The translations under genes were made by a program, and so were the position numbers. From NCBI GenBank assembly GCA_018669795.1, contig JABHSQ010000011.1, forward strand, positions 1 through 64,000: 64,000 bases of DNA. Reading direction: 5' to 3'. Positions 1 to 64,000 of the stretch are shown here, piece by piece; the first letter of the stretch is position 1, and every line of letters starts with the position of its first letter. The stretch is from Flavobacteriaceae bacterium. GTDB lineage: Bacteria; Bacteroidota; Bacteroidia; Flavobacteriales; Flavobacteriaceae. The notes under the pieces are model-generated. The model saw only the letters and a list, made by a program, of their open reading frames with translations, was not told the DNA's origin and made no database searches.

Positions 1-446
1 GGGTGGTTTTTTTATACAAGACATTCAAATCATATTTAGGGTTTTCCCCCTAACTAAAAAAGGGATTTTCCTAATAGGATAATATTAAGTTTACTCTTTC
101 GAGTGGAAATAAGGGGTTAGCAATAAGGCAACTCTCTGATAATAACGACTACAATTGAGTAGATCTATGCTGAGGTAACAAGGGATTGACCAACCCTGAT
201 TTGGGGGCATTAGTTGAGGGAGCAATAGAATTGAATAGATGATAGTGATTTAACTGGAGAGCTTAAGCAATAAGAGAGATCACCTCAATAGATAATTAAA
301 TGAATGCTTTAGCAAAGAAGGTGGGAAACTATTTACTCATACTCACTATACTTGAATTATGATATGTGCTAACTACTGATAATCAACATTTAGCATCTTT
401 TAATATAGGTGTAAAAAGGGGCTACATTAGGGGCTATTTAAATTAA
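1..446. other. Non-coding stretch at left edge, inside the integrated element
   Basis: No convincing reading frame on either strand. It lies downstream of the polymerase-like gene. I see a short direct repeat, ggggcta at 418-424 and 430-436, and GC-richer patches around 40-75 and 190-215 that stand out from the AT-rich background. It could hold an origin, a transfer site or another non-coding part of the element, but nothing in it is diagnostic. Confidence 0.4.
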
Positions 447-1868
447 TTATATTACTATTCTTTTATTACCTAATATATCTAAAGATTCTTTCCAATCTTC
501 TATATCTAAATTTGGTTGTAATGTAGTTATGTATTTAATATGCTTACTCATTTCTACTTCTAAAATATGTTGCCAATCTTCATTTGTTACTAAAGCATCA
601 TGTATGCTAAATAAAGGCATGTTTGGGTGACTTTGATTAATCTTCTTTGCTGTATAATCTAACAGTACATATGCCTCAATATATTGCAGCAGGTAAGAAA
701 ACTTTACATCGTGATCATCAAAGCATTTAAATATTCTGGAAACACTTGGGTATGTTTCTCTGAATATCTTAGCTTCTTTAATCGTTGTTCTAGGTTTGCT
801 GTAAAATATCTCCATTACAACTGCTTTAACAAGCTCTCTGGGTGTTTCAAAGATAACTTTTCTTTTAGGTTCCTGCTTGCTTCGGCTTCTATATTTCTTT
901 TTGCGGGTGTAATTAGAAACCATTCTAAAGGGTTTGCCATCCTCGTCAAAATCAATGTTAAGCTTATGTTGAAATTCAGTATAAAAATCCTTATTTAATA
1001 TTGACTGAGCAAAACTGATTAATTCTCGTCTATTCAACTCTAGATTAAAGAGTGATTCTATTACTGAGTCATTAAGTATATCGGTAGCTTTAATTTGCTC
1101 TAACAAGCCTTTGTCTCTCTTTAGAATTGCCTTTATGATAACACATAAGAAAAATGGCTGAGAGGTCTTTAAATCGACTCCTATTATGGGTTTCCCATCA
1201 TACTTAATATACTTTCTTAAAAGTTTAGAAGACCTTGTTAGGTTGCTGTGTAATCTGTTGTCTGATTTTGGTTTAATTGAATATTTCCATTCTTGATTGT
1301 GAAGTTCTTTTATTAGAGTTGCGCTTGTTAAGTACTTTCTTCGAGTAGCTTCACTATTTATAAAAGGTTTAATTTCATTATAAGCAGCCTTTGAATCAAT
1401 GGTGAGTTTGTCATCAAAAAACTTAACTAGGTGAGGTCTGGTTTTTATGCAACATTGATTTTTATCTTTTTGTAAAGATGTTAACCCTTGATGATCAAAT
1501 TTTTTCAATAACAATTTGTTGGTAATTTTATAAGTTTCCACTTCATCATTTAGATACTTATTCTTCATTATGAATATGCTGCAACGTTTTATGTCTGCAC
1601 CATAATTTGAAACTTTATCAATAAAATGTTCCTTTAGAAATTCAAAATACTGGTTGTACTTTCCATGGTGTTGTTTTAGTAATTGAGAATCTAATGAGAC
1701 ATAATCTGTTTGTTCTTCTTCTCTATATTGACTAGGAATAGAATTAAATAAACTTAAAAAGAAGACTAACACATCTAAATTGAGTTTGGGTTTGGTAACG
1801 CAGTTGTATTCTTTTGCAGCAGTTCTTAAATCATTTAAAAGCTGCTTTTGGATAATTACTGTTTTCAT
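447..1868 (-). CDS. Single-subunit polymerase-like protein (T7 RNAP / Pol A palm motifs)
   Basis: A 473-aa protein that I do not recognise by name, but it shows the three palm/fingers motifs of the single-subunit polymerase superfamily in the right order. Motif A is VDLKTSQP at 231-238 with Asp232. Motif B is R344-x3-K348-x3-M352-x3-Y356-S357, which matches the O-helix spacing RxxxKxxx(F/M)xxxYG; Met at the Phe position is as in T7 RNA polymerase. Motif C is SIHDALVT at 421-428 with Asp424. A stretch QYIEAYVLLD (395-404) sits between B and C, where Pol A has its Q-helix. There is no exonuclease domain, and the first 200 residues are unassigned. It lies 8 bp downstream of the HTH gene, so the two are probably co-transcribed. 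The most likely role is replication or priming of the element; template and substrate are unknown. Confidence 0.6.
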   Translation of the reverse strand: MKTVIIQKQLLNDLRTAAKEYNCVTKPKLNLDVLVFFLSLFNSIPSQYREEEQTDYVSLDSQLLKQHHGKYNQYFEFLKEHFIDKVSNYGADIKRCSIFIMKNKYLNDEVETYKITNKLLLKKFDHQGLTSLQKDKNQCCIKTRPHLVKFFDDKLTIDSKAAYNEIKPFINSEATRRKYLTSATLIKELHNQEWKYSIKPKSDNRLHSNLTRSSKLLRKYIKYDGKPIIGVDLKTSQPFFLCVIIKAILKRDKGLLEQIKATDILNDSVIESLFNLELNRRELISFAQSILNKDFYTEFQHKLNIDFDEDGKPFRMVSNYTRKKKYRSRSKQEPKRKVIFETPRELVKAVVMEIFYSKPRTTIKEAKIFRETYPSVSRIFKCFDDHDVKFSYLLQYIEAYVLLDYTAKKINQSHPNMPLFSIHDALVTNEDWQHILEVEMSKHIKYITTLQPNLDIEDWKESLDILGNKRIVI

Positions 1869-1876
1869 AGCAAAAA

Positions 1877-2155
1877 TTAATTTAATTTAATTAATGCTTC
1901 CTCAATCTCACTTCTTTTATAGTATACCCTCCCCACAAGTCCATACGGTATTAATTTACCTTTCTTTGTCCAATTGTAGACAGTGCTCAAATTAATTTTA
2001 AGGAGCTCTGAGACCTCTTTCCTAGTTAAATATTCTGTAGGTTCTTTTGGCTGATAAGAATCCTTTAAACCTTCTATTTGGGCTTTAATACCTTTTAAAA
2101 TTTCCTCTTGTAGTTCTTGAGGGGTAACTTGAATTAATTGAATCATTTTCTCCAT
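1877..2155 (-). CDS. Helix-turn-helix protein, excisionase/MerR-like family
   Basis: A 92-aa protein whose second half is a winged helix-turn-helix of the HTH_17/excisionase type: YLTRKEVSELLKI, then STVYNWTKKGKLIPYGLVG, ending in a strand and the RSEIEEAL helix. In Bacteroidota elements such proteins act as excisionases or as regulators of the following replication or mobilization genes. The N-terminal 40 residues look helical. It precedes the polymerase-like gene by 8 bp, suggesting one transcript. Whether it directs excision or regulates replication cannot be told from sequence. Confidence 0.75.
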   Translation of the reverse strand: MEKMIQLIQVTPQELQEEILKGIKAQIEGLKDSYQPKEPTEYLTRKEVSELLKINLSTVYNWTKKGKLIPYGLVGRVYYKRSEIEEALIKLN

Positions 2156-2247
2156 AATTATAGTTTATTATAGAGCAAAAATCAACAAATCACCTTACCC
2201 TTGTAAGTATGAAATCGTAGTATTTGGGTACGTTTTTAGGAGAAGAT

Positions 2248-3054
2248 TTAATATGGTTTATGTGAAGTTTTTAAGATTGAATATATACTAACTTTAGATT
2301 CAGTTGTGCAATTAATAAGTTGCTTTGTTTTTTCAATATCAATATTAAAATTATAGAATAAAAAATTTCTATATTCAGAATCACCTACACCTTCATAAAT
2401 AAGTTTATCTTCTTGCATCTTTCTATAAATAAAGCTATAATCTGCCATTAGAGATCCTTCTCTTACATGTTGTTCTGAAAATTCAGAAAACAAATTATAA
2501 GAATTTAAACTAGTAAATATTCTTGGATATGGATTTTCTTTATTCACTTCATCAACTTTCCCCTTTATTTCTAATTTTTCATCCCCTTTTTGAAAATCCG
2601 ATAAAGCTTTAAAAAAGTTTCTTGGTAAATTATTTTTTGCTAACGCTATAAATTCATTAAATATTTCTTCTGATGTGTTCAGATAATTAGATAAATTGTT
2701 ATTCTCAATGATTACTTGATTATATAATTTTGATAATTCAATAGTCGCTGGAATTATTGCATTATCATAACTAAGCTCTCTTACTATACGATTATTAACG
2801 GACTCAAAATAAACATCACATAAATTTATATGCCTAATATATTCTTCTCTTTCTTTAGCTTCTTCTATTTCTTCATCTGAAGGCTCGTAATGATCATCAG
2901 GTAATTCAAATTTAGTTATCTGTTTATCAATTTTATAAATATTACCTCCTTTATCAATATAGTCCCAAAAAAACTCAATTGTATCAAAGCCTGTTTTTTT
3001 AAAATCAGTAAATATTTTGATGTTTTCAAGATGTTCTAAAATATTAGAAACCAT
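2248..3054 (-). CDS. Hypothetical protein of the integrated element
   Basis: A 268-aa soluble, acidic protein with no signal peptide or membrane segment and no motif I can name. It is helical in character, with a charged stretch near residues 57-72 (PSDEEIEEAKEREEY). The C-terminal part (about 200-245: EHVREG-like turn, then ADYSFIYRKMQEDKLIYEG) reminds me weakly of the C-terminal helical region of proteins carried by other Bacteroidota elements, but I cannot assign it. It begins 15 bp after the integrase stop codon and is presumably translated from the integrase message. Accessory roles such as immunity, defence or regulation are possible; none is shown. Confidence 0.6.
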   Translation of the reverse strand: MVSNILEHLENIKIFTDFKKTGFDTIEFFWDYIDKGGNIYKIDKQITKFELPDDHYEPSDEEIEEAKEREEYIRHINLCDVYFESVNNRIVRELSYDNAIIPATIELSKLYNQVIIENNNLSNYLNTSEEIFNEFIALAKNNLPRNFFKALSDFQKGDEKLEIKGKVDEVNKENPYPRIFTSLNSYNLFSEFSEQHVREGSLMADYSFIYRKMQEDKLIYEGVGDSEYRNFLFYNFNIDIEKTKQLINCTTESKVSIYSILKTSHKPY

Positions 3055-3069
3055 AAGATAATTAGTTAG

Positions 3070-4398
3070 TTAATTGTTTGATACATTTTTGATAACGTGC
3101 AATCTTGGCTCTTTATTTGTTTTTAAATTTTCCTTAGCCCATATTCTAGCCAATTCTAAACTATAATCAATAGGTTTTTTACCAATGTAATCCAAAAACA
3201 TTTTTTCTGTACTATGAGCAGTAATATTCATTAACAAAGGAGTCGGATATTTAGGATTTCCGTAAAAATTTGTTGAAAAAGAACGTCTGCAAATATGTGA
3301 TGAAACTAATTTATACTTTTCAAACATTCCATTTTCGTTTCGTTTCGTTTCTTTATTAAAACAATTGCCCTCCACAACAGAATCAATTTTAGCAATTTCA
3401 CATAATTGTTTAAGGTAGCGATTGAACAATGCCTTATTGCTATCTATATTTTCTACATATACAGGGGGAAACATCCCATTTCTCTTGTCAAGTATTACTT
3501 TCACCTCATAATGTATAGGAATTTGTACAATTTTTCCAGTTTTAACTTGCTCTAATACAATGAAATTAAAATCCTGTATAGTTTGAATAAATTCATTAGT
3601 CATTCTTAATAAATCTGACACCCTTTGCCCTGTGTAAAATCCAATGATTAACCAATCTCTGGCAATTTCATGATTTTCATTAGTGAAATTTGCATTCTTT
3701 ATCTTACCTAATTCATCAAGTGATAAAAAAACCTTAGGAGCTTTAACCGTATATCCCTTAAAATGCCTTAATTGGTCATTTAGTTTTTGTCCGTTTTTTT
3801 GAGCATCTAAGCAAATGCTTTTAACAAACTTTAGATAACGCCCAATTGTATTATCTCCAAGTTTATCTTCAATTGAAAGGTATTTGATTAATTCATTTCT
3901 AAACTTCAAATCTACATCAGTTAGTAAAATTTTCGTTTTTTTAAAATTCTCAAATGAAATGAGTTTGTTAACTATAGTTCGGTATTTTCTTTTTGTTGAA
4001 ACCGAAACTCCTTTAGTTCCCTTTTCTGAAACCCTATATTGTATATTTTCAATAAAATACTCACCATATTCAATTAAGTAATTCAAGTTTGTCACTTCAC
4101 TCCTATCAAAATGTTGGTTAATAGTTTTAATCAACCAATCACCATTAATATCAATTCCTTTACTGTTTGATTCATTTAGCTCAGAAAGCACAAAAGATTC
4201 AAGGTTTCTTAATTTGATTGCCAAGCTCTTATTTAATTCGTCATTTTGTTTTGGGAGACCTGTAGTTCTACTCCAATTCCTATAATCAATACTTAAACCT
4301 GTTTTACGTTTGAATAATTTATTTCTGCCTAATGAAAGTCTTAAATAAATAGGAGCATTATTGGTTTCGCTTTGTAGTAAGTATTTAATAGTTGCCAT
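3070..4398 (-). CDS. int: Tyrosine site-specific recombinase (integrase)
   Basis: A 442-aa phage-type integrase of the Bacteroidota family. An N-terminal arm-binding region (about 1-90) is followed by a SAM-like core-binding domain (about 100-210) and the catalytic domain. The catalytic residues are all visible: Arg259 in TGQRVSDLL, Lys286 in VKTGK, His368-x2-Arg371 in SSHICRRSF, His395 in TAHST and nucleophile Tyr404 in FLDYIG. The length is typical and the gene looks intact. It reads away from the attachment-like site at 4601, about 200 bp upstream of its start, and is followed closely by the unknown 268-aa gene. It should catalyse integration and excision of the element. Confidence 0.93.
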   Translation of the reverse strand: MATIKYLLQSETNNAPIYLRLSLGRNKLFKRKTGLSIDYRNWSRTTGLPKQNDELNKSLAIKLRNLESFVLSELNESNSKGIDINGDWLIKTINQHFDRSEVTNLNYLIEYGEYFIENIQYRVSEKGTKGVSVSTKRKYRTIVNKLISFENFKKTKILLTDVDLKFRNELIKYLSIEDKLGDNTIGRYLKFVKSICLDAQKNGQKLNDQLRHFKGYTVKAPKVFLSLDELGKIKNANFTNENHEIARDWLIIGFYTGQRVSDLLRMTNEFIQTIQDFNFIVLEQVKTGKIVQIPIHYEVKVILDKRNGMFPPVYVENIDSNKALFNRYLKQLCEIAKIDSVVEGNCFNKETKRNENGMFEKYKLVSSHICRRSFSTNFYGNPKYPTPLLMNITAHSTEKMFLDYIGKKPIDYSLELARIWAKENLKTNKEPRLHVIKNVSNN

Positions 4399-4441
4399 GG
4401 TATAAATGTTAAGTATTCAAATTTAATAAAAAAAATAAACT

Positions 4442-4503
4442 TAGTCAACATCTAGTCAACATTTAAGCAACTCCTTTAAATCACATACAATCTAGTTAAA
4501 CAT
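4442..4503. repeat. Direct repeats between integrase and attachment-like site
   Basis: TAGTCAACAT occurs at 4442-4451 and again at 4453-4462 (11-bp period), and a diverged copy, TAGTTAAACAT, lies at 4493-4503. They lie upstream of the integrase start and about 100-160 bp from the attachment-like core. Their size, number and position fit arm-type integrase sites or excisionase sites, and the first two also overlap the likely integrase promoter region. Binding is an inference. Confidence 0.5.
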
Positions 4504-4600
4504 CAATAGAATCATACAACTACTTGTGCCAATTGTCTTTAACTATATAAAGTGCCATTCTAATTAGGCTTTTTAATATTGATAGATTGCATTGTTTTAG

Positions 4601-4614
4601 TCTCCCCGGCTCCA
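4601..4614. other. Attachment-site-like core resembling a tmRNA/tRNA 3' end (copy 1)
   Basis: The sequence tctccccggctcca reads as the last T-stem bases, a seven-base acceptor strand (CGGCTCC) and discriminator A of a tmRNA or tRNA 3' end. The upstream bases do not fold into a T arm, so this is only the tail of such a gene, as expected at the far side of an element integrated into a tmRNA/tRNA 3' end. The same 14 bases recur at 4761-4774. Confidence 0.55.
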
Positions 4615-4760
4615 CTTTGAAGCACAGCAAAGCTGTGGACAACATCATAAAAAGACCTGCAAATTTATTTGTAAGGGCTTTGTTGGTTTTGGACGCTTGG
4701 ACTGAAAGGACAGTTTGCTGTATTTCCTAAAAGGGAGTTAAGAGAAAAACCGAAGGTTAA
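4615..4760. other. 146-bp segment between two attachment-like cores
   Basis: No reading frame of note. It contains a short inverted repeat, cacagcaaagctgtg, at about 4623-4637, and is less AT-rich than the surrounding intergenic DNA. Being bounded by the two 14-bp core copies, it could be a small remnant of an earlier integration at the same site. The remainder of the gap between the integrase and the next gene (4775-4925) is AT-rich and shows nothing I can name. Confidence 0.4.
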
Positions 4761-4774
4761 TCTCCCCGGCTCCA
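4761..4774. other. Attachment-site-like core (copy 2)
   Basis: An identical second copy of tctccccggctcca, 160 bp from the first. The flanks differ (ctttga after copy 1, aggcat after copy 2), so identity is limited to the core. One copy is probably the current right junction; the other may mark an older junction or an alternative crossover point. Confidence 0.5.
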
Positions 4775-4925
4775 AGGCATTGTTCCCAAAAATAAATTTT
4801 AATTTTGGGAACAATTTTAGTTATAAATATCTGCAATTTTTACCCATAGAGGTGAGGCAATAAAATTATTATTATTTACCTTCAATTTTTATTAATTTCA
4901 AAAAATAAATAAACATTATCCGATT

Positions 4926-6536
4926 ATGAATATAAAAAAACTGTTGATTTTATTTGTCATAATAATGAATATAGATGGCTTATACTCACAAGCATTGTCT
5001 GATTCAATAAAAGCTGTTTGGATGAATGTTAATAATTCAGATTCTCTACGATTTGAAGCAATTGAAAATTATTATTTTGGAAATACCTATGCCAAGCCAG
5101 ATTCTGTTATCCCAGTCACTAAATATCATTATCAACTAGCCAAAGAAAAAGGTTCTGTTAAACAGATGGCCTCTGCCCTTAATGAAAGATCCTATGCCTA
5201 CTATATAAAGGGGGAATTAAATAGTTCTACAGAAATACTACAACAATCAATTAGTTTGTTTGAAATAATCAACGAACCAAAAAATATTGCGGTCATACAA
5301 TCAAATCTTGGGAGTATATATATTGAACAAAAACAATACTTAAAGGCATTTAATTCTTTTAATGCCTCTTTAAAAATAGTGAGAGATCTAAAATTAAAAA
5401 CATCTGAGGCTCGAATACTAGTTGAAATTGGAAAAATATACAGCCGTCTGGACGAGTTGGATTTAGCCATGGAGTATTTAGAAGAGTCACTTACTATTCG
5501 TGTGGCCAAAAAAATTAATAAAGACAATCAAATTGGAACTATATTTTTAAAAAAAGCAGAAATATATTTTAAAAAAAAACAATACAATCAGGCCATTGAG
5601 TATTCAAAGAAAGCAATCAAAAAATTTAAAAATACAAATAATAAGTTTGATTTATCTGAGTGTTATATGCTGCTAGCCAAATCAAATAACAAATTGCTAA
5701 AAAAAGAGCAGGCACTAGATTATACAAACACTTCCTTGGCGATTAATTATGAAATAGATAATAATTCAAAAATTATTGAGGCGCTAATATTAAAATCGTA
5801 TTTACTACTAGATTCAAAACCTATAGTTGCAAAAAATCAGGCTGAAGAGATCCTAGGGCTCATTAATTTAGAGACCAGCAATGAAATAAAGGCTGACTTA
5901 TACAAACTATTATATCTGTGTTATAAAAGCAATAATCAATCAGGCAAAGCATTATTTATGATTGAAAAGCACACTGTTTATAAAGACAGTTTTCAATTAG
6001 AAAAAAATAAAATTCTAATTGTAAAAGAAACTATTAAGAGTGAATATGAAAATAAATTACAAGAAAGCAAGGCCATTAATGAAAAAGAGAGTGCAATTGT
6101 TAGGCTTACCTATACCTATAGGATTTACTTTGTACTATCACTAACCATAATGCTTGTCATTCTATTTGTATACGTGCTAAGGGTGAAAAACCTTAAAACC
6201 AGAAAAGAGCTGGACTCCTTGTTATTAGAAATTAACACGCTAAAAAGAAAAGAAAAATTAAACCTATTGGTAGATTCTAGTAATTTTGAACTAAACCAAG
6301 TGAGAATTCAGAAAAGTATCAACAGGAAACTCAACAAAACAGATTGGGGTGTATTAAACGTTCTTTTAGATAATCCAGAAGTAAGCAACAAAGAAATATC
6401 TGAAAAAGTATTCTTAAGCATTGACGGTATTGGTTCTTCACTAAGAAGAATGTATGTGTTTTTTGCAATCAAAGAGACCAAATACAAAAAAGTATTACTT
6501 ATTAAAAGAGCAATTGAAATTTCAAAGGATGCTTAA
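4926..6536 (+). CDS. TPR-repeat membrane regulator with LuxR-type C-terminal HTH
   Basis: A 536-aa protein with the architecture common in Bacteroidota: an N-terminal signal (residues 1-22), tetratricopeptide repeats from about 80 to 360 (for example AVIQSNLGSIYIEQKQYLKA and GTIFLKKAEIYFKKKQYNQA), one membrane helix at about 400-418, a charged coiled coil, and a C-terminal helix-turn-helix (about 470-525) with the NKEISEKVF-x2-SIDGIGSSLRRMY pattern of LuxR-like domains. The TPR part should face the periplasm and the HTH the cytoplasm, so it could pass an envelope signal directly to DNA. The next gene encodes a T9SS-exported protein and the gap carries two matching palindromes, which suggests, without proof, local control. 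Confidence 0.85.
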   Translation: MNIKKLLILFVIIMNIDGLYSQALSDSIKAVWMNVNNSDSLRFEAIENYYFGNTYAKPDSVIPVTKYHYQLAKEKGSVKQMASALNERSYAYYIKGELNSSTEILQQSISLFEIINEPKNIAVIQSNLGSIYIEQKQYLKAFNSFNASLKIVRDLKLKTSEARILVEIGKIYSRLDELDLAMEYLEESLTIRVAKKINKDNQIGTIFLKKAEIYFKKKQYNQAIEYSKKAIKKFKNTNNKFDLSECYMLLAKSNNKLLKKEQALDYTNTSLAINYEIDNNSKIIEALILKSYLLLDSKPIVAKNQAEEILGLINLETSNEIKADLYKLLYLCYKSNNQSGKALFMIEKHTVYKDSFQLEKNKILIVKETIKSEYENKLQESKAINEKESAIVRLTYTYRIYFVLSLTIMLVILFVYVLRVKNLKTRKELDSLLLEINTLKRKEKLNLLVDSSNFELNQVRIQKSINRKLNKTDWGVLNVLLDNPEVSNKEISEKVFLSIDGIGSSLRRMYVFFAIKETKYKKVLLIKRAIEISKDA

Positions 6537-6553
6537 AAAAATGAGAGATGATT

Positions 6554-6598
6554 TTCACAAATAGCTGTGAATTTAAATATTTCACGTGTTGCCGTGAA
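6554..6598. promoter_or_regulatory. Tandem palindromes, candidate operator pair
   Basis: Two inverted repeats of the same geometry: TTCACA-N6-TGTGAA at 6554-6571 and TTCACG-N6-CGTGAA at 6581-6598, exactly 27 bp apart. No T-run follows either, so they do not look like terminators. They lie between the TPR/HTH regulator and the T9SS protein gene, upstream of the latter's start by 57 bp, where an activator or repressor would sit. Confidence 0.5.
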
Positions 6599-6654
6599 GT
6601 AGTTAACACAAAATTGTTGCAATTTTACACTATAAATAACAAACTACTTATACT

Positions 6655-7329
6655 ATGAAAAATATTTTAATTACACTTCTTGTTGTAACAGGGCTAACAC
6701 AAACAACTCAAGCGCAAGTGGGTTGCGATGATATGAACTTAATTGTTAATGTGGGTTCTATTGAAGACTATGTTAACATATACCATCCAGGTCACTACTT
6801 AACTTGGCCAACAGAAGAAAATGTTATTACCTGGACCATTACAGACAATCAAGATAATATTATCGCCCAAGAAACTTTAACTGATGAAGCTTTTTTTGCA
6901 TTTAATCACAACATTCCTACTTCAGAAACAATGAATGTTTCTGCAGTGCTCAGAAATGAAACCGCTGGAGTTGCTTGTATGATCGAAGACGTATTATATT
7001 GGGAAGAAACAGAGGTTATTCCAGAAATTTTTATTTATAGCTGGGCATTTCTTTATGGAAATGTTGGCACCTTAGGTGCCAATGATTTAATTGCACCCAC
7101 TGTAAGCTTATATCCAAATCCATCCAATGATTTGATAAACATAAGTTTTGATAAGGATCAACTTCAAAAAATAGAATTGTATGACACAACTGGTAAGCTT
7201 TTGTTTAAAACAGATTTAAACACCAATACCTATGCTTTGAATATTACCAACTATCCATCAGGTGTTTATTTTGTAAGGGTTTTTAACCAAAATAATGTTT
7301 TCGTAAACAAACAGATTATTAAAAAATAA
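6655..7329 (+). CDS. Secreted protein with T9SS type A C-terminal sorting domain
   Basis: A 224-aa protein with a Sec signal peptide (residues 1 to about 20, ending TQAQ) and a C-terminal type A sorting domain (about 150-224). The domain shows the usual YPNPSND start, the IELYDTTGKLL strand and the NYPSGVYFVRV turn, ending in KQIIKK. Such domains direct export through the type IX secretion system across the outer membrane. The middle (20-150) is a short domain I do not recognise; it carries two cysteines (24 and 109) that could form a disulphide. The gene follows the TPR/HTH regulator and the palindrome pair. Confidence 0.85.
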   Translation: MKNILITLLVVTGLTQTTQAQVGCDDMNLIVNVGSIEDYVNIYHPGHYLTWPTEENVITWTITDNQDNIIAQETLTDEAFFAFNHNIPTSETMNVSAVLRNETAGVACMIEDVLYWEETEVIPEIFIYSWAFLYGNVGTLGANDLIAPTVSLYPNPSNDLINISFDKDQLQKIELYDTTGKLLFKTDLNTNTYALNITNYPSGVYFVRVFNQNNVFVNKQIIKK

Positions 7330-7444
7330 TTTTTATTAATATAATGCACGTATAGCTTAGCTAAAAAAACAACTTTAAAAATTAATACCTGCTATTTAGC
7401 AATACATTAGTTATAGAATTACCAAAATATTTCCAAAAAAAAAC

Positions 7445-8668
7445 TTATTTATTCTTCCTAAAAGATTTAAAAAACAAACTCTTAAGACTGAACCAGAAAG
7501 CAAAAATTCCTGGCAGCTTGGTTTTAGGAGATTTTCCTTTTCCAATACGCTGAATTTGAAGCTCGTACCAAGGCAATTCTACACCACCAAGTTGGTCTAA
7601 AAACTTGATACCAATTTTTGGGATCGGAGTTTCAAATCGTTGCACTGACCCGTCAAAAATTTGATTAGCCAAATTAGGATACAAGCAAAATGGTCTTGCC
7701 AGACCAACAACATCTAAACTGCCATCTTCCAAAGCTTTCTCCATTACCGAAACAGAACGAAACCCTCCCGTAAGTAGCAAAGGTGTTTTAATCAATTTTC
7801 GAGCTTTTTCAATATAATCTAGGAAATATGCTTCACGCGATATGGTACTTTTCTTTCGATCTCCCTGAATCATAGCTGGCCTCTCATAAGTTCCACCAGA
7901 TATTTCAATTAAATCGATTCCCTCATTCCCAAGAAGTTGAATTACTTCCATAGATTCTTCTTCCGTAAATCCACCTCTCTGAAAATCTGCAGAATTAATT
8001 TTAATTCCTATCGGATAATCCGAGCCTACTTGACGTCGAATTTCACGATAAATCTCTAAAACAAAACGCGTCCTATTAAAAAGAGAACCGCCCCATTGAT
8101 CAGATCGAATATTGCTATTAGGAGAAAGAAACTGACTTACTAAATATCCATGGGCCCCATGAATTTGACAGCCTGTAAATCCAGCTTCTTTCATGATTCT
8201 AGCAGTATTTCCAAAGCGTTTTATGATATCCCAAATTGCTTCTTCTGTCAATGCTGTTGGCATTTTAAACATCTTGGAGGCGCTACCCATATTTAGCGAT
8301 ATCGCAGATGGCGCTACTGTTTCTCTGTTAATTGCTGCAAAAGCCTGCCTACCTGGATGGTTTATTTGTGGCCAAAGATGTACACCAGTTCCTTTCACTG
8401 ATTTAGCCCATTCTTTTAAGAGCTCAAAATCCTTATAATCTTCAACTACTACATTGTGCGCTTCACCAAGCGCCTTTGTGTCTACCATTATATTTCCTGT
8501 AATCAGTAATCCTGGATTTCCTTTTGCCCAAACCTGATATGCATTTATTAAACCCTTACTTGGAGCGTGGTGTCGTGTTCCAAAATTTTCACTCATTGCA
8601 GACTTTGCAATTCTGTTTTTTAAAACGGAGCCATTCGGTAACTTAAAAGAAGATGAGATGTTCTTCAT
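7445..8668 (-). CDS. NADH:flavin oxidoreductase, Old Yellow Enzyme family
   Basis: An FMN-dependent TIM-barrel oxidoreductase of the Old Yellow Enzyme family. Diagnostic pieces are GCQIHGAHGYLVSQFLSP with the substrate-binding His, followed by NIRSDQWGGSLFNRTRF, and the FMN-binding strands near LTGGFRSV and VGLARPF. The frame stays open to 8749, but the family starts at MKNISSSF, so I place the start at 8668 (407 aa). It has no C-terminal FAD domain, so it is the short OYE type, probably reducing activated alkenes. It appears monocistronic; the substrate is unknown. Confidence 0.9.
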   Translation of the reverse strand: MKNISSSFKLPNGSVLKNRIAKSAMSENFGTRHHAPSKGLINAYQVWAKGNPGLLITGNIMVDTKALGEAHNVVVEDYKDFELLKEWAKSVKGTGVHLWPQINHPGRQAFAAINRETVAPSAISLNMGSASKMFKMPTALTEEAIWDIIKRFGNTARIMKEAGFTGCQIHGAHGYLVSQFLSPNSNIRSDQWGGSLFNRTRFVLEIYREIRRQVGSDYPIGIKINSADFQRGGFTEEESMEVIQLLGNEGIDLIEISGGTYERPAMIQGDRKKSTISREAYFLDYIEKARKLIKTPLLLTGGFRSVSVMEKALEDGSLDVVGLARPFCLYPNLANQIFDGSVQRFETPIPKIGIKFLDQLGGVELPWYELQIQRIGKGKSPKTKLPGIFAFWFSLKSLFFKSFRKNK

Positions 8669-8918
8669 TGATTTTTTTGTAAATATATTTAAAACATCAA
8701 TCGAAAGGCAGAAAAAACCTTCCATTTTATTTTTTAATTTCTTGAACAACTTACTTAATTCTTTCGTAAAGTTTTTATTATCTGTAAACCTTCATTCCAG
8801 TAAGCTTAATTCTATCCTACTAAAATTGTACGATTTAATTCACTTGTCCTCCTCGGCATTATTTCCAAGAATAATTTTTTGATTAAATTTTCTAATATCG
8901 ACAACTTTAAACGGAAAA

Positions 8919-8938
8919 ACCCTCCACTTTGGGAGGGT
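8919..8938 (-). terminator. Rho-independent terminator for the gene at 8981-9733
   Basis: The stem ACCCTCC/GGAGGGT with a 6-nt loop, read on the minus strand, is followed by a TTTTT run. It lies about 40 bp past the stop codon of the minus-strand secreted-protein gene. Confidence 0.7.
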
Positions 8939-8980
8939 AATATCATTTTTTTAAAAAAATAAATTATAAAAGCTACAGTA

Positions 8981-9733
8981 TTAAAGCTTTGTAGATAATT
9001 CTGGTAGCATCATAAAGTCATAAGTAGGACGAGTCCATTCAACTAAACATTCATTGTATTTTTGAAAATCATCTTCCCAAGAACCTTCACCATACATTTC
9101 TTCATACATATCTACTACGATACCTTCCTTTCTCTGACCTTCTCTTTCATTTGGATCATTAAACGCTGTGAGTATCCGAACAGTATTGGTGTTTCCTCCA
9201 GAGCTCATAACAAAAATCGCTTCTTGTACGTCGGGACGAGCTTTTCTCAACACTTCGGAATGACGCTTTAAATAACGCCAAAAATCTTCATTATTACCGT
9301 TTTTAAGAACACGAGTAAAAGAGCGAAAATATTTAGTAGGTCGAGCCTCTTCAAAATTTATTGATAAACTTTTGATTCTTTGCCACACATACGGGCCTTT
9401 TCCAGATTGAATGTATTTTACAACATTTTTTTGCCAAAAATTTGACTCTTCTGTACTTAAAGATTTACTATACCAGTCATTTGTTCGGCGAGGCATGATA
9501 CGCTCATAACGACCGTTTTCAGCTTCAGCCCCTGTCATTAATACTGCAGTATATGCAGCGTTTTCAGCAGTATTAAAAAGAGTTGTTTTCTCTGCAATAG
9601 CAGCTTCAAACTTTTGATTCATTCCTGCCTTTGGAGTGTATTCATAGGTAATCCAAAGTTCTGGCTCGTTATTATCCTGAGCATAAACAAAACCGAAAGT
9701 AAGTAAAGTCAATAAGTAAAAATAATTTTTCAT
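8981..9733 (-). CDS. Exported protein of unknown function
   Basis: A 250-aa protein with a clear Sec signal peptide (MKNYFYLLTLLTFGFVYAQ, cleavage after about 18). I do not recognise the mature domain. It looks like a compact alpha/beta fold with many aromatic residues (WITYEYTPK, PYVWQRIKSL, FWRYLKRHSEVLRKARP, WTRPTYDFMMLPE). The size and the EYTPKAGMNQKFEAAI opening are reminiscent of small dimeric alpha/beta-barrel proteins, but that is weak. It has its own terminator and no evident operon partner. Confidence 0.75.
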   Translation of the reverse strand: MKNYFYLLTLLTFGFVYAQDNNEPELWITYEYTPKAGMNQKFEAAIAEKTTLFNTAENAAYTAVLMTGAEAENGRYERIMPRRTNDWYSKSLSTEESNFWQKNVVKYIQSGKGPYVWQRIKSLSINFEEARPTKYFRSFTRVLKNGNNEDFWRYLKRHSEVLRKARPDVQEAIFVMSSGGNTNTVRILTAFNDPNEREGQRKEGIVVDMYEEMYGEGSWEDDFQKYNECLVEWTRPTYDFMMLPELSTKL

Positions 9734-9975
9734 TTTTAAATTTTAAAGTTAAATCCAAAAATAATAATTTTAATTGTAAATTAAAATTAATAATACCAGA
9801 GTTTACCAAAAAATTAATGTCAATAGAATTTTGCCAAACTATTGCTGGATCTATCAATTATTAAATGATTTGTAGTTTAAAGTAATATTAGTACAAATTA
9901 ATACAATTATCTTGGTTTAGATGAACTAACTAATACATGCATATAGTTTTAGCACTCTTTTTTATAAATAAAATA

Positions 9976-10137
9976 TTATTTCCTAAAAAGTTTGGCTAAA
10001 GCATAAGCCGCTATTAAAAAAAGCCCAACTATCACTAGTAAATTGCCTTGAAAAAAGCCTAAACCAGTATGTGTGACTTTCATTAAATATCCTATTGATC
10101 CAATAAAAATACCAGCATATTTAATTTTAGAAATCAT
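9976..10137 (-). CDS. Small membrane protein, two TM segments
   Basis: A 53-aa protein with two hydrophobic segments (about 8-20 and 31-47) separated by MKVTHTGLG. An upstream Met at 10203 would place 22 residues over the end of the regulator gene and reads like non-coding, so I use MISKIKYAG at 10137. The GxxMKVTHTG turn resembles the membrane part of GldL-type proteins (which have KITHL at the equivalent turn), but the protein is too short to be GldL. It follows the metal-dependent regulator by 28 bp and may share its transcript. Confidence 0.55.
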   Translation of the reverse strand: MISKIKYAGIFIGSIGYLMKVTHTGLGFFQGNLLVIVGLFLIAAYALAKLFRK

Positions 10138-10165
10138 AATAAAAAATTTAAGTTTAATTAAAAAA

Positions 10166-10822
10166 TCATAATTCCTCAACCAAAAGAGATAGGCAAACAT
10201 CAAAAGTTAAAAGTATGGTAGAATTATTTTCAAGTAAAATTTCGAAACTATTATCAAATTTTTCTATATGTAGTATTGATAAAACTGACCCAAGTTTAAT
10301 TTTTTTCTTATTCAGAAAAAGCAATAAATCTTTAGAGCTATTTTCTAATCCACATAATCTCACTTTTTGTCCTGGTTTAATAGTAGACAAATTCAAATAA
10401 TTTACTTTTAAAACTTTTCCGTTTTTATCTGGAATTGGAGAACCGTGAGGGTCTAAAGTAGGGAATCCTAAAATTTCATCCATTCTATCAAAAAATAAAT
10501 TTGAATTAATGTGCTCAATTTCTTCTGCAATATCGTGTACTTCTTCCCATCCAAAACTCATTACTTGAGATAAAAACATTTCTGTTAATCTATGCTTTCT
10601 AACAATTAAAGCACCTAATCTTTTACCCTTAATAGTTAATTTAACTGGCTTATACTTTTCATAAAACAACCAACCTTTTTCTTGCATTTTCTTCGCCATA
10701 TTATTAGCGGTTGGTTTACTTACATTCATCTTTTTTGATAATTCTGTAATAGAAACATCTATATTTTCCTGGCTAAGAAAATAAATTGCTTTAAGATAAT
10801 TCTCTTTTGTTTGTGTTGGCAT
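10166..10822 (-). CDS. DtxR/MntR-family metal-dependent transcriptional repressor
   Basis: A 218-aa protein with the three parts of this family: an N-terminal winged HTH (about 1-65, with ISELSKKMNVSKPTANNMAKKMQEKGW), a helical dimerization and metal-binding domain (65-135, with RKHRLTEMFL, GWEEVHDIAEEIEHINS and the DPHGSPIP segment), and a C-terminal FeoA/SH3-like domain (about 145-218). Candidate metal ligands include His76, Glu80, Glu102, His106 and His125. It should bind Mn(II) or Fe(II) and repress metal-uptake genes. It is divergent from a TonB receptor, with a 16-bp perfect palindrome between them. The metal cannot be fixed from sequence. Confidence 0.9.
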   Translation of the reverse strand: MPTQTKENYLKAIYFLSQENIDVSITELSKKMNVSKPTANNMAKKMQEKGWLFYEKYKPVKLTIKGKRLGALIVRKHRLTEMFLSQVMSFGWEEVHDIAEEIEHINSNLFFDRMDEILGFPTLDPHGSPIPDKNGKVLKVNYLNLSTIKPGQKVRLCGLENSSKDLLLFLNKKKIKLGSVLSILHIEKFDNSFEILLENNSTILLTFDVCLSLLVEEL

Positions 10823-10865
10823 ATTATAAATTAAAGTGTAAAGATAAATAAAAAATAAAAATATA

Positions 10866-10896
10866 TTTGTTAGATTAATCTAACTTATTATATTTG
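10866..10896 (+). promoter_or_regulatory. Consensus Bacteroidota promoter of the TonB receptor gene
   Basis: A TTTG -33 box at 10866-10869, a spacer of exactly 19 bp, and the -7 box TATATTTG (TAnnTTTG) at 10889-10896, 24 bp before the receptor start at 10921. This is the best promoter match in the window. Confidence 0.85.
10869..10884. promoter_or_regulatory. 16-bp palindromic operator, probable MntR/DtxR-type box
   Basis: GTTAGATT/AATCTAAC is a perfect inverted repeat lying between the -33 and -7 boxes of the receptor promoter and about 46 bp from the start of the divergent regulator gene. A DtxR/MntR-like dimer bound here with metal would block RNA polymerase at the receptor promoter and could also affect the regulator's own gene. 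The binding protein is inferred from adjacency. Confidence 0.75.
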
Positions 10897-10920
10897 CACC
10901 ATAAAACAATATAAGAATCG

Positions 10921-13239
10921 ATGAATTTAAAAATAACTTTAACCCTACTAGTTGCAATGGGCATATTTAGTCCTTTATTTGGACAAACGGGAACTATTAA
11001 CGGAACTTTGAATGTCGATGATAATAAGCAAGAATTTGCAACCATATCTATATCTACAGATCCAATTAAAGTTTTTAGCACGAATTCAAAAGGATATTTT
11101 TACATCGATACGATTCCTTATGGAACTTACACAGTAACAGCGGAATTTGCAGGTTATACAAAAGTTACTAAAACTGTTATTTTAGATGAAAACAATCAAA
11201 AACTAGAGTTAAACTTTAATTTAAATGAAAATTTAAATTTACTTGACGAAATTGTATTGACTGGATCCAAAACCTATAAAAGACAAACAAATTCAGCTGT
11301 AATTGTTGGCGTTATTAATAGTGAAACTTTAAATAATATACAAGCCTGTAACCTATCTGAAGGATTAAAATTTCAACCAGGTTTAAGGGTTGAAACAGAT
11401 TGTCAAACTTGCAACTATACGCAATTAAGAATGAACGGACTGGCAGGTGGATATTCACAAATCCTTATTAATGGCCGTCCTATTTTTAGTCCATTAACAG
11501 GTTTGTATGGTTTAGAACAATTGCCAACAAATATGATTGAAAGAATAGAAGTTGTAAGAGGTGGTGGTTCTTCATTATACGGTTCTAGTGCTATAGGTGG
11601 AACTGTAAATATTATTACCAAAGTTCCAAAAAAAAACTCGTATGAATTAAATTCTTTTTATCAAAATATAAACGGAAAAGCAGACGATATTGTTTTTAGT
11701 GGGAATGCCTCTTTGGTTTCTGAAAACAAGAATTCGGGAGTTGCCTTCTTTTTTAACCATAGAGATAGAGATTGGTATGATGAAAATGATGATAATTATT
11801 CTGAATTACCAAAACTTGAAAATACATCATTTGGAACAAACTTGTTCTTTTTACCCAAAGACAATCAAAAATTAGAAATTAGCATTAGCAATTTAAATGA
11901 ATATAGGTATGGTGGAGAAATGGTTGAAAAACCGGCATATTTAACACAACAATCAGAAGAAAGAACAACCAATGTTTGGATGGGAAGTGCCGACTATCAA
12001 ATGAATTTTAATGATGATAATTCTTCATTTATAACATATGCGGCCTGGCAAAACACAAAACGGAAACATTATACAGGGATATTCCCAGATCAAGAACCAG
12101 AAATCCAAGAACATCTTGAAAACCCTCCTTATGGAACTTCAAACGTCACTACTTTACAAGGAGGATTTCAACTTAATCATAAAGTATATGATTTTATAAA
12201 AGGAACAAATACCTTTATTTTAGGAACCGAATATGTGTATGATGATGTTTTTGATGAAATTTCTACATATAATTATTTGATAGACCAAACTACCAAAGAT
12301 ATTGGTGTGTTTTTACAAAGTGATTGGGAAGTATCGCCTTCTTTAACTTTTCTTTCTGGAGTAAGATTGGATAAACACAACTTGATTGATAATTTAGTTT
12401 TTAGCCCAAGGCTATCATTGCTTTACAAATATAAGGCCAATACACAATTTAGGCTTAGTTATGGAACAGGATTTAGAGCACCACAAGCATTCGACACAGA
12501 TTTACATATTGCTTTTGCAGGTGGTGGTGTTTCACGTGTTTCATTATCACCAAATTTAATCCCAGAAAAGTCAAAAAGTTATAGTGCTTCTATAAATTAT
12601 GATCAACCAACAGAACATTATATAGTAGGTTTTACATTAGAAGGGTTTTATACAAGATTAAATGATGCGTTTTTTCTTCAACCAATCGGACAAGATGAGT
12701 TTGGTGAATTATTTGAAAAACAAAACGGACAAGGAGCAACCGTGCAAGGAGTCACTTTAGAGTTAAGAGCCAATTTCGTTAAAAAAATACAATTTGAAAC
12801 AGGTTTTACCATACAGTCGAGTGAATTTGATAATGCGGTTGAATATATAGAAGGAGTTGAAGGTATTAGAAAATTTACAAGAACACCCAATGATTATGGA
12901 TATGCAACTTTATCTTTTAAGCCAAGTAAGAAATTTAATGCTAACCTAAATTACGTATATACAGGTAAAATGGTGATGCCACATTTTGCAGGTGCACCAA
13001 ATCAATTGGTCGATGAAATGTATACTTCAGATGCGTTTTCAGAATTAAGCGCAAAGATTGGTTATACTATTGAAATTGAAAAAACACAATCAAAATTAGA
13101 ATTTTATGGTGGTGTGAAAAATATTTTTAATTCCTATCAATCAAACTTTGATATTGGAAAAAACAGAGATAGTAATTTTGTTTTTGGCCCTTCACTTCCA
13201 AGAACTCTTTACGTTGGAATTAGAATGATGTCAAAATAA
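10921..13239 (+). CDS. TonB-dependent outer-membrane receptor, metal-regulated
   Basis: A 772-aa receptor: signal peptide (1-22, ending FGQ), a carboxypeptidase-regulatory-like domain (about 25-105), a plug domain (about 115-235, with LSEGLKFQPGLRVE, ILINGRPIFSP, IERIEVVRGGGSSLYGSSAIGGTVNIITK) and a 22-strand-type barrel ending in an aromatic-rich strand. The plug contains two cysteine-flanked motifs (ACNLSEG and DCQTCNYTQ). Position and promoter operator indicate control by the divergent DtxR/MntR-like repressor, so a manganese or iron source, free or chelated, is the likely substrate. No transporter of the inner membrane is adjacent. Confidence 0.9.
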   Translation: MNLKITLTLLVAMGIFSPLFGQTGTINGTLNVDDNKQEFATISISTDPIKVFSTNSKGYFYIDTIPYGTYTVTAEFAGYTKVTKTVILDENNQKLELNFNLNENLNLLDEIVLTGSKTYKRQTNSAVIVGVINSETLNNIQACNLSEGLKFQPGLRVETDCQTCNYTQLRMNGLAGGYSQILINGRPIFSPLTGLYGLEQLPTNMIERIEVVRGGGSSLYGSSAIGGTVNIITKVPKKNSYELNSFYQNINGKADDIVFSGNASLVSENKNSGVAFFFNHRDRDWYDENDDNYSELPKLENTSFGTNLFFLPKDNQKLEISISNLNEYRYGGEMVEKPAYLTQQSEERTTNVWMGSADYQMNFNDDNSSFITYAAWQNTKRKHYTGIFPDQEPEIQEHLENPPYGTSNVTTLQGGFQLNHKVYDFIKGTNTFILGTEYVYDDVFDEISTYNYLIDQTTKDIGVFLQSDWEVSPSLTFLSGVRLDKHNLIDNLVFSPRLSLLYKYKANTQFRLSYGTGFRAPQAFDTDLHIAFAGGGVSRVSLSPNLIPEKSKSYSASINYDQPTEHYIVGFTLEGFYTRLNDAFFLQPIGQDEFGELFEKQNGQGATVQGVTLELRANFVKKIQFETGFTIQSSEFDNAVEYIEGVEGIRKFTRTPNDYGYATLSFKPSKKFNANLNYVYTGKMVMPHFAGAPNQLVDEMYTSDAFSELSAKIGYTIEIEKTQSKLEFYGGVKNIFNSYQSNFDIGKNRDSNFVFGPSLPRTLYVGIRMMSK

Positions 13240-13371
13240 TACTGAGCACAAAAATAAATATAGGTAATTAGGGGTTTTATGTTACAGTTAAGATTAATAT
13301 TTTAACTCAATTAATAAATGTTAATATTATATTCATAAACACCTTTGCCCTAAAGTATAAATCAATAAGCT

Positions 13372-13379
13372 TACCTTTG
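13372..13379 (+). promoter_or_regulatory. Candidate -7 box for the 113-aa gene
   Basis: TACCTTTG matches TAnnTTTG and lies 32 bp before the start at 13412. The nearest TTTG (13344-13347) is 24 bp upstream, longer than the optimal 19, so this is a moderate candidate. Confidence 0.45.
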
Positions 13380-13411
13380 TCCATGGTATAACTTTTAGCC
13401 ACTATATAAAT

Positions 13412-13753
13412 ATGGAACAAGCGGAATTTTTACAACAACATGTATTTACAGATTTGAAAAATCTGAATGACGGATTTGACCAAGAGGATATTCAATATTT
13501 TTCTGAATCGGATTTCGAAACCATTCTAGGACGAGCGGAACATTTTGGGATTGGTATTTATGAAATCAAGCCTTCTTTGAATGGAGAAGCTTATAAGGTT
13601 TCAGGACACGTAGATCATAAAAAGAAAGCTACTGACCCAAGATGGTTCAAAAAAGCATTTTTAACCTTTAAAACAGTACAAGCTGGGCTTATTTATTCCG
13701 CTACTTACAAAGTTTCGAAAAAACTTTTAGCAAGAGAGTCTTTAGGTTTGTGA
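13412..13753 (+). CDS. Conserved-looking hypothetical cytoplasmic protein
   Basis: A 113-aa soluble protein with no signal or membrane segment and no motif I recognise. The sequence has a well-formed alternating pattern (helix 1-25; strands around FGIGIYEIKPSLNGEAYKVSGHVDHKK and AFLTFKTVQAGLIYSATYKVSKKLL). Codon use matches the neighbours, and there is a -7 box upstream and a hairpin terminator downstream, so it is a real single-gene unit. Function unknown. Confidence 0.7.
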   Translation: MEQAEFLQQHVFTDLKNLNDGFDQEDIQYFSESDFETILGRAEHFGIGIYEIKPSLNGEAYKVSGHVDHKKKATDPRWFKKAFLTFKTVQAGLIYSATYKVSKKLLARESLGL

Positions 13754-13807
13754 AAAGTGAAACTGTTGAAGGATTTTGAGCATTAAAATAGACAAACACA
13801 TTAATAA

Positions 13808-13840
13808 AAAAAGCCTAGTAAATTAGTACCGGGCTTTTTT
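13808..13840 (+). terminator. Rho-independent terminator after the 113-aa gene
   Basis: An imperfect hairpin (AAAAGCC...GGGCTTTT with inner GTA/TAC pairing) followed by a T-rich run. It probably serves both the 113-aa gene and the convergent rhodanese gene. Confidence 0.65.
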
Positions 13841-13877
13841 ATTTTCAAATAGTTCATTTAACAACTTACTTAATTAC

Positions 13878-14291
13878 TTAATTACTCACTTCTAATTTAC
13901 GTTCCTTCCACATTAAAAGTCCACCATCCATATCATAAATTTTAGTAAAACCCATTTCTTTTAATCTTAATGCAGCCTGTTTGCTGCCCAAACCTTGATT
14001 ACAATAAACATAAACAGGTTTGCTTTTATCTAAAGTTTTAACTTTTTCATTAAAATCATCATTGGTCACACAAATGTTTTGTGCTCCTTCTAAATGACTT
14101 TCTTTATACTCTTCTGGAGTTCTCACATCGATTAACTGAATAATATCTTCACTATAAACAGCATCGTAAACTTGTTGCGGTGATATCAATTCTATTTCAC
14201 CCTTAGCAGTTACTTCTTTAGAATAGTCTTTACAGGATTGAAATGCAAATAATAAAACAAGAGTACTTAGTAATAGATTTTTTTTCATCAT
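13878..14291 (-). CDS. Rhodanese-domain lipoprotein
   Basis: A 137-aa protein with a lipoprotein signal (residues 1-20, lipobox AFQSC, lipidated Cys20) followed by one rhodanese domain (about 36-135). It has QLIDVRTPEEYKESHLEGA and the active-site loop with Cys97 (CNQGLGS), where canonical rhodaneses usually end the loop in Arg or Lys-like residues. Single-domain periplasmic rhodaneses of this kind are thought to handle persulphides or other thiol groups; the substrate here is unknown. It stands alone, convergent with the 113-aa gene. Confidence 0.88.
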   Translation of the reverse strand: MMKKNLLLSTLVLLFAFQSCKDYSKEVTAKGEIELISPQQVYDAVYSEDIIQLIDVRTPEEYKESHLEGAQNICVTNDDFNEKVKTLDKSKPVYVYCNQGLGSKQAALRLKEMGFTKIYDMDGGLLMWKERKLEVSN

Positions 14292-14408
14292 AAATAATTT
14301 AATAAAAGTGGCTAAAATTAAACAATGCTTAACAAGCCATTTACTTATGAACGTTCTTTTTATGTAATTGTTACAAAATTATTAATTAAATCGATTTAAA
14401 ATATATTT

Positions 14409-15032
14409 TTAAGATACCCTATCGTTAGGATGGGTGGTTAAATACTCTTTAGGAAAAAGTAATTTTATATTTTCATAAGAACCTTGTAATGCTTTTTGAG
14501 ATTTTTCAAAGTTTTTCCATTTTGCCTTTTTTATTCCTTCCTTAGCTTGCGGAACTAATTCTACTTTAGATTCTGTATACATTTCGTACCAATAAGTAAT
14601 CTTTAATTTAAATTTACCATTGCGCTTAAATACATGATAGGTTTTTGCAATAAAACTTCTAATTTCTAGGTTCTGCACTCCTGTTTCTTCCTCCACTTCT
14701 CTTATTGCAGCTTTTTCAAAAGTTTCTCCTTTTTCTAATACACCCTTTGGAAGATCCCATTTAGAATTACGGTATATGAAAAGTATTTCTCTTTTGTCAT
14801 TATATACTAGTCCACCAGCAGCTTGGACTACAGGTAATTTTTTTTTAAGAAATTTTTCTAGTTTCTCTTCATTTTTATGGTATAGGTTAATATAATGCAG
14901 GTCTCCTTTTATTATTTGTTTGATCAAATTTTTAAAATTCACGATTTTTAAGGGTATTGCAGTATACTGACTCCCAATATTTTTTTTAGTAGAGAGAATT
15001 ATTGGTATGTCTTTAACAAAAACTTTATACAT
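14409..15032 (-). CDS. NUDIX hydrolase
   Basis: A 207-aa protein with a complete NUDIX box at about residues 101-123: GVLEKGE, then TFEKAAI, then REVEEETGV, which fits Gx5Ex7REUxEExGU. The N-terminal 70 residues form a separate small region common in the flavobacterial homologues. ATG at 15032 is the start; a TTG six bases upstream is not needed. It is divergent from pyrE with only 7 bp between the two start codons. Its substrate (a nucleoside diphosphate derivative or dinucleotide) is not predictable. Confidence 0.9.
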   Translation of the reverse strand: MYKVFVKDIPIILSTKKNIGSQYTAIPLKIVNFKNLIKQIIKGDLHYINLYHKNEEKLEKFLKKKLPVVQAAGGLVYNDKREILFIYRNSKWDLPKGVLEKGETFEKAAIREVEEETGVQNLEIRSFIAKTYHVFKRNGKFKLKITYWYEMYTESKVELVPQAKEGIKKAKWKNFEKSQKALQGSYENIKLLFPKEYLTTHPNDRVS

Positions 15033-15035
15033 TTG
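15028..15035 (+). promoter_or_regulatory. -7 box of pyrE, implying a leaderless or near-leaderless message
   Basis: TACATTTG matches TAnnTTTG and ends 5 bp before the pyrE ATG at 15040, so transcription would begin at or within a few bases of the start codon. A TTG at 15002-15004 could be the -33 element, but at 23 bp it is more distant than usual. The box overlaps the NUDIX start codon. Confidence 0.5.
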
Positions 15036-15039
15036 CAAT

Positions 15040-15681
15040 ATGATTTTAAATAAAGAGACAGCTCAAAAAACTGCCGAATTACTTCTGCAAATTAATGCAA
15101 TTAAATTACAACCACAAAATCCATTTAAATGGGCTTCTGGATGGAATTCTCCTATTTATTGTGACAACAGGATTACACTTTCATATCCAATTATTAGAAA
15201 TTACATAAAAGAAAATTTAGCTAAACAGATTGAAGAAATTTACGGTAAACCCGATGTAATAGTTGGTGTAGCTACAGGTGCTATTGGTATTGGAGCATTG
15301 GTTGCTGACGCTTTAAATCTACCTTTTTGCTATGTAAGACCAGAAACAAAAAAACATGGCCGCCAAAATAAAATTGAAGGACATATAGAAAAAGGACAAA
15401 ATGCCATTATCATTGAAGATCTTATAAGTACTGGTAAAAGCAGTTTATTAGCTGTAGAATCTTTAAAAGAAGCTAAGGTAAATATTAAAGGTATGCTTGC
15501 AATATTTACTTATGGATTTGCAATTGCTGAAGAAAACTTTAAGAATGCTAATGTCAATTTACATACACTGAGTAATTACAAGAACTTACTACTTCTAGCT
15601 GAAAAATCTAACTATATTACTTCCTCTGAAGCTGAAATTCTTTCAAAATGGAGAATTGATCCAGGAAATTGGGGTAAATAA
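15040..15681 (+). CDS. pyrE: Orotate phosphoribosyltransferase
   Basis: A 213-aa enzyme converting orotate and PRPP to OMP in pyrimidine synthesis. It has the typical opening (AELLLQINAIKLQPQNPFKWASGWNSPIYCDNR), the VGVATGAIGIGALVADAL core, the PRPP loop region IIIEDLISTGKSS, and a catalytic flexible loop (RPETKKHGRQNKIEG). A further in-frame Met 11 codons upstream would extend into the NUDIX 5' end and is not used by the family, so ATG 15040 is chosen. An SRPBCC-family gene follows 42 bp later on the same strand. Confidence 0.95.
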   Translation: MILNKETAQKTAELLLQINAIKLQPQNPFKWASGWNSPIYCDNRITLSYPIIRNYIKENLAKQIEEIYGKPDVIVGVATGAIGIGALVADALNLPFCYVRPETKKHGRQNKIEGHIEKGQNAIIIEDLISTGKSSLLAVESLKEAKVNIKGMLAIFTYGFAIAEENFKNANVNLHTLSNYKNLLLLAEKSNYITSSEAEILSKWRIDPGNWGK

Positions 15682-15723
15682 TTGGTGTTATTTTACTAAT
15701 TTCAATAATTATAAAAATACAAT

Positions 15724-16116
15724 ATGAATTTAACAAGTAGAAAGGTAACCGTTCAAAAACCTGCAGAAGCACTTTTTGATTTTTTATGTGATGTGAAAAA
15801 TTTTGAAAAGCTAATGCCTGATACTATTAGTAAATTTGAAATTATTAGAGATGACGCATTTGTTTTTGCTTTAAAAGGAATGCCAGAAATCGCATTAGAA
15901 CTAAAAGAAGTAAACTCTCCTATTCAATTAACATTAGGTGCTATTAGTGATAAACTTCCATTTACACTAATAGGAAACATTGAGGCTATAAATGAACTAT
16001 CTTCTTATGTGAGTTTACAATTCGAAGGAGATTTTAATCCTATGATGGCAATGATGATAAAAGGACCTATCACAAAATTTATAGAAACCTTATCAAGTAA
16101 CTTAGAAGGCTTATAA
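15724..16116 (+). CDS. SRPBCC-fold (START-like) small ligand-binding protein
   Basis: A 130-aa protein of the SRPBCC/polyketide-cyclase superfamily. It opens with a strand (LTSRKVTVQKPAEALFDFLCD), then VKNFEKLMPDTISKFEI, several antiparallel strands, and a long C-terminal helix (MMIKGPITKFIETLSSNLEGL). In flavobacterial genomes such genes commonly follow pyrE; the ligand is unknown. It is convergent with birA, the two stop codons lying almost back to back. Confidence 0.8.
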   Translation: MNLTSRKVTVQKPAEALFDFLCDVKNFEKLMPDTISKFEIIRDDAFVFALKGMPEIALELKEVNSPIQLTLGAISDKLPFTLIGNIEAINELSSYVSLQFEGDFNPMMAMMIKGPITKFIETLSSNLEGL

Positions 16117-16118
16117 TT

Positions 16119-16850
16119 TTAAAACAACATTTTAATTTCCTTTAATTGATATGAAGTTGAAATTTCATTTTCATTTTCAATTACGATTTTCCCAATTTCA
16201 TTAACTCCTTTTATTTTACCATTAAAACGATAACCACCTGGAAATTCAAATACAGAAATCATATTTTTTCTAAAAAGAGATGATTCATATTTTATTTTCA
16301 AATCAGCATGCTCGCCTTTTTCAAGTTTATTTAATTGAATTAAAATTTCTTCAATTACAAGTTGTAAAACTTCATTTAAATCAAATTTATTTCCAGTAGC
16401 TAAGAACATCGAAGTAGCCTGAGGTAGCGATTTAAATTTTTCTTCATTTACATTAATTCCAAGTCCAATAACACTAGAAACGACATTTCCTTGTTTTATC
16501 TGGTTTTCAATTAAAATTCCTGCCATTTTTTTAGAGCGTGACATTATGTCGTTAGGCCATTTTATAACAATATTTGGTATTTTACATTTTTTTAAAGCAT
16601 TTTCTACACCTAATGAAACTGCATAAGTAATACTAGATATTTTATTACTAGGAAGGTCTTCAAATCTTTTAAACATACTAAACAAAAGACTTTGTTGCGG
16701 GACAGATTGCCAACTAGTCCCATGTTGTCCTCGCCCCTTTGTTTGTTTATTTGTTATAACAATAGTTGGGTCTTCAAGTTTCACCTCCTTACTTAAATTA
16801 ATTAGGTAAGAATTTGTTGAATCAATGGCATTAAGTTTGATTATATTCAT
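16119..16850 (-). CDS. birA: Biotin-[acetyl-CoA-carboxylase] ligase
   Basis: A 243-aa biotin protein ligase without the N-terminal repressor HTH, the usual Bacteroidota form. Motifs: NKQTKGRGQHGTSWQS (biotinyl-AMP loop, GRGxxG-like), SVIGLGINVN, and IKWPNDIMSRSKKMAGILIE with the catalytic Lys. The frame is open further upstream, but MNIIKLNAIDSTNSYL is the family start, so 16850 is used. It attaches biotin to the carboxyl-carrier protein. It is divergent from rsfS across a 102-bp AT-rich gap. Confidence 0.93.
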   Translation of the reverse strand: MNIIKLNAIDSTNSYLINLSKEVKLEDPTIVITNKQTKGRGQHGTSWQSVPQQSLLFSMFKRFEDLPSNKISSITYAVSLGVENALKKCKIPNIVIKWPNDIMSRSKKMAGILIENQIKQGNVVSSVIGLGINVNEEKFKSLPQATSMFLATGNKFDLNEVLQLVIEEILIQLNKLEKGEHADLKIKYESSLFRKNMISVFEFPGGYRFNGKIKGVNEIGKIVIENENEISTSYQLKEIKMLF

Positions 16851-16952
16851 AGTAAATAAAAAATATGTTAATATAACGTTACAATAGTGTTTCAATAAAC
16901 AAAAAAATAATAACTTTACACCCCAATATTTAGGGATAAATATATATATATA

Positions 16953-17336
16953 TTGAAGAAAGAAAAAGGGACTGATCAACTTATAACACAAATTATAAAA
17001 GGGATTGAAGAAGTTAAAGGACAAGATATTGAAATCCTTGATTTGAGAGACATAGAAAATACTGTATGTGATTACTTTATAATCTGTAATGGTAATTCAA
17101 ATACACAAGTAAATGCTATTGTAAATTCAGTACAAAAAACGGTAAGTAAAACTATACAAGAAAAACCTTGGCACGTAGAAGGTAGTAATAATGCTGAATG
17201 GGTATTATTGGACTACGTTCACGTAGTAGTACATGTATTCCAAAAACAAATTCGTGAGTTTTACAATATCGAAGGATTATGGGGCGATGCAAAATCAGTT
17301 ATAATAGAAACAACCACTAAAAAAGAAGAAGCCTAA
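16953..17336 (+). CDS. rsfS: Ribosomal silencing factor RsfS
   Basis: A 127-aa RsfS/Iojap protein: GIEEVKGQDIEILDLRDIENTVCDYFIICNGNSNTQVNAI, then KPWHVEGSNNAEWVLLDYVHVVVHVF and REFYNIEGLWGDAK. It binds L14 on the large subunit and blocks subunit joining in starvation. No ATG fits: the start is a TTG immediately after a 13-base TA tract (16941-16953), so initiation should be weak and the tract may vary in length. It overlaps ftsH by TAATG. Confidence 0.92.
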   Translation: MKKEKGTDQLITQIIKGIEEVKGQDIEILDLRDIENTVCDYFIICNGNSNTQVNAIVNSVQKTVSKTIQEKPWHVEGSNNAEWVLLDYVHVVVHVFQKQIREFYNIEGLWGDAKSVIIETTTKKEEA

Positions 17337-19348
17337 TGGCAAACGAAAATAAAAAACCCGAATTAAAAAAACCGAAATTTAATAGTTACTGGATTTATGG
17401 AGCTATTATTATTGTGTTTATAGGATTGAATGTTTTTGGTGGCGGAAGCTGGTCTCAACCTCAAAAAACTACTCAAGGAGAATTTGAGACTCTTTTAAGA
17501 GATGGAGATGTTGAAAAAGTTGAAATTGTTAATCGTAAGATTGCAAAGGTATTTCTTACTCCAGAAGCGAAAGACAAAGAAAAACATACTAAAAATAAAA
17601 AAGGCTCTAATTTCCTGTCGGATGGAAAAGAAGCTTCTTATCAATTTGAATTTGGAGATTTACAAAATTTCGAAAATAGCCTGGATAAAATAAAATCTAA
17701 AGATAATTTACAAACGACTGTAGTATACGAAACCGATAATAATGTGATGAGTGAAATATTGATTTCACTACTTCCATTTGTTATTATTATTGGGATTTGG
17801 ATATTTATTATGAAAAGAATGTCTGGCGGTGCTGGTGGCGGTGCTGGTGGTCAAATTTTTAATATTGGAAAATCTAAAGCAAAATTATTCGATCAAAATA
17901 CGGACGTTAAAACAAGTTTTAAAGATGTTGCTGGTCTTGAAGGAGCCAAAGAAGAAGTACAAGAAATAGTTGATTTTCTTAAAAAACCAGAAAAATATAC
18001 TGCTTTGGGAGGAAAAATACCTAAAGGAGCTTTATTAGTAGGACTTCCTGGTACTGGTAAAACTTTATTAGCTAAAGCAGTTGCAGGAGAAGCAAACGTA
18101 CCTTTCTTTTCGTTGTCAGGCTCAGATTTTGTAGAAATGTTTGTTGGTGTTGGAGCGTCTAGAGTTCGTGATTTATTTAAACAAGCAAAAGAAAAATCTC
18201 CAGCTATTATTTTTATAGATGAAATCGATGCTATTGGTCGGGCTAGAGGAAAAAATAACATGTCCGGTTCTAATGACGAAAGAGAAAACACACTTAACCA
18301 GCTATTAACTGAAATGGATGGTTTTGGTTCAGATTCTAACGTAATTATTTTAGCTGCAACGAACAGAGCTGATGTGTTGGATAAAGCATTAATGCGTGCT
18401 GGACGATTTGATAGACAAATCTATATTGATTTGCCAGATGTTAGGGAGCGTAAAGAGATTTTTGAAGTTCACCTACGTCCATTAAAAGTTGATGAAAAAT
18501 TAGATACTGATTTCTTATCAAAACAAACTCCCGGGTTTTCTGGAGCAGATATAGCAAATGTATGTAATGAAGCTGCACTAATTGCTGCTAGATTTGATAA
18601 AAAAACTGTTGAAAAACAAGATTTTTTAGATGCGGTAGATAGAATTGTAGGTGGTTTAGAAAAGAAAAATAAAATAATTACACCAAAAGAAAAAGAAGCT
18701 ATTGCTTTTCATGAAGCTGGTCATGCAACTGTAAGTTGGATGCTAGAACATGCTGCCCCTTTGGTAAAAGTTACTATTGTTCCTAGAGGGAAATCTTTAG
18801 GCGCTGCTTGGTATTTGCCCGAAGAACGTCAATTGGTTAAACCAGATCAAATGTTGGACGAAATGTGTGCAACACTTGGAGGGCGTGCTGCAGAAAAGGT
18901 GATCTTTAACGAAATATCAACTGGAGCACTTAACGATCTTGAAAAAGTTACCAAACAAGCAAGAGCTATGGTAACCATTTACGGTTTAAATGAAAAGATT
19001 GGTAATTTAACTTATTATGATTCTTCAGGAGAAAACGAATATGGTTTTACAAAACCATATAGTGAAAAAACTGCTGAACTTATTGATGAAGAAATTTTAA
19101 AAATGATTGAAGAACAATACCAAAGAGCTATCGGTATTTTAATGAAGCATAAAGATAAATTAACTGAGCTAGCAACGGTATTATTGAACAAAGAAGTTAT
19201 CTTTAAAGATAACCTTCAAAAAATATTTGGTGATCGCCCTTATTCTAAATCAGTTGATACCATTATAAAAGTTGATTCCAAAGATGCTGATGCTGAAATA
19301 TCTGAAGCTGATAAAAGTGAGGCCATTATAAAGGAAAACAAAGAATAG
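17336..19348 (+). CDS. ftsH: ATP-dependent zinc metalloprotease FtsH
   Basis: A 670-aa membrane AAA+ protease: TM helices at about 18-35 and 140-159 flanking a periplasmic domain, a Gly-rich linker (163-173), Walker A GLPGTGKT at 236-243, Walker B IIFIDEID at 291-298, second region of homology around RAGRFDRQ, and the zinc site HEAGH at 459-463. The Walker A has Leu where most FtsH proteins have Pro (GPPGTGKT), a tolerated-looking change. It degrades membrane and short-lived proteins. It is the second gene of rsfS-ftsH and is followed by a LUD-domain gene and lipid-synthesis genes, an arrangement common in flavobacteria. Confidence 0.97.
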   Translation: MANENKKPELKKPKFNSYWIYGAIIIVFIGLNVFGGGSWSQPQKTTQGEFETLLRDGDVEKVEIVNRKIAKVFLTPEAKDKEKHTKNKKGSNFLSDGKEASYQFEFGDLQNFENSLDKIKSKDNLQTTVVYETDNNVMSEILISLLPFVIIIGIWIFIMKRMSGGAGGGAGGQIFNIGKSKAKLFDQNTDVKTSFKDVAGLEGAKEEVQEIVDFLKKPEKYTALGGKIPKGALLVGLPGTGKTLLAKAVAGEANVPFFSLSGSDFVEMFVGVGASRVRDLFKQAKEKSPAIIFIDEIDAIGRARGKNNMSGSNDERENTLNQLLTEMDGFGSDSNVIILAATNRADVLDKALMRAGRFDRQIYIDLPDVRERKEIFEVHLRPLKVDEKLDTDFLSKQTPGFSGADIANVCNEAALIAARFDKKTVEKQDFLDAVDRIVGGLEKKNKIITPKEKEAIAFHEAGHATVSWMLEHAAPLVKVTIVPRGKSLGAAWYLPEERQLVKPDQMLDEMCATLGGRAAEKVIFNEISTGALNDLEKVTKQARAMVTIYGLNEKIGNLTYYDSSGENEYGFTKPYSEKTAELIDEEILKMIEEQYQRAIGILMKHKDKLTELATVLLNKEVIFKDNLQKIFGDRPYSKSVDTIIKVDSKDADAEISEADKSEAIIKENKE

Positions 19349-19462
19349 TTTATTTTTTTTTACAAACTATGCTTATTAAATAAAGTTAAGAGAATAGCTA
19401 TTAAACATAGGTTTTATATATTTGAAGCATAAGAAACTTTCAAAGCCACCAATAAATAGCAA

Positions 19463-20065
19463 ATGAATCTGCTAAAAAAACTTTTCGGAAAAAAAGCAAA
19501 GTCAGCGATTTCCATAAATCAATCTGAAGAAAGCAGTTATTTTCCAAAAGATAATGCTCCAATAGATGAAAAATTCACTTATATTTTCAATAAAAATGGA
19601 GGTAAATTTCTTTATTGTTTATCTATGGACGAAGTATTAGAAGCATTTCATAATATACTTGAAGAAAATAAAATTGCTAAGGAAGATGTTTATTGTATTA
19701 ATCAACAGTTAGGGTCTAAATTTAATTCAAATAAATTTAATTTTAAAAAGCAAAAGGAGAACTCTTTTTTCCTAACTACCTGTGAATCTTTAATTGCAAA
19801 AAATGGATCTATATTATTCTCTTCCAATCAAATAAAAGAAAAAAAACTAAGCGAATTGCCTTCAAAATTTATAGTTTTTGCAACTACAAGTCAGTTAACT
19901 GATACGATCAGTGAAGGGATGCGGAAAATTAAAAACCAAAGTAAAAACCTTATCCCAAGTAACATTACCACGATACAAGATTTTGAAACCAATAAAGAAA
20001 AGGATTTTATGAGTTATGGAAGTAGCACAAAAAACTTATATTTGCTGCTACTCGAAGACTTATAA
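19463..20065 (+). CDS. LUD-domain protein (LutC/YkgG-like)
   Basis: A 200-aa protein of the LUD family. Recognisable parts are FLTTCESLIAKNGSILFSS, KLSELPSKFIVFATTSQL and the C-terminal KNLYLLLLEDL. LutC-type LUD proteins take part in lactate oxidation together with LutA and LutB, but no partners are here; this stand-alone flavobacterial form between ftsH and cdsA has no known role. It ends 3 bp before cdsA, so it is translated within the same operon. Confidence 0.8.
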   Translation: MNLLKKLFGKKAKSAISINQSEESSYFPKDNAPIDEKFTYIFNKNGGKFLYCLSMDEVLEAFHNILEENKIAKEDVYCINQQLGSKFNSNKFNFKKQKENSFFLTTCESLIAKNGSILFSSNQIKEKKLSELPSKFIVFATTSQLTDTISEGMRKIKNQSKNLIPSNITTIQDFETNKEKDFMSYGSSTKNLYLLLLEDL

Positions 20066-20068
20066 TTT

Positions 20069-20872
20069 ATGAAAGAAGTTATTGTTCGGTTTTTATCGGG
20101 AGTACTTTATATTTCGATTATCTTATTTTCACTATTCATGTCCCGTGAATGGTATATCGGGCTGCTATTTATTCTTGCCGTTATTACTTTAAATGAATTT
20201 TTAAAGCTAGTAAGCTTAAAAGGTATTATTGCTTATATCATTCTTGCTATATCCTTTTATTTTCTAAGTTATAAGGAAATAAATAGTTCAATAATTTTAA
20301 TTTTATTATCAGTAACTATTTTAGTGAATCTCTTTTTAATTAGAGATATATTGGTATTAAATAAAACATCCTTATTTAAATCAAAACGTTATTTCTGTAT
20401 TATATTTTACATCATAAGTGGTTTTGTTTTTTTATCACTAATTCCTTTTACAAATAAGGTTTTTGAACCAAAAATAATATTAGGTATTTTTATACTTGTC
20501 TGGACCAATGACACTTTTGCTTATTTAGTAGGAAAAGGTGTTGGAAAAAGAAAACTAATGGAAAAAATATCCCCTAAGAAAACGATTGAAGGTTTTTTTG
20601 GCGGTATGGCCGGAGCTCTTTTAGCAAGTTTTATTTTTTTTAAGTTCACATCAATTTATAATCTAATATTTTGGTTATTTTTGGCATTATTAGTTTCTGT
20701 TTTAGGAACTATTGGGGATTTAATTCAGTCAAAATTTAAAAGATTAGCTGGAGTAAAAAATAGTGGAAACATCATGCCTGGACATGGTGGTGTTTATGAT
20801 AGGCTTGACAGTATTGTATTTGCGAGTCCATTTATTTATTTGTTTATAATTATAATAAATTATGTTTCATAA
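20069..20872 (+). CDS. cdsA: Phosphatidate cytidylyltransferase
   Basis: A 267-aa, multi-helix membrane enzyme making CDP-diacylglycerol from phosphatidate and CTP. The C-terminal CDS signature is present: SKFKRLAGVKNSGNIMPGHGGVYDRLD at 221-247. In the family signature the residue after Lys230 is Asp (KD), a metal ligand together with the Asp pair of DRxD (here Asp244 and Asp247); here it is Asn231 (codon AAT). The rest of the protein looks intact. It overlaps psd by 11 bp and sits in the rsfS-ftsH-LUD-cdsA-psd-ACBP operon. Confidence 0.93.
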   Translation: MKEVIVRFLSGVLYISIILFSLFMSREWYIGLLFILAVITLNEFLKLVSLKGIIAYIILAISFYFLSYKEINSSIILILLSVTILVNLFLIRDILVLNKTSLFKSKRYFCIIFYIISGFVFLSLIPFTNKVFEPKIILGIFILVWTNDTFAYLVGKGVGKRKLMEKISPKKTIEGFFGGMAGALLASFIFFKFTSIYNLIFWLFLALLVSVLGTIGDLIQSKFKRLAGVKNSGNIMPGHGGVYDRLDSIVFASPFIYLFIIIINYVS

Positions 20873-21518
20873 AGAAGGGTTTAAAATTATTACTACAGTT
20901 TTTTTAATAAGTGCAATTTTAGCAGTCTCTGCTCACTTCTTAATTGACAATGAATACCTAGAAAAAGGAGTTTTAATAATTGTTTTGATAGTACTGTTTC
21001 TAATTCTTCAGTTTTTCAGAAACCCAAAAAGAGATTTTAAATTAAACACAAGCCAGGTTTTGTCAGCTGTTGATGGCAAAGTTGTAGTTATTGAAGAAGT
21101 TTTTGAAAAAGAATATTTTAAAGATAAAAGACTACAAATTTCTGTATTCATGTCACCCTTAAATGTACATGTAACAAGGTATCCGGTAAGTGGAAGTATT
21201 GTGTATAACAAATACCATCCTGGCAAATTTTTAGTAGCATGGCATCCAAAATCCTCAGAAAAGAACGAACGCACTACTGTAGTGGTTAAGTCTTTAGAAT
21301 TTGGAGAAATAATGCATAGACAAATCGCTGGTGCTGTTGCCAAAAGAATTGTAAATTATGCAGAAGAAGGTCAGGATGCTTTCCAAACTTCTGATAGTGG
21401 TTTTATAAAATTTGGTTCACGTGTAGATATTTTTTTACCTTTAGGTACGAAAATCAATGTGAAGCTTAATCAAAAAGTAAAAGGAGGAATTACCATATTA
21501 GCAAACAATGACAACTGA
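20862..21518 (+). CDS. psd: Phosphatidylserine decarboxylase (short form)
   Basis: A 218-aa pyruvoyl enzyme making phosphatidylethanolamine. Two N-terminal membrane segments (about 7-27 and 33-48) are followed by the catalytic domain, with SAVDGKVV, FMSPLNVHVTRYPVSG and the processing motif IKFGSRVDIFLP, where cleavage between Gly and Ser would create the pyruvoyl group. The length fits the short archaeal-type/Bacteroidota form. The start overlaps the end of cdsA and the end overlaps the ACBP gene, so the three are translationally coupled. Confidence 0.93.
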   Translation: MFHKEGFKIITTVFLISAILAVSAHFLIDNEYLEKGVLIIVLIVLFLILQFFRNPKRDFKLNTSQVLSAVDGKVVVIEEVFEKEYFKDKRLQISVFMSPLNVHVTRYPVSGSIVYNKYHPGKFLVAWHPKSSEKNERTTVVVKSLEFGEIMHRQIAGAVAKRIVNYAEEGQDAFQTSDSGFIKFGSRVDIFLPLGTKINVKLNQKVKGGITILANNDN

Positions 21519-21774
21519 AGAATTGGAAATAGTATTTAGAAAAGCTGTTAAAAGCGTTAACGATCATAAGGATCCTTTTCCAGCAGATTTATTATTGCGT
21601 TTGTATTCTTTTTATAAAATTGCTACTAACGATCAAGATACCCCAAGAAGTAAAACACCTTTAATTAATGCTTTTAAAACAAATGCACTATTTCAAACAC
21701 AAGGTTTAACTCCTGATCAAGCCAAAGAACATTATATTGAGTGTGCAAAGCACTATTTTTTATATCGAAAATAA
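21508..21774 (+). CDS. Acyl-CoA-binding protein
   Basis: An 88-aa four-helix ACBP-family protein: LEIVFRKAVKSVN, LLLRLYSFYKIAT, SKTPLINAFKTNALFQTQG, TPDQAKEHYIECAKHYFL. The conserved LYSFYKIAT-type segment (usually LYgLYKQAT) and central Lys are visible, but the usual W-x-A-W-x3-G piece is changed to NAFKTNALFQTQG, so ligand affinity may differ. It overlaps psd by 11 bp, tying acyl-CoA handling to phospholipid synthesis. Confidence 0.85.
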   Translation: MTTEELEIVFRKAVKSVNDHKDPFPADLLLRLYSFYKIATNDQDTPRSKTPLINAFKTNALFQTQGLTPDQAKEHYIECAKHYFLYRK

Positions 21775-21780
21775 TTAAAT

Positions 21781-22434
21781 ATGATGATACATCATATAGG
21801 AAAAAATAATTCTATTTTAAATAAATTTATCGCTGAGATTAGAGACGTTTCTATTCAAAAAGATTCACTGAGATTTAGAAGAAATATAGAACGTATAGGT
21901 GAAGTTCTAGGATATGAACTCAGTAAATTTGTTAGGTACAACAGCAAGAGTATTATTACTCCATTAGGAATTAAAAACATCCCTCTCCCAGCTAATAAAA
22001 TAGTAATATGTTCTATTTTACGAGCTGGTTTACCCTTACATCAAGGCTTATTAAATTATTTTGATGACTCAGAAAATGCTTTTATTTCGGCATATCGACA
22101 CCACCCAAATCAAGATAATAATTTTGAAATCAAAGTTGAATATTTTGCAGCTCCTTCATTAAAAGGTAAAACCCTATTATTAGCAGATCCCATGTTAGCG
22201 ACTGGTCAGTCTTTAGTTGCAGTTTATGAAGCTATCAAAAAGCAAAGAGTCATTGATGATATTCATATTGTCGCTATCATTGCTAGCACTGAAGGAATCG
22301 ATTTTATTAAATCTCATTTTCCTGAACACACACACCTTTGGATTGCTGCAATTGATGATGAACTAGACAGCAAGGGTTATATTGTCCCTGGATTAGGTGA
22401 TGCAGGTGATTTGGCATTTGGATCAAAACTTTAA
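21781..22434 (+). CDS. upp: Uracil phosphoribosyltransferase
   Basis: A 217-aa PRTase of pyrimidine salvage (uracil and PRPP to UMP). It carries the PRPP loop LLADPMLATGQSLVAVYEA and the uracil-binding C-terminal GYIVPGLGDAGDLAFG, with CSILRAGLPLHQGL near the active site. In this lineage the protein is a diverged Upp type. It starts 6 bp after the ACBP stop codon and so appears to be the last gene of the long operon, and is followed 14 bp later by a Crp/Fnr gene. Confidence 0.9.
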   Translation: MMIHHIGKNNSILNKFIAEIRDVSIQKDSLRFRRNIERIGEVLGYELSKFVRYNSKSIITPLGIKNIPLPANKIVICSILRAGLPLHQGLLNYFDDSENAFISAYRHHPNQDNNFEIKVEYFAAPSLKGKTLLLADPMLATGQSLVAVYEAIKKQRVIDDIHIVAIIASTEGIDFIKSHFPEHTHLWIAAIDDELDSKGYIVPGLGDAGDLAFGSKL

Positions 22435-22448
22435 CACCCTACCTATTA

Positions 22449-23036
22449 ATGAATTATGCTCCTTTTTTAAATTACATTAAAAATTTCGTAGACTTAAATG
22501 AAAAAGAAATAACTTTTTTACGTTCATATACCAATTATAAAAAATATTTTAAAGGTCAATACATAGTTCAGCAAGGTGAAGTTTGTAACCACACCAACTT
22601 TATAATTTCTGGATGTACTGAAAATTTTTACATTGATCAAAAAGGTCAAGAACATATAGTAACATTTGCAATTGAAAATTGGTGGTCGTCAGATATTAGT
22701 AGCTTTATAACCCAAAAACCTTCGGACTTTAATGTTAAGTGTCTCGAGGACACAGAAGTCATTCAATTTACCTGTCAAAATCAAGATGAAATTTTTAAAA
22801 ATATTCCGAAAATGGAAACACTTTTTAGAAAATTATTAGAAAAAGCGCTGGTCTCTTCACAAAAAAGAATTGTCAATAATTTTAGCCTATCTGCAAAAGA
22901 TCAATATATATATTTTAAAAATCAATATCCAAACATAGAGCAAAGAGTTCCTCAATACATGGTAGCCTCTTATTTGGGGATCACAAAAGAATTTTTAAGT
23001 AAAATTAAAGCGCATTTAGTTAAGAATAAATCGTAA
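22449..23036 (+). CDS. Crp/Fnr-family transcriptional regulator
   Basis: A 195-aa protein with an N-terminal cyclic-nucleotide-binding-like beta-roll (about 25-115: FKGQYIVQQGEVCNHTNFIISGCTENF) and a C-terminal HTH (about 150-190: VPQYMVASYLGITKEFLSKIK). It lacks the conserved Arg-Ser phosphate-binding pair of true cAMP receptors and has no Fnr-type cysteine cluster, so the effector is unknown, as in most Bacteroidota members. It begins 14 bp after upp. Confidence 0.85.
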   Translation: MNYAPFLNYIKNFVDLNEKEITFLRSYTNYKKYFKGQYIVQQGEVCNHTNFIISGCTENFYIDQKGQEHIVTFAIENWWSSDISSFITQKPSDFNVKCLEDTEVIQFTCQNQDEIFKNIPKMETLFRKLLEKALVSSQKRIVNNFSLSAKDQYIYFKNQYPNIEQRVPQYMVASYLGITKEFLSKIKAHLVKNKS

Positions 23037-23114
23037 GCTAGTTATTTTGATTTGTTAATCTAGTTTATTTTTTAAAAAAATATTCTTTTTCATATTTGTA
23101 GTCTATAAAATATA

Positions 23115-23146
23115 AACCAAATTTAAAATTAAAACCAAATTTAAAA
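23115..23146 (+). repeat. 18-bp tandem duplication at the 5' end of the YceI gene
   Basis: The 14-mer aaccaaatttaaaa occurs at 23115-23128 and 23133-23146 (18-bp period), just where the start of the signal peptide is expected. The duplication keeps frame, but the upstream copy runs into a TAA at 23113. Confidence 0.7.
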
Positions 23147-23709
23147 AATTATTAGCATTACTATTAATTGTTTTCGGCAGCTATTCTTTTACAACAGTAT
23201 TGAATGAAAAAATAGACATCAATGTCGATAAAAGCAACTTGCATTGGAAAGGTTTCAAAGTAACTGGTTCTCATGAAGGAAATTTAAAATTTGAATCAGG
23301 AACATTGACTTTTACAGAAGATGGAAAGTTAGTTGATGGAACATTTATAATTGATATGAAATCTATGGAGTGTACAGATCTAGAAGGTGAATATAAAGCG
23401 AAGCTTGATGGACATCTAAAATCAAAAGATTTTTTTGGAACCAATGAACATCCAAGTGCTACCTTACAATTCAAAGAAATAACAGTAAGTGGCAAAAACT
23501 CTTACAGAATTAAAGGTGATTTGACTATCAAAGGAATTACGAATAGTATTGAATTTGATTTTTCAATTTATGGCAAAAAGGCAACTGCAGCTTTAAAAAT
23601 TGATCGAACTAAATACGATATAAAATACGGATCAAGCTCATTTTTTGATGGCTTAAAAGACAAAGCTATTTATGATGATTTTGACATAAAAGTAGATTTA
23701 GAATTTTAA
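23128..23709 (+). CDS. YceI-family lipocalin-like exported protein, non-standard start
   Basis: A YceI-fold protein: ten-stranded barrel features such as SNLHWKGFKVTGSHEGNLKF, GTFIIDMKSMEC, LDGHLKSKDFFGTNEHPSATL and GDLTIKGITNSIEF. YceI proteins bind polyisoprenoid or similar lipids. The mature part begins about 23203, but the bases upstream encode, in frame, a good signal peptide (KFKKLLALLLIVFGSYSF). That stretch has no ATG, GTG or TTG before a stop at 23113; the only plausible initiator is ATT at 23128 followed by AAA ACC. A TTG at 23200 would give a protein without a signal, unlikely for the family. I use ATT; 193 aa. Confidence 0.8.
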   Translation: MKTKFKKLLALLLIVFGSYSFTTVLNEKIDINVDKSNLHWKGFKVTGSHEGNLKFESGTLTFTEDGKLVDGTFIIDMKSMECTDLEGEYKAKLDGHLKSKDFFGTNEHPSATLQFKEITVSGKNSYRIKGDLTIKGITNSIEFDFSIYGKKATAALKIDRTKYDIKYGSSSFFDGLKDKAIYDDFDIKVDLEF

Positions 23710-23723
23710 TACAACACTATAAT

Positions 23724-23816
23724 ATGAAAAATACAGATAGACCAAAATGCGGTTGTGGTAATACCCAAGATAGTAACGGATATTGTGATGGTTCTCACCA
23801 AAACAAAAAAAAATAA
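23724..23816 (+). CDS. Tiny CDGSH iron-sulphur protein
   Basis: A 30-aa protein, MKNTDRPKCGCGNTQDSNGY followed by CDGSH and a Lys-rich tail. It holds the CxC...CDGSH cluster-binding pattern (Cys9, Cys11, Cys21, His25), which coordinates a redox-active 2Fe-2S cluster in this family. The spacing between the second and third Cys is one residue longer than the standard form. It starts 14 bp after the YceI gene and is followed by a terminator. Confidence 0.8.
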   Translation: MKNTDRPKCGCGNTQDSNGYCDGSHQNKKK

Positions 23817-23850
23817 GACTTGTATAAAAATGCAACGTAAATTTAAAAAA

Positions 23851-23877
23851 AGCCCTTAATATTATAAGGGCTTTTTT
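23851..23877. terminator. Bidirectional terminator between the CDGSH gene and valS
   Basis: The stem AGCCCTTA/TAAGGGCT (23851-23858 and 23865-23872) has a 6-nt loop, with an A-run before and a T-run after, so it can stop transcription from both convergent genes. Confidence 0.85.
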
Positions 23878-26516
23878 TATAATTTTAATCCTTCTAAACT
23901 TCTTTTTATAGTTTCAATTTTTGCTACAGCATCTGCTTCTTTTTGACGTTCGATTGCTACAACATTCCCTGGAGCATTATTAACAAAACGTTCATTACTC
24001 AATTTACCTTGAATACTTTTCAAAAACCCTTGAGTGTATTTTAATTCTTCTGAAAGTTTTACTATTTCATCTTCAATATTTATAGAACCCTTCATAGGGA
24101 TAAAATATTCATTAGATTTAACTCTATAAGTTAAAGCACCATCTATTTTTTCAGAAATGTAATTTAATTTTTCAATATTACCCATTTTCTTGATTACAGA
24201 ATCAAAAGATGTAGTAGCATTAATATTATTTATAACTGATAAATTTATCGTTTCTTTAAATGATATATTTTTCTCTTTTCTAATCGTTCTAATTCCTGAA
24301 ATAACTTCGGAAGCAATTTCAAAATCTTTTAAAATAGCATCATCAACTGCTTCTATAGAGGGATATCTTGAAACAATTAAAGCTTCATCTATTGATCTAT
24401 CTGATATTTGATGCCAAATTTCTTCAGTAAGAAATGGCATAAAAGGATGTAATATTTTTAAATTATTCTCAAAAGTAATAATAATAGCATCAAATGTTTT
24501 TCTATCAATTGGTTTTTGATAACCTGGTTTTACCATTTCTAATAACCAAGAACAGAAATCATCCCAGATTAACTTATAAATAGTCATTAATGAATCTGAA
24601 AGGCGGTATTTTGAAAAATGATCTTCCATTTCAGCAAAAGCACTTTGAAATTTAGAGTGATACCATTCTAACGCAATTTTACTAGACTCTGGCTGCTCAA
24701 TACTATTACTTAGCTCCCATCCGCTAACTAATCGATAAGCATTGATTATTTTATTACTAAATGCTTTCCCTTGTGCCAACTTAGTTTCATCAAACAATAA
24801 ATCGTTTCCAGCACCAGAACTTAATAGCATCATTCCAGCTCTTACTGCGTCTGCGCTATAATCCTCAATCAATTTTAAAGCATCAGGAGAATTCCCTAAT
24901 TGTTTAGACATTTTTCGCCCTTGATCATCTCTTACAATACCTGTAAAATATACATTATTAAAAGGCTTTTTATTTCTAAATTCATAACCTGCAAATATCA
25001 TACGTGCTACCCAAAAGAAAATAATATCTGGACCTGTAACTAAATCATTGGTCGGATAATAATAATTAATTTCTTTATTATCTGGGTTTCTAATTCCATC
25101 AAAAACAGCTATTGGCCATAACCACGAAGAAAACCAAGTATCAAGAGCATCTTGATCTTGTTTTAAATCTTCACTTTTCAATGTTGAATTTCCAGTTTTA
25201 GCTCTAGCAATTAACAATGCTGCTTCCATATTCTCTGCAACTACAAAATCTTCTTTAGCGTCACCATAATAATAGGCTGGAATTTGTTGTCCCCACCATA
25301 ATTGACGTGAAACATTCCAATCTCTAATATTCTCCAACCAATGTCGGTAGGTGTTTTCTATTTTTTTTGGAAATAATTTAATTTCTTCTGTTTCCAGTAC
25401 TGCTTTTAATGCAGGTTTCACCATCTCATCCATCTTCAAAAACCATTGATCTGAAAGTCTTGGTTCAATTACTGCTTTTGTTCTTTCTGAAGTACCTACT
25501 TTATTTAAGTGGGTTTCAACTTTTAAAACACAACCTAAAGATTTTAATTCTTCATATATTTCATCTCTTACAACAAAACGATCTTTCCCTTGATAATGCA
25601 ATCCAAAACTATTTAAGCTAGCATCTTCATTAAAAATATCAATTACTTCAAGTTTATATTTATCACCTAAAGCTTTATCATTTATATCATGAGCTGGAGT
25701 TACTTTTAAGCAACCTGTACCAAACTCTACATCTACATAATCGTCTTCGATGATTGGAATAACACGATTACAAATAGGAACAATCGCTTTTTTTCCTTTT
25801 AAATGCGTAAATCTTTCATCCTTAGGATTGATACAAATAGCGGTATCTCCTAATATGGTTTCAGGACGTGTAGTCGCAATTGTGAGTGTATCGTTAGTAT
25901 CTTCAATTTTATAATTTATATAGTATAATTTTCCTTTTTGTTCTACATATTCAACTTCTTCATCTGACAAGGTTGTTTTTGCTTCTGGATCCCAATTAAC
26001 CATCCTAAATCCTCTATAAACTAAGCCCTTGTTATGAAGGTTCACGAAAGTTTTTATAACAGATTCACTCATGTCATCATCCAAAGTGAATTTTGTACGA
26101 TCCCAATCACAAGAACAGCCTAATTTTTTTAATTGTTCTAAAATTACTCCACCATATTCATCAGTCCAATCCCAAGCATGCTTTAAAAATTCATCTCTAG
26201 ATAAATCGTTTTTATCAATTCCCTGTTCTTTTAATTTCGCGACCACTTTTGCTTCTGTAGCTATAGATGCATGATCCGTCCCAGGTACCCAACAAGCATT
26301 TTTACCTTGTAAACGAGCACGACGAATTAATACATCTTGAATGGTATTATTAAGCATATGTCCCATATGTAAAATACCTGTCACATTTGGAGGTGGAATT
26401 ACAATACTATAAGGCTCTCTTTCATCAACTTCTGAATGAAAATAGTTATTTTCCATCCAGTAGCTGTACCATTTATTTTCAATATTTTGAGCATTATATT
26501 TCACTTCTAAAGTCAT
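23877..26516 (-). CDS. valS: Valyl-tRNA synthetase
   Basis: An 879-aa class I synthetase charging tRNA-Val. HIGH-type motif HMGH at 50-53 within PPPNVTGILHMGHMLNN, editing (CP1) domain in the middle with TTRPETILGDTAICINP, KMSKS-type motif KMSKQLGNS, anticodon-binding domain, and a C-terminal coiled-coil arm (about 810-879). Full length and intact. It appears monocistronic with its own promoter and a shared terminator. Confidence 0.97.
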   Translation of the reverse strand: MTLEVKYNAQNIENKWYSYWMENNYFHSEVDEREPYSIVIPPPNVTGILHMGHMLNNTIQDVLIRRARLQGKNACWVPGTDHASIATEAKVVAKLKEQGIDKNDLSRDEFLKHAWDWTDEYGGVILEQLKKLGCSCDWDRTKFTLDDDMSESVIKTFVNLHNKGLVYRGFRMVNWDPEAKTTLSDEEVEYVEQKGKLYYINYKIEDTNDTLTIATTRPETILGDTAICINPKDERFTHLKGKKAIVPICNRVIPIIEDDYVDVEFGTGCLKVTPAHDINDKALGDKYKLEVIDIFNEDASLNSFGLHYQGKDRFVVRDEIYEELKSLGCVLKVETHLNKVGTSERTKAVIEPRLSDQWFLKMDEMVKPALKAVLETEEIKLFPKKIENTYRHWLENIRDWNVSRQLWWGQQIPAYYYGDAKEDFVVAENMEAALLIARAKTGNSTLKSEDLKQDQDALDTWFSSWLWPIAVFDGIRNPDNKEINYYYPTNDLVTGPDIIFFWVARMIFAGYEFRNKKPFNNVYFTGIVRDDQGRKMSKQLGNSPDALKLIEDYSADAVRAGMMLLSSGAGNDLLFDETKLAQGKAFSNKIINAYRLVSGWELSNSIEQPESSKIALEWYHSKFQSAFAEMEDHFSKYRLSDSLMTIYKLIWDDFCSWLLEMVKPGYQKPIDRKTFDAIIITFENNLKILHPFMPFLTEEIWHQISDRSIDEALIVSRYPSIEAVDDAILKDFEIASEVISGIRTIRKEKNISFKETINLSVINNINATTSFDSVIKKMGNIEKLNYISEKIDGALTYRVKSNEYFIPMKGSINIEDEIVKLSEELKYTQGFLKSIQGKLSNERFVNNAPGNVVAIERQKEADAVAKIETIKRSLEGLKL

Positions 26517-26544
26517 TTTGGTCTGATATTTGAGTAGTAATTTG

Positions 26545-26552
26545 CAAAAGTA
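26545..26552 (-). promoter_or_regulatory. -7 box of valS
   Basis: TACTTTTG on the minus strand fits TAnnTTTG and lies 28 bp before the valS start. The -33 position 19 bp upstream reads TTTA, one base off TTTG. Confidence 0.55.
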
Positions 26553-26640
26553 AGTATATCCTTATGATTATAAAAGTGAATGATATACTTTGCAAGATGT
26601 TTTAAAGTTAACTACTTTAGCATTAAATAAACACCTTGAT

Positions 26641-27054
26641 ATGAAAAAAATAGCAATTATAGTATTAATAGCTTTTGTAGGATTAATACAGCAAGTAAAT
26701 GCACAAGCAAAAATTGAATTTAAAACAGACATTATTGACTATGGCGAAATAGCAAAAGGGAGTGATGGATTAAGAATTTTTGAATTTACAAATACAGGTA
26801 ATGCGCCATTGATAGTTAGTAATGTAAAATCATCTTGTGGATGTACTGTTCCTTCAAAACCAGACGGACCTGTTGCTCCTGGAGAATCTAGTACTATCGA
26901 AGTGAAATATGACACTAAAAGAATTGGACCTATTAGAAAAACAGTAACTGTTTATTCTAATGCAGATCAACCAATAGTTTCTTTAAAAATTAAAGGAAAA
27001 GTACTTTCAACTGATGTGGATAATGGAAAAAGTGTTTTAGAAAAAACAAAATAA
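26641..27054 (+). CDS. Exported DUF1573 (Ig-like) protein
   Basis: A 137-aa protein with a signal peptide (1-22, ending VNAQA) and one DUF1573 domain: DYGEIAKGSDGLRIFEFTNTGNAPLIVSNVKSSCGCTVPSKP, then GESSTIEVKYDTKRIGP and VTVYSNAD. The fold is an immunoglobulin-like, MSP/ASPM-type domain. It is abundant in Bacteroidota and has no assigned function. The family start is the ATG at 26641; an upstream in-frame codon is not used. It is divergent from valS. Confidence 0.88.
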   Translation: MKKIAIIVLIAFVGLIQQVNAQAKIEFKTDIIDYGEIAKGSDGLRIFEFTNTGNAPLIVSNVKSSCGCTVPSKPDGPVAPGESSTIEVKYDTKRIGPIRKTVTVYSNADQPIVSLKIKGKVLSTDVDNGKSVLEKTK

Positions 27055-27075
27055 ATTTAATATATTTAAGAGTAA

Positions 27076-27112
27076 AACGGGTGTTAACTAAAGTTAACGT
27101 CCGTTTTTTTTG
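27076..27112 (+). terminator. Strong Rho-independent terminator
   Basis: A 13-bp stem from AACGG at 27076 to CCGTT at 27105, with a GTTAAC/GTTAAC core and a 4-nt loop, followed by eight T. It ends the DUF1573 gene and lies against the 3' end of the convergent protease gene. Confidence 0.88.
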
Positions 27113-27113
27113 T

Positions 27114-28451
27114 TTAAAAAACGGGCGTTAAAATGAATTTTTTTCTAAGAATTATATTGTTCCTTTTAATTTTTAAGGTAATTTTCTTACCAGCTTTAGA
27201 AGAAAACAAACCAATAATCTGATATAAATTATATTGATAAGCTTGTGACCCATTTACTGATAATATCTCATCACCTTCTTTTATGCCCGCTAAATAAGAA
27301 GGAGATTCTTTTCTGATTTCTGAAACAACATATTTTGGTTCAAGAGAAAAATCATAGGTAGAGGAAACGGTAATATTTGTTGCTCCATCAATCTCATTTG
27401 ATCTATTTTTAAAAGAATCTCTTTTATTCTTTATCAATACGACACCATCATGCTTAATTGTTAATCCACTCATATTATAATAAAATGGATCCTTGAATTT
27501 ATTATTCTTTTTTAAACTTATTTTTTTTAGTGGGTAATTCATTATAATAGTAAATCTATTTAACAATTCTCCTCCAATACTGCCATCTCTTTCTTTAAAT
27601 AGTTTAATGTTTTCTATCGATTCTTTATTTGGGAATGCAACTTTTATATTGGTCATTTCAAAATTACCAATACTCATTTTAGGAATTTTGGATCGTTTAC
27701 CAAAAATATCTCCACTCAAACCTTGACCAAGAAAATCATCAAACCATTTATTTTTAAGATTTATTTCAAGAATAGCGTCATCAAATAACCAAATGGCATC
27801 ACTAGATCCGGAATCTATAAGTAAGGTAAAATTATCTGTATCATTGCCATCAATATTAGTAACAATTAAATATGGCTTTTTATTATGAAAAGTTAAATCA
27901 AAAACTTCACATTTTTTACATTCTTTTTCGACGTAGTTTCCTGGTGCATACAAAGATATTTTCCTTGTATTATAATTTGTTTTGACTACTAAATTTTTAA
28001 AAAAATCGTAACCTATAATTCCATGAATTGGTATTCCCATTCGTTTGGAAAGACTAAGTGATTTATCAAAAACAACAAAGATTGTATGGTTAATATCTGT
28101 AACCTTACCAATCTTTATTCTATTATGACTGCTTTTTAAAGCTGGAATACTACCTCCTTCTCCTAATCCTCTTAAACGAATAAGTTTTGAATCGTTAAGC
28201 GCTAAAGAATCAATCTCAGACAAACTAAACATTATGGTTGAGCTTACCCCGGTATCTAATAAAAAAGTAAGTTTTGTTCCGTTAACTTCAACAGGAATTA
28301 CCACCAAATTATTAATTAATTTAAATGATATTTTATCTTTTTTTTTGTCTTCAGGAAAAAAAAACCCGCTTTGAGCAATTCCCTTAGTTGTTAAACATAA
28401 AAGAATACTTAACAGAATGATTTGGCGATTTATTTTAAAAGATGTTTTAAT
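27114..28451 (-). CDS. Retropepsin-like aspartyl protease with C-terminal PDZ domain, non-standard start
   Basis: Two aspartyl-protease half-domains are visible: FLLDTGVSSTIMF with a DTG active site, and a second LLIDSGSSDAIW (DSG). A PDZ domain at the C-terminus follows (SYLAGIKEGDEILSVNG). Such proteins are exported peptidases of unknown substrate. The clear coding frame continues upstream of the first TTG (28307) through a signal peptide (INRQIILLSILLCLTTKGIA) to a stop at 28509, with no ATG, GTG or TTG. By position the initiator would be ATT at 28451, followed by AAA ACA TCT; 445 aa. This mirrors the YceI gene. Confidence 0.82.
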   Translation of the reverse strand: MKTSFKINRQIILLSILLCLTTKGIAQSGFFFPEDKKKDKISFKLINNLVVIPVEVNGTKLTFLLDTGVSSTIMFSLSEIDSLALNDSKLIRLRGLGEGGSIPALKSSHNRIKIGKVTDINHTIFVVFDKSLSLSKRMGIPIHGIIGYDFFKNLVVKTNYNTRKISLYAPGNYVEKECKKCEVFDLTFHNKKPYLIVTNIDGNDTDNFTLLIDSGSSDAIWLFDDAILEINLKNKWFDDFLGQGLSGDIFGKRSKIPKMSIGNFEMTNIKVAFPNKESIENIKLFKERDGSIGGELLNRFTIIMNYPLKKISLKKNNKFKDPFYYNMSGLTIKHDGVVLIKNKRDSFKNRSNEIDGATNITVSSTYDFSLEPKYVVSEIRKESPSYLAGIKEGDEILSVNGSQAYQYNLYQIIGLFSSKAGKKITLKIKRNNIILRKKFILTPVF

Positions 28452-28541
28452 ATTGTTAATATAAGTAATTTTATCAAAAGACTCTTTAATAGAACTAAAA
28501 TTTAAGAATTATTTTGCAACTTTGCTTTTAAATACAAAACG

Positions 28542-29732
28542 ATGCCATCAATATCTTCCAAAGGATTAAAAATGCCAGAATCACCAATTAGAAAATTGGT
28601 CCCATACGCTGAAAAAGCAGCTAAATCTGGCAAAGAAATATATTATTTGAATATTGGTCAGCCCGATATTAAGTCGCCAAAAGTTGCCTTGGATGCTGTA
28701 GCCAATCATCAACTTGAGACATTAGCTTATAGCCGTTCAGAGGGCTCAGAGGAATATCGTGAAAAAATTGCTGCATACTACAATCGAAATAATATACCAG
28801 TAACTGGCAACGATATTATTGTAACCACTGGAGGAAGTGAAGCATTATTATTTGCCATGGGAACCATTTGTGATCACGGTGATGAAATCATAATTCCTGA
28901 ACCTTTTTATGCAAATTATAATGGATTTGCCACTGCATCTGGAGTAAATATTGTACCGGTAATTTCAAAAATTGAAGATAATTTTGCATTACCTCCTATT
29001 TCAGAATTTGAAAAATTAATTAGCCCAAAGACTAAAGCAATTATAATTTGTAACCCTGGTAACCCAACTGGTTATTTATATTCAAAAGAAGAAATAAAAA
29101 AACTGGCTTCTATCGTATTAAAACATAATTTATTTTTAGTCGCAGATGAAGTTTACCGTGAATTCACGTATGATGGAGAAGCTCATTATTCAATTTTACA
29201 AGAAGAAAGTCTTGTAAATAATGGAATTATTATAGACTCTGTATCTAAACGATATAGTATGTGTGGTGCTCGCATAGGATGTTTAGTTTCAAAAAATAAA
29301 GAAGTTATTTCAACTGTTTTAAAATTTGCTCAGGCAAGATTAAGCCCGCCCACTTTTGCACAAATTGCCAGTGAAGCAGCTCTAGAAACACCACAAAGTT
29401 ATTTTGATGAGGTAATTTTAGAGTATAAAGATCGAAGAGATACATTGATTAATAAATTAAAAGAAATTCCTGGTGTAAAAGTTGGAGTTCCTAAGGGGGC
29501 ATTTTATTGCATTGTAGAATTACCTGTTAAAAATAGCGACAATTTTTCACAATGGTTATTGGAAGAGTTTGATTATAATGGAAGAACAATAATGGTGGCA
29601 CCTGCTGCAGGATTTTATTCTTCTAAAAATGCTGGATTAAATCAAATTAGAATTGCATATGTACTTAAAAAAGAAAGCTTAATAAATGCAGTGGAAATTT
29701 TAAAACAAGCCTTAAAAAAATACCGAGATTAA
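28542..29732 (+). CDS. PLP-dependent class I/II aminotransferase
   Basis: A 396-aa fold-type I aminotransferase, aspartate-aminotransferase-like. Features: IGQPDIKSPKVAL near the N-terminus, the NPGNPTGYLYS loop, Asp202 in LVADEVY, Schiff-base Lys236 in DSVSKRYSMCGARIGC, and C-terminal QIRIAYVLK with the substrate carboxylate-binding Arg. The donor and acceptor are unknown. Its stop overlaps the murB start (TAATG), so the two are co-translated. Confidence 0.9.
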   Translation: MPSISSKGLKMPESPIRKLVPYAEKAAKSGKEIYYLNIGQPDIKSPKVALDAVANHQLETLAYSRSEGSEEYREKIAAYYNRNNIPVTGNDIIVTTGGSEALLFAMGTICDHGDEIIIPEPFYANYNGFATASGVNIVPVISKIEDNFALPPISEFEKLISPKTKAIIICNPGNPTGYLYSKEEIKKLASIVLKHNLFLVADEVYREFTYDGEAHYSILQEESLVNNGIIIDSVSKRYSMCGARIGCLVSKNKEVISTVLKFAQARLSPPTFAQIASEAALETPQSYFDEVILEYKDRRDTLINKLKEIPGVKVGVPKGAFYCIVELPVKNSDNFSQWLLEEFDYNGRTIMVAPAAGFYSSKNAGLNQIRIAYVLKKESLINAVEILKQALKKYRD

Positions 29733-30745
29733 TGCATATTGAAGAACATAAATCTTTAAAAACATACAACACTTTTGCAATTGATTGTAGGGCACGGTAT
29801 TTTGTCTCTATTCAATCAATTAGTGACTTAAAAAAAGTATTAAAATCTAAAATTCATTCCGAAATATTTATTTTAGGAGGAGGTAGTAATCTGCTTTTAA
29901 CTCAAGATATTGATGCTTTAGTTATTCACATAAATATTAAAGGAATTGAAATTATATCTGAAAATAAAAACACCGTATCTCTTAAAGTTATGGCGGGCGA
30001 AAACTGGCAAGAGTTTGTTGAATATTGTATCGACCATAATTATGGAGGTGTTGAGAATTTATCATTAATTCCAGGTAATGTTGGCACAGCACCTATTCAA
30101 AATATTGGAGCCTATGGAGTTGAATTGGAAGACATTTTTAATAGTTGTAATGCCATTTCTTTAAACAACCATACTGAAAAAAAATTCACTAGAGAAGCAT
30201 GTAAATTTGGTTATCGAAGTTCTATATTTAAAAATGAAGAAAAAGGTGCGTTTATTATCACAAGTGTAATTTTTAATTTAACAAAGACCAATCATAATAA
30301 AAATATTGGGTATGGAGCTATTAAAGAGGAATTAAATAATCTTCAAATAGAAAATCCAACCTTAAAAGAAATATCTGAAGTAGTTATAAAAATTAGGAAG
30401 TCCAAATTACCAGATCCAAAAAAATTAGGAAATAGCGGAAGTTTTTTTAAAAATCCAATTATTAATGATCTTGAGTTTAAAAAATTTAACAAAAACTATC
30501 CAGAAGCTCCGTATTACAAAATATCAAATTCAGAATATAAAATTCCAGCTGGCTGGCTAATCGAACAATCCGGGTTTAAAGGAAAGCGAATTGGTAATGC
30601 TGGTGTGCATAAAAAACAAGCATTAGTATTAGTTAACTACGGAAATACAACTGGAAAAGAAATAGTTTCTCTCTCTAAAAAAATACAAGCCAAAGTGAAA
30701 GAAGAATTTGGAATCTTTATTAAACCTGAAGTTAATATTATCTAG
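29732..30745 (+). CDS. murB: UDP-N-acetylenolpyruvoylglucosamine reductase
   Basis: A 337-aa FAD enzyme of peptidoglycan precursor synthesis. It has EIFILGGGSNLLLT (FAD loop), GVENLSLIPGNVGTAPIQNIGAYGVEL, the GYRSSIFK segment with the catalytic Arg, and the LGNSGSFFKNP loop with the catalytic Ser. The length and C-terminal substrate domain fit the type I family. It overlaps the aminotransferase stop by one base pair of codons. Confidence 0.95.
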   Translation: MHIEEHKSLKTYNTFAIDCRARYFVSIQSISDLKKVLKSKIHSEIFILGGGSNLLLTQDIDALVIHINIKGIEIISENKNTVSLKVMAGENWQEFVEYCIDHNYGGVENLSLIPGNVGTAPIQNIGAYGVELEDIFNSCNAISLNNHTEKKFTREACKFGYRSSIFKNEEKGAFIITSVIFNLTKTNHNKNIGYGAIKEELNNLQIENPTLKEISEVVIKIRKSKLPDPKKLGNSGSFFKNPIINDLEFKKFNKNYPEAPYYKISNSEYKIPAGWLIEQSGFKGKRIGNAGVHKKQALVLVNYGNTTGKEIVSLSKKIQAKVKEEFGIFIKPEVNII

Positions 30746-30869
30746 TTGATAGTTAATACTAGTCATCTATCGCTAAACAAAGAAGATAATTTATCTTTTA
30801 CAATTCTATAAAACATCATTAAAGAGAGCAAAAACTGCTAAATCAATATTAAAAAAGCAATAAAGATTG

Positions 30870-30877
30870 TATTTTTG
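30870..30877 (+). promoter_or_regulatory. -7 box for the small Cys-rich membrane protein
   Basis: TATTTTTG fits TAnnTTTG, 17 bp before the ATG at 30895. No clear TTTG lies 19 bp upstream, so moderate. Confidence 0.45.
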
Positions 30878-30894
30878 TATTTCAATTATTTACT

Positions 30895-31098
30895 ATGGGA
30901 ATTTATGTAATAACTATTGTATTACTACTTCTTGCTTTTGCAGGAATCGCTATAAAGATATGGGCTCAAAAAGATGGTGAATTTGGTGGTACTTGCGCAA
31001 GTCAAAGTCCTTTTTTAAATAAAGAAGGTGAATCTTGTGGTTTTTGTGGAAAAACACCTGAACAATTTGAAAATTGTTCTGAAGAACCTCATAAATAG
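30895..31098 (+). CDS. Small membrane protein with Cys-rich tail
   Basis: A 67-aa protein with one N-terminal membrane helix (about 4-22) and a short soluble tail carrying four cysteines: Cys34 in GGTCASQ, then CGFCGKTPEQFENC. The spacing (CxxC plus two more) suggests a metal site or a cluster rather than a disulphide pair, but that is inference. Proteins of this kind occur widely in flavobacteria without a known function. It precedes a possible 33-aa membrane ORF and an ECF sigma factor. Confidence 0.75.
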   Translation: MGIYVITIVLLLLAFAGIAIKIWAQKDGEFGGTCASQSPFLNKEGESCGFCGKTPEQFENCSEEPHK

Positions 31099-31110
31099 GC
31101 TTTTGTAACT

Positions 31111-31212
31111 ATGGTGTTACTTTACCTGTTTGCACTTGTAGTAATTTTAATTGTTGCGATTTTTAGGAATAATTTTGATTATCTTTCAATTCACTACATT
31201 TATTTCAAATAG
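31111..31212 (+). CDS. Possible 33-aa single-pass membrane microprotein
   Basis: ATG at 31111 opens a 33-codon frame, MVLLYLFALVVILIVAIFRN followed by a short polar tail. It is a nearly perfect membrane helix and fills the gap between the Cys-rich membrane protein (12 bp away) and the sigma-factor GTG (18 bp away). Short hydrophobic frames arise easily in AT-rich DNA, so this is tentative. Confidence 0.4.
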   Translation: MVLLYLFALVVILIVAIFRNNFDYLSIHYIYFK

Positions 31213-31230
31213 CTCATAAAAAACAGCTTA

Positions 31231-31803
31231 GTGGAAATATCAAAAAAAGACATTATAATTCAGATTCAAAAAGCAAAAGAAGGCTCACAAATTGCTTTTA
31301 ATTTTTTGTTAGATCATTACTGGAATCATGTTTATGGTTTTCAATTAAAAAGAGTACAAAACGAATATGAAGCAGAAGATATAACAATTGAAAGTTTTTC
31401 CAAAGCATTTGATAAAATCCATACTTTTAAGGATGAGTTTGAGTTTAGCACTTGGTTAATTACTATTTCCAAAAATATTCAGATCGATAAAACAAGAAAA
31501 AAAAATGCTTCTATACTTGCTCAATTTTCTACCACCTCTGATGAACAAGTAAAAAGAATCCCAGACGACTCTCCAACACCTGAAGATAAGCTAATTACCA
31601 AACAAAATCTAGTAGAATTATTGCATTTTATCAAACAATTAAAGCCACATTATCAAGATGTTATCAATCTGCGCTATTTTCAAGAAATGAGTTATTTAGA
31701 AATTTCTAAAAAACTTAACGAACCTCTTAATAATGTAAAAGTAAGGTTACTAAGAGCGAGAAAATTATTAGCAGAAATCATTAAAGAAAATCATTCCAAT
31801 TGA
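31231..31803 (+). CDS. ECF-type sigma-70 factor
   Basis: A 190-aa RNA polymerase sigma factor with regions 2 (about 20-90: GSQIAFNFLLDHYWNHVYGFQLKRV, EYEAEDITIESFSKAF, FSTWLITISKNIQIDKTRK) and 4 (about 125-185: LKPHYQDVINLRYFQEMSYLEISKKLNEPLNNVKVRLLRARK). The start is GTG at 31231; no ATG fits. No anti-sigma gene follows, unlike many Bacteroidota ECF loci; lipA begins 54 bp later. The target promoters are unknown. Confidence 0.9.
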   Translation: MEISKKDIIIQIQKAKEGSQIAFNFLLDHYWNHVYGFQLKRVQNEYEAEDITIESFSKAFDKIHTFKDEFEFSTWLITISKNIQIDKTRKKNASILAQFSTTSDEQVKRIPDDSPTPEDKLITKQNLVELLHFIKQLKPHYQDVINLRYFQEMSYLEISKKLNEPLNNVKVRLLRARKLLAEIIKENHSN

Positions 31804-31840
31804 TACCATAATATTTAACATAATCTAAATGTAATCTTCT

Positions 31841-31848
31841 TATCTTTG
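31841..31848 (+). promoter_or_regulatory. -7 box of lipA with a very short leader
   Basis: TATCTTTG fits TAnnTTTG and lies only 9 bp before the lipA ATG at 31858, implying a leader of a few bases. No good TTTG is 19 bp upstream. Confidence 0.45.
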
Positions 31849-31857
31849 CTCTTAATT

Positions 31858-32730
31858 ATGAGTATAGAAACTGCAGAAAAAAAACAATTTACACCGAAGC
31901 CAAAATGGCTTAGAGTAAAGCTTCCAACCGGTAAAAAATATACCGATTTAAGAGGACTCGTTGATAAATACAACCTAAATACTATTTGCACATCTGGTAG
32001 TTGCCCAAATATGGGCGAATGTTGGACTGAAGGCACTGCAACTTTTATGATTTTAGGGAATATCTGTACTCGTTCCTGTGGTTTTTGTGGTGTTAAAACT
32101 GGTAGACCAGAAACAATAGACTGGGATGAACCAGAAAAAGTAGCAAGATCTATAAAACTCATGAATATTAAACATGCGGTTATAACTTCAGTAGATCGAG
32201 ATGACTTAAAGGATATGGGATCTATACTTTGGGCAGAGACTGTAAAGTCTATTAGGCGAATGAACCCAAACATAACATTGGAAACCTTAATTCCTGATTT
32301 TCAAGGAAACACTACCAACATCGATCGTATTATAGCGGTGCAACCAGAAGTTATTTCTCATAATATAGAAACGGTTAAACGTCTTTCCCGAGAAGTAAGA
32401 ATTCAAGCAAAATACGAAAGAAGCTTAGAGGTTTTAAATTACCTAAAAAAACAAGGAGCAAAAAGAACTAAAAGTGGGATTATGCTTGGTCTTGGTGAAA
32501 CTGAAGATGAAGTTATTCAAACAATAAAAGACTTAAGTAACGTAAATCTTGATATTATTACAATTGGACAATATTTACAACCGTCCAAAAAACATTTGTC
32601 TGTAAAAGAATTTATTACTCCTGAACAATTTAAAAAATACGAAACTATTGGATTAGAGTTAGGGTTTCGTCATGTAGAAAGTGGAGCTTTGGTACGTTCA
32701 TCTTATAAAGCTCAAAAACACCTTACTTAA
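31858..32730 (+). CDS. lipA: Lipoyl synthase
   Basis: A 290-aa radical-SAM enzyme inserting two sulphurs into octanoyl groups of lipoyl domains. Both clusters' ligands are visible: auxiliary cluster Cys44, Cys49, Cys55 in [14 protein letters not shown], and radical-SAM cluster Cys70, Cys74, Cys77 in ICTRSCGFC. The C-terminal Ser ligand motif is ALVRSSYKA. The start at ATG 31858 ([10 protein letters not shown]) is preferred over an upstream in-frame codon that falls before the promoter box. Confidence 0.95.
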
Positions 32731-32740
32731 TTTTATATTA

Positions 32741-33739
32741 ATGGAGAAAACTATTCAAATAGGAATCAATGGTTTTGGAAGAATAGGAAGAACTCTTTTC
32801 AGGTTATTAATAAACCATCCAACAATAAAGGTCAAAGTCATTAATGATATTTCAGATGCACATACGCTATGCCATTTATTAAAATATGATAGCATTCATG
32901 GAGTTTTAAAAGAAGAAATAAAAGCTACAAACAATACTATTTCAATCGCTAATCAATCCATTCGTTTTTCTTCAGAAAAAAACATAAAAAAAATAGATTG
33001 GAGCAACTTAGATTTTGTTATTGAATGTTCTGGAAAACATAAAACTAGAAAGCAATTGCAACATCATATAAATAATGGCGCAAAAAAAGTTATTCTTTCC
33101 GTTCCACCTCAAGATGAATCTATAAAAATGGTTGTCGTTGGTGTAAATAATTCCATCATAAATTCTGAAGATATCATTATATCAAACGCTTCTTGTACAA
33201 CCAATAATGCAGCTCCAATGCTTAAAATCATCAATGATTTATGTGGCATAGAACAAGCATATATTACTACAGTACATTCCTATACAACAGATCAAAGTTT
33301 ACACGATCAACCTCATCGTGATTTAAGAAGAGCACGTGCGGCGAGTCAATCTATTGTTCCTACTACTACAGGCGCTGCAAAAGCTTTAACCAAAATTTTT
33401 CCGAAACTTAAAAATGTAATTGGAGGTTGTGGAATTAGAGTACCGGTTCCTAATGGATCCTTAACCGATATTACTATAAATGCAAAAAAAGAAGTTAGTA
33501 TTACTGAAATAAATAATGCTTTTAAAAATGCCTCAGAAACACATTTTAAAAACATTCTTCAATATACCGAAGACCCAATAGTATCTGTAGACATAAAAGG
33601 AAATAATCATTCTTGTATTTTTGATGCTGGTATGACTTCGGCTATTGGCAAAATGATTAAAATTATAGGCTGGTATGATAATGAAGTAGGATACTCTTCG
33701 AGAATAATAGATTTAATTCATTCAGTACCTATGAAATAG
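32741..33739 (+). CDS. Type I glyceraldehyde-3-phosphate dehydrogenase
   Basis: A 332-aa GAPDH: NAD fold GINGFGRIGRTLFR at 8-21, NAD-specificity region VINDISD, catalytic Cys152 in NASCTTN, His179 in TVHSYTTDQ, and the conserved GAAKAL and WYDNEVGYSSR. The sequence after the Cys is NNAAP rather than the usual CLAP, and the overall divergence suggests a second paralogue, possibly for gluconeogenic or other direction. The family start MEKTIQIGINGFG is at 32741, 10 bp after lipA. Confidence 0.93.
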   Translation: MEKTIQIGINGFGRIGRTLFRLLINHPTIKVKVINDISDAHTLCHLLKYDSIHGVLKEEIKATNNTISIANQSIRFSSEKNIKKIDWSNLDFVIECSGKHKTRKQLQHHINNGAKKVILSVPPQDESIKMVVVGVNNSIINSEDIIISNASCTTNNAAPMLKIINDLCGIEQAYITTVHSYTTDQSLHDQPHRDLRRARAASQSIVPTTTGAAKALTKIFPKLKNVIGGCGIRVPVPNGSLTDITINAKKEVSITEINNAFKNASETHFKNILQYTEDPIVSVDIKGNNHSCIFDAGMTSAIGKMIKIIGWYDNEVGYSSRIIDLIHSVPMK

Positions 33740-33781
33740 GTATCTTTAACCTTTAAGAATGATTGTTTTTTTTAAAACCAA

Positions 33782-33850
33782 ATAAAATTACTTTTTACAC
33801 TTATTTGCTTCTTTATAATGCATCATTTTAATGCACAAGATCTAAAATAG
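33782..33850 (+). pseudogene. Remnant of an exported protein (signal peptide then stop)
   Basis: The frame from ATA AAA at 33782 encodes a convincing signal peptide (KLLFTLICFFIMHHFNAQ, then DLK) and hits TAG at 33848. The same frame is then open for about 37 more codons to the lpxK 3' end. There is no ATG at the start. This looks like the decayed N-terminus of a lost secreted-protein gene. The rest of the gap to lpxK is not recognisable. Confidence 0.45.
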
Positions 33851-33953
33851 TACACATTAACTCAAATTTACAAATATCAAATAACAGCTAACAATACTCT
33901 TTTAGCTCAATATTTTGGATTAAATACATATGTACACACAACCCTAAAATTAG

Positions 33954-34970
33954 TTAATTATTAGTGCTAAAATTTTCAATTTCGTTTATAATATATTCTT
34001 TAAAATACTTCTCTTGTTTATTTAAAATAGCTGTTTTTATAGGAAGATAATAAATAGCAAATTTATTTAATCTAGGCTCTAACCTCACAAAATCTTTTTC
34101 AGTAGTTAAAATAATCTCTTTTTCTTTAAAATTTTTAATTTCAGAATCAGAGAAATGATGATGGTCCGGAAATTTTTTATGTTCAAAATTAAACTGATTT
34201 TGTTTTAAAAATTCAACCAAAGGTTTTGAATTGGCTATTCCTGTAACTAAGGTAAAATTCTTATTCAAAAGATAATTTAAAGGTAATGTTTTAGATATAC
34301 CACAAATGGAGTCATCATAAATAATTTTTGAAAAATAGATTTTTTGTGTAGGTTTTAAATTTAATAAATATTGAATTTCTTGAAGTTTAGCATGCGAATG
34401 CTTTTCAGGGCATTTAGTTACCATAACTAAATCTGCACGTTTAGCTCCTCTTTTAGATTCTCTTAAGTTTCCTGCTGGTAATACCATATCATGAACATAC
34501 AAATCGTCAAAGGTGGTCAATAAAATATTTGTAGAAGCGCTAACTTTTCGGTGCTGAAAAGCATCATCTAATAAAATAACATCTGCTTTAATTCTTATTT
34601 TCTCAATTCCTTCTTGTCTATCTGCACATACTACAACCATTATTTCAGGGAATTTTCGTTTAAATTGCAATGGTTCATCCCCAACATCTTCAGCCGTACT
34701 ATTAATTATAACTTCTCTAAATCCATTGGTCTTTCTTTTATATCCACGACTTAAAACTGCTACTTTATAATCTTCTTTTAGAAAACTAATCAGGTATTCA
34801 ATCATTGGAGATTTTCCTGTTCCACCAGTAGAAAGATTGCCTACGCAAATTATAGGAATAGCATACGATTTACTTTTAAACCATCTTTTATCGTAACATA
34901 AATTACGGAAAGCTAAAATACTTCCGTATAATAAAGAAAAGGGCAAAAGGAGCTTCCGAAGTATATTCAT
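33954..34970 (-). CDS. lpxK: Tetraacyldisaccharide 4'-kinase
   Basis: A 338-aa lipid A biosynthesis kinase, inner membrane associated. N-terminal hydrophobic helix (LRKLLLPFSLLYGSILAFRNL), P-loop VGNLSTGGTGKSPMIEYL, then SRGYKRKTNGF, the DDAFQHRKV motif, and LPAGNLRESKRGAKRADLVMVTKCP. Start MNILRKLL at 34970 rather than a TTG 15 bases upstream. It phosphorylates the disaccharide precursor in outer-membrane lipid A synthesis. Divergent from the Nif3 gene. Confidence 0.94.
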   Translation of the reverse strand: MNILRKLLLPFSLLYGSILAFRNLCYDKRWFKSKSYAIPIICVGNLSTGGTGKSPMIEYLISFLKEDYKVAVLSRGYKRKTNGFREVIINSTAEDVGDEPLQFKRKFPEIMVVVCADRQEGIEKIRIKADVILLDDAFQHRKVSASTNILLTTFDDLYVHDMVLPAGNLRESKRGAKRADLVMVTKCPEKHSHAKLQEIQYLLNLKPTQKIYFSKIIYDDSICGISKTLPLNYLLNKNFTLVTGIANSKPLVEFLKQNQFNFEHKKFPDHHHFSDSEIKNFKEKEIILTTEKDFVRLEPRLNKFAIYYLPIKTAILNKQEKYFKEYIINEIENFSTNN

Positions 34971-35096
34971 ATTACAAAAATACAACTTCCCATTAAAATG
35001 AGTTTCTCAAATTTTTATTTCAAAATAGGAATGCATTATATTTACCTTAAATTATATTTTACAAAACGAGCTTGTTAAAATTTTTCACATACAAGA

Positions 35097-35150
35097 AGAT
35101 AACTAATAGCGAACAGTAGATTACCATAAAAAAACAATAAATATAGATAC
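35097..35150 (+). repeat. Leader repeat upstream of the Nif3 gene (copy A)
   Basis: The 54 bp before the ATG at 35151 match the 55 bp before the kmo ATG at 40096. The last 20 bases before ATG, aaacaataaatatagatac, differ at only one position. Upstream of that the match is about four-fifths with a single-base gap, including taatagcga and cag. Confidence 0.7.
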
Positions 35151-36245
35151 ATGAAAATTAATGAAGTCATCTCCATACTTGAAGAATTATCACCATTATC
35201 TTACTCTGAAGGGTTTGACAATACAGGTTTACTTGTTGGAAACTATAATACTGAAGTTAAGGGAATACTAGTCACCTTAGACACTCTTGAGAGCATCGTT
35301 GATGAAGCCATCAAAAATAATTGCAATTTAATAGTAAGCTTCCATCCTATTATTTTTTCAGGATTAAAAAAGTTAACAGGTAAAAATTATGTTGAAAGAG
35401 TTGTTATTAAAGCAATTAAAAACAACATTGCTATTTTTTCAATGCATACTGCCTTAGATAATTCTTGGAATGGAGTAAATGCTATAATTTGTAAAAAATT
35501 AAAATTGACAAATCGAAACATATTGATTCCTAAAAGTGACACCATAAAAAAACTTACCACTTATGCCCCTTCAGATAGTGCAGATAAACTCCTTGAACAA
35601 TTATTTAAAGCTGGAGCTGGTTCTATTGGAAATTACAGCAATTGTAGTTTTTCTACAGAAGGAAATGGAAGCTATATTGGAAATGAAAATTCAAATCCCG
35701 TTAAAGGTGTTAAAGGTGAATTACATTATGAAAAAGAAGTTCAGTTAAATATTACCATTCCAAAACATAAAGAAGCTTCCGTTTTAAAGGCACTTTTTAA
35801 TTTTCATCCTTATGAAGAAGTTCCTTACGAAATTATAACTTTAGAAAATACAAATAAACATATTGGAATGGGAATGACAGGAGAATTAGAAAATCCAATG
35901 ACAGAAATTGAATTTTTAAATTACCTTAAAAAAAATATGAATACCAATTGTGTTCGTCACTCTAAATTAATGAATAAATCCATCCATAAAGTTGCGGTTT
36001 TAGGGGGTAGCGGAAGCTATGCAATCGAAGCTGCAAAACGTTCAGGAGCAGATGCTTTTGTTACAGCAGATTGCAAATATCATGATTTTTTTACAGCAGA
36101 AAACAATATTCTTTTGGCAGATATTGGTCATTATGAGAGTGAGCAATACACAAAAGAGCTATTAGTTGCTTTCCTTAACAAAAAAATTACTACTTTTGCA
36201 ATCGTTTTATCGCAAAAAAATACCAATCCAATTACCTATATTTAA
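35151..36245 (+). CDS. Nif3-like dinuclear metal centre protein
   Basis: A 364-aa Nif3/YqfO-type protein. Conserved elements are SEGFDNTGLLVGN, LIVSFHPIIFSGLKKL with its metal-binding His, FSMHTALDNSW, and the C-terminal KVAVLGGSGSYAIEAAKRSGADAFVTADCKYHD and DIGHYESEQ. A YqfO-type insert lies between the two halves (about 130-270). It forms hexamers with two metals; the physiological substrate is not known. The gene for a DUF164 protein follows 3 bp later. Confidence 0.92.
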   Translation: MKINEVISILEELSPLSYSEGFDNTGLLVGNYNTEVKGILVTLDTLESIVDEAIKNNCNLIVSFHPIIFSGLKKLTGKNYVERVVIKAIKNNIAIFSMHTALDNSWNGVNAIICKKLKLTNRNILIPKSDTIKKLTTYAPSDSADKLLEQLFKAGAGSIGNYSNCSFSTEGNGSYIGNENSNPVKGVKGELHYEKEVQLNITIPKHKEASVLKALFNFHPYEEVPYEIITLENTNKHIGMGMTGELENPMTEIEFLNYLKKNMNTNCVRHSKLMNKSIHKVAVLGGSGSYAIEAAKRSGADAFVTADCKYHDFFTAENNILLADIGHYESEQYTKELLVAFLNKKITTFAIVLSQKNTNPITYI

Positions 36246-36248
36246 AAC

Positions 36249-37028
36249 ATGGCAAAGAAAACCGAAATCACTGTAGAAGAGAAGTTAAGAGCTTTATTTG
36301 ATTTACAACTTATCGATTCTAGAATTGATAAAATTCGCGACATTCGCGGTGAACTTCCATTAGAAGTTGAAGATCTTGAAGATGAATTAGCAGGAATGAA
36401 TACTCGACTTGAAAAATTAAATGATGGGGTTGAGCTTGTAATAAATAATGTTTCAGATAAAAAAAATCAGATTGAAGAATCTAAAGACCTTATCAAGAAA
36501 TACACAAAACAACAAGATAACGTTCGTAATAATCGTGAATACGATTCTTTAAGTAAAGAAGTTGAATTTCAAACTTTAGAAATTGAATTAAACGAAAAGC
36601 ATATTAGAGAATTTAAAGCACAGATAGAACAAAAGAAATTAGTAGTTGAGGAGACTAATGAGCGTCTTAAAAAACGTCAAGATCATTTAACTCACAAACA
36701 AGGGGAGTTAGATGAAATTTTAGCTGAAACTGAAAAAGAAGAAAAAGCATTAATTAAAAAATCTGTTGATTTTGAGAAAAAAATCGAAGAGCGTTTAATT
36801 AAAGCTTACAAGAGAATTCGTGGCAATGTTAAAAATGGTTTGGCAATTGTTGCTATCGATCGTGGAGCATCTGGAGGATCATTCTTTACCATTCCACCAC
36901 AAATACAAATGGAAATTGCAGGTCGTAAAAAAATTATTACAGACGAGCATAGTGGAAGAATATTAGTAGATATTGACTTGGCTAACGAAGAAGAGGCAAA
37001 AATGACAAAAATGTTTAGCAAGCTTTAA
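36249..37028 (+). CDS. DUF164 coiled-coil protein with degenerate zinc ribbon
   Basis: A 259-aa protein with a long coiled coil (about 35-185) followed by the C-terminal domain that in the wider family is a C4 zinc ribbon. Here all four Cys positions are changed: S208-G-G-S211 instead of CGGC and D232-E-H-S235 instead of the C-x-x-C pair, in GASGGSFFTIPPQIQMEIAG and TDEHSGRILVD. The rest of the ribbon is well conserved, so the fold may persist without zinc. It starts 3 bp after the Nif3 gene, a common pairing, and both may act together. Function unknown. Confidence 0.88.
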   Translation: MAKKTEITVEEKLRALFDLQLIDSRIDKIRDIRGELPLEVEDLEDELAGMNTRLEKLNDGVELVINNVSDKKNQIEESKDLIKKYTKQQDNVRNNREYDSLSKEVEFQTLEIELNEKHIREFKAQIEQKKLVVEETNERLKKRQDHLTHKQGELDEILAETEKEEKALIKKSVDFEKKIEERLIKAYKRIRGNVKNGLAIVAIDRGASGGSFFTIPPQIQMEIAGRKKIITDEHSGRILVDIDLANEEEAKMTKMFSKL

Positions 37029-37051
37029 TCTATTCTAAATATAATTTTAAA

Positions 37052-37080
37052 AAGCCTTCAAGAAATTGAAGGCTTTTTTT
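37052..37080 (+). terminator. Rho-independent terminator after the DUF164 gene
   Basis: A perfect 10-bp stem, AAGCCTTCAA/TTGAAGGCTT, with loop GAAA and a T-run to 37080. Confidence 0.92.
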
Positions 37081-37131
37081 ATTGTAAAAAGAAAGGTATT
37101 TTTGATTATTACAACCTACAAAAAAACTCTC

Positions 37132-37809
37132 ATGAAAAAATCACTTACAATTTCTGTCTTAATTTTATTAGTTATTTTACCAGCATCCTGTCAAAATTCT
37201 AATAAAAACAACGCTCATTCTAAAAATCAAAAAACAGCAGAACCTGTTCAAGTAGAGCGTAAAGATGGTTTTAAAAGCGCCTATTTTGCAAGTGGTTGTT
37301 TTTGGTGTGTGGAAGCTATTTATGAAAGTGTAAAAGGAGTAGAAGAATCTATTTCTGGATATAGCGGAGGCCATACTGAAAATCCAACATATAAGAAAAG
37401 TAACACAGGTAAAACGGGTCATGCAGAAGCTGTAGAAATTATTTATAACGCTGAAATTATCAGTTTTAAACAATTGGTCACTATTTATTTTGGGTCACAA
37501 AACATTTCTCAATTAAATGGTCAAGGAAATGACAGAGGTTCTCAATATCGTTCTATTATTTTTTATCAAAATGAGGAAGAAAAGAAAATTATTAATGATC
37601 AAATAGAAGCTTTATATCAAGAAGACAAAAACAGAATTGTTGCTGCTGAAGTGATGCCTTTTCAGAAATTTTGGAAAGGTGAAGAATACCATCAAAATTA
37701 TGAAAGATTACATCCAGATAATTCATATATTAAAAACGTATCTATCCCTAGATTAAAAAGGTTTCAAAAAAAGTTTCCAGAATTACTTAAAGAAAATTCA
37801 AAGCATTAA
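37132..37809 (+). CDS. msrA: Peptide-methionine (S)-S-oxide reductase, lipoprotein form
   Basis: A 225-aa MsrA with a lipoprotein signal (1-20, lipobox LPASC, Cys20), so it acts in the periplasm. Active-site motif SGCFWCVEA (Cys56 and Cys59), then GVEESISGYSGG, KTGHAEAVEI, NDRGSQYRSIIF, and KFWKGEEYHQNY. No MsrB domain is fused. It repairs oxidised methionines of envelope proteins. The first in-frame ATG after the terminator is the one used; an earlier frame extension overlaps the terminator. Confidence 0.93.
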   Translation: MKKSLTISVLILLVILPASCQNSNKNNAHSKNQKTAEPVQVERKDGFKSAYFASGCFWCVEAIYESVKGVEESISGYSGGHTENPTYKKSNTGKTGHAEAVEIIYNAEIISFKQLVTIYFGSQNISQLNGQGNDRGSQYRSIIFYQNEEEKKIINDQIEALYQEDKNRIVAAEVMPFQKFWKGEEYHQNYERLHPDNSYIKNVSIPRLKRFQKKFPELLKENSKH

Positions 37810-38607
37810 TTAAATTTTTGTTGCTTTTAATTCAAATAATAAAGGATATAATTTATTTGAAAGCTCATACATTCCTTCATTATTTGTTTCTAATTCCGGA
37901 AATATATTATATGGTGAGGCGTCATATTCATTTAAACATTCAATAGTTAATCCAGCATCTATTAGCGAAGTGATAATTTCTCCTAAACTGTGATTCCATG
38001 TATATTCTTTACTTATCATATTTGATTTTTCATCTGTATAAGTCCCTTCATATTCTTCATATATTGCTTCTTTTTGATGGTAACCATACGCTAATTTTGG
38101 AGGATTAGTAGTATAATCAAACATCCAAACTATAGGATGAAATTCTACTATATAAAAAACACCTCCTACTTTTAACCTTTCATATATTATTTGAGCCCAA
38201 GGCTTTAAGTTAGGTAACCAAGCAATAGTACCATAACTTGTAAATACAATATCAAATTGACTTTTTATATATTTTGAAACATCTAAAACATTACAACAAA
38301 CAAACTTGGAGTTTAAACCCAACTCCTCGTTTAGCTGTTTTGCTAACCTTATACCTTCATCCGATAGATCAATCCCAGTACAATCTGCTCCCATCCTAGC
38401 CCAGCTCAAAGTATCTTGGCCAAAATGACATTGTAAATGAAGTAACGACTTATTTGAAACATCTCCTAAAGCAGTTAGCTCGTATTTATTAAGAGAAGAT
38501 TTGCCATTTTTAAATTCATCTACGTTATAAAAATCGCTTTTTGCATGAATAGCTACCTTTTTATTCCAAGTTTCGCGATTTATATTAAATGATTTTTTAA
38601 TATTCAT
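37810..38607 (-). CDS. Class I SAM-dependent methyltransferase
   Basis: A 265-aa methyltransferase with motif I LLHLQCHFGQDTLSWARMG (about 55-73), CTGIDLSDEGIRLAKQLNEEL, and DIVFTSYGTIAWLPNLKPW (motif IV region). The HxxQCHFGQDT variant of motif I marks a common uncharacterised subfamily. The substrate is unknown. It is convergent with msrA (their ends touch) and divergent from kynU. Confidence 0.87.
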   Translation of the reverse strand: MNIKKSFNINRETWNKKVAIHAKSDFYNVDEFKNGKSSLNKYELTALGDVSNKSLLHLQCHFGQDTLSWARMGADCTGIDLSDEGIRLAKQLNEELGLNSKFVCCNVLDVSKYIKSQFDIVFTSYGTIAWLPNLKPWAQIIYERLKVGGVFYIVEFHPIVWMFDYTTNPPKLAYGYHQKEAIYEEYEGTYTDEKSNMISKEYTWNHSLGEIITSLIDAGLTIECLNEYDASPYNIFPELETNNEGMYELSNKLYPLLFELKATKI

Positions 38608-38667
38608 TACTATTGTTTTCTATTAAACTGAGATTTTATTTCCTCCAAATAAACAAATAATAATTCT

Positions 38668-38675
38668 TATTTTTG
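38668..38675 (+). promoter_or_regulatory. -7 box of the kynurenine operon
   Basis: TATTTTTG fits TAnnTTTG, 24 bp before the kynU ATG. The expected -33 TTTG is not clear, so the promoter may need an activator. Confidence 0.45.
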
Positions 38676-38699
38676 TTTAAATTCAAAATTACCAATTAA

Positions 38700-39962
38700 A
38701 TGTACGAAAACAATTTAGCTTTTGTTATCCAAAAAGATCAAGAAGATCCATTAAAAAACTACCGAAAAGAGTTTTTAATTCCAACAAATGATGAGGGTAT
38801 AGAATTGGTGTATCTTTGTGGAAACTCCTTAGGATTACAACCAAAAAAAACATCGAATTATTTACAACAAGAACTTAATGATTGGGCTAAATTTGGAGTT
38901 GAAGGACATACAGATGCTAAAAACCCATGGTTGCCTTATCATGAATTTTTAACTAATTCTATGGCAAAAATAGTGGGTGCCAAGCCAAGTGAAATCGTAA
39001 TCATGAATAGCCTTACTACCAACCTTCATTTAATGATGGTTTCTTTTTATCAACCAACAAAAAACAAGTACAAAATAGTTATTGAAAGTGATGCTTTTCC
39101 ATCCGATAAATATGCGATGGAAAGCCAGTTAAAATTTCATGGCTATGATTCAAATGATGGATTAATTTTATGGAAACCCCGTGAGGGCGAAAATTTATGT
39201 CGATTTGAGGATTTAGAAAAAATAATGGAAGACCAAGGTGATGAAATTGCATTATTAATGATTGGAAGTACTAACTATTATTCCGGTCAATTATATCCAT
39301 TAAAAAAAATCACTGATTTAGGACATAAACACAATAGCTTAGTAGGTTTTGATTTAGCTCACGGTGTTGGAAACATCCAACCTAATTTACATGAAACTGG
39401 AGCAGATTTTGCAGTGTGGTGTACTTATAAATATTTAAATAGTGGTCCAGGGAGTTTAGGTGGTTGTTTTGTTCATGAACGTCATGCTAACAATACCGAT
39501 TTAAATCGATTCGCAGGATGGTGGGGACACAATAAACAAACTCGTTTTAATATGCGCCATGAATTTGATGCGATACCTGGTGCTGAAGGATGGCAATTAA
39601 GCAATCCTGCCATACTATCAATGGCTGCAATTAGAGCTTCTTTAGATTTATTTGAAACTGCAGGTTTTAAGAATATCATCAAAAAATCTAAATCACTTAC
39701 TAGTTTTTTAGAGTTTTTAATTAACGAATTAAATGACGACAGAATAAATATCATCACTCCTGAAAATCCAGAAGAAAGAGGCTGTCAATTATCAATTCAG
39801 GTGAAGAGTGCCAATAAAAATTTACATACGCAACTAACAAAGAATGGTGTGATAAGTGATTGGAGAGAACCCGATGTTATAAGAGTAGCGCCTGCACCAC
39901 TTTATAATAGCTATCAAGATGTATTTGAATTTGTTCAACGATTAAAAAAAGTTTTAAATTAA
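38700..39962 (+). CDS. kynU: Kynureninase
   Basis: A 420-aa PLP enzyme cleaving kynurenine or 3-hydroxykynurenine to (3-hydroxy)anthranilate and alanine. Features: YLCGNSLGLQPKK, GHTDAKNPWLPYHE, FDLAHGVGNIQPNLHETGADFAVWC, Schiff-base Lys244 in TYKYLNSGPG, and FAGWWGHN. Complete and of usual length. First gene of the catabolic operon 38.7-46 kb. Confidence 0.95.
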   Translation: MYENNLAFVIQKDQEDPLKNYRKEFLIPTNDEGIELVYLCGNSLGLQPKKTSNYLQQELNDWAKFGVEGHTDAKNPWLPYHEFLTNSMAKIVGAKPSEIVIMNSLTTNLHLMMVSFYQPTKNKYKIVIESDAFPSDKYAMESQLKFHGYDSNDGLILWKPREGENLCRFEDLEKIMEDQGDEIALLMIGSTNYYSGQLYPLKKITDLGHKHNSLVGFDLAHGVGNIQPNLHETGADFAVWCTYKYLNSGPGSLGGCFVHERHANNTDLNRFAGWWGHNKQTRFNMRHEFDAIPGAEGWQLSNPAILSMAAIRASLDLFETAGFKNIIKKSKSLTSFLEFLINELNDDRINIITPENPEERGCQLSIQVKSANKNLHTQLTKNGVISDWREPDVIRVAPAPLYNSYQDVFEFVQRLKKVLN

Positions 39963-40040
39963 TAAAACTAGTAAATTAAATTTTTACACCCAAAGAAACC
40001 GAAGATTTACTAAAACCAATAATAAAATAAAAAAATAAGT

Positions 40041-40095
40041 AGATGATTAATAACGAGCAGCAATTGACCTTTAAAAAAACAATAAATATAGATCC
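40041..40095 (+). repeat. Leader repeat upstream of kmo (copy B)
   Basis: The second copy of the leader described at 35097-35150: agatgattaataacgagcag at its left end, then aaacaataaatatagatcc directly before the kmo ATG. The shared part reaches to the start codon itself, so both messages would share their untranslated leader. Confidence 0.7.
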
Positions 40096-41496
40096 ATGAA
40101 AACTAAAAAAGAACAAGTTTTAATTATTGGAGCCGGATTATGTGGCAGTCTACTCGCATTACGTTTAGGCCAAAGAGGCTATGATGTAACCTTAGTAGAA
40201 AAACGCCCAGATTTAAGAATGGTAGGTCAAGATGCGGGACGCTCTATAAATTTATCTCTTTCTGATCGTGGAGTGAAAGCAATGAAAATGGTAGGCCTGC
40301 AAGATGAAATAGAAAAACTATGCATACCAATGATCGGTAGGATGATTCATGATATTAGCGGTCATAAATTTATGAGTCTTTATAGTGGCAAAGAAGATAA
40401 ATATATCAATTCTATATCGCGTCCTGGATTAAATATGTTATTACTTGATACTGCAGAAAAATTACCAAATGTAAAATTGCATTTTAATAAAAGCTGTGAG
40501 TCTATAAATTTTAAAAACACGATGGCTGTTTTTGAAGATTATGATACTAAAGAAAAAATAACCTACAATGCTGATCTTATTTTTGGCACTGATGGAGCAG
40601 GTTCTGTAGTTAGAAACAATATGTTTGTGAATAAAGATCTTAGATTAAGTTTTTCGATTGATTGGTTGAGTCATAGTTATAAAGAGTTAACAATACCAGC
40701 AACAAAAAACGGCGACTTCAGATCAGAACAAAATGCGCTACATATTTGGCCTAGAGGGGAAAATATGCTGATATCATTACCCAATCTTGACGGTAGTTTT
40801 ACGGTTACCCTATTTTTAGCTCATGAAACTGGAAAAGATAATTTTGAAAATTTAAATACTCCAGAAAAAGTTTCTAACTATTTTGAAAGAGAATATCCCG
40901 ATGCAAAAGCATTAATGCCTAATTTAACAGAGGAATTTTTTGAAAACCCAACAGGTCGATTAGGTACTGTAAAATGTCATCCCTGGAATACTTATGGAAA
41001 AACACTACTTATTGGAGATTCTGCTCACGCAATTGTACCTTTTTATGGTCAAGGAATGAATGCTTCTTTTGAAGATGTTGTTGTTTTAGATAAATTTATT
41101 GAAAAGTATGAAGGAGATTGGGGAAAAACTTTTTCTGAATTTCAAAAAGAAAGAAAAGTAGATGCCGATGCCATTGCAGATCTTGCTATTGATAATTTTT
41201 ATGAAATGAAAGAGCATACCGCAAACCCTTTATTTCAGAAAAAAAGAAAATTAGAAGTAGCTTTTGAAGATCATTATCCAGGTAAATACAATTCGAAATA
41301 TTCCTTAGTAACTTTTAATGCAGACATTCCTTATTCTGAGGCTATGAAAAGAGGCAGAGCACAAGATAAAGCAATTTTAAAGTTATTAGATGGTGGCAAA
41401 TTAACGGATTCTGTGAGTTTAGAAGAAAAACTTAGTTTGGTATTAAATGAGACAAAAAATATTTTACACGATGATGATACAGCAAAAAAAATATAA
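40096..41496 (+). CDS. kmo: Kynurenine 3-monooxygenase
   Basis: A 466-aa FAD monooxygenase hydroxylating kynurenine at C3. Rossmann motif IIGAGLCGSLLALRLGQRGYDVTLVEKRPD at the N-terminus, the GRSINLSLSDRG segment, DLIFGTDGAGSVVR, and GDSAHAIVPFYGQGMNASFED. The gap to kynU is 133 bp and includes a repeated leader, so it may have a promoter of its own. It ends 3 bp before the RidA-type gene. Confidence 0.95.
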   Translation: MKTKKEQVLIIGAGLCGSLLALRLGQRGYDVTLVEKRPDLRMVGQDAGRSINLSLSDRGVKAMKMVGLQDEIEKLCIPMIGRMIHDISGHKFMSLYSGKEDKYINSISRPGLNMLLLDTAEKLPNVKLHFNKSCESINFKNTMAVFEDYDTKEKITYNADLIFGTDGAGSVVRNNMFVNKDLRLSFSIDWLSHSYKELTIPATKNGDFRSEQNALHIWPRGENMLISLPNLDGSFTVTLFLAHETGKDNFENLNTPEKVSNYFEREYPDAKALMPNLTEEFFENPTGRLGTVKCHPWNTYGKTLLIGDSAHAIVPFYGQGMNASFEDVVVLDKFIEKYEGDWGKTFSEFQKERKVDADAIADLAIDNFYEMKEHTANPLFQKKRKLEVAFEDHYPGKYNSKYSLVTFNADIPYSEAMKRGRAQDKAILKLLDGGKLTDSVSLEEKLSLVLNETKNILHDDDTAKKI

Positions 41497-41499
41497 TCC

Positions 41500-41916
41500 A
41501 TGAAAAATAAAGAATTAGAAGAAAAAGTTACTCCAAGAGGAGCTTATCCACATGTTAAAAGAGCAGGTGATTTTATATGGGTATCAGGAACTAGTTCACG
41601 TAGACCCGACAACACCATAGCAGGTGTTGATATCATTGATGAAATGGGAACTAAACATTTAAATATTGAAGTCCAAACATGCGAAGTACTTAACAATATT
41701 AATAATAATCTAAAAAAAGTTGGAGCTTCATTAAAAGACATCGTAGATGTGTCTACTTTTTTGGTAAACATGAATGATTTTGCAGGCTATAATAAAGCCT
41801 ATGCAAAATTTTTTGATAAAGAAACGGGACCAACAAGAACAACTGTAGCTGTTCATCAATTACCACATCCAGATTTAGTGATAGAAATTAAAGTGATGGC
41901 ATATAAGCCTTTATAA
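41500..41916 (+). CDS. RidA-family protein, probable 2-aminomuconate deaminase
   Basis: A 138-aa YjgF/RidA-fold protein: [61 protein letters not shown], and [26 protein letters not shown]. RidA enzymes hydrolyse imines and enamines. The operon context (kynurenine to 2-aminomuconate) identifies it as the deaminase giving 4-oxalocrotonate, as in bacterial 3-hydroxyanthranilate pathways. Position-based assignment; it could instead be a general RidA. Confidence 0.85.
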
Positions 41917-41926
41917 TATTTATGGA

Positions 41927-43375
41927 ATGAAAAAAATACTAAACTATATTGACGGATCATATTGTGAACCATACACACAAGATTGGTTAGATAATTACAA
42001 TCCTTCAAAAGGAGCGGTATATTCAAAAATCGCATCTTCTTCCTCAATAGATGTAGATAAGGCATATCAAGCTGCAAAAAAAGCGTTCCCGTCATGGTCC
42101 AACACAACTATCGATGCGCGCAGTGCTATCCTTTTAAAGATAGCGAATCTAATTGAAGATAATTTAGATATGCTTGCAGAAGCAGAATCATTGGACAATG
42201 GAAAACCATTGAGCTTAGCAAAAACTGTTGATATACCAAGAGCATCTAGTAATTTTAGATTTTTCGCACATGCCATTACACAATTTGCTAGTGAAGCACA
42301 TGAAAGTGTTGGACTAGAAACCATGAACTTTACTTTAAGACAAGCTATTGGAGTTGTAGGATGCATATCCCCTTGGAATTTACCATTGTACTTATTTACT
42401 TGGAAAATTGCTCCGGCTATAGCCGCAGGGAATACTGTTGTTGCAAAACCAAGTGAAGTTACTCCTATGACGGCATTTTTATTAGGAAAAATATGTACTC
42501 AAGCTGGATTACCAAATGGAGTTTTAAATATCATTAATGGAACTGGCCCTTCTGTAGGTCAAGCAATTGTTGAACATCCCAACATTAAAGCAATTTCATT
42601 TACAGGTGGAACTAAAACTGGTGCATCAATTGCGAGAACTGCAGCACCTATGTTTAAAAAATTATCCTTAGAATTAGGTGGCAAAAATCCAAACATCATT
42701 TTTGCAGATTGTAATTATGAGAAAATGCTTTCAATTACTGTCAAATCATCTTTTGCAAATCAGGGACAAATCTGTTTATGTGGAAGTAGAATTTTTGTAG
42801 AAAAATCAATCTATTCAAAATTTAAAAATGATTTCGTTTCCAGAGTGAAAGAATTAAAAGTAGGTGACCCGTTTGCTTCTTCTACTCAAATTGGTGCTTT
42901 AGTATCAAAACCGCATCTTGATAAAGTAATGTCTTATATTGATTTAGCTAAAGAAGAAGGTGGAGAAGTTTTATATGGCGGTAATAAAGTGATAGTTAAC
43001 GGATCTGAAAATGGATATTATCTTGAACCTACTATTATAGAGGTTACAAATAATAATTGTCGTGTAAATCAAGAAGAAATTTTTGGTCCCGTAGTAACTA
43101 TGATGTCTTTTGATACTGAAGAAGATGTTTTAGAAATGGCAAATAATGTCAAGTATGGGCTTTCGGCTACTTTGTGGACTAGTAATTTAGATAGAACTAT
43201 GAGAATGTCAAAACAAATAGAATCTGGAATTGTTTGGGTAAACACTTGGCTTAATAGAGATTTAAGAACTCCTTTTGGTGGAGTTAAAAATAGTGGTGTA
43301 GGTCGCGAAGGAGGCTTTGAAGCTTTAAAATTCTTTACAGAATCTAAAAATATTTGCATTAAATATGATAATTAA
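41927..43375 (+). CDS. 2-aminomuconate semialdehyde dehydrogenase-type ALDH
   Basis: A 482-aa NAD-dependent aldehyde dehydrogenase. ALDH landmarks: ISPWNLPLYLFTWKIAPAIAAGNTVVAKPSE, SFTGGTKTGASIA, catalytic Glu in LSLELGGKNPNIIF, catalytic Cys in GQICLCGSRIFV, and FGPVVTMMSF. Context gives the substrate 2-aminomuconate-6-semialdehyde, made by ACMSD in this operon. Starts 10 bp after the RidA gene. Confidence 0.9.
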   Translation: MKKILNYIDGSYCEPYTQDWLDNYNPSKGAVYSKIASSSSIDVDKAYQAAKKAFPSWSNTTIDARSAILLKIANLIEDNLDMLAEAESLDNGKPLSLAKTVDIPRASSNFRFFAHAITQFASEAHESVGLETMNFTLRQAIGVVGCISPWNLPLYLFTWKIAPAIAAGNTVVAKPSEVTPMTAFLLGKICTQAGLPNGVLNIINGTGPSVGQAIVEHPNIKAISFTGGTKTGASIARTAAPMFKKLSLELGGKNPNIIFADCNYEKMLSITVKSSFANQGQICLCGSRIFVEKSIYSKFKNDFVSRVKELKVGDPFASSTQIGALVSKPHLDKVMSYIDLAKEEGGEVLYGGNKVIVNGSENGYYLEPTIIEVTNNNCRVNQEEIFGPVVTMMSFDTEEDVLEMANNVKYGLSATLWTSNLDRTMRMSKQIESGIVWVNTWLNRDLRTPFGGVKNSGVGREGGFEALKFFTESKNICIKYDN

Positions 43376-43391
43376 TTATTGAAATAAATAT

Positions 43392-44174
43392 ATGAATCTT
43401 AATTTAAAAAACAAAAATGCATTAATCTGTGGAAGCACAGCTGGTATTGGAAAAGCTACTGCAATGGAATTAGCTAATCTTGGTGCAAACATAACGTTGA
43501 TTGCTCGTAATGAGGAAAAGCTTAAGAAAGTAATCTCTGAATTACCAAATAATCAAGGTCAAAACCACAATTATATGGTAGCTGATTTTAATGATCCAAA
43601 TTCATTAAAAGAAACGTTATCAAATAATATGTCTAGCAATTATCATATTCTTTTAAATAACACAGGTGGACCAAAAGGAGGACCCATACTTAGTGCCGAT
43701 CTTTCAGAATTTACGGATACTTTTTCGCAACATTTACTTTGCAACCATTTATTAGTTCAAGCTGTTGTTTCTGGAATGAAAGAAAATGGCTATGGAAGAA
43801 TTATTAATATAATCTCTACTTCAGTAAAGCAGCCCATTGAAGGATTAGGAGTTAGTAATACCATACGTGGAGCTGTTGCAAATTGGAGTAAAACTTTAGC
43901 TTCTGAACTCGGACCATTTGGAATTACAGTTAACAATGTGTTGCCAGGAGCTACAGCTACAGAACGTTTGGATCAAATTATGGTAAACGTCGGTAAAAAG
44001 ATTGGAAAATCTCCTGAAGAAGCGAGTAGGGTCATGAGAAGTACTATTCCAGCTACTAGATTTGCCCAACCTGAAGAAATAGCATATGCAGTCGTATTTT
44101 TAGCTAGTGAAGCAGCAGGGTATATCAATGGTATTAATTTACCAGTTGATGGCGGCAGAACTAAATGCTTATAG
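43392..44174 (+). CDS. SDR-family protein with altered catalytic tetrad
   Basis: A 260-aa short-chain dehydrogenase/reductase. The cofactor motif is GSTAGIG at 14-20 and the NNTGG at 89-93 replaces the usual NNAG. In the active-site region the Ser is Ser142, but the Tyr and Lys of YxxxK are Ser155 and Arg159 (SNTIR). It belongs to the SDR-like subgroup found in kynurenine operons that lacks the classical tetrad, so dehydrogenase activity is doubtful. It lies between the semialdehyde dehydrogenase and ACMSD. Confidence 0.88.
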   Translation: MNLNLKNKNALICGSTAGIGKATAMELANLGANITLIARNEEKLKKVISELPNNQGQNHNYMVADFNDPNSLKETLSNNMSSNYHILLNNTGGPKGGPILSADLSEFTDTFSQHLLCNHLLVQAVVSGMKENGYGRIINIISTSVKQPIEGLGVSNTIRGAVANWSKTLASELGPFGITVNNVLPGATATERLDQIMVNVGKKIGKSPEEASRVMRSTIPATRFAQPEEIAYAVVFLASEAAGYINGINLPVDGGRTKCL

Positions 44175-44203
44175 AAAAATCATATAACAAACATTAAAAA
44201 ATA

Positions 44204-44218
44204 CCGGATCAAGTCCGG
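44204..44218. repeat. REP-like palindromic hairpin between SDR and ACMSD genes
   Basis: CCGGA-tcaag-TCCGG, a GC-rich 5-bp stem in an AT-rich region, within the 50-bp gap. It resembles the dispersed ccggatcaagtccgg intergenic palindromes of many bacteria. No T-run follows, so it is not a terminator. Confidence 0.55.
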
Positions 44219-44224
44219 CAATTT

Positions 44225-45307
44225 ATGGAACGAAAATTAAGAATCAACGGACACTCACACCTTCTTCCTTATCCAGAAGAAATTCCTCAGTTTATGAAAG
44301 ATAATGGTATTTTTTGGGTTGATAAAGATCGTAATTTTATGCTTCAAAAAAATTGGAAACGACCTGTAACAGACTCTAGTTTCTTTTTAAATGAAAAGCT
44401 AGAATGGATGGAAAAATTTAAAATTGATCACGCAGTCGTTTTAAATCTATCTCAACTTTATGGAAATGGATTGCGACTAGAAGAAATGAAGCAAGCACTT
44501 CGATTTCAAAATGATTTTAATGCTAAAGTTCAACAAGATCATCCTTCAAAATTTACCTGCGGTTTTGTAGTACACCCTGGCTATGGAAGAGGTGCCTTGT
44601 GGGAAATAGAAAGATGTGTGGAGGAATTAGGTTTAAATTTACTTTGTCTACCAACCCATTATATGGACACCATAGGTACTTGGCGGTGTATTTTTGATAA
44701 AGAAAATGAACCTATTTTTGAATTGGCCAACAAATACAATCTTGCTTTAGAAATTCATCCTTATGATGGTGAAAAATTTATAAAATTAGAAAATACTGCT
44801 TGGCGTTTTCATTTGATATGGATGTTAGCTCAATGTGCTGATGCTTATCATTTTTTTACATTAAATGGATATGCTGATAAATTTCCAAATATGAGAACTT
44901 GTTTTGCTCATGGAGGTCAATTGGCTCAAATGAATTTAGGAAGACGTATTCAAGGATTTGATGGAAGACCTGATTTATTTGAGGGTAAAGTACATCCAAG
45001 GAAATCTGTTGCTCATAAAAATATATTTTTCGATACATTAGTCCACGATACAGGTTCTTTACAATTAATGGTAAAAAACCAAACTTCAAGGCAAATAATT
45101 ATGGGCTTAGATGATCCTTATCCTTTGGGTGAAATGGAAAGTAAAAATCAATCCTCATATCCAGGAAAAATTTTAGATTTGGCACAAGAACAAAAAATAT
45201 TAACCACAGAAGAATGTGATGCTATATGGGATCATAATGTACTGCAATGGTTATTTGGTGATAATAAAAAAAAGAAACAAGATTTAATCAATAAAATACT
45301 GAGTTAA
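44225..45307 (+). CDS. 2-amino-3-carboxymuconate-6-semialdehyde decarboxylase
   Basis: A 360-aa amidohydrolase-fold enzyme of the ACMSD family. HxH metal motif in NGHSHLLP (residues 9 and 11), HPGYGRGALWEIERCVEEL, CLPTHYMDTIGTW, EIHPYDGEKF, CFAHGGQLAQMNLGRR, and FFDTLVHDTGSLQLM ending in GLDDPYPLGE with the catalytic Asp. It decarboxylates the product of 3-hydroxyanthranilate dioxygenase to 2-aminomuconate semialdehyde. The dioxygenase gene is not in the window. Confidence 0.93.
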   Translation: MERKLRINGHSHLLPYPEEIPQFMKDNGIFWVDKDRNFMLQKNWKRPVTDSSFFLNEKLEWMEKFKIDHAVVLNLSQLYGNGLRLEEMKQALRFQNDFNAKVQQDHPSKFTCGFVVHPGYGRGALWEIERCVEELGLNLLCLPTHYMDTIGTWRCIFDKENEPIFELANKYNLALEIHPYDGEKFIKLENTAWRFHLIWMLAQCADAYHFFTLNGYADKFPNMRTCFAHGGQLAQMNLGRRIQGFDGRPDLFEGKVHPRKSVAHKNIFFDTLVHDTGSLQLMVKNQTSRQIIMGLDDPYPLGEMESKNQSSYPGKILDLAQEQKILTTEECDAIWDHNVLQWLFGDNKKKKQDLINKILS

Positions 45308-45311
45308 TTTG

Positions 45312-45953
45312 ATGCATTTTATATCAGAAAAACTAGATAATTATGTGATTTCTCATTCTCAAGAAGAACCAGAATTATTACAAGAATTAAGTCGCGAAAC
45401 TTGGCGAAAAGTTTTAGCACCTAGAATGTTAAGTGGTCATTTTCAAGGAAGGGTTTTAAGTATGATTTCCAAATTGATCAATCCGAAAAACATATTAGAA
45501 ATAGGGACTTATACGGGATATTCTGCTTTGTGTTTAGCAGAGGGAATGCAATCAAAAGGAAAATTACACACCATTGACACCAATGAAGAATTGTATGATT
45601 TACAAAGAAAATATTTTAACAAGTCCAATTATGGCGATCAAATAATTCAACATGTTGGTAATGCTTTAGCTATAATACCCCATTTAGAAGAAGCTTTTGA
45701 TCTAATTTTTATAGATGCTGACAAACAAAATTATCCCAATTATTTAGATATCTTACTACCAAAACTTAAAACTGGATCCGTTATATTAAGTGACAATGTA
45801 TTATGGACAGGAAAAGTAATAGAACCATTAATTAAAGGAGATAAAGATACCGAAGCACTTTTAAAATATAATAAAATGGTAAATAAACACCCTCAACTAG
45901 AAACAGTGTTATTACCTATTCGTGACGGCTTAACGATAACAAGAGTAAAATAA
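45312..45953 (+). CDS. O-methyltransferase, catechol-OMT-like
   Basis: A 213-aa class I O-methyltransferase: SAM motif ILEIGTYTGYSALCLAEGM, LHTIDTNEELYDLQRKYF, metal-binding Asp in DLIFIDADKQNYPNY, and ILSDNVLWTG. These act on catechols and similar compounds with a divalent metal. It begins 4 bp after ACMSD (ATG 45312; a TTG three bases earlier is possible), so it belongs to the operon, and 3-hydroxyanthranilate or a related catechol-like intermediate is a conceivable substrate. That is inference from position. Confidence 0.88.
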   Translation: MHFISEKLDNYVISHSQEEPELLQELSRETWRKVLAPRMLSGHFQGRVLSMISKLINPKNILEIGTYTGYSALCLAEGMQSKGKLHTIDTNEELYDLQRKYFNKSNYGDQIIQHVGNALAIIPHLEEAFDLIFIDADKQNYPNYLDILLPKLKTGSVILSDNVLWTGKVIEPLIKGDKDTEALLKYNKMVNKHPQLETVLLPIRDGLTITRVK

Positions 45954-46271
45954 TTAAAACTTTCTCTTTATAGATCCAGTAATATCATCTATTGTATCCT
46001 TCACGTTTTTTATTTCAGGGGATATATCTTTGGTGAAATTATGCTTAAAATCATCTTTTAATTTTTCAGGAGATTCTAAATCAATTCCCTCTTTTTTTGC
46101 ACTTTTATTAATTTCACTTTTAATATCGTTAGTTGCATCTTTGATTTGGCGCATACCTTTTCCCAAACCTCTAGCAATTTCTGGAACTTTATCTGCACCA
46201 AAAACCATTAACACAATAAAAACGATAAAAAATATCTCTGCTCCACTAATAAATAAAGGAAATGTAATCAT
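45954..46271 (-). CDS. tatA: Sec-independent protein translocase TatA/TatB-type subunit
   Basis: A 105-aa protein: N-terminal TM helix (about 8-22) with the conserved F-G of VFGADKVPEIARGLGKGMRQIKD, then an amphipathic helix and a charged tail. It forms the Tat pore or the receptor unit for folded-protein export. Its amphipathic helix (IARGLGKGMRQIKDATNDIK) and length fit TatA/E. No tatC is adjacent. It is convergent with the O-methyltransferase gene, with no spacer. Confidence 0.92.
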   Translation of the reverse strand: MITFPLFISGAEIFFIVFIVLMVFGADKVPEIARGLGKGMRQIKDATNDIKSEINKSAKKEGIDLESPEKLKDDFKHNFTKDISPEIKNVKDTIDDITGSIKRKF

Positions 46272-46346
46272 ATCACAAATATAAGTGTTTTGAAACTAAG
46301 CAAAGCAATCAAAAAAGGTTCAGCTATTGTATTATTATAAAAGTTC

Positions 46347-46354
46347 TATATTTG
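46347..46354 (+). promoter_or_regulatory. -7 box of the haem-binding-protein gene
   Basis: TATATTTG fits TAnnTTTG, 24 bp before the ATG at 46379. A TTG at 46327-46329 is 17 bp upstream, slightly close for -33. Confidence 0.5.
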
Positions 46355-46378
46355 TAAGTGACCTAAATTTAAAAATTA

Positions 46379-46864
46379 ATGAAATTTTTGAAATTAAATA
46401 AAAAAAGAAAACTAATAATAGTCTATATAATTGCAACAAAGTTATTATTTGTTGCAATACAATTTCTCCCTGTAAATAAACCTAAAATAATAGTTACTAA
46501 TCCTAATGATTTAATTGCATCTACTAACATACCTAAAAATGTAGCTTTACAAATAAAAACCTCTTGTTATGACTGTCACTCTAATGAAACAAAATTACCT
46601 TGGTATTCATCTATTGCTCCAACAAATTGGTTTATTTATAGACATATCAATAAAGGTAGAGAAGAATTGAATTTTTCTAATTGGAATGCCCTAAGTAAAG
46701 AAGAAAAAGAAGAAAAATTAGATGATATTTCAACTGTTGTATCTGGTGATGAGATGCCTTTAAAAAAATATAGTATTGTACATCCTAAATCAAAGTTATC
46801 TAAAAAAGAAAAAGAAGATATAATCAATTGGACTTATAAATTATTAGGTTCTCTCTATAAATAA
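46379..46864 (+). CDS. Membrane-anchored haem-binding (CxxCH) protein
   Basis: A 161-aa protein with an N-terminal membrane helix (about 12-28) and a haem-binding domain: SCYDCHSNETKLPWYSSIAPTNWFIYRHINKGREELNFSNW (CxxCH at about 64-68), then EKLDDISTVVSGDEMPLKKYSIVHPKSKLS with the distal Met/His region. This is the family annotated as haem-binding domain protein in Bacteroidota, probably a periplasmic electron carrier or sensor. A strong terminator follows. Divergent from tatA. Confidence 0.88.
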   Translation: MKFLKLNKKRKLIIVYIIATKLLFVAIQFLPVNKPKIIVTNPNDLIASTNIPKNVALQIKTSCYDCHSNETKLPWYSSIAPTNWFIYRHINKGREELNFSNWNALSKEEKEEKLDDISTVVSGDEMPLKKYSIVHPKSKLSKKEKEDIINWTYKLLGSLYK

Positions 46865-46900
46865 TAAATCAAATATAAGAGATAAAATTTTTTCAATTAA

Positions 46901-46937
46901 AAGCCACTAATAAAGTTTTAATTAGTGGCTTTTTTTA
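46901..46937. terminator. Rho-independent terminator between convergent genes
   Basis: An 11-bp stem, AAGCCACTAAT/ATTAGTGGCTT (46901-46911 and 46921-46931), with a 9-nt loop and T-run. It serves the haem-binding gene and, in reverse, the M1 peptidase gene. Confidence 0.9.
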
Positions 46938-46966
46938 ATATCAATTTAACTCAACTAAATTTAATG

Positions 46967-49273
46967 CTATCCTTTTATTTTATTTTCTTTAAAAGAATCA
47001 AATGCACCTAATTTTTTACGTTTAGGCCAGGTATTATTTGAAGTATCTACATCTGCTGTTTCTTCATCTGGATCTACTACAATTTTAGTAATCTCTTTAT
47101 CGGAAGCAATTACTTTCCCTACAGACTGATCACTTGTTTTCCATATTTGTACAGGGTAGGTAACTCTTTCAGTAGTTCCATCACTATAGGTGTATTCAGC
47201 AATGATTGGCATCGGTAATCTTCCTGGTTTCTCAAAAGTTACTTCATAGAAAAATTTGGGCTTTTTTAGTTTTGCTATTTCTTCGGGGCTTAAATTATCC
47301 ATGATGTATTCTTGCAATGAAGAAACATCGTCTAAACTAGAACTACGCATGCTCTCTTCAAAATTATCACTACCTTCTTCTACTAAATATACCAATGGAG
47401 GAAGATCACTTTCTTTCATTCCCCTAGCGGTCATCATTTCTTCAACTTCTTTAGTCATTTTTGAAGTAACAAAGTATTTCTTGACCTCTCCTACTCCAAT
47501 ATCCACCACATTAGTGGTATAAAACCATCCTCTCCAAAACCAATCTAAATCCATTGCCGAAGCGTCTTCCATGGTACGGAAAAAATCTTCAGGTGATGGA
47601 TGTTTAAACATCCATCTTTGAGCATATGTTTTAAATGAATAATCAAATAATTCTCTGCCCATTACGGTTTCTCTTAATATATTTAATCCCGTTCCGGGTT
47701 TAGAATAACCATTCGCGCCAAAATTATAAGTATTTAATCCTTTTGTCATAATTGGAGCAATCGAATTTTGATCTCCGGACATATAACTTACAATATTTTT
47801 TGCAGGCCCTCTTCTTGATGGATATTTTTTATTAGGAGCTATTGCATCAGGGTATTTTTCGCCAAAATCTTGTTCTGCTATATATTGCACAAAAGTATTA
47901 ATTCCTTCATCCATCCATGTCCACTGACGCTCATCACTATTTATAATCATTGGAAAATAATTATGTCCTACTTCATGAATTATAACTCCAAACATACCAT
48001 ATTTTACACGTTCGCTATAGGTTCCGTCTTTTTCTGGACGGCCATAATTCCAACATATCATTGGATATTCCATTCCTTGATTTTTAGCGTGTACTGAAAT
48101 TGCTTTAGGATAGGGGTAATCAAATGTCATTCTTGAATATGTTTCTAAAGTACTAGCAACTAATTTAGTTGACCAATCTTCCCATAAAGGATTTCCCTCT
48201 TTAGGATACATTGAAACTGCCATCACTTCTCTTTCTCCAACTTTAACTGCCATCATATCCCATATAAATCTTCTTGAACTTGCAAATGCATAGTCCCGAA
48301 CATTTTTTGCTTTGAATTTCCAAGTTTTTTTATTCGCATCAAAACTTGTTGAAGCTTCATCTGCTTCATCTTGAGTTACAATTATTACTGGCTCATCATA
48401 CGACTTTTTAGCCTTATCATAACGGGTCATCATTTCTTTACTAAAAACTTCTTTTCTGTTTTGAAGTACTCCAGTTCCATCTAAAATATGATCTGCAGGT
48501 ACTGTGATATTTACTTCATAATCTCCAAATACTAAAGCAAATTCATCTCTTCCCCAAAACTGACTATTTTGCCAACCTTCAACATCACTATATACTGCCA
48601 TTCTTGGAAAAAACTGAGCAATTACATACGCACGATTTCCATCTTCAAATTCTTCATAACCACTACGACCACGACCGTTTACATGATTATTAATGTTATA
48701 CCACCAACGAATAGAGAAAACAAATTTATCTCCGTTATTCATACTTTTTGGTAATTCAATCCGCATCATAGTGCGATTTATTATATAGTCTAAATCATTT
48801 CCATTGTTATCCTTAATAGATTGTATGTTAAATCCACCATCAAATCCTTCTCCCATGTATTGATTTACAAAGTTTCCAGCCATATCTGCTGGAGCTGCAC
48901 CACTAGATACAATTAAAGGGCTTTTAGAGTCCTTAGCACGCATATTTTGATCTAACTGAACCCAAATATAGTCCAAAACATCTGGAGAGTTATTGGTATA
49001 AGTAATCGTTTCATAACCCGTAAGTTTTTTGTTTTTATCATCAAGTTCTATATCCATAACATAATCTGCTTGTTGCTGATAATAAGCTGGCCCTGGGGCT
49101 CCACTTGCAGACCTGTATTGGTTAGGAGTTGAAAACTCTTCATATAATTGTTTAAAAGGGTTGTTATTGTAGTGTCCTGGGACACGTTCTTCCTTTTGAT
49201 CTTCTTCTTGTGAATAACTAAATCCAGTTGCTAGCAATAAAACAAATAAAGTTAAAGTTTTAAATGATTGCAT
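46967..49273 (-). CDS. M1-family metallopeptidase (aminopeptidase N type)
   Basis: A 768-aa exported zinc peptidase: signal peptide (1-20, ending GFSYS), an N-terminal beta domain, and the catalytic domain with GMEYPMICWN (GAMEN-like), HEVGHNYFPM (HExxH) and the downstream Glu in WTWMDEGINTF. A C-terminal extension follows. It probably degrades peptides in the periplasm. It is followed in the same orientation by DUF6702 and carboxypeptidase-regulatory genes upstream (49.3-50.6 kb), a common trio in flavobacteria. Confidence 0.93.
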   Translation of the reverse strand: MQSFKTLTLFVLLLATGFSYSQEEDQKEERVPGHYNNNPFKQLYEEFSTPNQYRSASGAPGPAYYQQQADYVMDIELDDKNKKLTGYETITYTNNSPDVLDYIWVQLDQNMRAKDSKSPLIVSSGAAPADMAGNFVNQYMGEGFDGGFNIQSIKDNNGNDLDYIINRTMMRIELPKSMNNGDKFVFSIRWWYNINNHVNGRGRSGYEEFEDGNRAYVIAQFFPRMAVYSDVEGWQNSQFWGRDEFALVFGDYEVNITVPADHILDGTGVLQNRKEVFSKEMMTRYDKAKKSYDEPVIIVTQDEADEASTSFDANKKTWKFKAKNVRDYAFASSRRFIWDMMAVKVGEREVMAVSMYPKEGNPLWEDWSTKLVASTLETYSRMTFDYPYPKAISVHAKNQGMEYPMICWNYGRPEKDGTYSERVKYGMFGVIIHEVGHNYFPMIINSDERQWTWMDEGINTFVQYIAEQDFGEKYPDAIAPNKKYPSRRGPAKNIVSYMSGDQNSIAPIMTKGLNTYNFGANGYSKPGTGLNILRETVMGRELFDYSFKTYAQRWMFKHPSPEDFFRTMEDASAMDLDWFWRGWFYTTNVVDIGVGEVKKYFVTSKMTKEVEEMMTARGMKESDLPPLVYLVEEGSDNFEESMRSSSLDDVSSLQEYIMDNLSPEEIAKLKKPKFFYEVTFEKPGRLPMPIIAEYTYSDGTTERVTYPVQIWKTSDQSVGKVIASDKEITKIVVDPDEETADVDTSNNTWPKRKKLGAFDSFKENKIKG

Positions 49274-49339
49274 ATTTAAATAATTATTTTTTTTATGAAG
49301 GCATAAATATAGTTTTCTTAGAGATATTTTGAGGCTTGT

Positions 49340-49849
49340 TTAATTAAATTTTAACAGTCCATAGGGATGGTTTTTATCTAAAATCATGTTTCTGTTAGCA
49401 TCTGGTGTGATCATATGAATAATATTTTGTTGTTCTGGAAACATATCAAAAAGAATTTTATTTTTAATTTCAATAGAGGTAAGTTCTGAAATATTTTTAA
49501 TTTCAAAATACATATTTACGATATCAATATCGTATTCTTTTCCTATATAAATAAGTTCAACAGGCTTATTATTTACATTAATTTTAAGTTTTTGATTAAC
49601 GTATTTTTTTAAATAATTAATATCAGTTTTTGTTTCTTTTTTTGGATTTAAAACTATTAAATGACTGTACCTTTCTTGAAGCACTTTTTCTAGATCTTCA
49701 ACAAATATTTTTGAAATAATTTGAATTGTTTGCATTTCTGGCACATATTCTACATTCGTTGTACTCACATAAAACTTATGAGATATAGAGCTTATTAATA
49801 TTGGAAATAAAATCAGTACAAGAGTAGTTTTAAAAAATTTCATATTCAT
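49340..49849 (-). CDS. DUF6702-type exported protein
   Basis: A 169-aa protein with a signal peptide (1 to about 21) and a mature domain of the DUF6702 kind: SHKFYVSTTNVEYVPEMQTIQIISKIFVEDLEKVLQ, LKKYVNQKLKINVNNKP, and the end HPYGLLKFN. No function is known. It lies between the carboxypeptidase-regulatory-domain gene (31 bp upstream) and the M1 peptidase gene (66 bp downstream), and the three are probably one operon. Confidence 0.85.
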   Translation of the reverse strand: MNMKFFKTTLVLILFPILISSISHKFYVSTTNVEYVPEMQTIQIISKIFVEDLEKVLQERYSHLIVLNPKKETKTDINYLKKYVNQKLKINVNNKPVELIYIGKEYDIDIVNMYFEIKNISELTSIEIKNKILFDMFPEQQNIIHMITPDANRNMILDKNHPYGLLKFN

Positions 49850-49880
49850 AAGACTGTTTATATAAAAAATAGTTACACTA

Positions 49881-50645
49881 TTATTTTTTTATTATTTTTA
49901 TTCTTGGAACATATATCTTAGATTTTTCATTAAATATTTGTAGAACTCCTGCAAAATTTTGTCTATTGTAATCTGAATTCAATGTGGTGGTTTCGATACA
50001 AAATAACAGAAAATCATATAATTTATTATTTGGAATACGGTAAGCATCCTCAAAAAACTTAAACCCATAATAATCTATAATTTCTACAACTGTTAAATTT
50101 TCCTTAGTCCACTTTCGTTGAATTTTTAATTTTTTATAGTAACCCCCAATATGTTTGTATAATGCCTCTATATTAACACTTAAAGGAAATGCCGCAGCTG
50201 CTAGAGGTACTATTTTTTCTTCGGGTTCTCCTTTAAAACCAGGTATTCCTACATCATCAAAATTAAACGTTTCTTCTACTTTTATATTTTTTAAATCTGT
50301 AGAAAGATCCCCTGTTAGTGTATTTCCGATAAACACCTCATCTAATTCATTAACTAGTTCGTTTAAGTTAATATTGATTATTTTTTTATGGTAAATATCT
50401 TCTGTAATTATCAATTCTTTAATCTGATATTTTACAGAAGAAAATATAATGGTATCTAGAACTTGTATTCTAATAACGAATTCTCCAAATTCATTAGTAA
50501 CGGTATTATATCTAGATGTTTTATTTAATATATGGATTCCTTCAACATCAAAATCATTTATGACCTTACCGTGTAAATTTATTTGTTGACTAATTGCTAT
50601 ATTAAATACCAAAAGGAATAATAAAGAAAGTAGTTGTTTGCTCAT
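49881..50645 (-). CDS. Exported carboxypeptidase-regulatory-like domain protein
   Basis: A 254-aa protein with a signal peptide (1-19, ending AISQ) and a CarboxypepD_reg-like beta domain (20-95: INLHGKVINDFDVEGIHILNKTSRYNTVTNEFGEFVIRI). The rest is an unassigned region with YGFKFFEDAYRIPN. Such proteins occur at the periplasmic or outer-membrane face; no receptor barrel follows, so it is a stand-alone form. First gene of the trio with DUF6702 and M1 peptidase. Confidence 0.82.
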   Translation of the reverse strand: MSKQLLSLLFLLVFNIAISQQINLHGKVINDFDVEGIHILNKTSRYNTVTNEFGEFVIRIQVLDTIIFSSVKYQIKELIITEDIYHKKIININLNELVNELDEVFIGNTLTGDLSTDLKNIKVEETFNFDDVGIPGFKGEPEEKIVPLAAAAFPLSVNIEALYKHIGGYYKKLKIQRKWTKENLTVVEIIDYYGFKFFEDAYRIPNNKLYDFLLFCIETTTLNSDYNRQNFAGVLQIFNEKSKIYVPRIKIIKK

Positions 50646-50728
50646 TATTCAAAGTTAAAAAATCATTTCTTATAAAACTCTTAAAGATTATGCAATCGTT
50701 TGTTAAATTTACGTTTTAATTCTTATTT

Positions 50729-51433
50729 ATGAAAAATTTAATTGTGGCAAGTACATCAACTATTCATGGAGGAACTTATTTATCTTATTTGTTCCCTGAA
50801 ATAGCTCAACTCTTTTCTGAAACAGAAGAGGTTCTATTTATACCTTATGCAAGACCCAGTGGAATTTCACATAACAAATACACAGAAATTGCTCAAGAGG
50901 CCTTTTCAAAAATTGGAAAAAAAGTTATTGGTATCCATTCCTTAGAAAATCCTGTGGAGGCAGTTAATAACGCAAAAGGTATTTTTATTGGTGGGGGAAA
51001 TACTTTTGTATTGGTTTCAGAACTATATAGAAAAAACACGCTAGAGGTATTAAGAAAAGTTATATTTGACGGACTTCCTTATCTTGGAACAAGTGCTGGT
51101 AGTAATATTTGTGGAATAACAATGAATACGACCAACGATATGCCGATAATATATCCACCATCATTTAAAACGCTAGGTATTATTCCTTTTAATATAAATC
51201 CGCATTATCTTGATCCAGATCCTTCCAGTAAACATATGGGTGAAACTAGAGAAACAAGAATTAATGAATTTCATACACAAAGTACCATTCCAGTAATTGG
51301 TATAAGAGAAGGTAGTTGGTTACAAGTGAAAAATGACACTATTCTTTTAAAAGGAACTCATTCTGCTCGAATTTTTGAACAAAACAAAAAACCTTATGAA
51401 ATTGAAACAGAAACTATTTTAAAATTTTACTAA
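50729..51433 (+). CDS. pepE: Dipeptidase E (peptidase family S51)
   Basis: A 234-aa cytoplasmic serine dipeptidase hydrolysing Asp-X dipeptides. GIFIGGGNTFVLVSELY, nucleophile Ser122 in LGTSAGSNI, NPHYLDPDP with the catalytic His, and GIREGSWLQV. The family typically has GWSAG; here it is GTSAG. Divergent from the carboxypeptidase-regulatory gene; the M15 peptidase gene follows 46 bp downstream. Confidence 0.9.
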   Translation: MKNLIVASTSTIHGGTYLSYLFPEIAQLFSETEEVLFIPYARPSGISHNKYTEIAQEAFSKIGKKVIGIHSLENPVEAVNNAKGIFIGGGNTFVLVSELYRKNTLEVLRKVIFDGLPYLGTSAGSNICGITMNTTNDMPIIYPPSFKTLGIIPFNINPHYLDPDPSSKHMGETRETRINEFHTQSTIPVIGIREGSWLQVKNDTILLKGTHSARIFEQNKKPYEIETETILKFY

Positions 51434-51479
51434 TTTATTTAATAACAATCATTTTTAAAGTGCTAGAGTTTAAAACAAT

Positions 51480-52220
51480 ATGAATAGAAACCACTTTTTG
51501 AAAACTACTTTTTTAAGTGGATTAGCGCTTACATATATCCCCTTAAGTTCGTTCCATTTAATTCAGGAAAAGTATAGTAAAAATCAATTAATAGGAAAAG
51601 GAAACTCAGCTATAATAGGTGACACTTATACTTCAAAAATGCATAAAGAAGCTAAGGTTGCTTTTGAAAAAATGAAAGTTGCTGCCTTAAAAGATGAAAT
51701 TAATATTGAAGTTGTTTCTGCTTATCGAAGCTTTCAAAAACAAAAAAGTATTTTCGAAAATAAATATAAAAGATTTACTCAGGAAGGACTTACACCTATT
51801 GAATCTGTTGAAAAAATTATTGAATATTCCACAATTCCTGGAACTTCCAGACATCATTGGGGTACTGATATTGATATTATTGATGCCAATTATCCAAAAC
51901 CAAAAAGTGTTTTGAAAGAAGGAAACTTTTATGGCAATGGTCCTTATTGTAATCTAAAAGTATGGATGGATCGGCACTCCGAATTTTATGGTTTTTATGA
52001 AGTATACACCAAAAATCCAAAACGAAAAGGTTTTAAATATGAGCCTTGGCATTTTAGTTATGCACCATTATCAATACCAATGCTAAAAGAGTATAAAAAA
52101 TTAGACATAAAAAGTATTCTTAAAGAAGAAGAAATATTGGGGCATGAATGTTTTACAGAAGAATTTATAGTTAAATATAAAACTGAAAACATTTTAGATA
52201 TCAACCCACAATTATTTTAA
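51480..52220 (+). CDS. M15-family D-alanyl-D-alanine carboxypeptidase (VanY-like)
   Basis: A 246-aa exported zinc peptidase trimming peptidoglycan stem peptides. An N-terminal hydrophobic segment (about 8-25) precedes the VanY domain: VVSAYRSFQKQKSIFENKY, zinc motif SRHHWGTDIDI with His125 and Asp132, and YEPWHFSY with Glu188 and zinc-binding His191. Whether the N-terminus is cleaved or remains an anchor is unclear. Confidence 0.9.
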   Translation: MNRNHFLKTTFLSGLALTYIPLSSFHLIQEKYSKNQLIGKGNSAIIGDTYTSKMHKEAKVAFEKMKVAALKDEINIEVVSAYRSFQKQKSIFENKYKRFTQEGLTPIESVEKIIEYSTIPGTSRHHWGTDIDIIDANYPKPKSVLKEGNFYGNGPYCNLKVWMDRHSEFYGFYEVYTKNPKRKGFKYEPWHFSYAPLSIPMLKEYKKLDIKSILKEEEILGHECFTEEFIVKYKTENILDINPQLF

Positions 52221-52365
52221 GTATTGTTCTCATATAAAGAAGAATCAAAAAAGATGCACAGGTTACAAATATAGAATAGAAGAAATAAAGGAATCCAATA
52301 TTAAATATCAAAGCCAAGAAAATAAATTTCTATTTTATAAACGATATCTCCACATTTTTTGTTTC

Positions 52366-52373
52366 TATCTTTG
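52366..52373 (+). promoter_or_regulatory. -7 box of gpmI
   Basis: TATCTTTG fits TAnnTTTG, 15 bp before the gpmI ATG, giving a short leader. Confidence 0.45.
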
Positions 52374-52388
52374 TTTTTTAATTAAGTT

Positions 52389-53909
52389 ATGAATAAAAAA
52401 GTACTTTTACTTATACTAGATGGTTGGGGTATTACTAAAGACCATAAAACTTCTGCTATAGCTCAAGCAAAAACGCCCTATATAGATTCACTTTATAAAA
52501 AATATTCCCATGCCCAAATTCGAACTGATGGCTTAAATGTTGGCCTGCCTGAAGGTCAAATGGGAAATAGTGAAGTTGGACATATGAATTTAGGTGCAGG
52601 TCGAATTGTATATCAAGATTTGGTGAAAGTTAATTTAGCCATTAAAAATAATACACTCCAAAAAGAACCAATATTACAACAAGCATTTAATTATGCTAAA
52701 AAATATGATAAAAAAGTTCATTTTCTAGGCTTATTATCTAATGGGGGGGTTCATTCACATATAGAACATTTAAAAGGTTTAGTAAGTGCCGCAAACGAAG
52801 AAGGACTTGATAAAGTATTTATTCATGCATTTACAGATGGACGTGATGTTGATCCGTATTCTGGTGCTGGATTTGTAAATGAATTACAGGATCACCTGGA
52901 TAAAACCACTGGTAAAATTGCTTCTGTAATTGGAAGATATTACGCAATGGACCGAGATAAACGCTGGGAAAGAGTTAAAATAGCTTATGATTTATTACTT
53001 TCTGGTATTGGAGAAAAATCTACTAATGCAGCTGAAAGCATTCAAAAAAACTATAATCGAGGAATTACAGATGAATTTATCAATCCAATTATTATAACTG
53101 AAAAAAATCAACCCATAGGTATTATTGAAAAGGATGATGTTGTAATTTTCTTTAATTTCAGAACGGATAGAGGAAGGGAATTAACAGAAGTGTTAACACA
53201 AAAACCTTTTAAGGATTTTGATTTGGACCCTATCCCGCTTTACTTTGTAACACTTACCAATTACGATCATACCTTTAGTAACATCAAGGTGATTTATAAC
53301 AAAGATGATCTAAAGGATACACTTGGTGAAGTATTGGAAAAAAACAATAAAAAACAAATTCGAATCGCTGAAACTGAAAAATATCCTCATGTAACTTTTT
53401 TCTTTTCTGGTGGAAGAGAATTGCCATTTAAAGGTGAAAGTCGAATTCTTTGTCCTTCGCCTAAAGTAGCTACTTATGACCTTCAACCAGAAATGAGTGC
53501 TTATGAAATTCGAGATAAAATTATACCTGAAATTAATTCACAATCTGCAGATTTTATTTGTTTAAATTTTGCGAATACAGATATGGTGGGTCATACCGGA
53601 ATCATGGAAGCAGCAATAAAGGCCTGTGAAACTATTGATTCTTGTACTAAAAGTGTTGTTGAAGCAGCTTTAAAAAATGGATATACTACCATTTTATTAG
53701 CAGATCATGGAAACTGTGAAATGATGATGAATCCAGATGGCTCTCCAAATACGGCCCATACCACCAACCCTGTTCCAGTAATACTAATTGACGAAAACAA
53801 CGGTTCAATAAATAATGGTGTTTTAGGTGATATTGCTCCTACTATTCTTGATTTAATGGGAATAGAAAAACCAAAAACAATGACACAACATTCAATTTTA
53901 ATAAAATAA
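52389..53909 (+). CDS. gpmI: 2,3-bisphosphoglycerate-independent phosphoglycerate mutase
   Basis: A 506-aa two-manganese enzyme of glycolysis and gluconeogenesis. LILDGWGITKDHKTSAIAQA, phosphoserine Ser61 in GNSEVGHMNLGAGRIVYQD, the phosphotransferase part with VIGRYYAMDRDKRWER, INFANTDMVGHTG-type metal site (LNFANTDMVGHTG), and LLADHGNCEMM. Full length. The following thioredoxin-like gene starts at once after the stop. Confidence 0.96.
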   Translation: MNKKVLLLILDGWGITKDHKTSAIAQAKTPYIDSLYKKYSHAQIRTDGLNVGLPEGQMGNSEVGHMNLGAGRIVYQDLVKVNLAIKNNTLQKEPILQQAFNYAKKYDKKVHFLGLLSNGGVHSHIEHLKGLVSAANEEGLDKVFIHAFTDGRDVDPYSGAGFVNELQDHLDKTTGKIASVIGRYYAMDRDKRWERVKIAYDLLLSGIGEKSTNAAESIQKNYNRGITDEFINPIIITEKNQPIGIIEKDDVVIFFNFRTDRGRELTEVLTQKPFKDFDLDPIPLYFVTLTNYDHTFSNIKVIYNKDDLKDTLGEVLEKNNKKQIRIAETEKYPHVTFFFSGGRELPFKGESRILCPSPKVATYDLQPEMSAYEIRDKIIPEINSQSADFICLNFANTDMVGHTGIMEAAIKACETIDSCTKSVVEAALKNGYTTILLADHGNCEMMMNPDGSPNTAHTTNPVPVILIDENNGSINNGVLGDIAPTILDLMGIEKPKTMTQHSILIK

Positions 53910-53911
53910 TT

Positions 53912-54496
53912 ATAAAAAATTTAAGCTATTTACTTTTTGTATTTATGATCATTTCATGCAAACAATCTTCTGAAAAAAAAACAGATATCAAAGAAATTTC
54001 AGATCATCTTGAAATTAAAACAGAACTTAATTTAATGGTTCCAGATACTATTGATGAAAATATGATGCTAATTGGAGTGATCAATGAAGAAGGACTACAG
54101 AATGAAGAATTTATAGATTGGTATCAAGAAAATTATAACGATCATATCCTAGATACCGTTACGATTAAACTGATAAAGCCAAAGCTAAATGAGCTTAGTA
54201 TTATAGTTTTTATGGGAACTTGGTGTAGCGACAGTCAAAGAGAAGTTGCTGCTCTTTACAAAGTATTAAAAAAAGCTGAATTTGACATGAATCAATTAGA
54301 AGTTATAGCGCTTTCTCAAGAAAAGGAGACGCCTAACCACTTAGAAAAAGGATTTAATATAGAATATGTACCTACCATCATTTTTTATAAGAACGACAAA
54401 GAAATGGGTCGATATGTAGAATTTGCACAAGATACTTTAGAGAAAGATATATTGGCCATTTTAAATCAAACTGGTTATAAACATTCTTATGAATAG
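53912..54496 (+). CDS. Thioredoxin-like lipoprotein with single active-site Cys, non-standard start
   Basis: A thioredoxin-fold protein: LSIIVFMGTWCSDSQREVAAL, where the CxxC is replaced by C-S-D-S, then EVIALSQEKETPNHLEKGFNIEYVPTIIFYKND with the cis-Pro. The first ATG (53945) gives only MIISC, too short a signal, but in frame upstream the DNA encodes KNLSYLLFVFMIISC, a normal lipoprotein signal with lipobox. No ATG, GTG or TTG opens it; ATA at 53912, followed by AAA AAT, is 2 bp after the gpmI stop. I use it; 194 aa. Such CxxS-type proteins may trap mixed disulphides rather than reduce them fully. Confidence 0.8.
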   Translation: MKNLSYLLFVFMIISCKQSSEKKTDIKEISDHLEIKTELNLMVPDTIDENMMLIGVINEEGLQNEEFIDWYQENYNDHILDTVTIKLIKPKLNELSIIVFMGTWCSDSQREVAALYKVLKKAEFDMNQLEVIALSQEKETPNHLEKGFNIEYVPTIIFYKNDKEMGRYVEFAQDTLEKDILAILNQTGYKHSYE

Positions 54497-54622
54497 GAAA
54501 AATCATATTTCATTTAGTACTTTTAATCTATATTTTTTACATAAATAGTAAAAGTCTGTTTGCTATCTATGCAAGGTTTAATAAATCATGAGATGTCTTA
54601 CTCTAAAAAATAGTTGTTATAG

Positions 54623-54868
54623 AATATTATTGTCTATAATTCTTATATTTACTCAAAATCAACTGGAATTATAAACATATCTAATCAAAAAGGTATTCAA
54701 TTAAATAAAGTCGCTATTTATTCTATTGATGGTAGACTACTTAAAGAAATAAAGGATATAATAACAAACTCAATAAATATTGAGGATTTAGTAAATGGGG
54801 CATATGTTCTTAAGATTTATTTTGAAGAGTCAAAAACCTTTTTAACTAAGATAGTATTAAAGAAATAA
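54623..54868 (+). pseudogene. Orphan T9SS type A sorting domain (decayed secreted-protein gene)
   Basis: The frame 54623-54868 encodes the end of a T9SS type A domain: NKVAIYSIDGRLLKEIKD, then NIEDLVNGAYVLKIYFEES and the terminal TKIVLKK. It follows a stop at 54620 and has no start codon or upstream domain, so it is the 3' relic of a lost gene. Frame decay removed everything before about residue 10 of the fragment. Confidence 0.7.
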
Positions 54869-55114
54869 ATACTACTCAGAGGTAGTGAAATAAAATGGAG
54901 GTGATTAACTATCTATTAGACTTTGATGTTTTATAAGAAATTAAGACTTTAATGATATTAATTTTCTTCGTAATATTACACTATAATTCAAAAATAATTT
55001 CTGAAACACTAACCATAGCAGTCGGTTTTGACAATTGTAATATCGGGGGAGTGTGAGCTTGGATTGAAATTTAAAAAAATTATAGGTGAAAAAGCTCCAT
55101 AACCTAAAAAGAAA

Positions 55115-55133
55115 AAAAACTGGTTCAGTTTTT
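55115..55133. terminator. Hairpin just upstream of map
   Basis: AAAAACTG/CAGTTTTT with a GTT loop and a run of T/A on both sides, 12 bp before the map ATG. It may be a terminator of the lost upstream gene or an attenuator in the map leader. Confidence 0.45.
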
Positions 55134-55144
55134 AAAAACAATAT

Positions 55145-55954
55145 ATGATTATAGCAAAAACCAAAGAAGAAATAGAATTAATGCGTAAAGCCGCTCTAGT
55201 GGTTTCAAAAACATTAGGAATGCTTGCTGGAGAAGTTAAACCAGGAGTAACAACGTTATATCTTGATAAGCTTGCAGAAGATTTTATTAGAGAACAAGAT
55301 GCCATTCCAGGATTTTTGGGATTATATGACTTTCCAAATACACTTTGTATGAGTCCAAACGCTCAAATAGTACATGGAATCCCGAACGACACTCCATTAC
55401 AGGAGGGAGATATTATATCCATTGATTGTGGTGCCATAAAAAATGAATTTTACGGTGATCACGCCTATACATTTGCAATAGGTGAAATAGCTCCAGAAGT
55501 TCAAAAATTACTTCGCATTACTAAAGAATCTTTATATAAAGGTATTCGTGAGTTGAAAATTGGAAAACGTACTGGCGATGTGGGGTATGCGATTCAACAA
55601 TATTGTGAAGCAGAAGGTTATGGAGTCGTAAGAGAATTAGTAGGTCACGGTTTAGGTAGAACTATGCATGAGGACCCTGAAATGCCAAACTATGGTCGAC
55701 GTGGAAAAGGCAAGAAATTTATTGAAGGAATGACAGTTGCTATTGAACCTATGATCAATTTAGGAACTAAGCGTATTGAACAATTAGCAGATGGCTGGAC
55801 CATTTTCACTAAAGATAGAAAACCCAGCGCACATTTTGAACATGATGTAGCAATTGTAGATGGAAAGCCGAAGTTATTATCAACTTTTGATTATATCTAT
55901 ACAGCTTTAGGAATAGAAAGTAACGAAGAAGATGAATTTAGGTTTGACAGCTAA
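55145..55954 (+). CDS. map: Methionine aminopeptidase type I
   Basis: A 269-aa enzyme removing initiator Met. Metal ligands are seen in ISIDCGAIKNEFYGDHAYTF (Asp and Asp), GLGRTMHEDPEMPNYG (His), AIEPMINLG (Glu) and the final Glu in HFEHDVAIV. Full length. The next gene begins with a GTG directly after its stop codon, so the two are coupled. Confidence 0.96.
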   Translation: MIIAKTKEEIELMRKAALVVSKTLGMLAGEVKPGVTTLYLDKLAEDFIREQDAIPGFLGLYDFPNTLCMSPNAQIVHGIPNDTPLQEGDIISIDCGAIKNEFYGDHAYTFAIGEIAPEVQKLLRITKESLYKGIRELKIGKRTGDVGYAIQQYCEAEGYGVVRELVGHGLGRTMHEDPEMPNYGRRGKGKKFIEGMTVAIEPMINLGTKRIEQLADGWTIFTKDRKPSAHFEHDVAIVDGKPKLLSTFDYIYTALGIESNEEDEFRFDS

Positions 55955-56725
55955 GTGAAAATTATATCTAAAGCACTAAACAGTATCCCAAGACCCATAC
56001 TTATAAAATTAAGTTATTGGGTTAGACCTATCATCGCTTTATTTTTAAAAGGCAGCAACTATACCGATCCCATAGATGGCAGATCCTATCGAAAATTTTT
56101 ACCTTACGGATATGAAACCATTCGTGAGAATGTTTTAGCACCCGGAACTTTATCTTTAGAAAGGCATCGTTTATTTTGGTTGTATTTAAAAAATGAAACC
56201 GATTTCTTCTCCAATGGTAAAAAAATAAAAGTTCTTCATTTTGCTCCAGAGCAAGCATTTTATAATCGTTTCAAAAAAATAAAACACCTAGAATATATTA
56301 CCACTGATTTAAATTCACCATTAGCAGCTGTAAAAGCAGATATTTGTAAGCTCCCATTTAAAGACAATGAATTTGATTATATTTTTTGCAATCACGTATT
56401 AGAACACATCCCTGATGACACTAAAGCAATGCGCGAATTATATCGTGTTTTAACACCAGGTGGAATGGGCATATTTCAAATTCCACAAGACTTATCAAGA
56501 GAAATTACTTTTGAAGACAATAGTATAACAGACCCAAAAAAACGTGCAAAGATATTTGGACAATATGATCATGTAAGAGTATATGGCCATGATTATTTTA
56601 ATAAACTTCGCAGCATTGGTTTTGAAGTGTTAGCGGTAGATTATACCAAAACATTCTCCGATAAAGACATCAATAAGTTTCGATTAGCTAAGGGAGAAAT
56701 TATACCTGTCTGTAAAAAACATTAG
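55955..56725 (+). CDS. SAM-dependent methyltransferase (methyltransf_11 type)
   Basis: A 256-aa methyltransferase with KVLHFAPEQAFYNRFKKI, YITTDLNSPLAAVKADICKLPFKDNEFDYIFCNHVLEHIPDDTKAMRELYRVLTPGGMGIFQIP, which contains motifs II-IV of class I enzymes, although motif I is changed to LHFAPEQ. It starts at GTG 55955 immediately after map. Substrate unknown; possibly glycan or lipid. Confidence 0.85.
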   Translation: MKIISKALNSIPRPILIKLSYWVRPIIALFLKGSNYTDPIDGRSYRKFLPYGYETIRENVLAPGTLSLERHRLFWLYLKNETDFFSNGKKIKVLHFAPEQAFYNRFKKIKHLEYITTDLNSPLAAVKADICKLPFKDNEFDYIFCNHVLEHIPDDTKAMRELYRVLTPGGMGIFQIPQDLSREITFEDNSITDPKKRAKIFGQYDHVRVYGHDYFNKLRSIGFEVLAVDYTKTFSDKDINKFRLAKGEIIPVCKKH

Positions 56726-57729
56726 TTCAATAACTTGTTTTTTAATCCTTCCGTAGCAAATACCTGCTCTTCATTATTTTGATCGTTGTAGGTAAAATAA
56801 ACATCAATTCCATTAAGAGTTTCTAATATTACTTTAGAATGTTCCATGCCTAAAGCCATAAATGCAGTTGCGTAGGCATCTGCTAACGCACAAGTAGGTG
56901 CTAAAACAGTAACACTAGTAATATCACTTTTTTCAGCTGACCCTGTAATAGGATTTAAAGTATGTACGTATTTATTTCCTGTTAATGAATCAATTCTAAA
57001 TTTACGATAGTTCCCTGAAGTTGCCATTGCTATATTTTCCAAAGCGATGATATTTGAATAACTTCTATCATTTAAATTAGAAGATACATTTTCAATTCCA
57101 ACAAGCCAAGATTTATTTTTTTCAACATTTTTACCTTTAGCTAAAATCTCCCCTCCTAATTCAATAAGGTAATTAGTAATGCCTTTAGATTCTAGGTACT
57201 TCCCAATAAGGTCAATACCATATCCTTTTGCCACCGCATTAAAGTCAATATATATTTCTGGATATTGTTTTTCTATTTTGTATTCTGAAGTAAGTTTTAC
57301 TTTATTAAATCCTACAAATTTCAACATAGAATCCAAAGCTAAACTATCAATCTCTTGTAGTGGATTTGTATCTCCAAATCCATACGCATTTCTTAAAACA
57401 CCAATCGTAGGATCAAAAAAACCTCCAGTGGTTTTAAATACGTCAGCTGAAATAGTAAAATTATCGATAAAAATATCATCTACAATAATATCGGTATTCC
57501 CACGATTAATTTTTGAAATATCACTTTCTGGAAGATAGGTACTTACCGATTTATTTACTTTATAAAAAACAGAATCAATTCCTTTTTCAAGATCAATATC
57601 ATTTATAGAATATACTTGAATTGAAAACGTGGTTCCAAAGGCCTGTCCTTTAAAAAAATATTTTTGAGGCCTCTCATTTTTACAGGAAACCAGTAAAATA
57701 AAAAATAAAATCCAAATTATATTTTTCAT
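56722..57729 (-). CDS. apbE: FAD:protein FMN transferase
   Basis: A 335-aa lipoprotein (signal MKNIIWILFFILLVSC, Cys16) of the ApbE family: GTTFSIQVYSI, FDPTIGVL, AYGFGDT, YIDFNAVAKGYGIDLIGKYL, and VLAPTCALADAYATAFMAL. It attaches FMN covalently to Thr residues of NqrB and NqrC in the periplasm. It sits next to the nqr operon on the same strand, which supports that role. Convergent with the methyltransferase gene, sharing a few bases. Confidence 0.95.
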   Translation of the reverse strand: MKNIIWILFFILLVSCKNERPQKYFFKGQAFGTTFSIQVYSINDIDLEKGIDSVFYKVNKSVSTYLPESDISKINRGNTDIIVDDIFIDNFTISADVFKTTGGFFDPTIGVLRNAYGFGDTNPLQEIDSLALDSMLKFVGFNKVKLTSEYKIEKQYPEIYIDFNAVAKGYGIDLIGKYLESKGITNYLIELGGEILAKGKNVEKNKSWLVGIENVSSNLNDRSYSNIIALENIAMATSGNYRKFRIDSLTGNKYVHTLNPITGSAEKSDITSVTVLAPTCALADAYATAFMALGMEHSKVILETLNGIDVYFTYNDQNNEEQVFATEGLKNKLLN

Positions 57730-57860
57730 TGTCTATCTTAATTTATTAAATTGATTCCATACGGTTCGAAATTAGTCATTTACTCACAATTTTTATGTTT
57801 TATTATTAGAGTTCGTGAATTTTTGATTTCCTTAGGTGTGAAATATTCTATATGTTCGTT

Positions 57861-58223
57861 TCATTTTATTTCAATTAATCCCTTATACACAAAAGAATAA
57901 TCTTCTCCGTTTATTACTGGCTGATTAATATCTAATCCATGCCCTAACAAAATACCAGCATAATATACTTTTGCCTTGTGTTTAATAGCGTGTTCTATAA
58001 TTGGTTTTATGGTGATGTGATTATAATTATTCAATTTTTCAGAACTTGAAACGTCTCTTACTACTACAAAAGAAGTTTCTTTATTTTTTAACACTACAAA
58101 TTGAGGGTTTTTTTTAAAATCTGAATTGATAGCTAAAAATTCATAACCTTCTTTTTCTAACTCCTCACCTACTAAATTCATTGCTAAATTACGTGATTCT
58201 TGTCTTGTAAGTTTTTGATTCAT
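57861..58223 (-). CDS. Small protein of unknown function linked to nqr
   Basis: A 120-aa soluble protein (RQESRNLAMNLVGEELEKEGYEFLAIN, NPQFVVLKNKETSFVVVRDVS, KVYYAGILLGHGLDINQP). No motif is recognised; the FVVLKN/FVVVRD strands and the helix resemble nuclease- or SpoVT-like alpha/beta folds only superficially. Between apbE and nqrF on the same strand, and separated from nqrF by a terminator. In public annotations similar proteins are sometimes mislabelled as NQR subunit F; it is not. Confidence 0.75.
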   Translation of the reverse strand: MNQKLTRQESRNLAMNLVGEELEKEGYEFLAINSDFKKNPQFVVLKNKETSFVVVRDVSSSEKLNNYNHITIKPIIEHAIKHKAKVYYAGILLGHGLDINQPVINGEDYSFVYKGLIEIK

Positions 58224-58334
58224 AAGCTTAACTAAATTTTTGTGTTTCTTGGCGCAAATACATATGATTACTATTGCTACTCCTATGTAGTGTAGTAATT
58301 ATATCATCTGATAAATATTTACTAGGCAATAATC

Positions 58335-58370
58335 ATAAAAAAACACTTCTATATAGAAGTGTTTTTTTAT
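58335..58370. terminator. Bidirectional terminator after nqrF
   Basis: A near-perfect palindrome, AAACACTTCTATATAGAAGTGTTT, flanked by A and T runs, between nqrF and the 120-aa gene. It ends the nqr operon. Confidence 0.9.
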
Positions 58371-58394
58371 GATATATTATAATATTAGTTTTCA

Positions 58395-59705
58395 TTATCC
58401 TCCAAAATCATCAAATCGAATATTCTCATCTGGCATCCCAAAATCTTCACCCATTTTTTGCACAGCTTGGTTCATTAAAGGTGGACCACAGAAATACAAT
58501 TCTATGTCTTCTGGATTTTCATGATGATCCAAGTAGTTGTCAATCACACAATTGTGAATAAATCCTAGAAAACCGTCTCCTTCGATATCATTAATATCTT
58601 TTTTTACCTTCCAGTTATCTATATCTAACGGTTCAGATAATGCTAAGTAAAATTTAAAATTTGGAAAATCTCTTTCTAAAGCTTTAAAATGTTCTAAATA
58701 AAATAATTCTGCTTTAGAACGTCCTCCGTACCAATACGTAACCTTTCTATTGGTCTTTAATGTTCTAAATAAATGATATAAATGCGATCTCATTGGAGCC
58801 ATTCCAGCTCCACCACCAACATACAACATCTCTGAATCGGATTCGTTGATAAAAAACTCCCCATAAGGTCCTGAAATAATTACTTTATCCCCTTTTTTCT
58901 GATTAAAAATATACGAAGATGCAATACCAGGATTTACATCCATCCATCCGCCTTTGACACGATCAAATGGTGGACTTGCAATACGAACATTTAACATTAT
59001 TTCTCGTCCTTCAGCAGGGAAAGAGGCCATAGAATAAGCCCTTTCTACAGTCTCCTTGTTTTTCATTACTAAAGGCCATAATTTAAACTTTTCCCATTCA
59101 GCTTTAAATTTATCTGGAGTATCATGTTCTTCTGGATGAGCGGTAATGTCCATATCAGAAAACTTCACCTCACAGGCTGGAATTTCAATTTGAATATACC
59201 CACCTGCTTTATATCCCATATCTTCAGGGATTTCAACTACAAATTCTTTAATAAAAGAAGCTACATTATAATTTCTAACTACTGTTGCTTCCCATTTTTT
59301 AATCCCAAAAACTTCTTCAGGAATCGTAATATTCATGTTTTGCTTTACTTTTACCTGACAAGCTAAACGAATTCCATCTTTTAATTCTTTTCTTGTAAAA
59401 TGAGGTGTTTCAGTTGGTAGTGCTTCGCCTCCTCCTTCTATTACGTGACATTCACATTGAATACAAGTTCCTCCACCCCCACATGCAGATGGTAAAAATA
59501 TTTTTTGATTCCCTAAAGTGGTCAATAAACTATCTCCAGAAGAAACTTCAATTTCTTTTTCTCCATTAATTGTTATTGAAACTGGTCCAGAAGGTGCCAA
59601 TTTTTCTTTAGTAAACAATAATAATGATACCAATAATAATATCAAAATCAAAAAGGCAACGACTGTTGCTATGACTACCCCTATTGTACTTGCTGCTAAA
59701 ATCAT
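58395..59705 (-). CDS. nqrF: Na+-translocating NADH:quinone reductase subunit F
   Basis: A 436-aa electron-entry subunit: one N-terminal TM helix (about 8-31), 2Fe-2S domain with Cys75, Cys81, Cys84 and Cys116 (SACGGGGTCIQCECH), FAD-binding RAYSMASFPAEG, and NADH-binding YVGGGAGMAPMRSHLYHLF and the C-terminal FCGPPLMNQAV. Electrons pass from NADH to FAD to the cluster, then to NqrC/NqrB/NqrD/E. Last gene of the operon. Confidence 0.97.
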   Translation of the reverse strand: MILAASTIGVVIATVVAFLILILLLVSLLLFTKEKLAPSGPVSITINGEKEIEVSSGDSLLTTLGNQKIFLPSACGGGGTCIQCECHVIEGGGEALPTETPHFTRKELKDGIRLACQVKVKQNMNITIPEEVFGIKKWEATVVRNYNVASFIKEFVVEIPEDMGYKAGGYIQIEIPACEVKFSDMDITAHPEEHDTPDKFKAEWEKFKLWPLVMKNKETVERAYSMASFPAEGREIMLNVRIASPPFDRVKGGWMDVNPGIASSYIFNQKKGDKVIISGPYGEFFINESDSEMLYVGGGAGMAPMRSHLYHLFRTLKTNRKVTYWYGGRSKAELFYLEHFKALERDFPNFKFYLALSEPLDIDNWKVKKDINDIEGDGFLGFIHNCVIDNYLDHHENPEDIELYFCGPPLMNQAVQKMGEDFGMPDENIRFDDFGG

Positions 59706-59712
59706 ATTATTT

Positions 59713-60438
59713 CTACTTTATAGTTGAAACTTCAACAATGTGAGTTGATTCAATTTTTTCTTTCTTAATACCTTCAGCTTTTGAAACAGTAGTTTCAGAA
59801 GTTGCTTCTTCATTTTCACCACTCGTTGTCAACATACCCCCAAAACTCATAAATCCTATTGCCATTAATCCAGTTATAATAAATGTGATTCCTAAACCTC
59901 TTAATGGGCCAGGAACGTTAGAATATCTAATTTTTTCACGAATAGCTGCAATAGCAAGTATTGCTAGAAACCAGCCAATTCCTGAACTAATTCCATAATT
60001 TAATGCCAAACCTAATGTTTCAATTTCGCGAGATTGCATAAATAAAGATCCTCCTAAAATCGCGCAGTTTACTGCAATAAGTGGTAAAAATATACCAAGT
60101 GAATTGTATAAAGATGGTGAAAATTTCTCTACTACAATTTCAACTAATTGTACCATTGTTGCTATGGTTGCAATAAATAATATAAACGAAAGAAAACCTA
60201 AATCGTATTGTGCATATTCAGGTCCTAACCAAACTAGGGCTCCATCTCTTAATATGTACTGATCTAATAACCAGTTTAATGGAACGGTGACAGCTAATAC
60301 AAAAATTACTGCTGCACCTAAACCCACTGCGGTTTTCACTTTTTTAGAAACAGCAAGGTATGAACACATTCCAAGGAACGTGGCAAATACCATGTTGTCA
60401 ATAAAAATTGATTTAAAAAATAATTCTAATTGTTCCAT
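59713..60438 (-). CDS. nqrE: Na+-NQR subunit E, with long C-terminal tail
   Basis: A 241-aa membrane subunit with six TM helices; the conserved core is SIFIDNMVFATFLGMCSYLAVS, NCAILGGSLFM and ALNYGISSGIGWFLAILAIAAIREKIRYSNVP. The Cys in FLGMCSYL and the Cys in VNCAILGG match the residues that bind the 2Fe-2S cluster shared with NqrD. It has about 40 extra C-terminal residues (about 200-241: SGENEEATSETTVSKAEGIK), longer than the usual ~200-aa form. 7 bp before nqrF. Confidence 0.95.
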   Translation of the reverse strand: MEQLELFFKSIFIDNMVFATFLGMCSYLAVSKKVKTAVGLGAAVIFVLAVTVPLNWLLDQYILRDGALVWLGPEYAQYDLGFLSFILFIATIATMVQLVEIVVEKFSPSLYNSLGIFLPLIAVNCAILGGSLFMQSREIETLGLALNYGISSGIGWFLAILAIAAIREKIRYSNVPGPLRGLGITFIITGLMAIGFMSFGGMLTTSGENEEATSETTVSKAEGIKKEKIESTHIVEVSTIK

Positions 60439-60486
60439 TCTTTTTAATATTCTAAATTCAATATTTAATTGCTATCGAAAAATAAT

Positions 60487-61134
60487 CTATTCGTCTTCTA
60501 TTAAAGATGGATTTCTTGAACGTTGCACCCAAATAATTAACCCAACAATAATTAAAGCCATTGGCGATAATAACATAAAACCGTTATTTTCATAACCAAA
60601 TGCATAAAGACCAGTTAATTCAATTGGATCGCCTAATACTTTATAGCCTAGTAAGGTTCCTGAACCTAATAATTCTCTAAAAAATCCTACTAGAATAAGG
60701 ATTAAACCATAACCAAAAGAGTTTCCAATTCCATCAAGAAACGACCGCCAAGGTCCATTTGCTAATGCAAAAGCTTCAAAACGTCCCATTATAATACAGT
60801 TGGTGATAATTAAGCCAACAAATACTGAAAGTGTTTTACTCAATTCATAAGCAAAGGCTTTAAGTACTAAATCTACTATAATAACTAACGTTGCAACTAC
60901 TATTAATTGGACGATAATTCTAATTTTAGAAGGGATTATATTTCTCATTAAAGAGATCACTACGTTACCTATTCCTAAAACAAACATTACAGAAACTGCC
61001 ATTACAATAGAAGCTTCAAGTTCAGCTGTAATTGCTAACGCTGAACAAATGCCCAATACTTGAATCGTAATTGGATTATCATCCGATAAAGGATCCATTA
61101 TTAATTTCGCGTCTTTTTTTGATAAAAGCCCCAT
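60487..61134 (-). CDS. nqrD: Na+-NQR subunit D
   Basis: A 215-aa membrane subunit, six TM helices, paralogue of NqrE with inverted topology. Features: DNPITIQVLGICSALAITAELEASIVM with the conserved Cys of the shared 2Fe-2S site, and FVGLIITNCIIMGRFEAFALANGPWRSFLDGIGNSFGYG with the second Cys. 3 bp after nqrC. The 48-bp gap to nqrE is the longest in the operon. Confidence 0.95.
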   Translation of the reverse strand: MGLLSKKDAKLIMDPLSDDNPITIQVLGICSALAITAELEASIVMAVSVMFVLGIGNVVISLMRNIIPSKIRIIVQLIVVATLVIIVDLVLKAFAYELSKTLSVFVGLIITNCIIMGRFEAFALANGPWRSFLDGIGNSFGYGLILILVGFFRELLGSGTLLGYKVLGDPIELTGLYAFGYENNGFMLLSPMALIIVGLIIWVQRSRNPSLIEDE

Positions 61135-61137
61135 AAA

Positions 61138-61890
61138 TTAACTATTTTTTAAAGTTTTGAAATAAGGAATGTAAAGCTTCAATTCATCTTTAATCATAGA
61201 AGTTACACCATTCCCTGTTATTGTAGATCCAGCAATTGCATCTACTTTATTATCTATTTTATTAATGTTTTTTGGATCTCCATTTCCCTTTGTAACAACT
61301 ACTCCTGTAAAACTTCCGGACGAATTATTTAAGTGTTCACCAGTAAAGTCATCCATAAAAAAACGCTTATTGATATTAGCTCCCAAGCCAGGAGTTTCTC
61401 CTTTATGATCAAAGAATACGCCTTTTATAACCATATCTTTATCTACAGCTACATAGCCCCATATTGCATCCCATAAACCTTTCCCTAGAATTGGTACTAC
61501 ATAATAAGTTCCAGATTTAGATTCACTTATAAACAAAGGCAACTCTCTAGTATAGGAAGGATCTTTAGCTAAAGCCTTTTGCTTTTTTACATCAATTAAA
61601 TAAGCTTCATTATCTTCAGTTACTTTAGTTCCTTGTATGACAAGTTGTTCAGTAATGTTTTTTGAAAACAATTCAGCAACTTTGCTTTTTGAAACAAATG
61701 TGACACTTGATTCATCATTTTCATTGATTCCCAATGCATATAAAATATTTTGTTGTTTCTCAACACGCTTATTCTCATCAATATTACCTTTTAAACCTTG
61801 AGAAGCAAAAGCTAATATTGATCCCACAACAACTACCATTATTATAGCAAAAATTATTGTGTAACTATTTTTATCAGTATTAATTGCCAT
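61138..61890 (-). CDS. nqrC: Na+-NQR subunit C (covalent FMN)
   Basis: A 250-aa subunit with one N-terminal TM helix (about 10-28) and a periplasmic FMN-binding domain. The flavinylation motif is DAIAGSTIT at 217-225, with acceptor Thr225 in the position of the known SGATLT motif. YYVVPILGKGLWDAIWGYVA and GETPGLGANINK are conserved. The neighbouring apbE product attaches the FMN. 2 bp between nqrB and nqrC. Confidence 0.96.
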   Translation of the reverse strand: MAINTDKNSYTIIFAIIMVVVVGSILAFASQGLKGNIDENKRVEKQQNILYALGINENDESSVTFVSKSKVAELFSKNITEQLVIQGTKVTEDNEAYLIDVKKQKALAKDPSYTRELPLFISESKSGTYYVVPILGKGLWDAIWGYVAVDKDMVIKGVFFDHKGETPGLGANINKRFFMDDFTGEHLNNSSGSFTGVVVTKGNGDPKNINKIDNKVDAIAGSTITGNGVTSMIKDELKLYIPYFKTLKNS

Positions 61891-61892
61891 AA

Positions 61893-63116
61893 TTAATTAA
61901 TTTTAACTTTTAAACGATTCATCCTTCTTTTTACATTTCCTTGAACAACATAATGATCAATGGTTGGTGCAAATACATTCATAAGTAATATTGCCAAGAA
62001 TACACCTTCTGGATATGCTGGATTAAATACTCTAATCATAATAGAAATAAGCCCTATTAAAAATCCATAAATCCATTTTCCTTTATTCGTTTGAGAAGCG
62101 GTTACAGGATCTGTGGCCATGTATACAGCACCAAATAAAATACTACCAATGATTAAGTGCTGCCAAAATGGAATATTCATTAGTCCGTAAAATTTATTAG
62201 AATCTCCTATCCAACCTGCATCAACTACCCCATTAAAAATTAAGCCCATCGTTAATGCTCCAATTAATGTAGAAACAATAATTCTCCAACTTCCTACTTT
62301 AGTAAAAATTAAAAATAAAGCACCTATGATGATTAAAAATTTGGAAGTTTCACCTACTGATCCTGGAATTAGTCCCCAAAACATGTCCCAATAATCATAG
62401 GCAATAGAGTTATTTTGCGCATATGCTCCTAAAATCGTCTCTCCTGAAATAGCATTAAGACTTTCACCAGTTGCAATCATTTGATCTCTTTCTACGGCTC
62501 CATGAACCCATACTTTATCACCAGACATCCAAGTAGGATATGAAAAGAATAAGAAAGCTCTAATGGTTAAGGCTGGATTTAAGATGTTCATTCCTGTCCC
62601 TCCAAATATTTCTTTACCTATAACGACTCCAAAAATAACTGCTACTGCCAACATCCATAATGGAATATCAATAGGCACAATTAATGGAACAAGCATACCA
62701 GTAACTAGATATCCCTCTTCAACTTCGTGACCTTTTATAACAGCAAATAAAAATTCTACCGCTAATCCAACTCCATAAGAAACAATTACTAATGGAAGTA
62801 CTTGCCACATCCCTACTATTAAATTATCCCAGGTCCAAAATGTAGCAGCAAAAAAACCGCTTGTAGCTTCAATTTCACCTAATGCTAAATAATGCTGATA
62901 ACCGGCATTAAACATTCCGTAGACCAAACAAGGTAACAATGCTATAATTACCGTATTCATGGTACGTTTTAAATCATCGGCAGCTTTTATGTGTGTCCCA
63001 TTATGTGTAGTCTCATTTGGCAAGTATAAAAAAGTATGCAATGCGTTAAACGCAGGAGCCAACTTAGTCCCTTTATACTTTTCTTTTAAACTATGTAAAT
63101 TACTTTTTAAACCCAT
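61893..63116 (-). CDS. nqrB: Na+-NQR subunit B (covalent FMN, riboflavin)
   Basis: A 407-aa membrane subunit with about ten TM helices carrying the sodium path. Features: FGGTGMNILNPALTIRAFLFFSYP, the FMN-attachment motif SGETIL with acceptor Thr227, and VYMATDPVTASQTNKGKWIYG. The motif has Glu where SGAT is usual. It overlaps the nqrA stop codon by TAATG. Confidence 0.96.
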   Translation of the reverse strand: MGLKSNLHSLKEKYKGTKLAPAFNALHTFLYLPNETTHNGTHIKAADDLKRTMNTVIIALLPCLVYGMFNAGYQHYLALGEIEATSGFFAATFWTWDNLIVGMWQVLPLVIVSYGVGLAVEFLFAVIKGHEVEEGYLVTGMLVPLIVPIDIPLWMLAVAVIFGVVIGKEIFGGTGMNILNPALTIRAFLFFSYPTWMSGDKVWVHGAVERDQMIATGESLNAISGETILGAYAQNNSIAYDYWDMFWGLIPGSVGETSKFLIIIGALFLIFTKVGSWRIIVSTLIGALTMGLIFNGVVDAGWIGDSNKFYGLMNIPFWQHLIIGSILFGAVYMATDPVTASQTNKGKWIYGFLIGLISIMIRVFNPAYPEGVFLAILLMNVFAPTIDHYVVQGNVKRRMNRLKVKIN

Positions 63117-64000
63117 TATCCTATCTCTTTATACATTAAGTCTAAACCTTTTCTTATTATTTCTTGATGTGGTTGCTTAGACACACATACAAATTCTGTT
63201 AATGCAAAATCTTCTGGAGCGACTTCGTACATTCCTAGAGCTTCCATTTCGTCTAAATCCTGATACTTACAAGCTTTTAATATTTGCATTGGAAATATAT
63301 CTAAAGGAAAAACTTCTTCATAGGAGCCCGTTATAACAAATGCACGGTATTCACCGTTGGTATTGGTATTTAGGCTGTATTCCTTATTAGGTTGTAACCA
63401 AGAGAAGGTCAAAGCTCTTGAAGTAGAAATCTTATCAAAGACCGGTTTATTCCAACCAAAAAACTCATAATCATCTCCTTCTGGTATTACAGTAATAGTA
63501 TCAGAATAATATCCTAAATGACCTTTAAGAGCGATTTTTTCACCGGACAAAATATTACCATTAATAACTCTTACATTCTCTTCATTTAATCCTGAATCAT
63601 ATATAAAAGTAGAAACCTCAGCTCCAATTTTAGCAGTATAATATTTAGGGTTTTTTAATGAAGAACCGGATAATGCAATAACTCGTTTCGCGTTAAATTT
63701 ACCTGTTAAAAATAATGCTCCAATAATTACTAAATCTTGTGGAGTTATGGTCCAGATAACTTCCCCCTTATTGACTGGATCTACCTTGTTAATTAAAGTT
63801 CCAACATTTCCTGCAGGATGAACTCCAGTCATTTTATATACTGTAATATCATTTAATCCTTCAAAAACACTTTTTGAATTTTTACCAACACTAACGTTAA
63901 CGCTACCATCTGTTAATTTGCTAAAAGCAGTAACAGCAGCTTGTAATTCCTTTTCTTTACCTAGCAAAGTGAAATCATAATCAGCTGCTAAGGGTGCAGT
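63116..64000 (-). CDS. nqrA: Na+-NQR subunit A, 5' part outside window
   Basis: The C-terminal 294 residues of NqrA, open to the window edge. The edge reads TAPLAADYDFT then LLGKEKELQAAV. Conserved features are GVHPAGNVGTLINKVDPV and IIGALFLTGKFNAKRVIALSGSSLKNP, then the C-terminal CKYQDLDEMEALGMYEVAPEDFALTEFVCVSKQPHQEIIRKGLDLM. The start and the operon promoter lie to the right. Partial only because of the window. Confidence 0.95.
   Translation of the reverse strand, partial: TAPLAADYDFTLLGKEKELQAAVTAFSKLTDGSVNVSVGKNSKSVFEGLNDITVYKMTGVHPAGNVGTLINKVDPVNKGEVIWTITPQDLVIIGALFLTGKFNAKRVIALSGSSLKNPKYYTAKIGAEVSTFIYDSGLNEENVRVINGNILSGEKIALKGHLGYYSDTITVIPEGDDYEFFGWNKPVFDKISTSRALTFSWLQPNKEYSLNTNTNGEYRAFVITGSYEEVFPLDIFPMQILKACKYQDLDEMEALGMYEVAPEDFALTEFVCVSKQPHQEIIRKGLDLMYKEIG

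Follow-up and report, generated by a model that had tools for sequence, protein, structure and literature searches.

What does a small polymerase-like protein, encoded at the very edge of a contig, do for the integrated DNA that carries it? The contig comes from a Flavobacteriaceae bacterium (GenBank assembly GCA_018669795.1, contig JABHSQ010000011.1), and by the window we mean the whole stretch of DNA analyzed, its first 64,000 nucleotides. An initial annotation of the window had seen polymerase motifs in the protein, and an excisionase-like gene and an integrase gene nearby.

A compact polymerase gene with conserved motifs

The open reading frame exists as annotated, and D232 in VDLKTSQP, the series R344-x3-K348-x3-M352-x3-Y356-S357, and D424 in SIHDALVT all lie where the initial annotation had put them. 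The features of the gene are as follows (counts are members of a family alignment that keep the residue).

447..1868, minus strand: polymerase ORF, 473 aa with an ATG start, predicted minimal family A-type and TV-Pol-like; last gene of the cassette
1494..1868, minus strand: N-terminal domain (residues 1-125), alpha/beta, with a winged-helix-like order of elements predicted by AlphaFold2
1236..1256, minus strand: hairpin motif R205-L-H-S-N-L-T211 (R205 68/68, T211 63/68)
1155..1175, minus strand: motif A, D232-L-K-T-S-Q-P238 (D232 67/68, S236 66/68, Q237 64/68)
798..839, minus strand: motif B, O-helix-like R344..K348..M352..Y356-S357 (helix 343-356 in the model; K348 67/67, R344 54/67)
585..608, minus strand: motif C, S421-I-H-D424-A-L-V-T428 (strands 420-422 and 425-429 in the model; D424 67/67, H423 65/67)

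The 68 compared members are the 75 distinct proteins found minus two second polymerase genes and any protein more than 90% identical to another; n drops to 67 at columns where one row has a gap, and two fragments (254 aa and 135 aa) stand outside the 75-protein set. Conservation of the Asp and Lys residues, on which the initial annotation had staked its reading, is near-complete, the single exception at D232 being Glu. Y296 (67/67) and E398 (67/68, with one Asp) are equally constant, and R344 is the weaker position, with Lys in nine members. Because key residues of the named motifs are near-invariant across 68 homologues, the motifs are not chance. R205 would, by analogy with TV-Pol (see below) and PolA, be the template-contacting Arg, and D232 is placed near the end of a strand (226-233) in the AlphaFold2 model.

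Standard searches say little about this protein. Pfam, PHROGs, and NCBIfam gave no match to it at E<=1, PDB sequences gave none at E<=10, and no nuclease domain was recognized in it.

The predicted fold is that of family A DNA polymerases

The first search returned 27 proteins, reduced to 25 by dropping L016 (the same as L015) and L026 (by eye a CinA-type chance match); alignment A1 holds 24 sequences, the long form L014 being left out. AlphaFold2, run on 24 sequences, modeled the window polymerase with a pLDDT of 85.0 and a pTM of 0.83. When this model was compared with the PDB by Foldseek, the best 50 matches were all family A DNA polymerases, and the 41 matches at E<=0.001 included the apicoplast, Taq, Klenow, Bst, Mycobacterium, Aquifex, and T7 DNA polymerases. 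Over whole chains the TM-scores reached no more than 0.25-0.39 and the rmsd was high, indicating that the model shares just a core with the family A enzymes. In the viral structure library BFVD, the best match was a marine-phage protein of 403 aa named “Putative DNA polymerase I” (E 2.7e-18, TMt 0.71); a replication protein of Zamilon virus stood at rank 23, the first entry named as an RNA polymerase at rank 50, and several matches were nameless.

Profile comparison by hhalign gave E-values of 0.087 for PolA and 0.0092 for T7-type RNA polymerases with 24 sequences, and of 0.021 and 0.0039, respectively, with 68; none of these is significant, and the T7-type value is the better one with either alignment. 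The sequence profiles are too distant to decide between PolA and T7-type RNA polymerases. On the modeled fold, the window polymerase is predicted to belong to the family A DNA polymerase superfamily, with its palm and fingers core. The right-hand palm expected by the initial annotation is therefore found in the model, and fold and 68-member alignment agree on a compact family A-type polymerase with conserved catalytic residues.

The N-terminal stretches of 54 of the 68 members make up alignment A6, and 52 are in A7. Modeled alone (AlphaFold2, 52 sequences), residues 1-125 reached a pLDDT of 90.5, with strands predicted at 2-7, 56-60, 83-87, 96-101, and 110-115. Foldseek matches to this domain were weak: The best had an E of 0.33, none reached E<=0.001, and many carried the title of a winged-helix regulator. 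Because these matches are weak, the name is suggestive only: the model suggests a winged helix.

A diverse family on chromosomes, a plasmid, and viral contigs

Of 395 genomes sampled from the order of the window, 26 contain matches to the polymerase; of 395 sampled from the phylum, 17 do by profile search, and the two samples share some genomes. The nearest named relative lies on a contig of a Lutibacter MAG (L031), with 99% identity over residues 388-473. Plasmids yielded a single homologue in 72,556 records, on a Hymenobacter plasmid. Viral contigs yielded two loci with the window protein as query and 32 with an alignment of six members; the three closest proteins, used as queries against viral contigs, gave 107 stretches and no relative. 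A relative of the window polymerase has matches in five phage records (595-735 kb), and tblastn of the window protein and of the L111 protein against phages gave no match. The family is diverse and is found on chromosomes, on one plasmid, and on viral contigs.

It is also almost unseen by Pfam, NCBIfam, and PHROGs. A Pfam scan of 24 members returned 12 single chance-like matches, one of them to DNA_pol_A and sub-threshold (E 0.066), and four of the 24 weakly matched phrog_4756, a family of unknown function (best E 3.4e-4). In 13 phage records with the gene, the Pfam model PF00476 fails to detect the family. One homologue of 686 aa (L127:9523-11583) has a C-terminal extension that resembles, by eye, a GIY-YIG endonuclease.

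In two phage records, of 187 kb and 595 kb (L034:10010-12459 and L218:7992-10438), the mini-polymerase gene overlaps a second polymerase gene by 4 nt. The second gene encodes a recognizable family A polymerase (PF00476, E 4.0e-23 and 1.0e-20), as if one protein primed and the other extended. A Toprim_2 domain, possibly of a primase, is encoded elsewhere in three of the 13 phage records with the gene, including the 595-kb one; most of the other ten may be fragments. The Hymenobacter plasmid carries a separate annotated replication initiation protein. For these reasons the polymerase cannot in every case be the only primase or initiator: A role as sole primase of large phages was not upheld, and one as sole initiator of the Hymenobacter plasmid was rejected.

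A four-gene cassette with an integrase

The polymerase gene closes a short run of genes, all on the minus strand.

3070..4398, minus strand: tyrosine integrase, 442 aa (Phage_int_SAM_5 8.9e-10, Phage_integrase 2.1e-06, phrog_1 7.5e-22)
2248..3054, minus strand: fast-evolving ORF, 268 aa, between integrase and HTH gene, in the position of iolg/icg of PICMI satellites
1877..2155, minus strand: AlpA/excisionase-like HTH protein, 92 aa (PF12728 HTH_17, E 2.1e-13, above cut-off)

The order is integrase, variable ORF, AlpA-like HTH, polymerase, and the four genes span 3.95 kb. Gaps from polymerase to integrase are 8, 92, and 15 nt, so the genes look like one unit. The HTH protein also matches phrog_66 (excisionase and transcriptional regulator, 5.4e-10). 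The initial annotation had paired the polymerase gene with an HTH gene and an integrase; the integrase gene is not adjacent, since the 268-aa ORF and the HTH gene intervene. No helicase, SSB, or relaxase family was recognized by Pfam among the four cassette genes.

At E<=1 the 268-aa ORF matches nothing in Pfam, and PADLOC did not recognize it either. We found one relative of it (L165:7786-8466) and none in 38 polymerase neighborhoods; by sequence comparison, the ORF between integrase and HTH gene is one that changes very fast. The ORFs of two other loci (L114:8546-9643 and L115:11051-11755) match one another (E about 1e-11). The integrase gene overlaps the next co-directional ORF, or is no more than 25 nt away from it, at 27 of 37 integrase loci; at two of the 27, that ORF is the HTH gene.

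The neighborhoods of homologues (39, reduced to 38 because L112 has no ORF match) vary. The idea that homologues always neighbor an integrase fails: A gene of the integrase cluster lies near the polymerase gene in 25 of 38 loci and is absent in 13. The HTH cluster is present in 13 of 38, and unclustered HTH-like genes are visible by eye in further neighborhoods. The integrase gene is upstream on the same strand at 17 polymerase loci. Six others (L133:11043-13218, L095-L097, L131, and L132) have a different order, with a gene pair divergent from the polymerase gene and a convergent integrase gene; the L133 pair consists of AAA_24 and DUF3871 genes, and five of the six adjoin tRNA-Met or tRNA-Val. 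These six look like a second element type.

The integrase side abuts a copy of the tmRNA 3' end

Beyond the integrase gene and at the contig edge, the following features bear on the ends of the element.

4601..4614, plus strand: att core TCTCCCCGGCTCCA on the integrase side, identical to the tmRNA 3' end
4761..4774, plus strand: second att core copy, 160 bp further out
1..446, no strand: region past the end of the polymerase gene in which no gene was called; the other element end is here or beyond the contig edge

The last 13 nt of the att core occur three times in the genome, and one occurrence forms the end of the intact tmRNA on contig C11. Genome G742, from the same genus, has an intact tmRNA that continues directly into sequence of window 4601-4774 (98% of 174 nt). 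On its integrase side, the element thus borders on an att-like tmRNA 3' end. The copies of this end are separated by a 160-bp unit, and in a same-genus genome (L229:1190-1402) the start of this unit recurs after it, up to the contig end. Rfam gave nothing at E<=1 on window 1-5200.

Base 1 of the window is base 1 of contig C19, and therefore the element is truncated on its far side by the assembly. Window 1..446 showed neither direct nor inverted repeats of at least 11 nt. The Lutibacter contig L031 continues the sequence past the contig edge; its 10.3 kb showed no att core, and the first 2 kb of its far side, sought in the genome of the window, gave short repeats only. By eye, L031:1231-8215 holds a nitrous-oxide-reductase-like cluster beyond the polymerase gene. 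A dispersed repeat with a terminator-like hairpin occupies window 1-36, with 25 genome matches (on C2, C10, C12, C13, and others; also L031:762-950); this repeat at the contig edge may have caused the assembly break. We rejected an integron-like repeat beside base 1, since its aligned copies resemble, by eye, a terminator together with 3' ends of genes from a repetitive family.

A screen for exact direct repeats of at least 13 nt at 25 loci with an integrase near the polymerase (23 of the neighborhoods above, with L165 and L184 added) found nothing in the window and mostly 13-16 nt elsewhere, only L128 having one of 22 nt. At seven of the 23 polymerase loci examined, the integrase gene lies 147-321 bp from the nearest tRNA; the other 16, and all 20 integrase-relative loci described below, have neither a tRNA nor a tmRNA at a distance of up to 1.5 kb from that gene. 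One tRNA-adjacent locus holds a 7,025-bp stretch bounded by a 22-bp repeat of the tRNA-Val 3' end, with one mismatch, and no tRNA-end repeat was found at the other six.

Integrase relatives carry other replication proteins in the same slot

If the polymerase is a replication gene, then relatives of the integrase should keep the cassette with other replication genes instead. Integrase matches at E<=1e-40 were found in 30 of 148 related genomes (34 places listed), and the slot set consists of the next 20 loci after the two best, which are the window itself and G109, also with the polymerase. At 19 of the 20 loci the order is integrase, an optional ORF, HTH, and a protein X; an ORF running in the same direction is present at 16 of these 19, and the twentieth locus is truncated. 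X belongs to the polymerase family at two of the 19 (L165 and L184). For the other 17, X was taken as the first sizeable ORF past the HTH gene, which meant skipping ORFs of 60-133 aa at seven loci.

Ten of these 17 proteins were scanned with Pfam. Four have families of primases or of primase type (DUF3987 in two, DUF5906 in one, and DnaG zinc ribbon, DNAG_N, and Toprim in one) and three belong to other AAA or helicase families (AAA_25 in two, DEAD helicase in one); one, at L170, has HTH_36, and two have no family. Pfam assigns no function to DUF3987 or DUF5906, and PMC10803314 employs the two as primase markers for PICMI satellites. We read the pattern as an exchange of unrelated replication proteins in one slot, the kind of argument that Iyer et al. 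used for TV-Pols. Cassette and slot sharing together argue for what the initial annotation had proposed, a likely self-encoded replication or priming module of an integrated element.

Comparison with known systems

The initial annotation could match the protein to no described family; a description that nearly fits exists. TV-Pols are transposon-virus polymerases, predicted to be primase-polymerases (Iyer, Abhiman and Aravind 2008, PMC2579912). Like the window family, they are minimal family A cores of 400-600 aa without a nuclease domain, they share the hairpin Arg, the two palm Asp, and the RxxxK fingers, and they occur on mobile elements with integrase-type neighbors, with Flavobacteriales among the organisms listed. 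The differences are in the N-terminal domain, which is predicted to be alpha/beta in the window and is all-helical in the TV-Pol subset linked to recombinase genes, and in the D5 helicase, which was not recognized in the window cassette. For the fingers Asp of TV-Pols, we guessed column 294, which is Asp in 15 of 68 members; the exact column of the paper may differ. The family profile had no match at E<=1 in Microcystis phage Ma-LMM01, the one record searched, which is said to hold a TV-Pol. By analogy, the window polymerase would function in the manner of a TV-Pol, and its family probably represents a branch of the TV-Pols. Among the open-access titles and abstract beginnings in the matches listed, only the TV-Pol paper joins a family A polymerase with small Bacteroidota integrative elements.

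A biochemical precedent is CCPol-MP, an A-family polymerase that, as a part of PMC7581432 describes, primes DNA de novo on a mobile element together with the SSB-like MP; CCPol alone extends primers and primes only with MP. CCPol-MP and the PolA-SSB primases, found on SCC and other Bacillota islands (PMC7581432 and PMC10061031, in part), resemble the window in having a family A enzyme in the replication operon of an island with recombinase genes. They differ in that no OB-fold partner or helicase was recognized in the window cassette, whose 268-aa ORF and HTH protein have no SSB family, and in that CCPol is close to housekeeping PolA in sequence, whereas the window family is not.

In gene order, the window cassette resembles the PICMI satellites of Vibrionaceae, which according to portions of PMC10803314 have an integrase gene, a small variable gene touching it, an AlpA-type HTH gene (PF12728), and a replication gene. 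Small size is also shared, and related slots hold DUF3987 and DUF5906, the primase families that define PICMI. The same portions define a PICMI by an integrase, AlpA (PF12728/PF05930), a DUF3987/DUF5906 primase, and a fis site; the window has the integrase and PF12728, a polymerase and not a DUF primase, a tmRNA-end site and not fis, and another host group. PICMI excision requires iolg and AlpA, and copy number falls without the primase (PMC10803314, same portions).

NBU1-type mobilizable elements of Bacteroides share a tyrosine integrase with an excision factor, a Bacteroidota host, and insertion at tRNA 3' ends, as part of PMC5704250 has it, and differ in that no relaxase family was recognized among the four window genes. 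In Riemerella, a 10-kb island whose integrase is IntN1-like can excise with that integrase alone, according to PMC6764341.

A proposed working of the element

We consider it reasonably probable that the minimal family A-type polymerase is the replication module, probably a priming one, of a small satellite-like integrative element. That the window polymerase has a primase function is, by slot and analogy, the likelier case. The HTH protein and the integrase, perhaps with the ORF, would excise the element, and the N-terminal domain would perhaps guide the polymerase to it. The polymerase would then lay down a primer where the DNA is opened and extend it, so starting DNA synthesis, after which host or helper-phage enzymes would take over. 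We infer enzyme activity, de novo priming, a product that is DNA and not RNA, origin binding, excision, helper dependence, and phage induction.

Pfam shows no helicase or SSB family in the cassette, and therefore priming by the polymerase alone would differ from CCPol, which requires MP. The more specific picture is tentative, and we think it rather doubtful as a whole: a one-protein initiator-primase-polymerase, composed of a winged-helix-like domain and a family A core, that would start the replication of satellite-like four-gene Bacteroidota elements without their own helicase, SSB, or DnaG and be exchanged in its slot with DnaG, DUF3987/DUF5906, and AAA-type proteins. In this picture, some large phages would have the same enzyme, its gene overlapping that of a second family A polymerase.

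Alternative readings

The alternative that survives best, although we regard it as unlikely, is a primer-dependent DNA polymerase that elongates primers supplied by host enzymes or by transcription and has no priming function of its own. CCPol without MP behaves in this way (PMC7581432, in part), the cassette shows no SSB family, and the predicted fold is nearest to primer-dependent family A enzymes. This reading has to contend with the slot, which is common to primases and primase-type proteins, and with the host PolA, which is already present, so that the element would gain little from a plain extender.

A single-subunit RNA polymerase, transcribing the element or making RNA primers, seems quite improbable. 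The initial annotation had placed the protein closer to such enzymes, and there is a resemblance: motif A (D-x3-S) and motif C (IHDS) recall the T7-type consensus DGSCSG and IHDSFGT, and hhalign aligns motif C better to T7-type RNA polymerases than to PolA, neither match being significant. The placement is not supported by the structural comparison, in which the best 50 PDB matches contain no RNA polymerase and show no specific likeness to T7 RNA polymerase beyond the shared palm, and the first viral-library entry named as an RNA polymerase is at rank 50, some matches there being nameless. Nor is Met352 conserved: The position is Phe in 27, Tyr in 17, Leu in 13, and Met in eight of the 68 members, and position 357, Ser in the window, is Gly in 23 and Ser in 20. 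As both are variants within the family, they are no sign of an RNA polymerase. The T7-type reading was thus rejected as the best explanation and kept as a rival.

We give still less credence to an origin-binding initiator in which the N-terminal domain works and the polymerase core is structural. All 68 members keep at least 80 residues aligned to 1-125, phage forms of about 400 aa included, and the X protein of L170 shows an HTH_36 domain only; however, a core without catalytic function would have no need of Lys348 and the metal-binding Asp pair, and nearly all 68 members retain them. Small islands often carry defense genes, and the polymerase gene sits at the cassette end, yet an anti-phage defense polymerase carried as cargo is the most far-fetched reading, as PADLOC gave no match for the polymerase, the 268-aa ORF, or eight proteins of related loci, the position equals that of replication genes, and viral contigs carry the polymerase themselves.

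Implications

Primer-dependent polymerases do not start chains, and the family offers compact (about 400-aa) test objects for chain starting by the family A fold. To the knowledge of the authors of a 2020 eLife paper, as stated in a part of it (PMC7581432), no other proposed TV-Pol had been biochemically characterized. The slot comparison points to small integrative elements with an exchangeable replication gene, in the order of the window and beyond.
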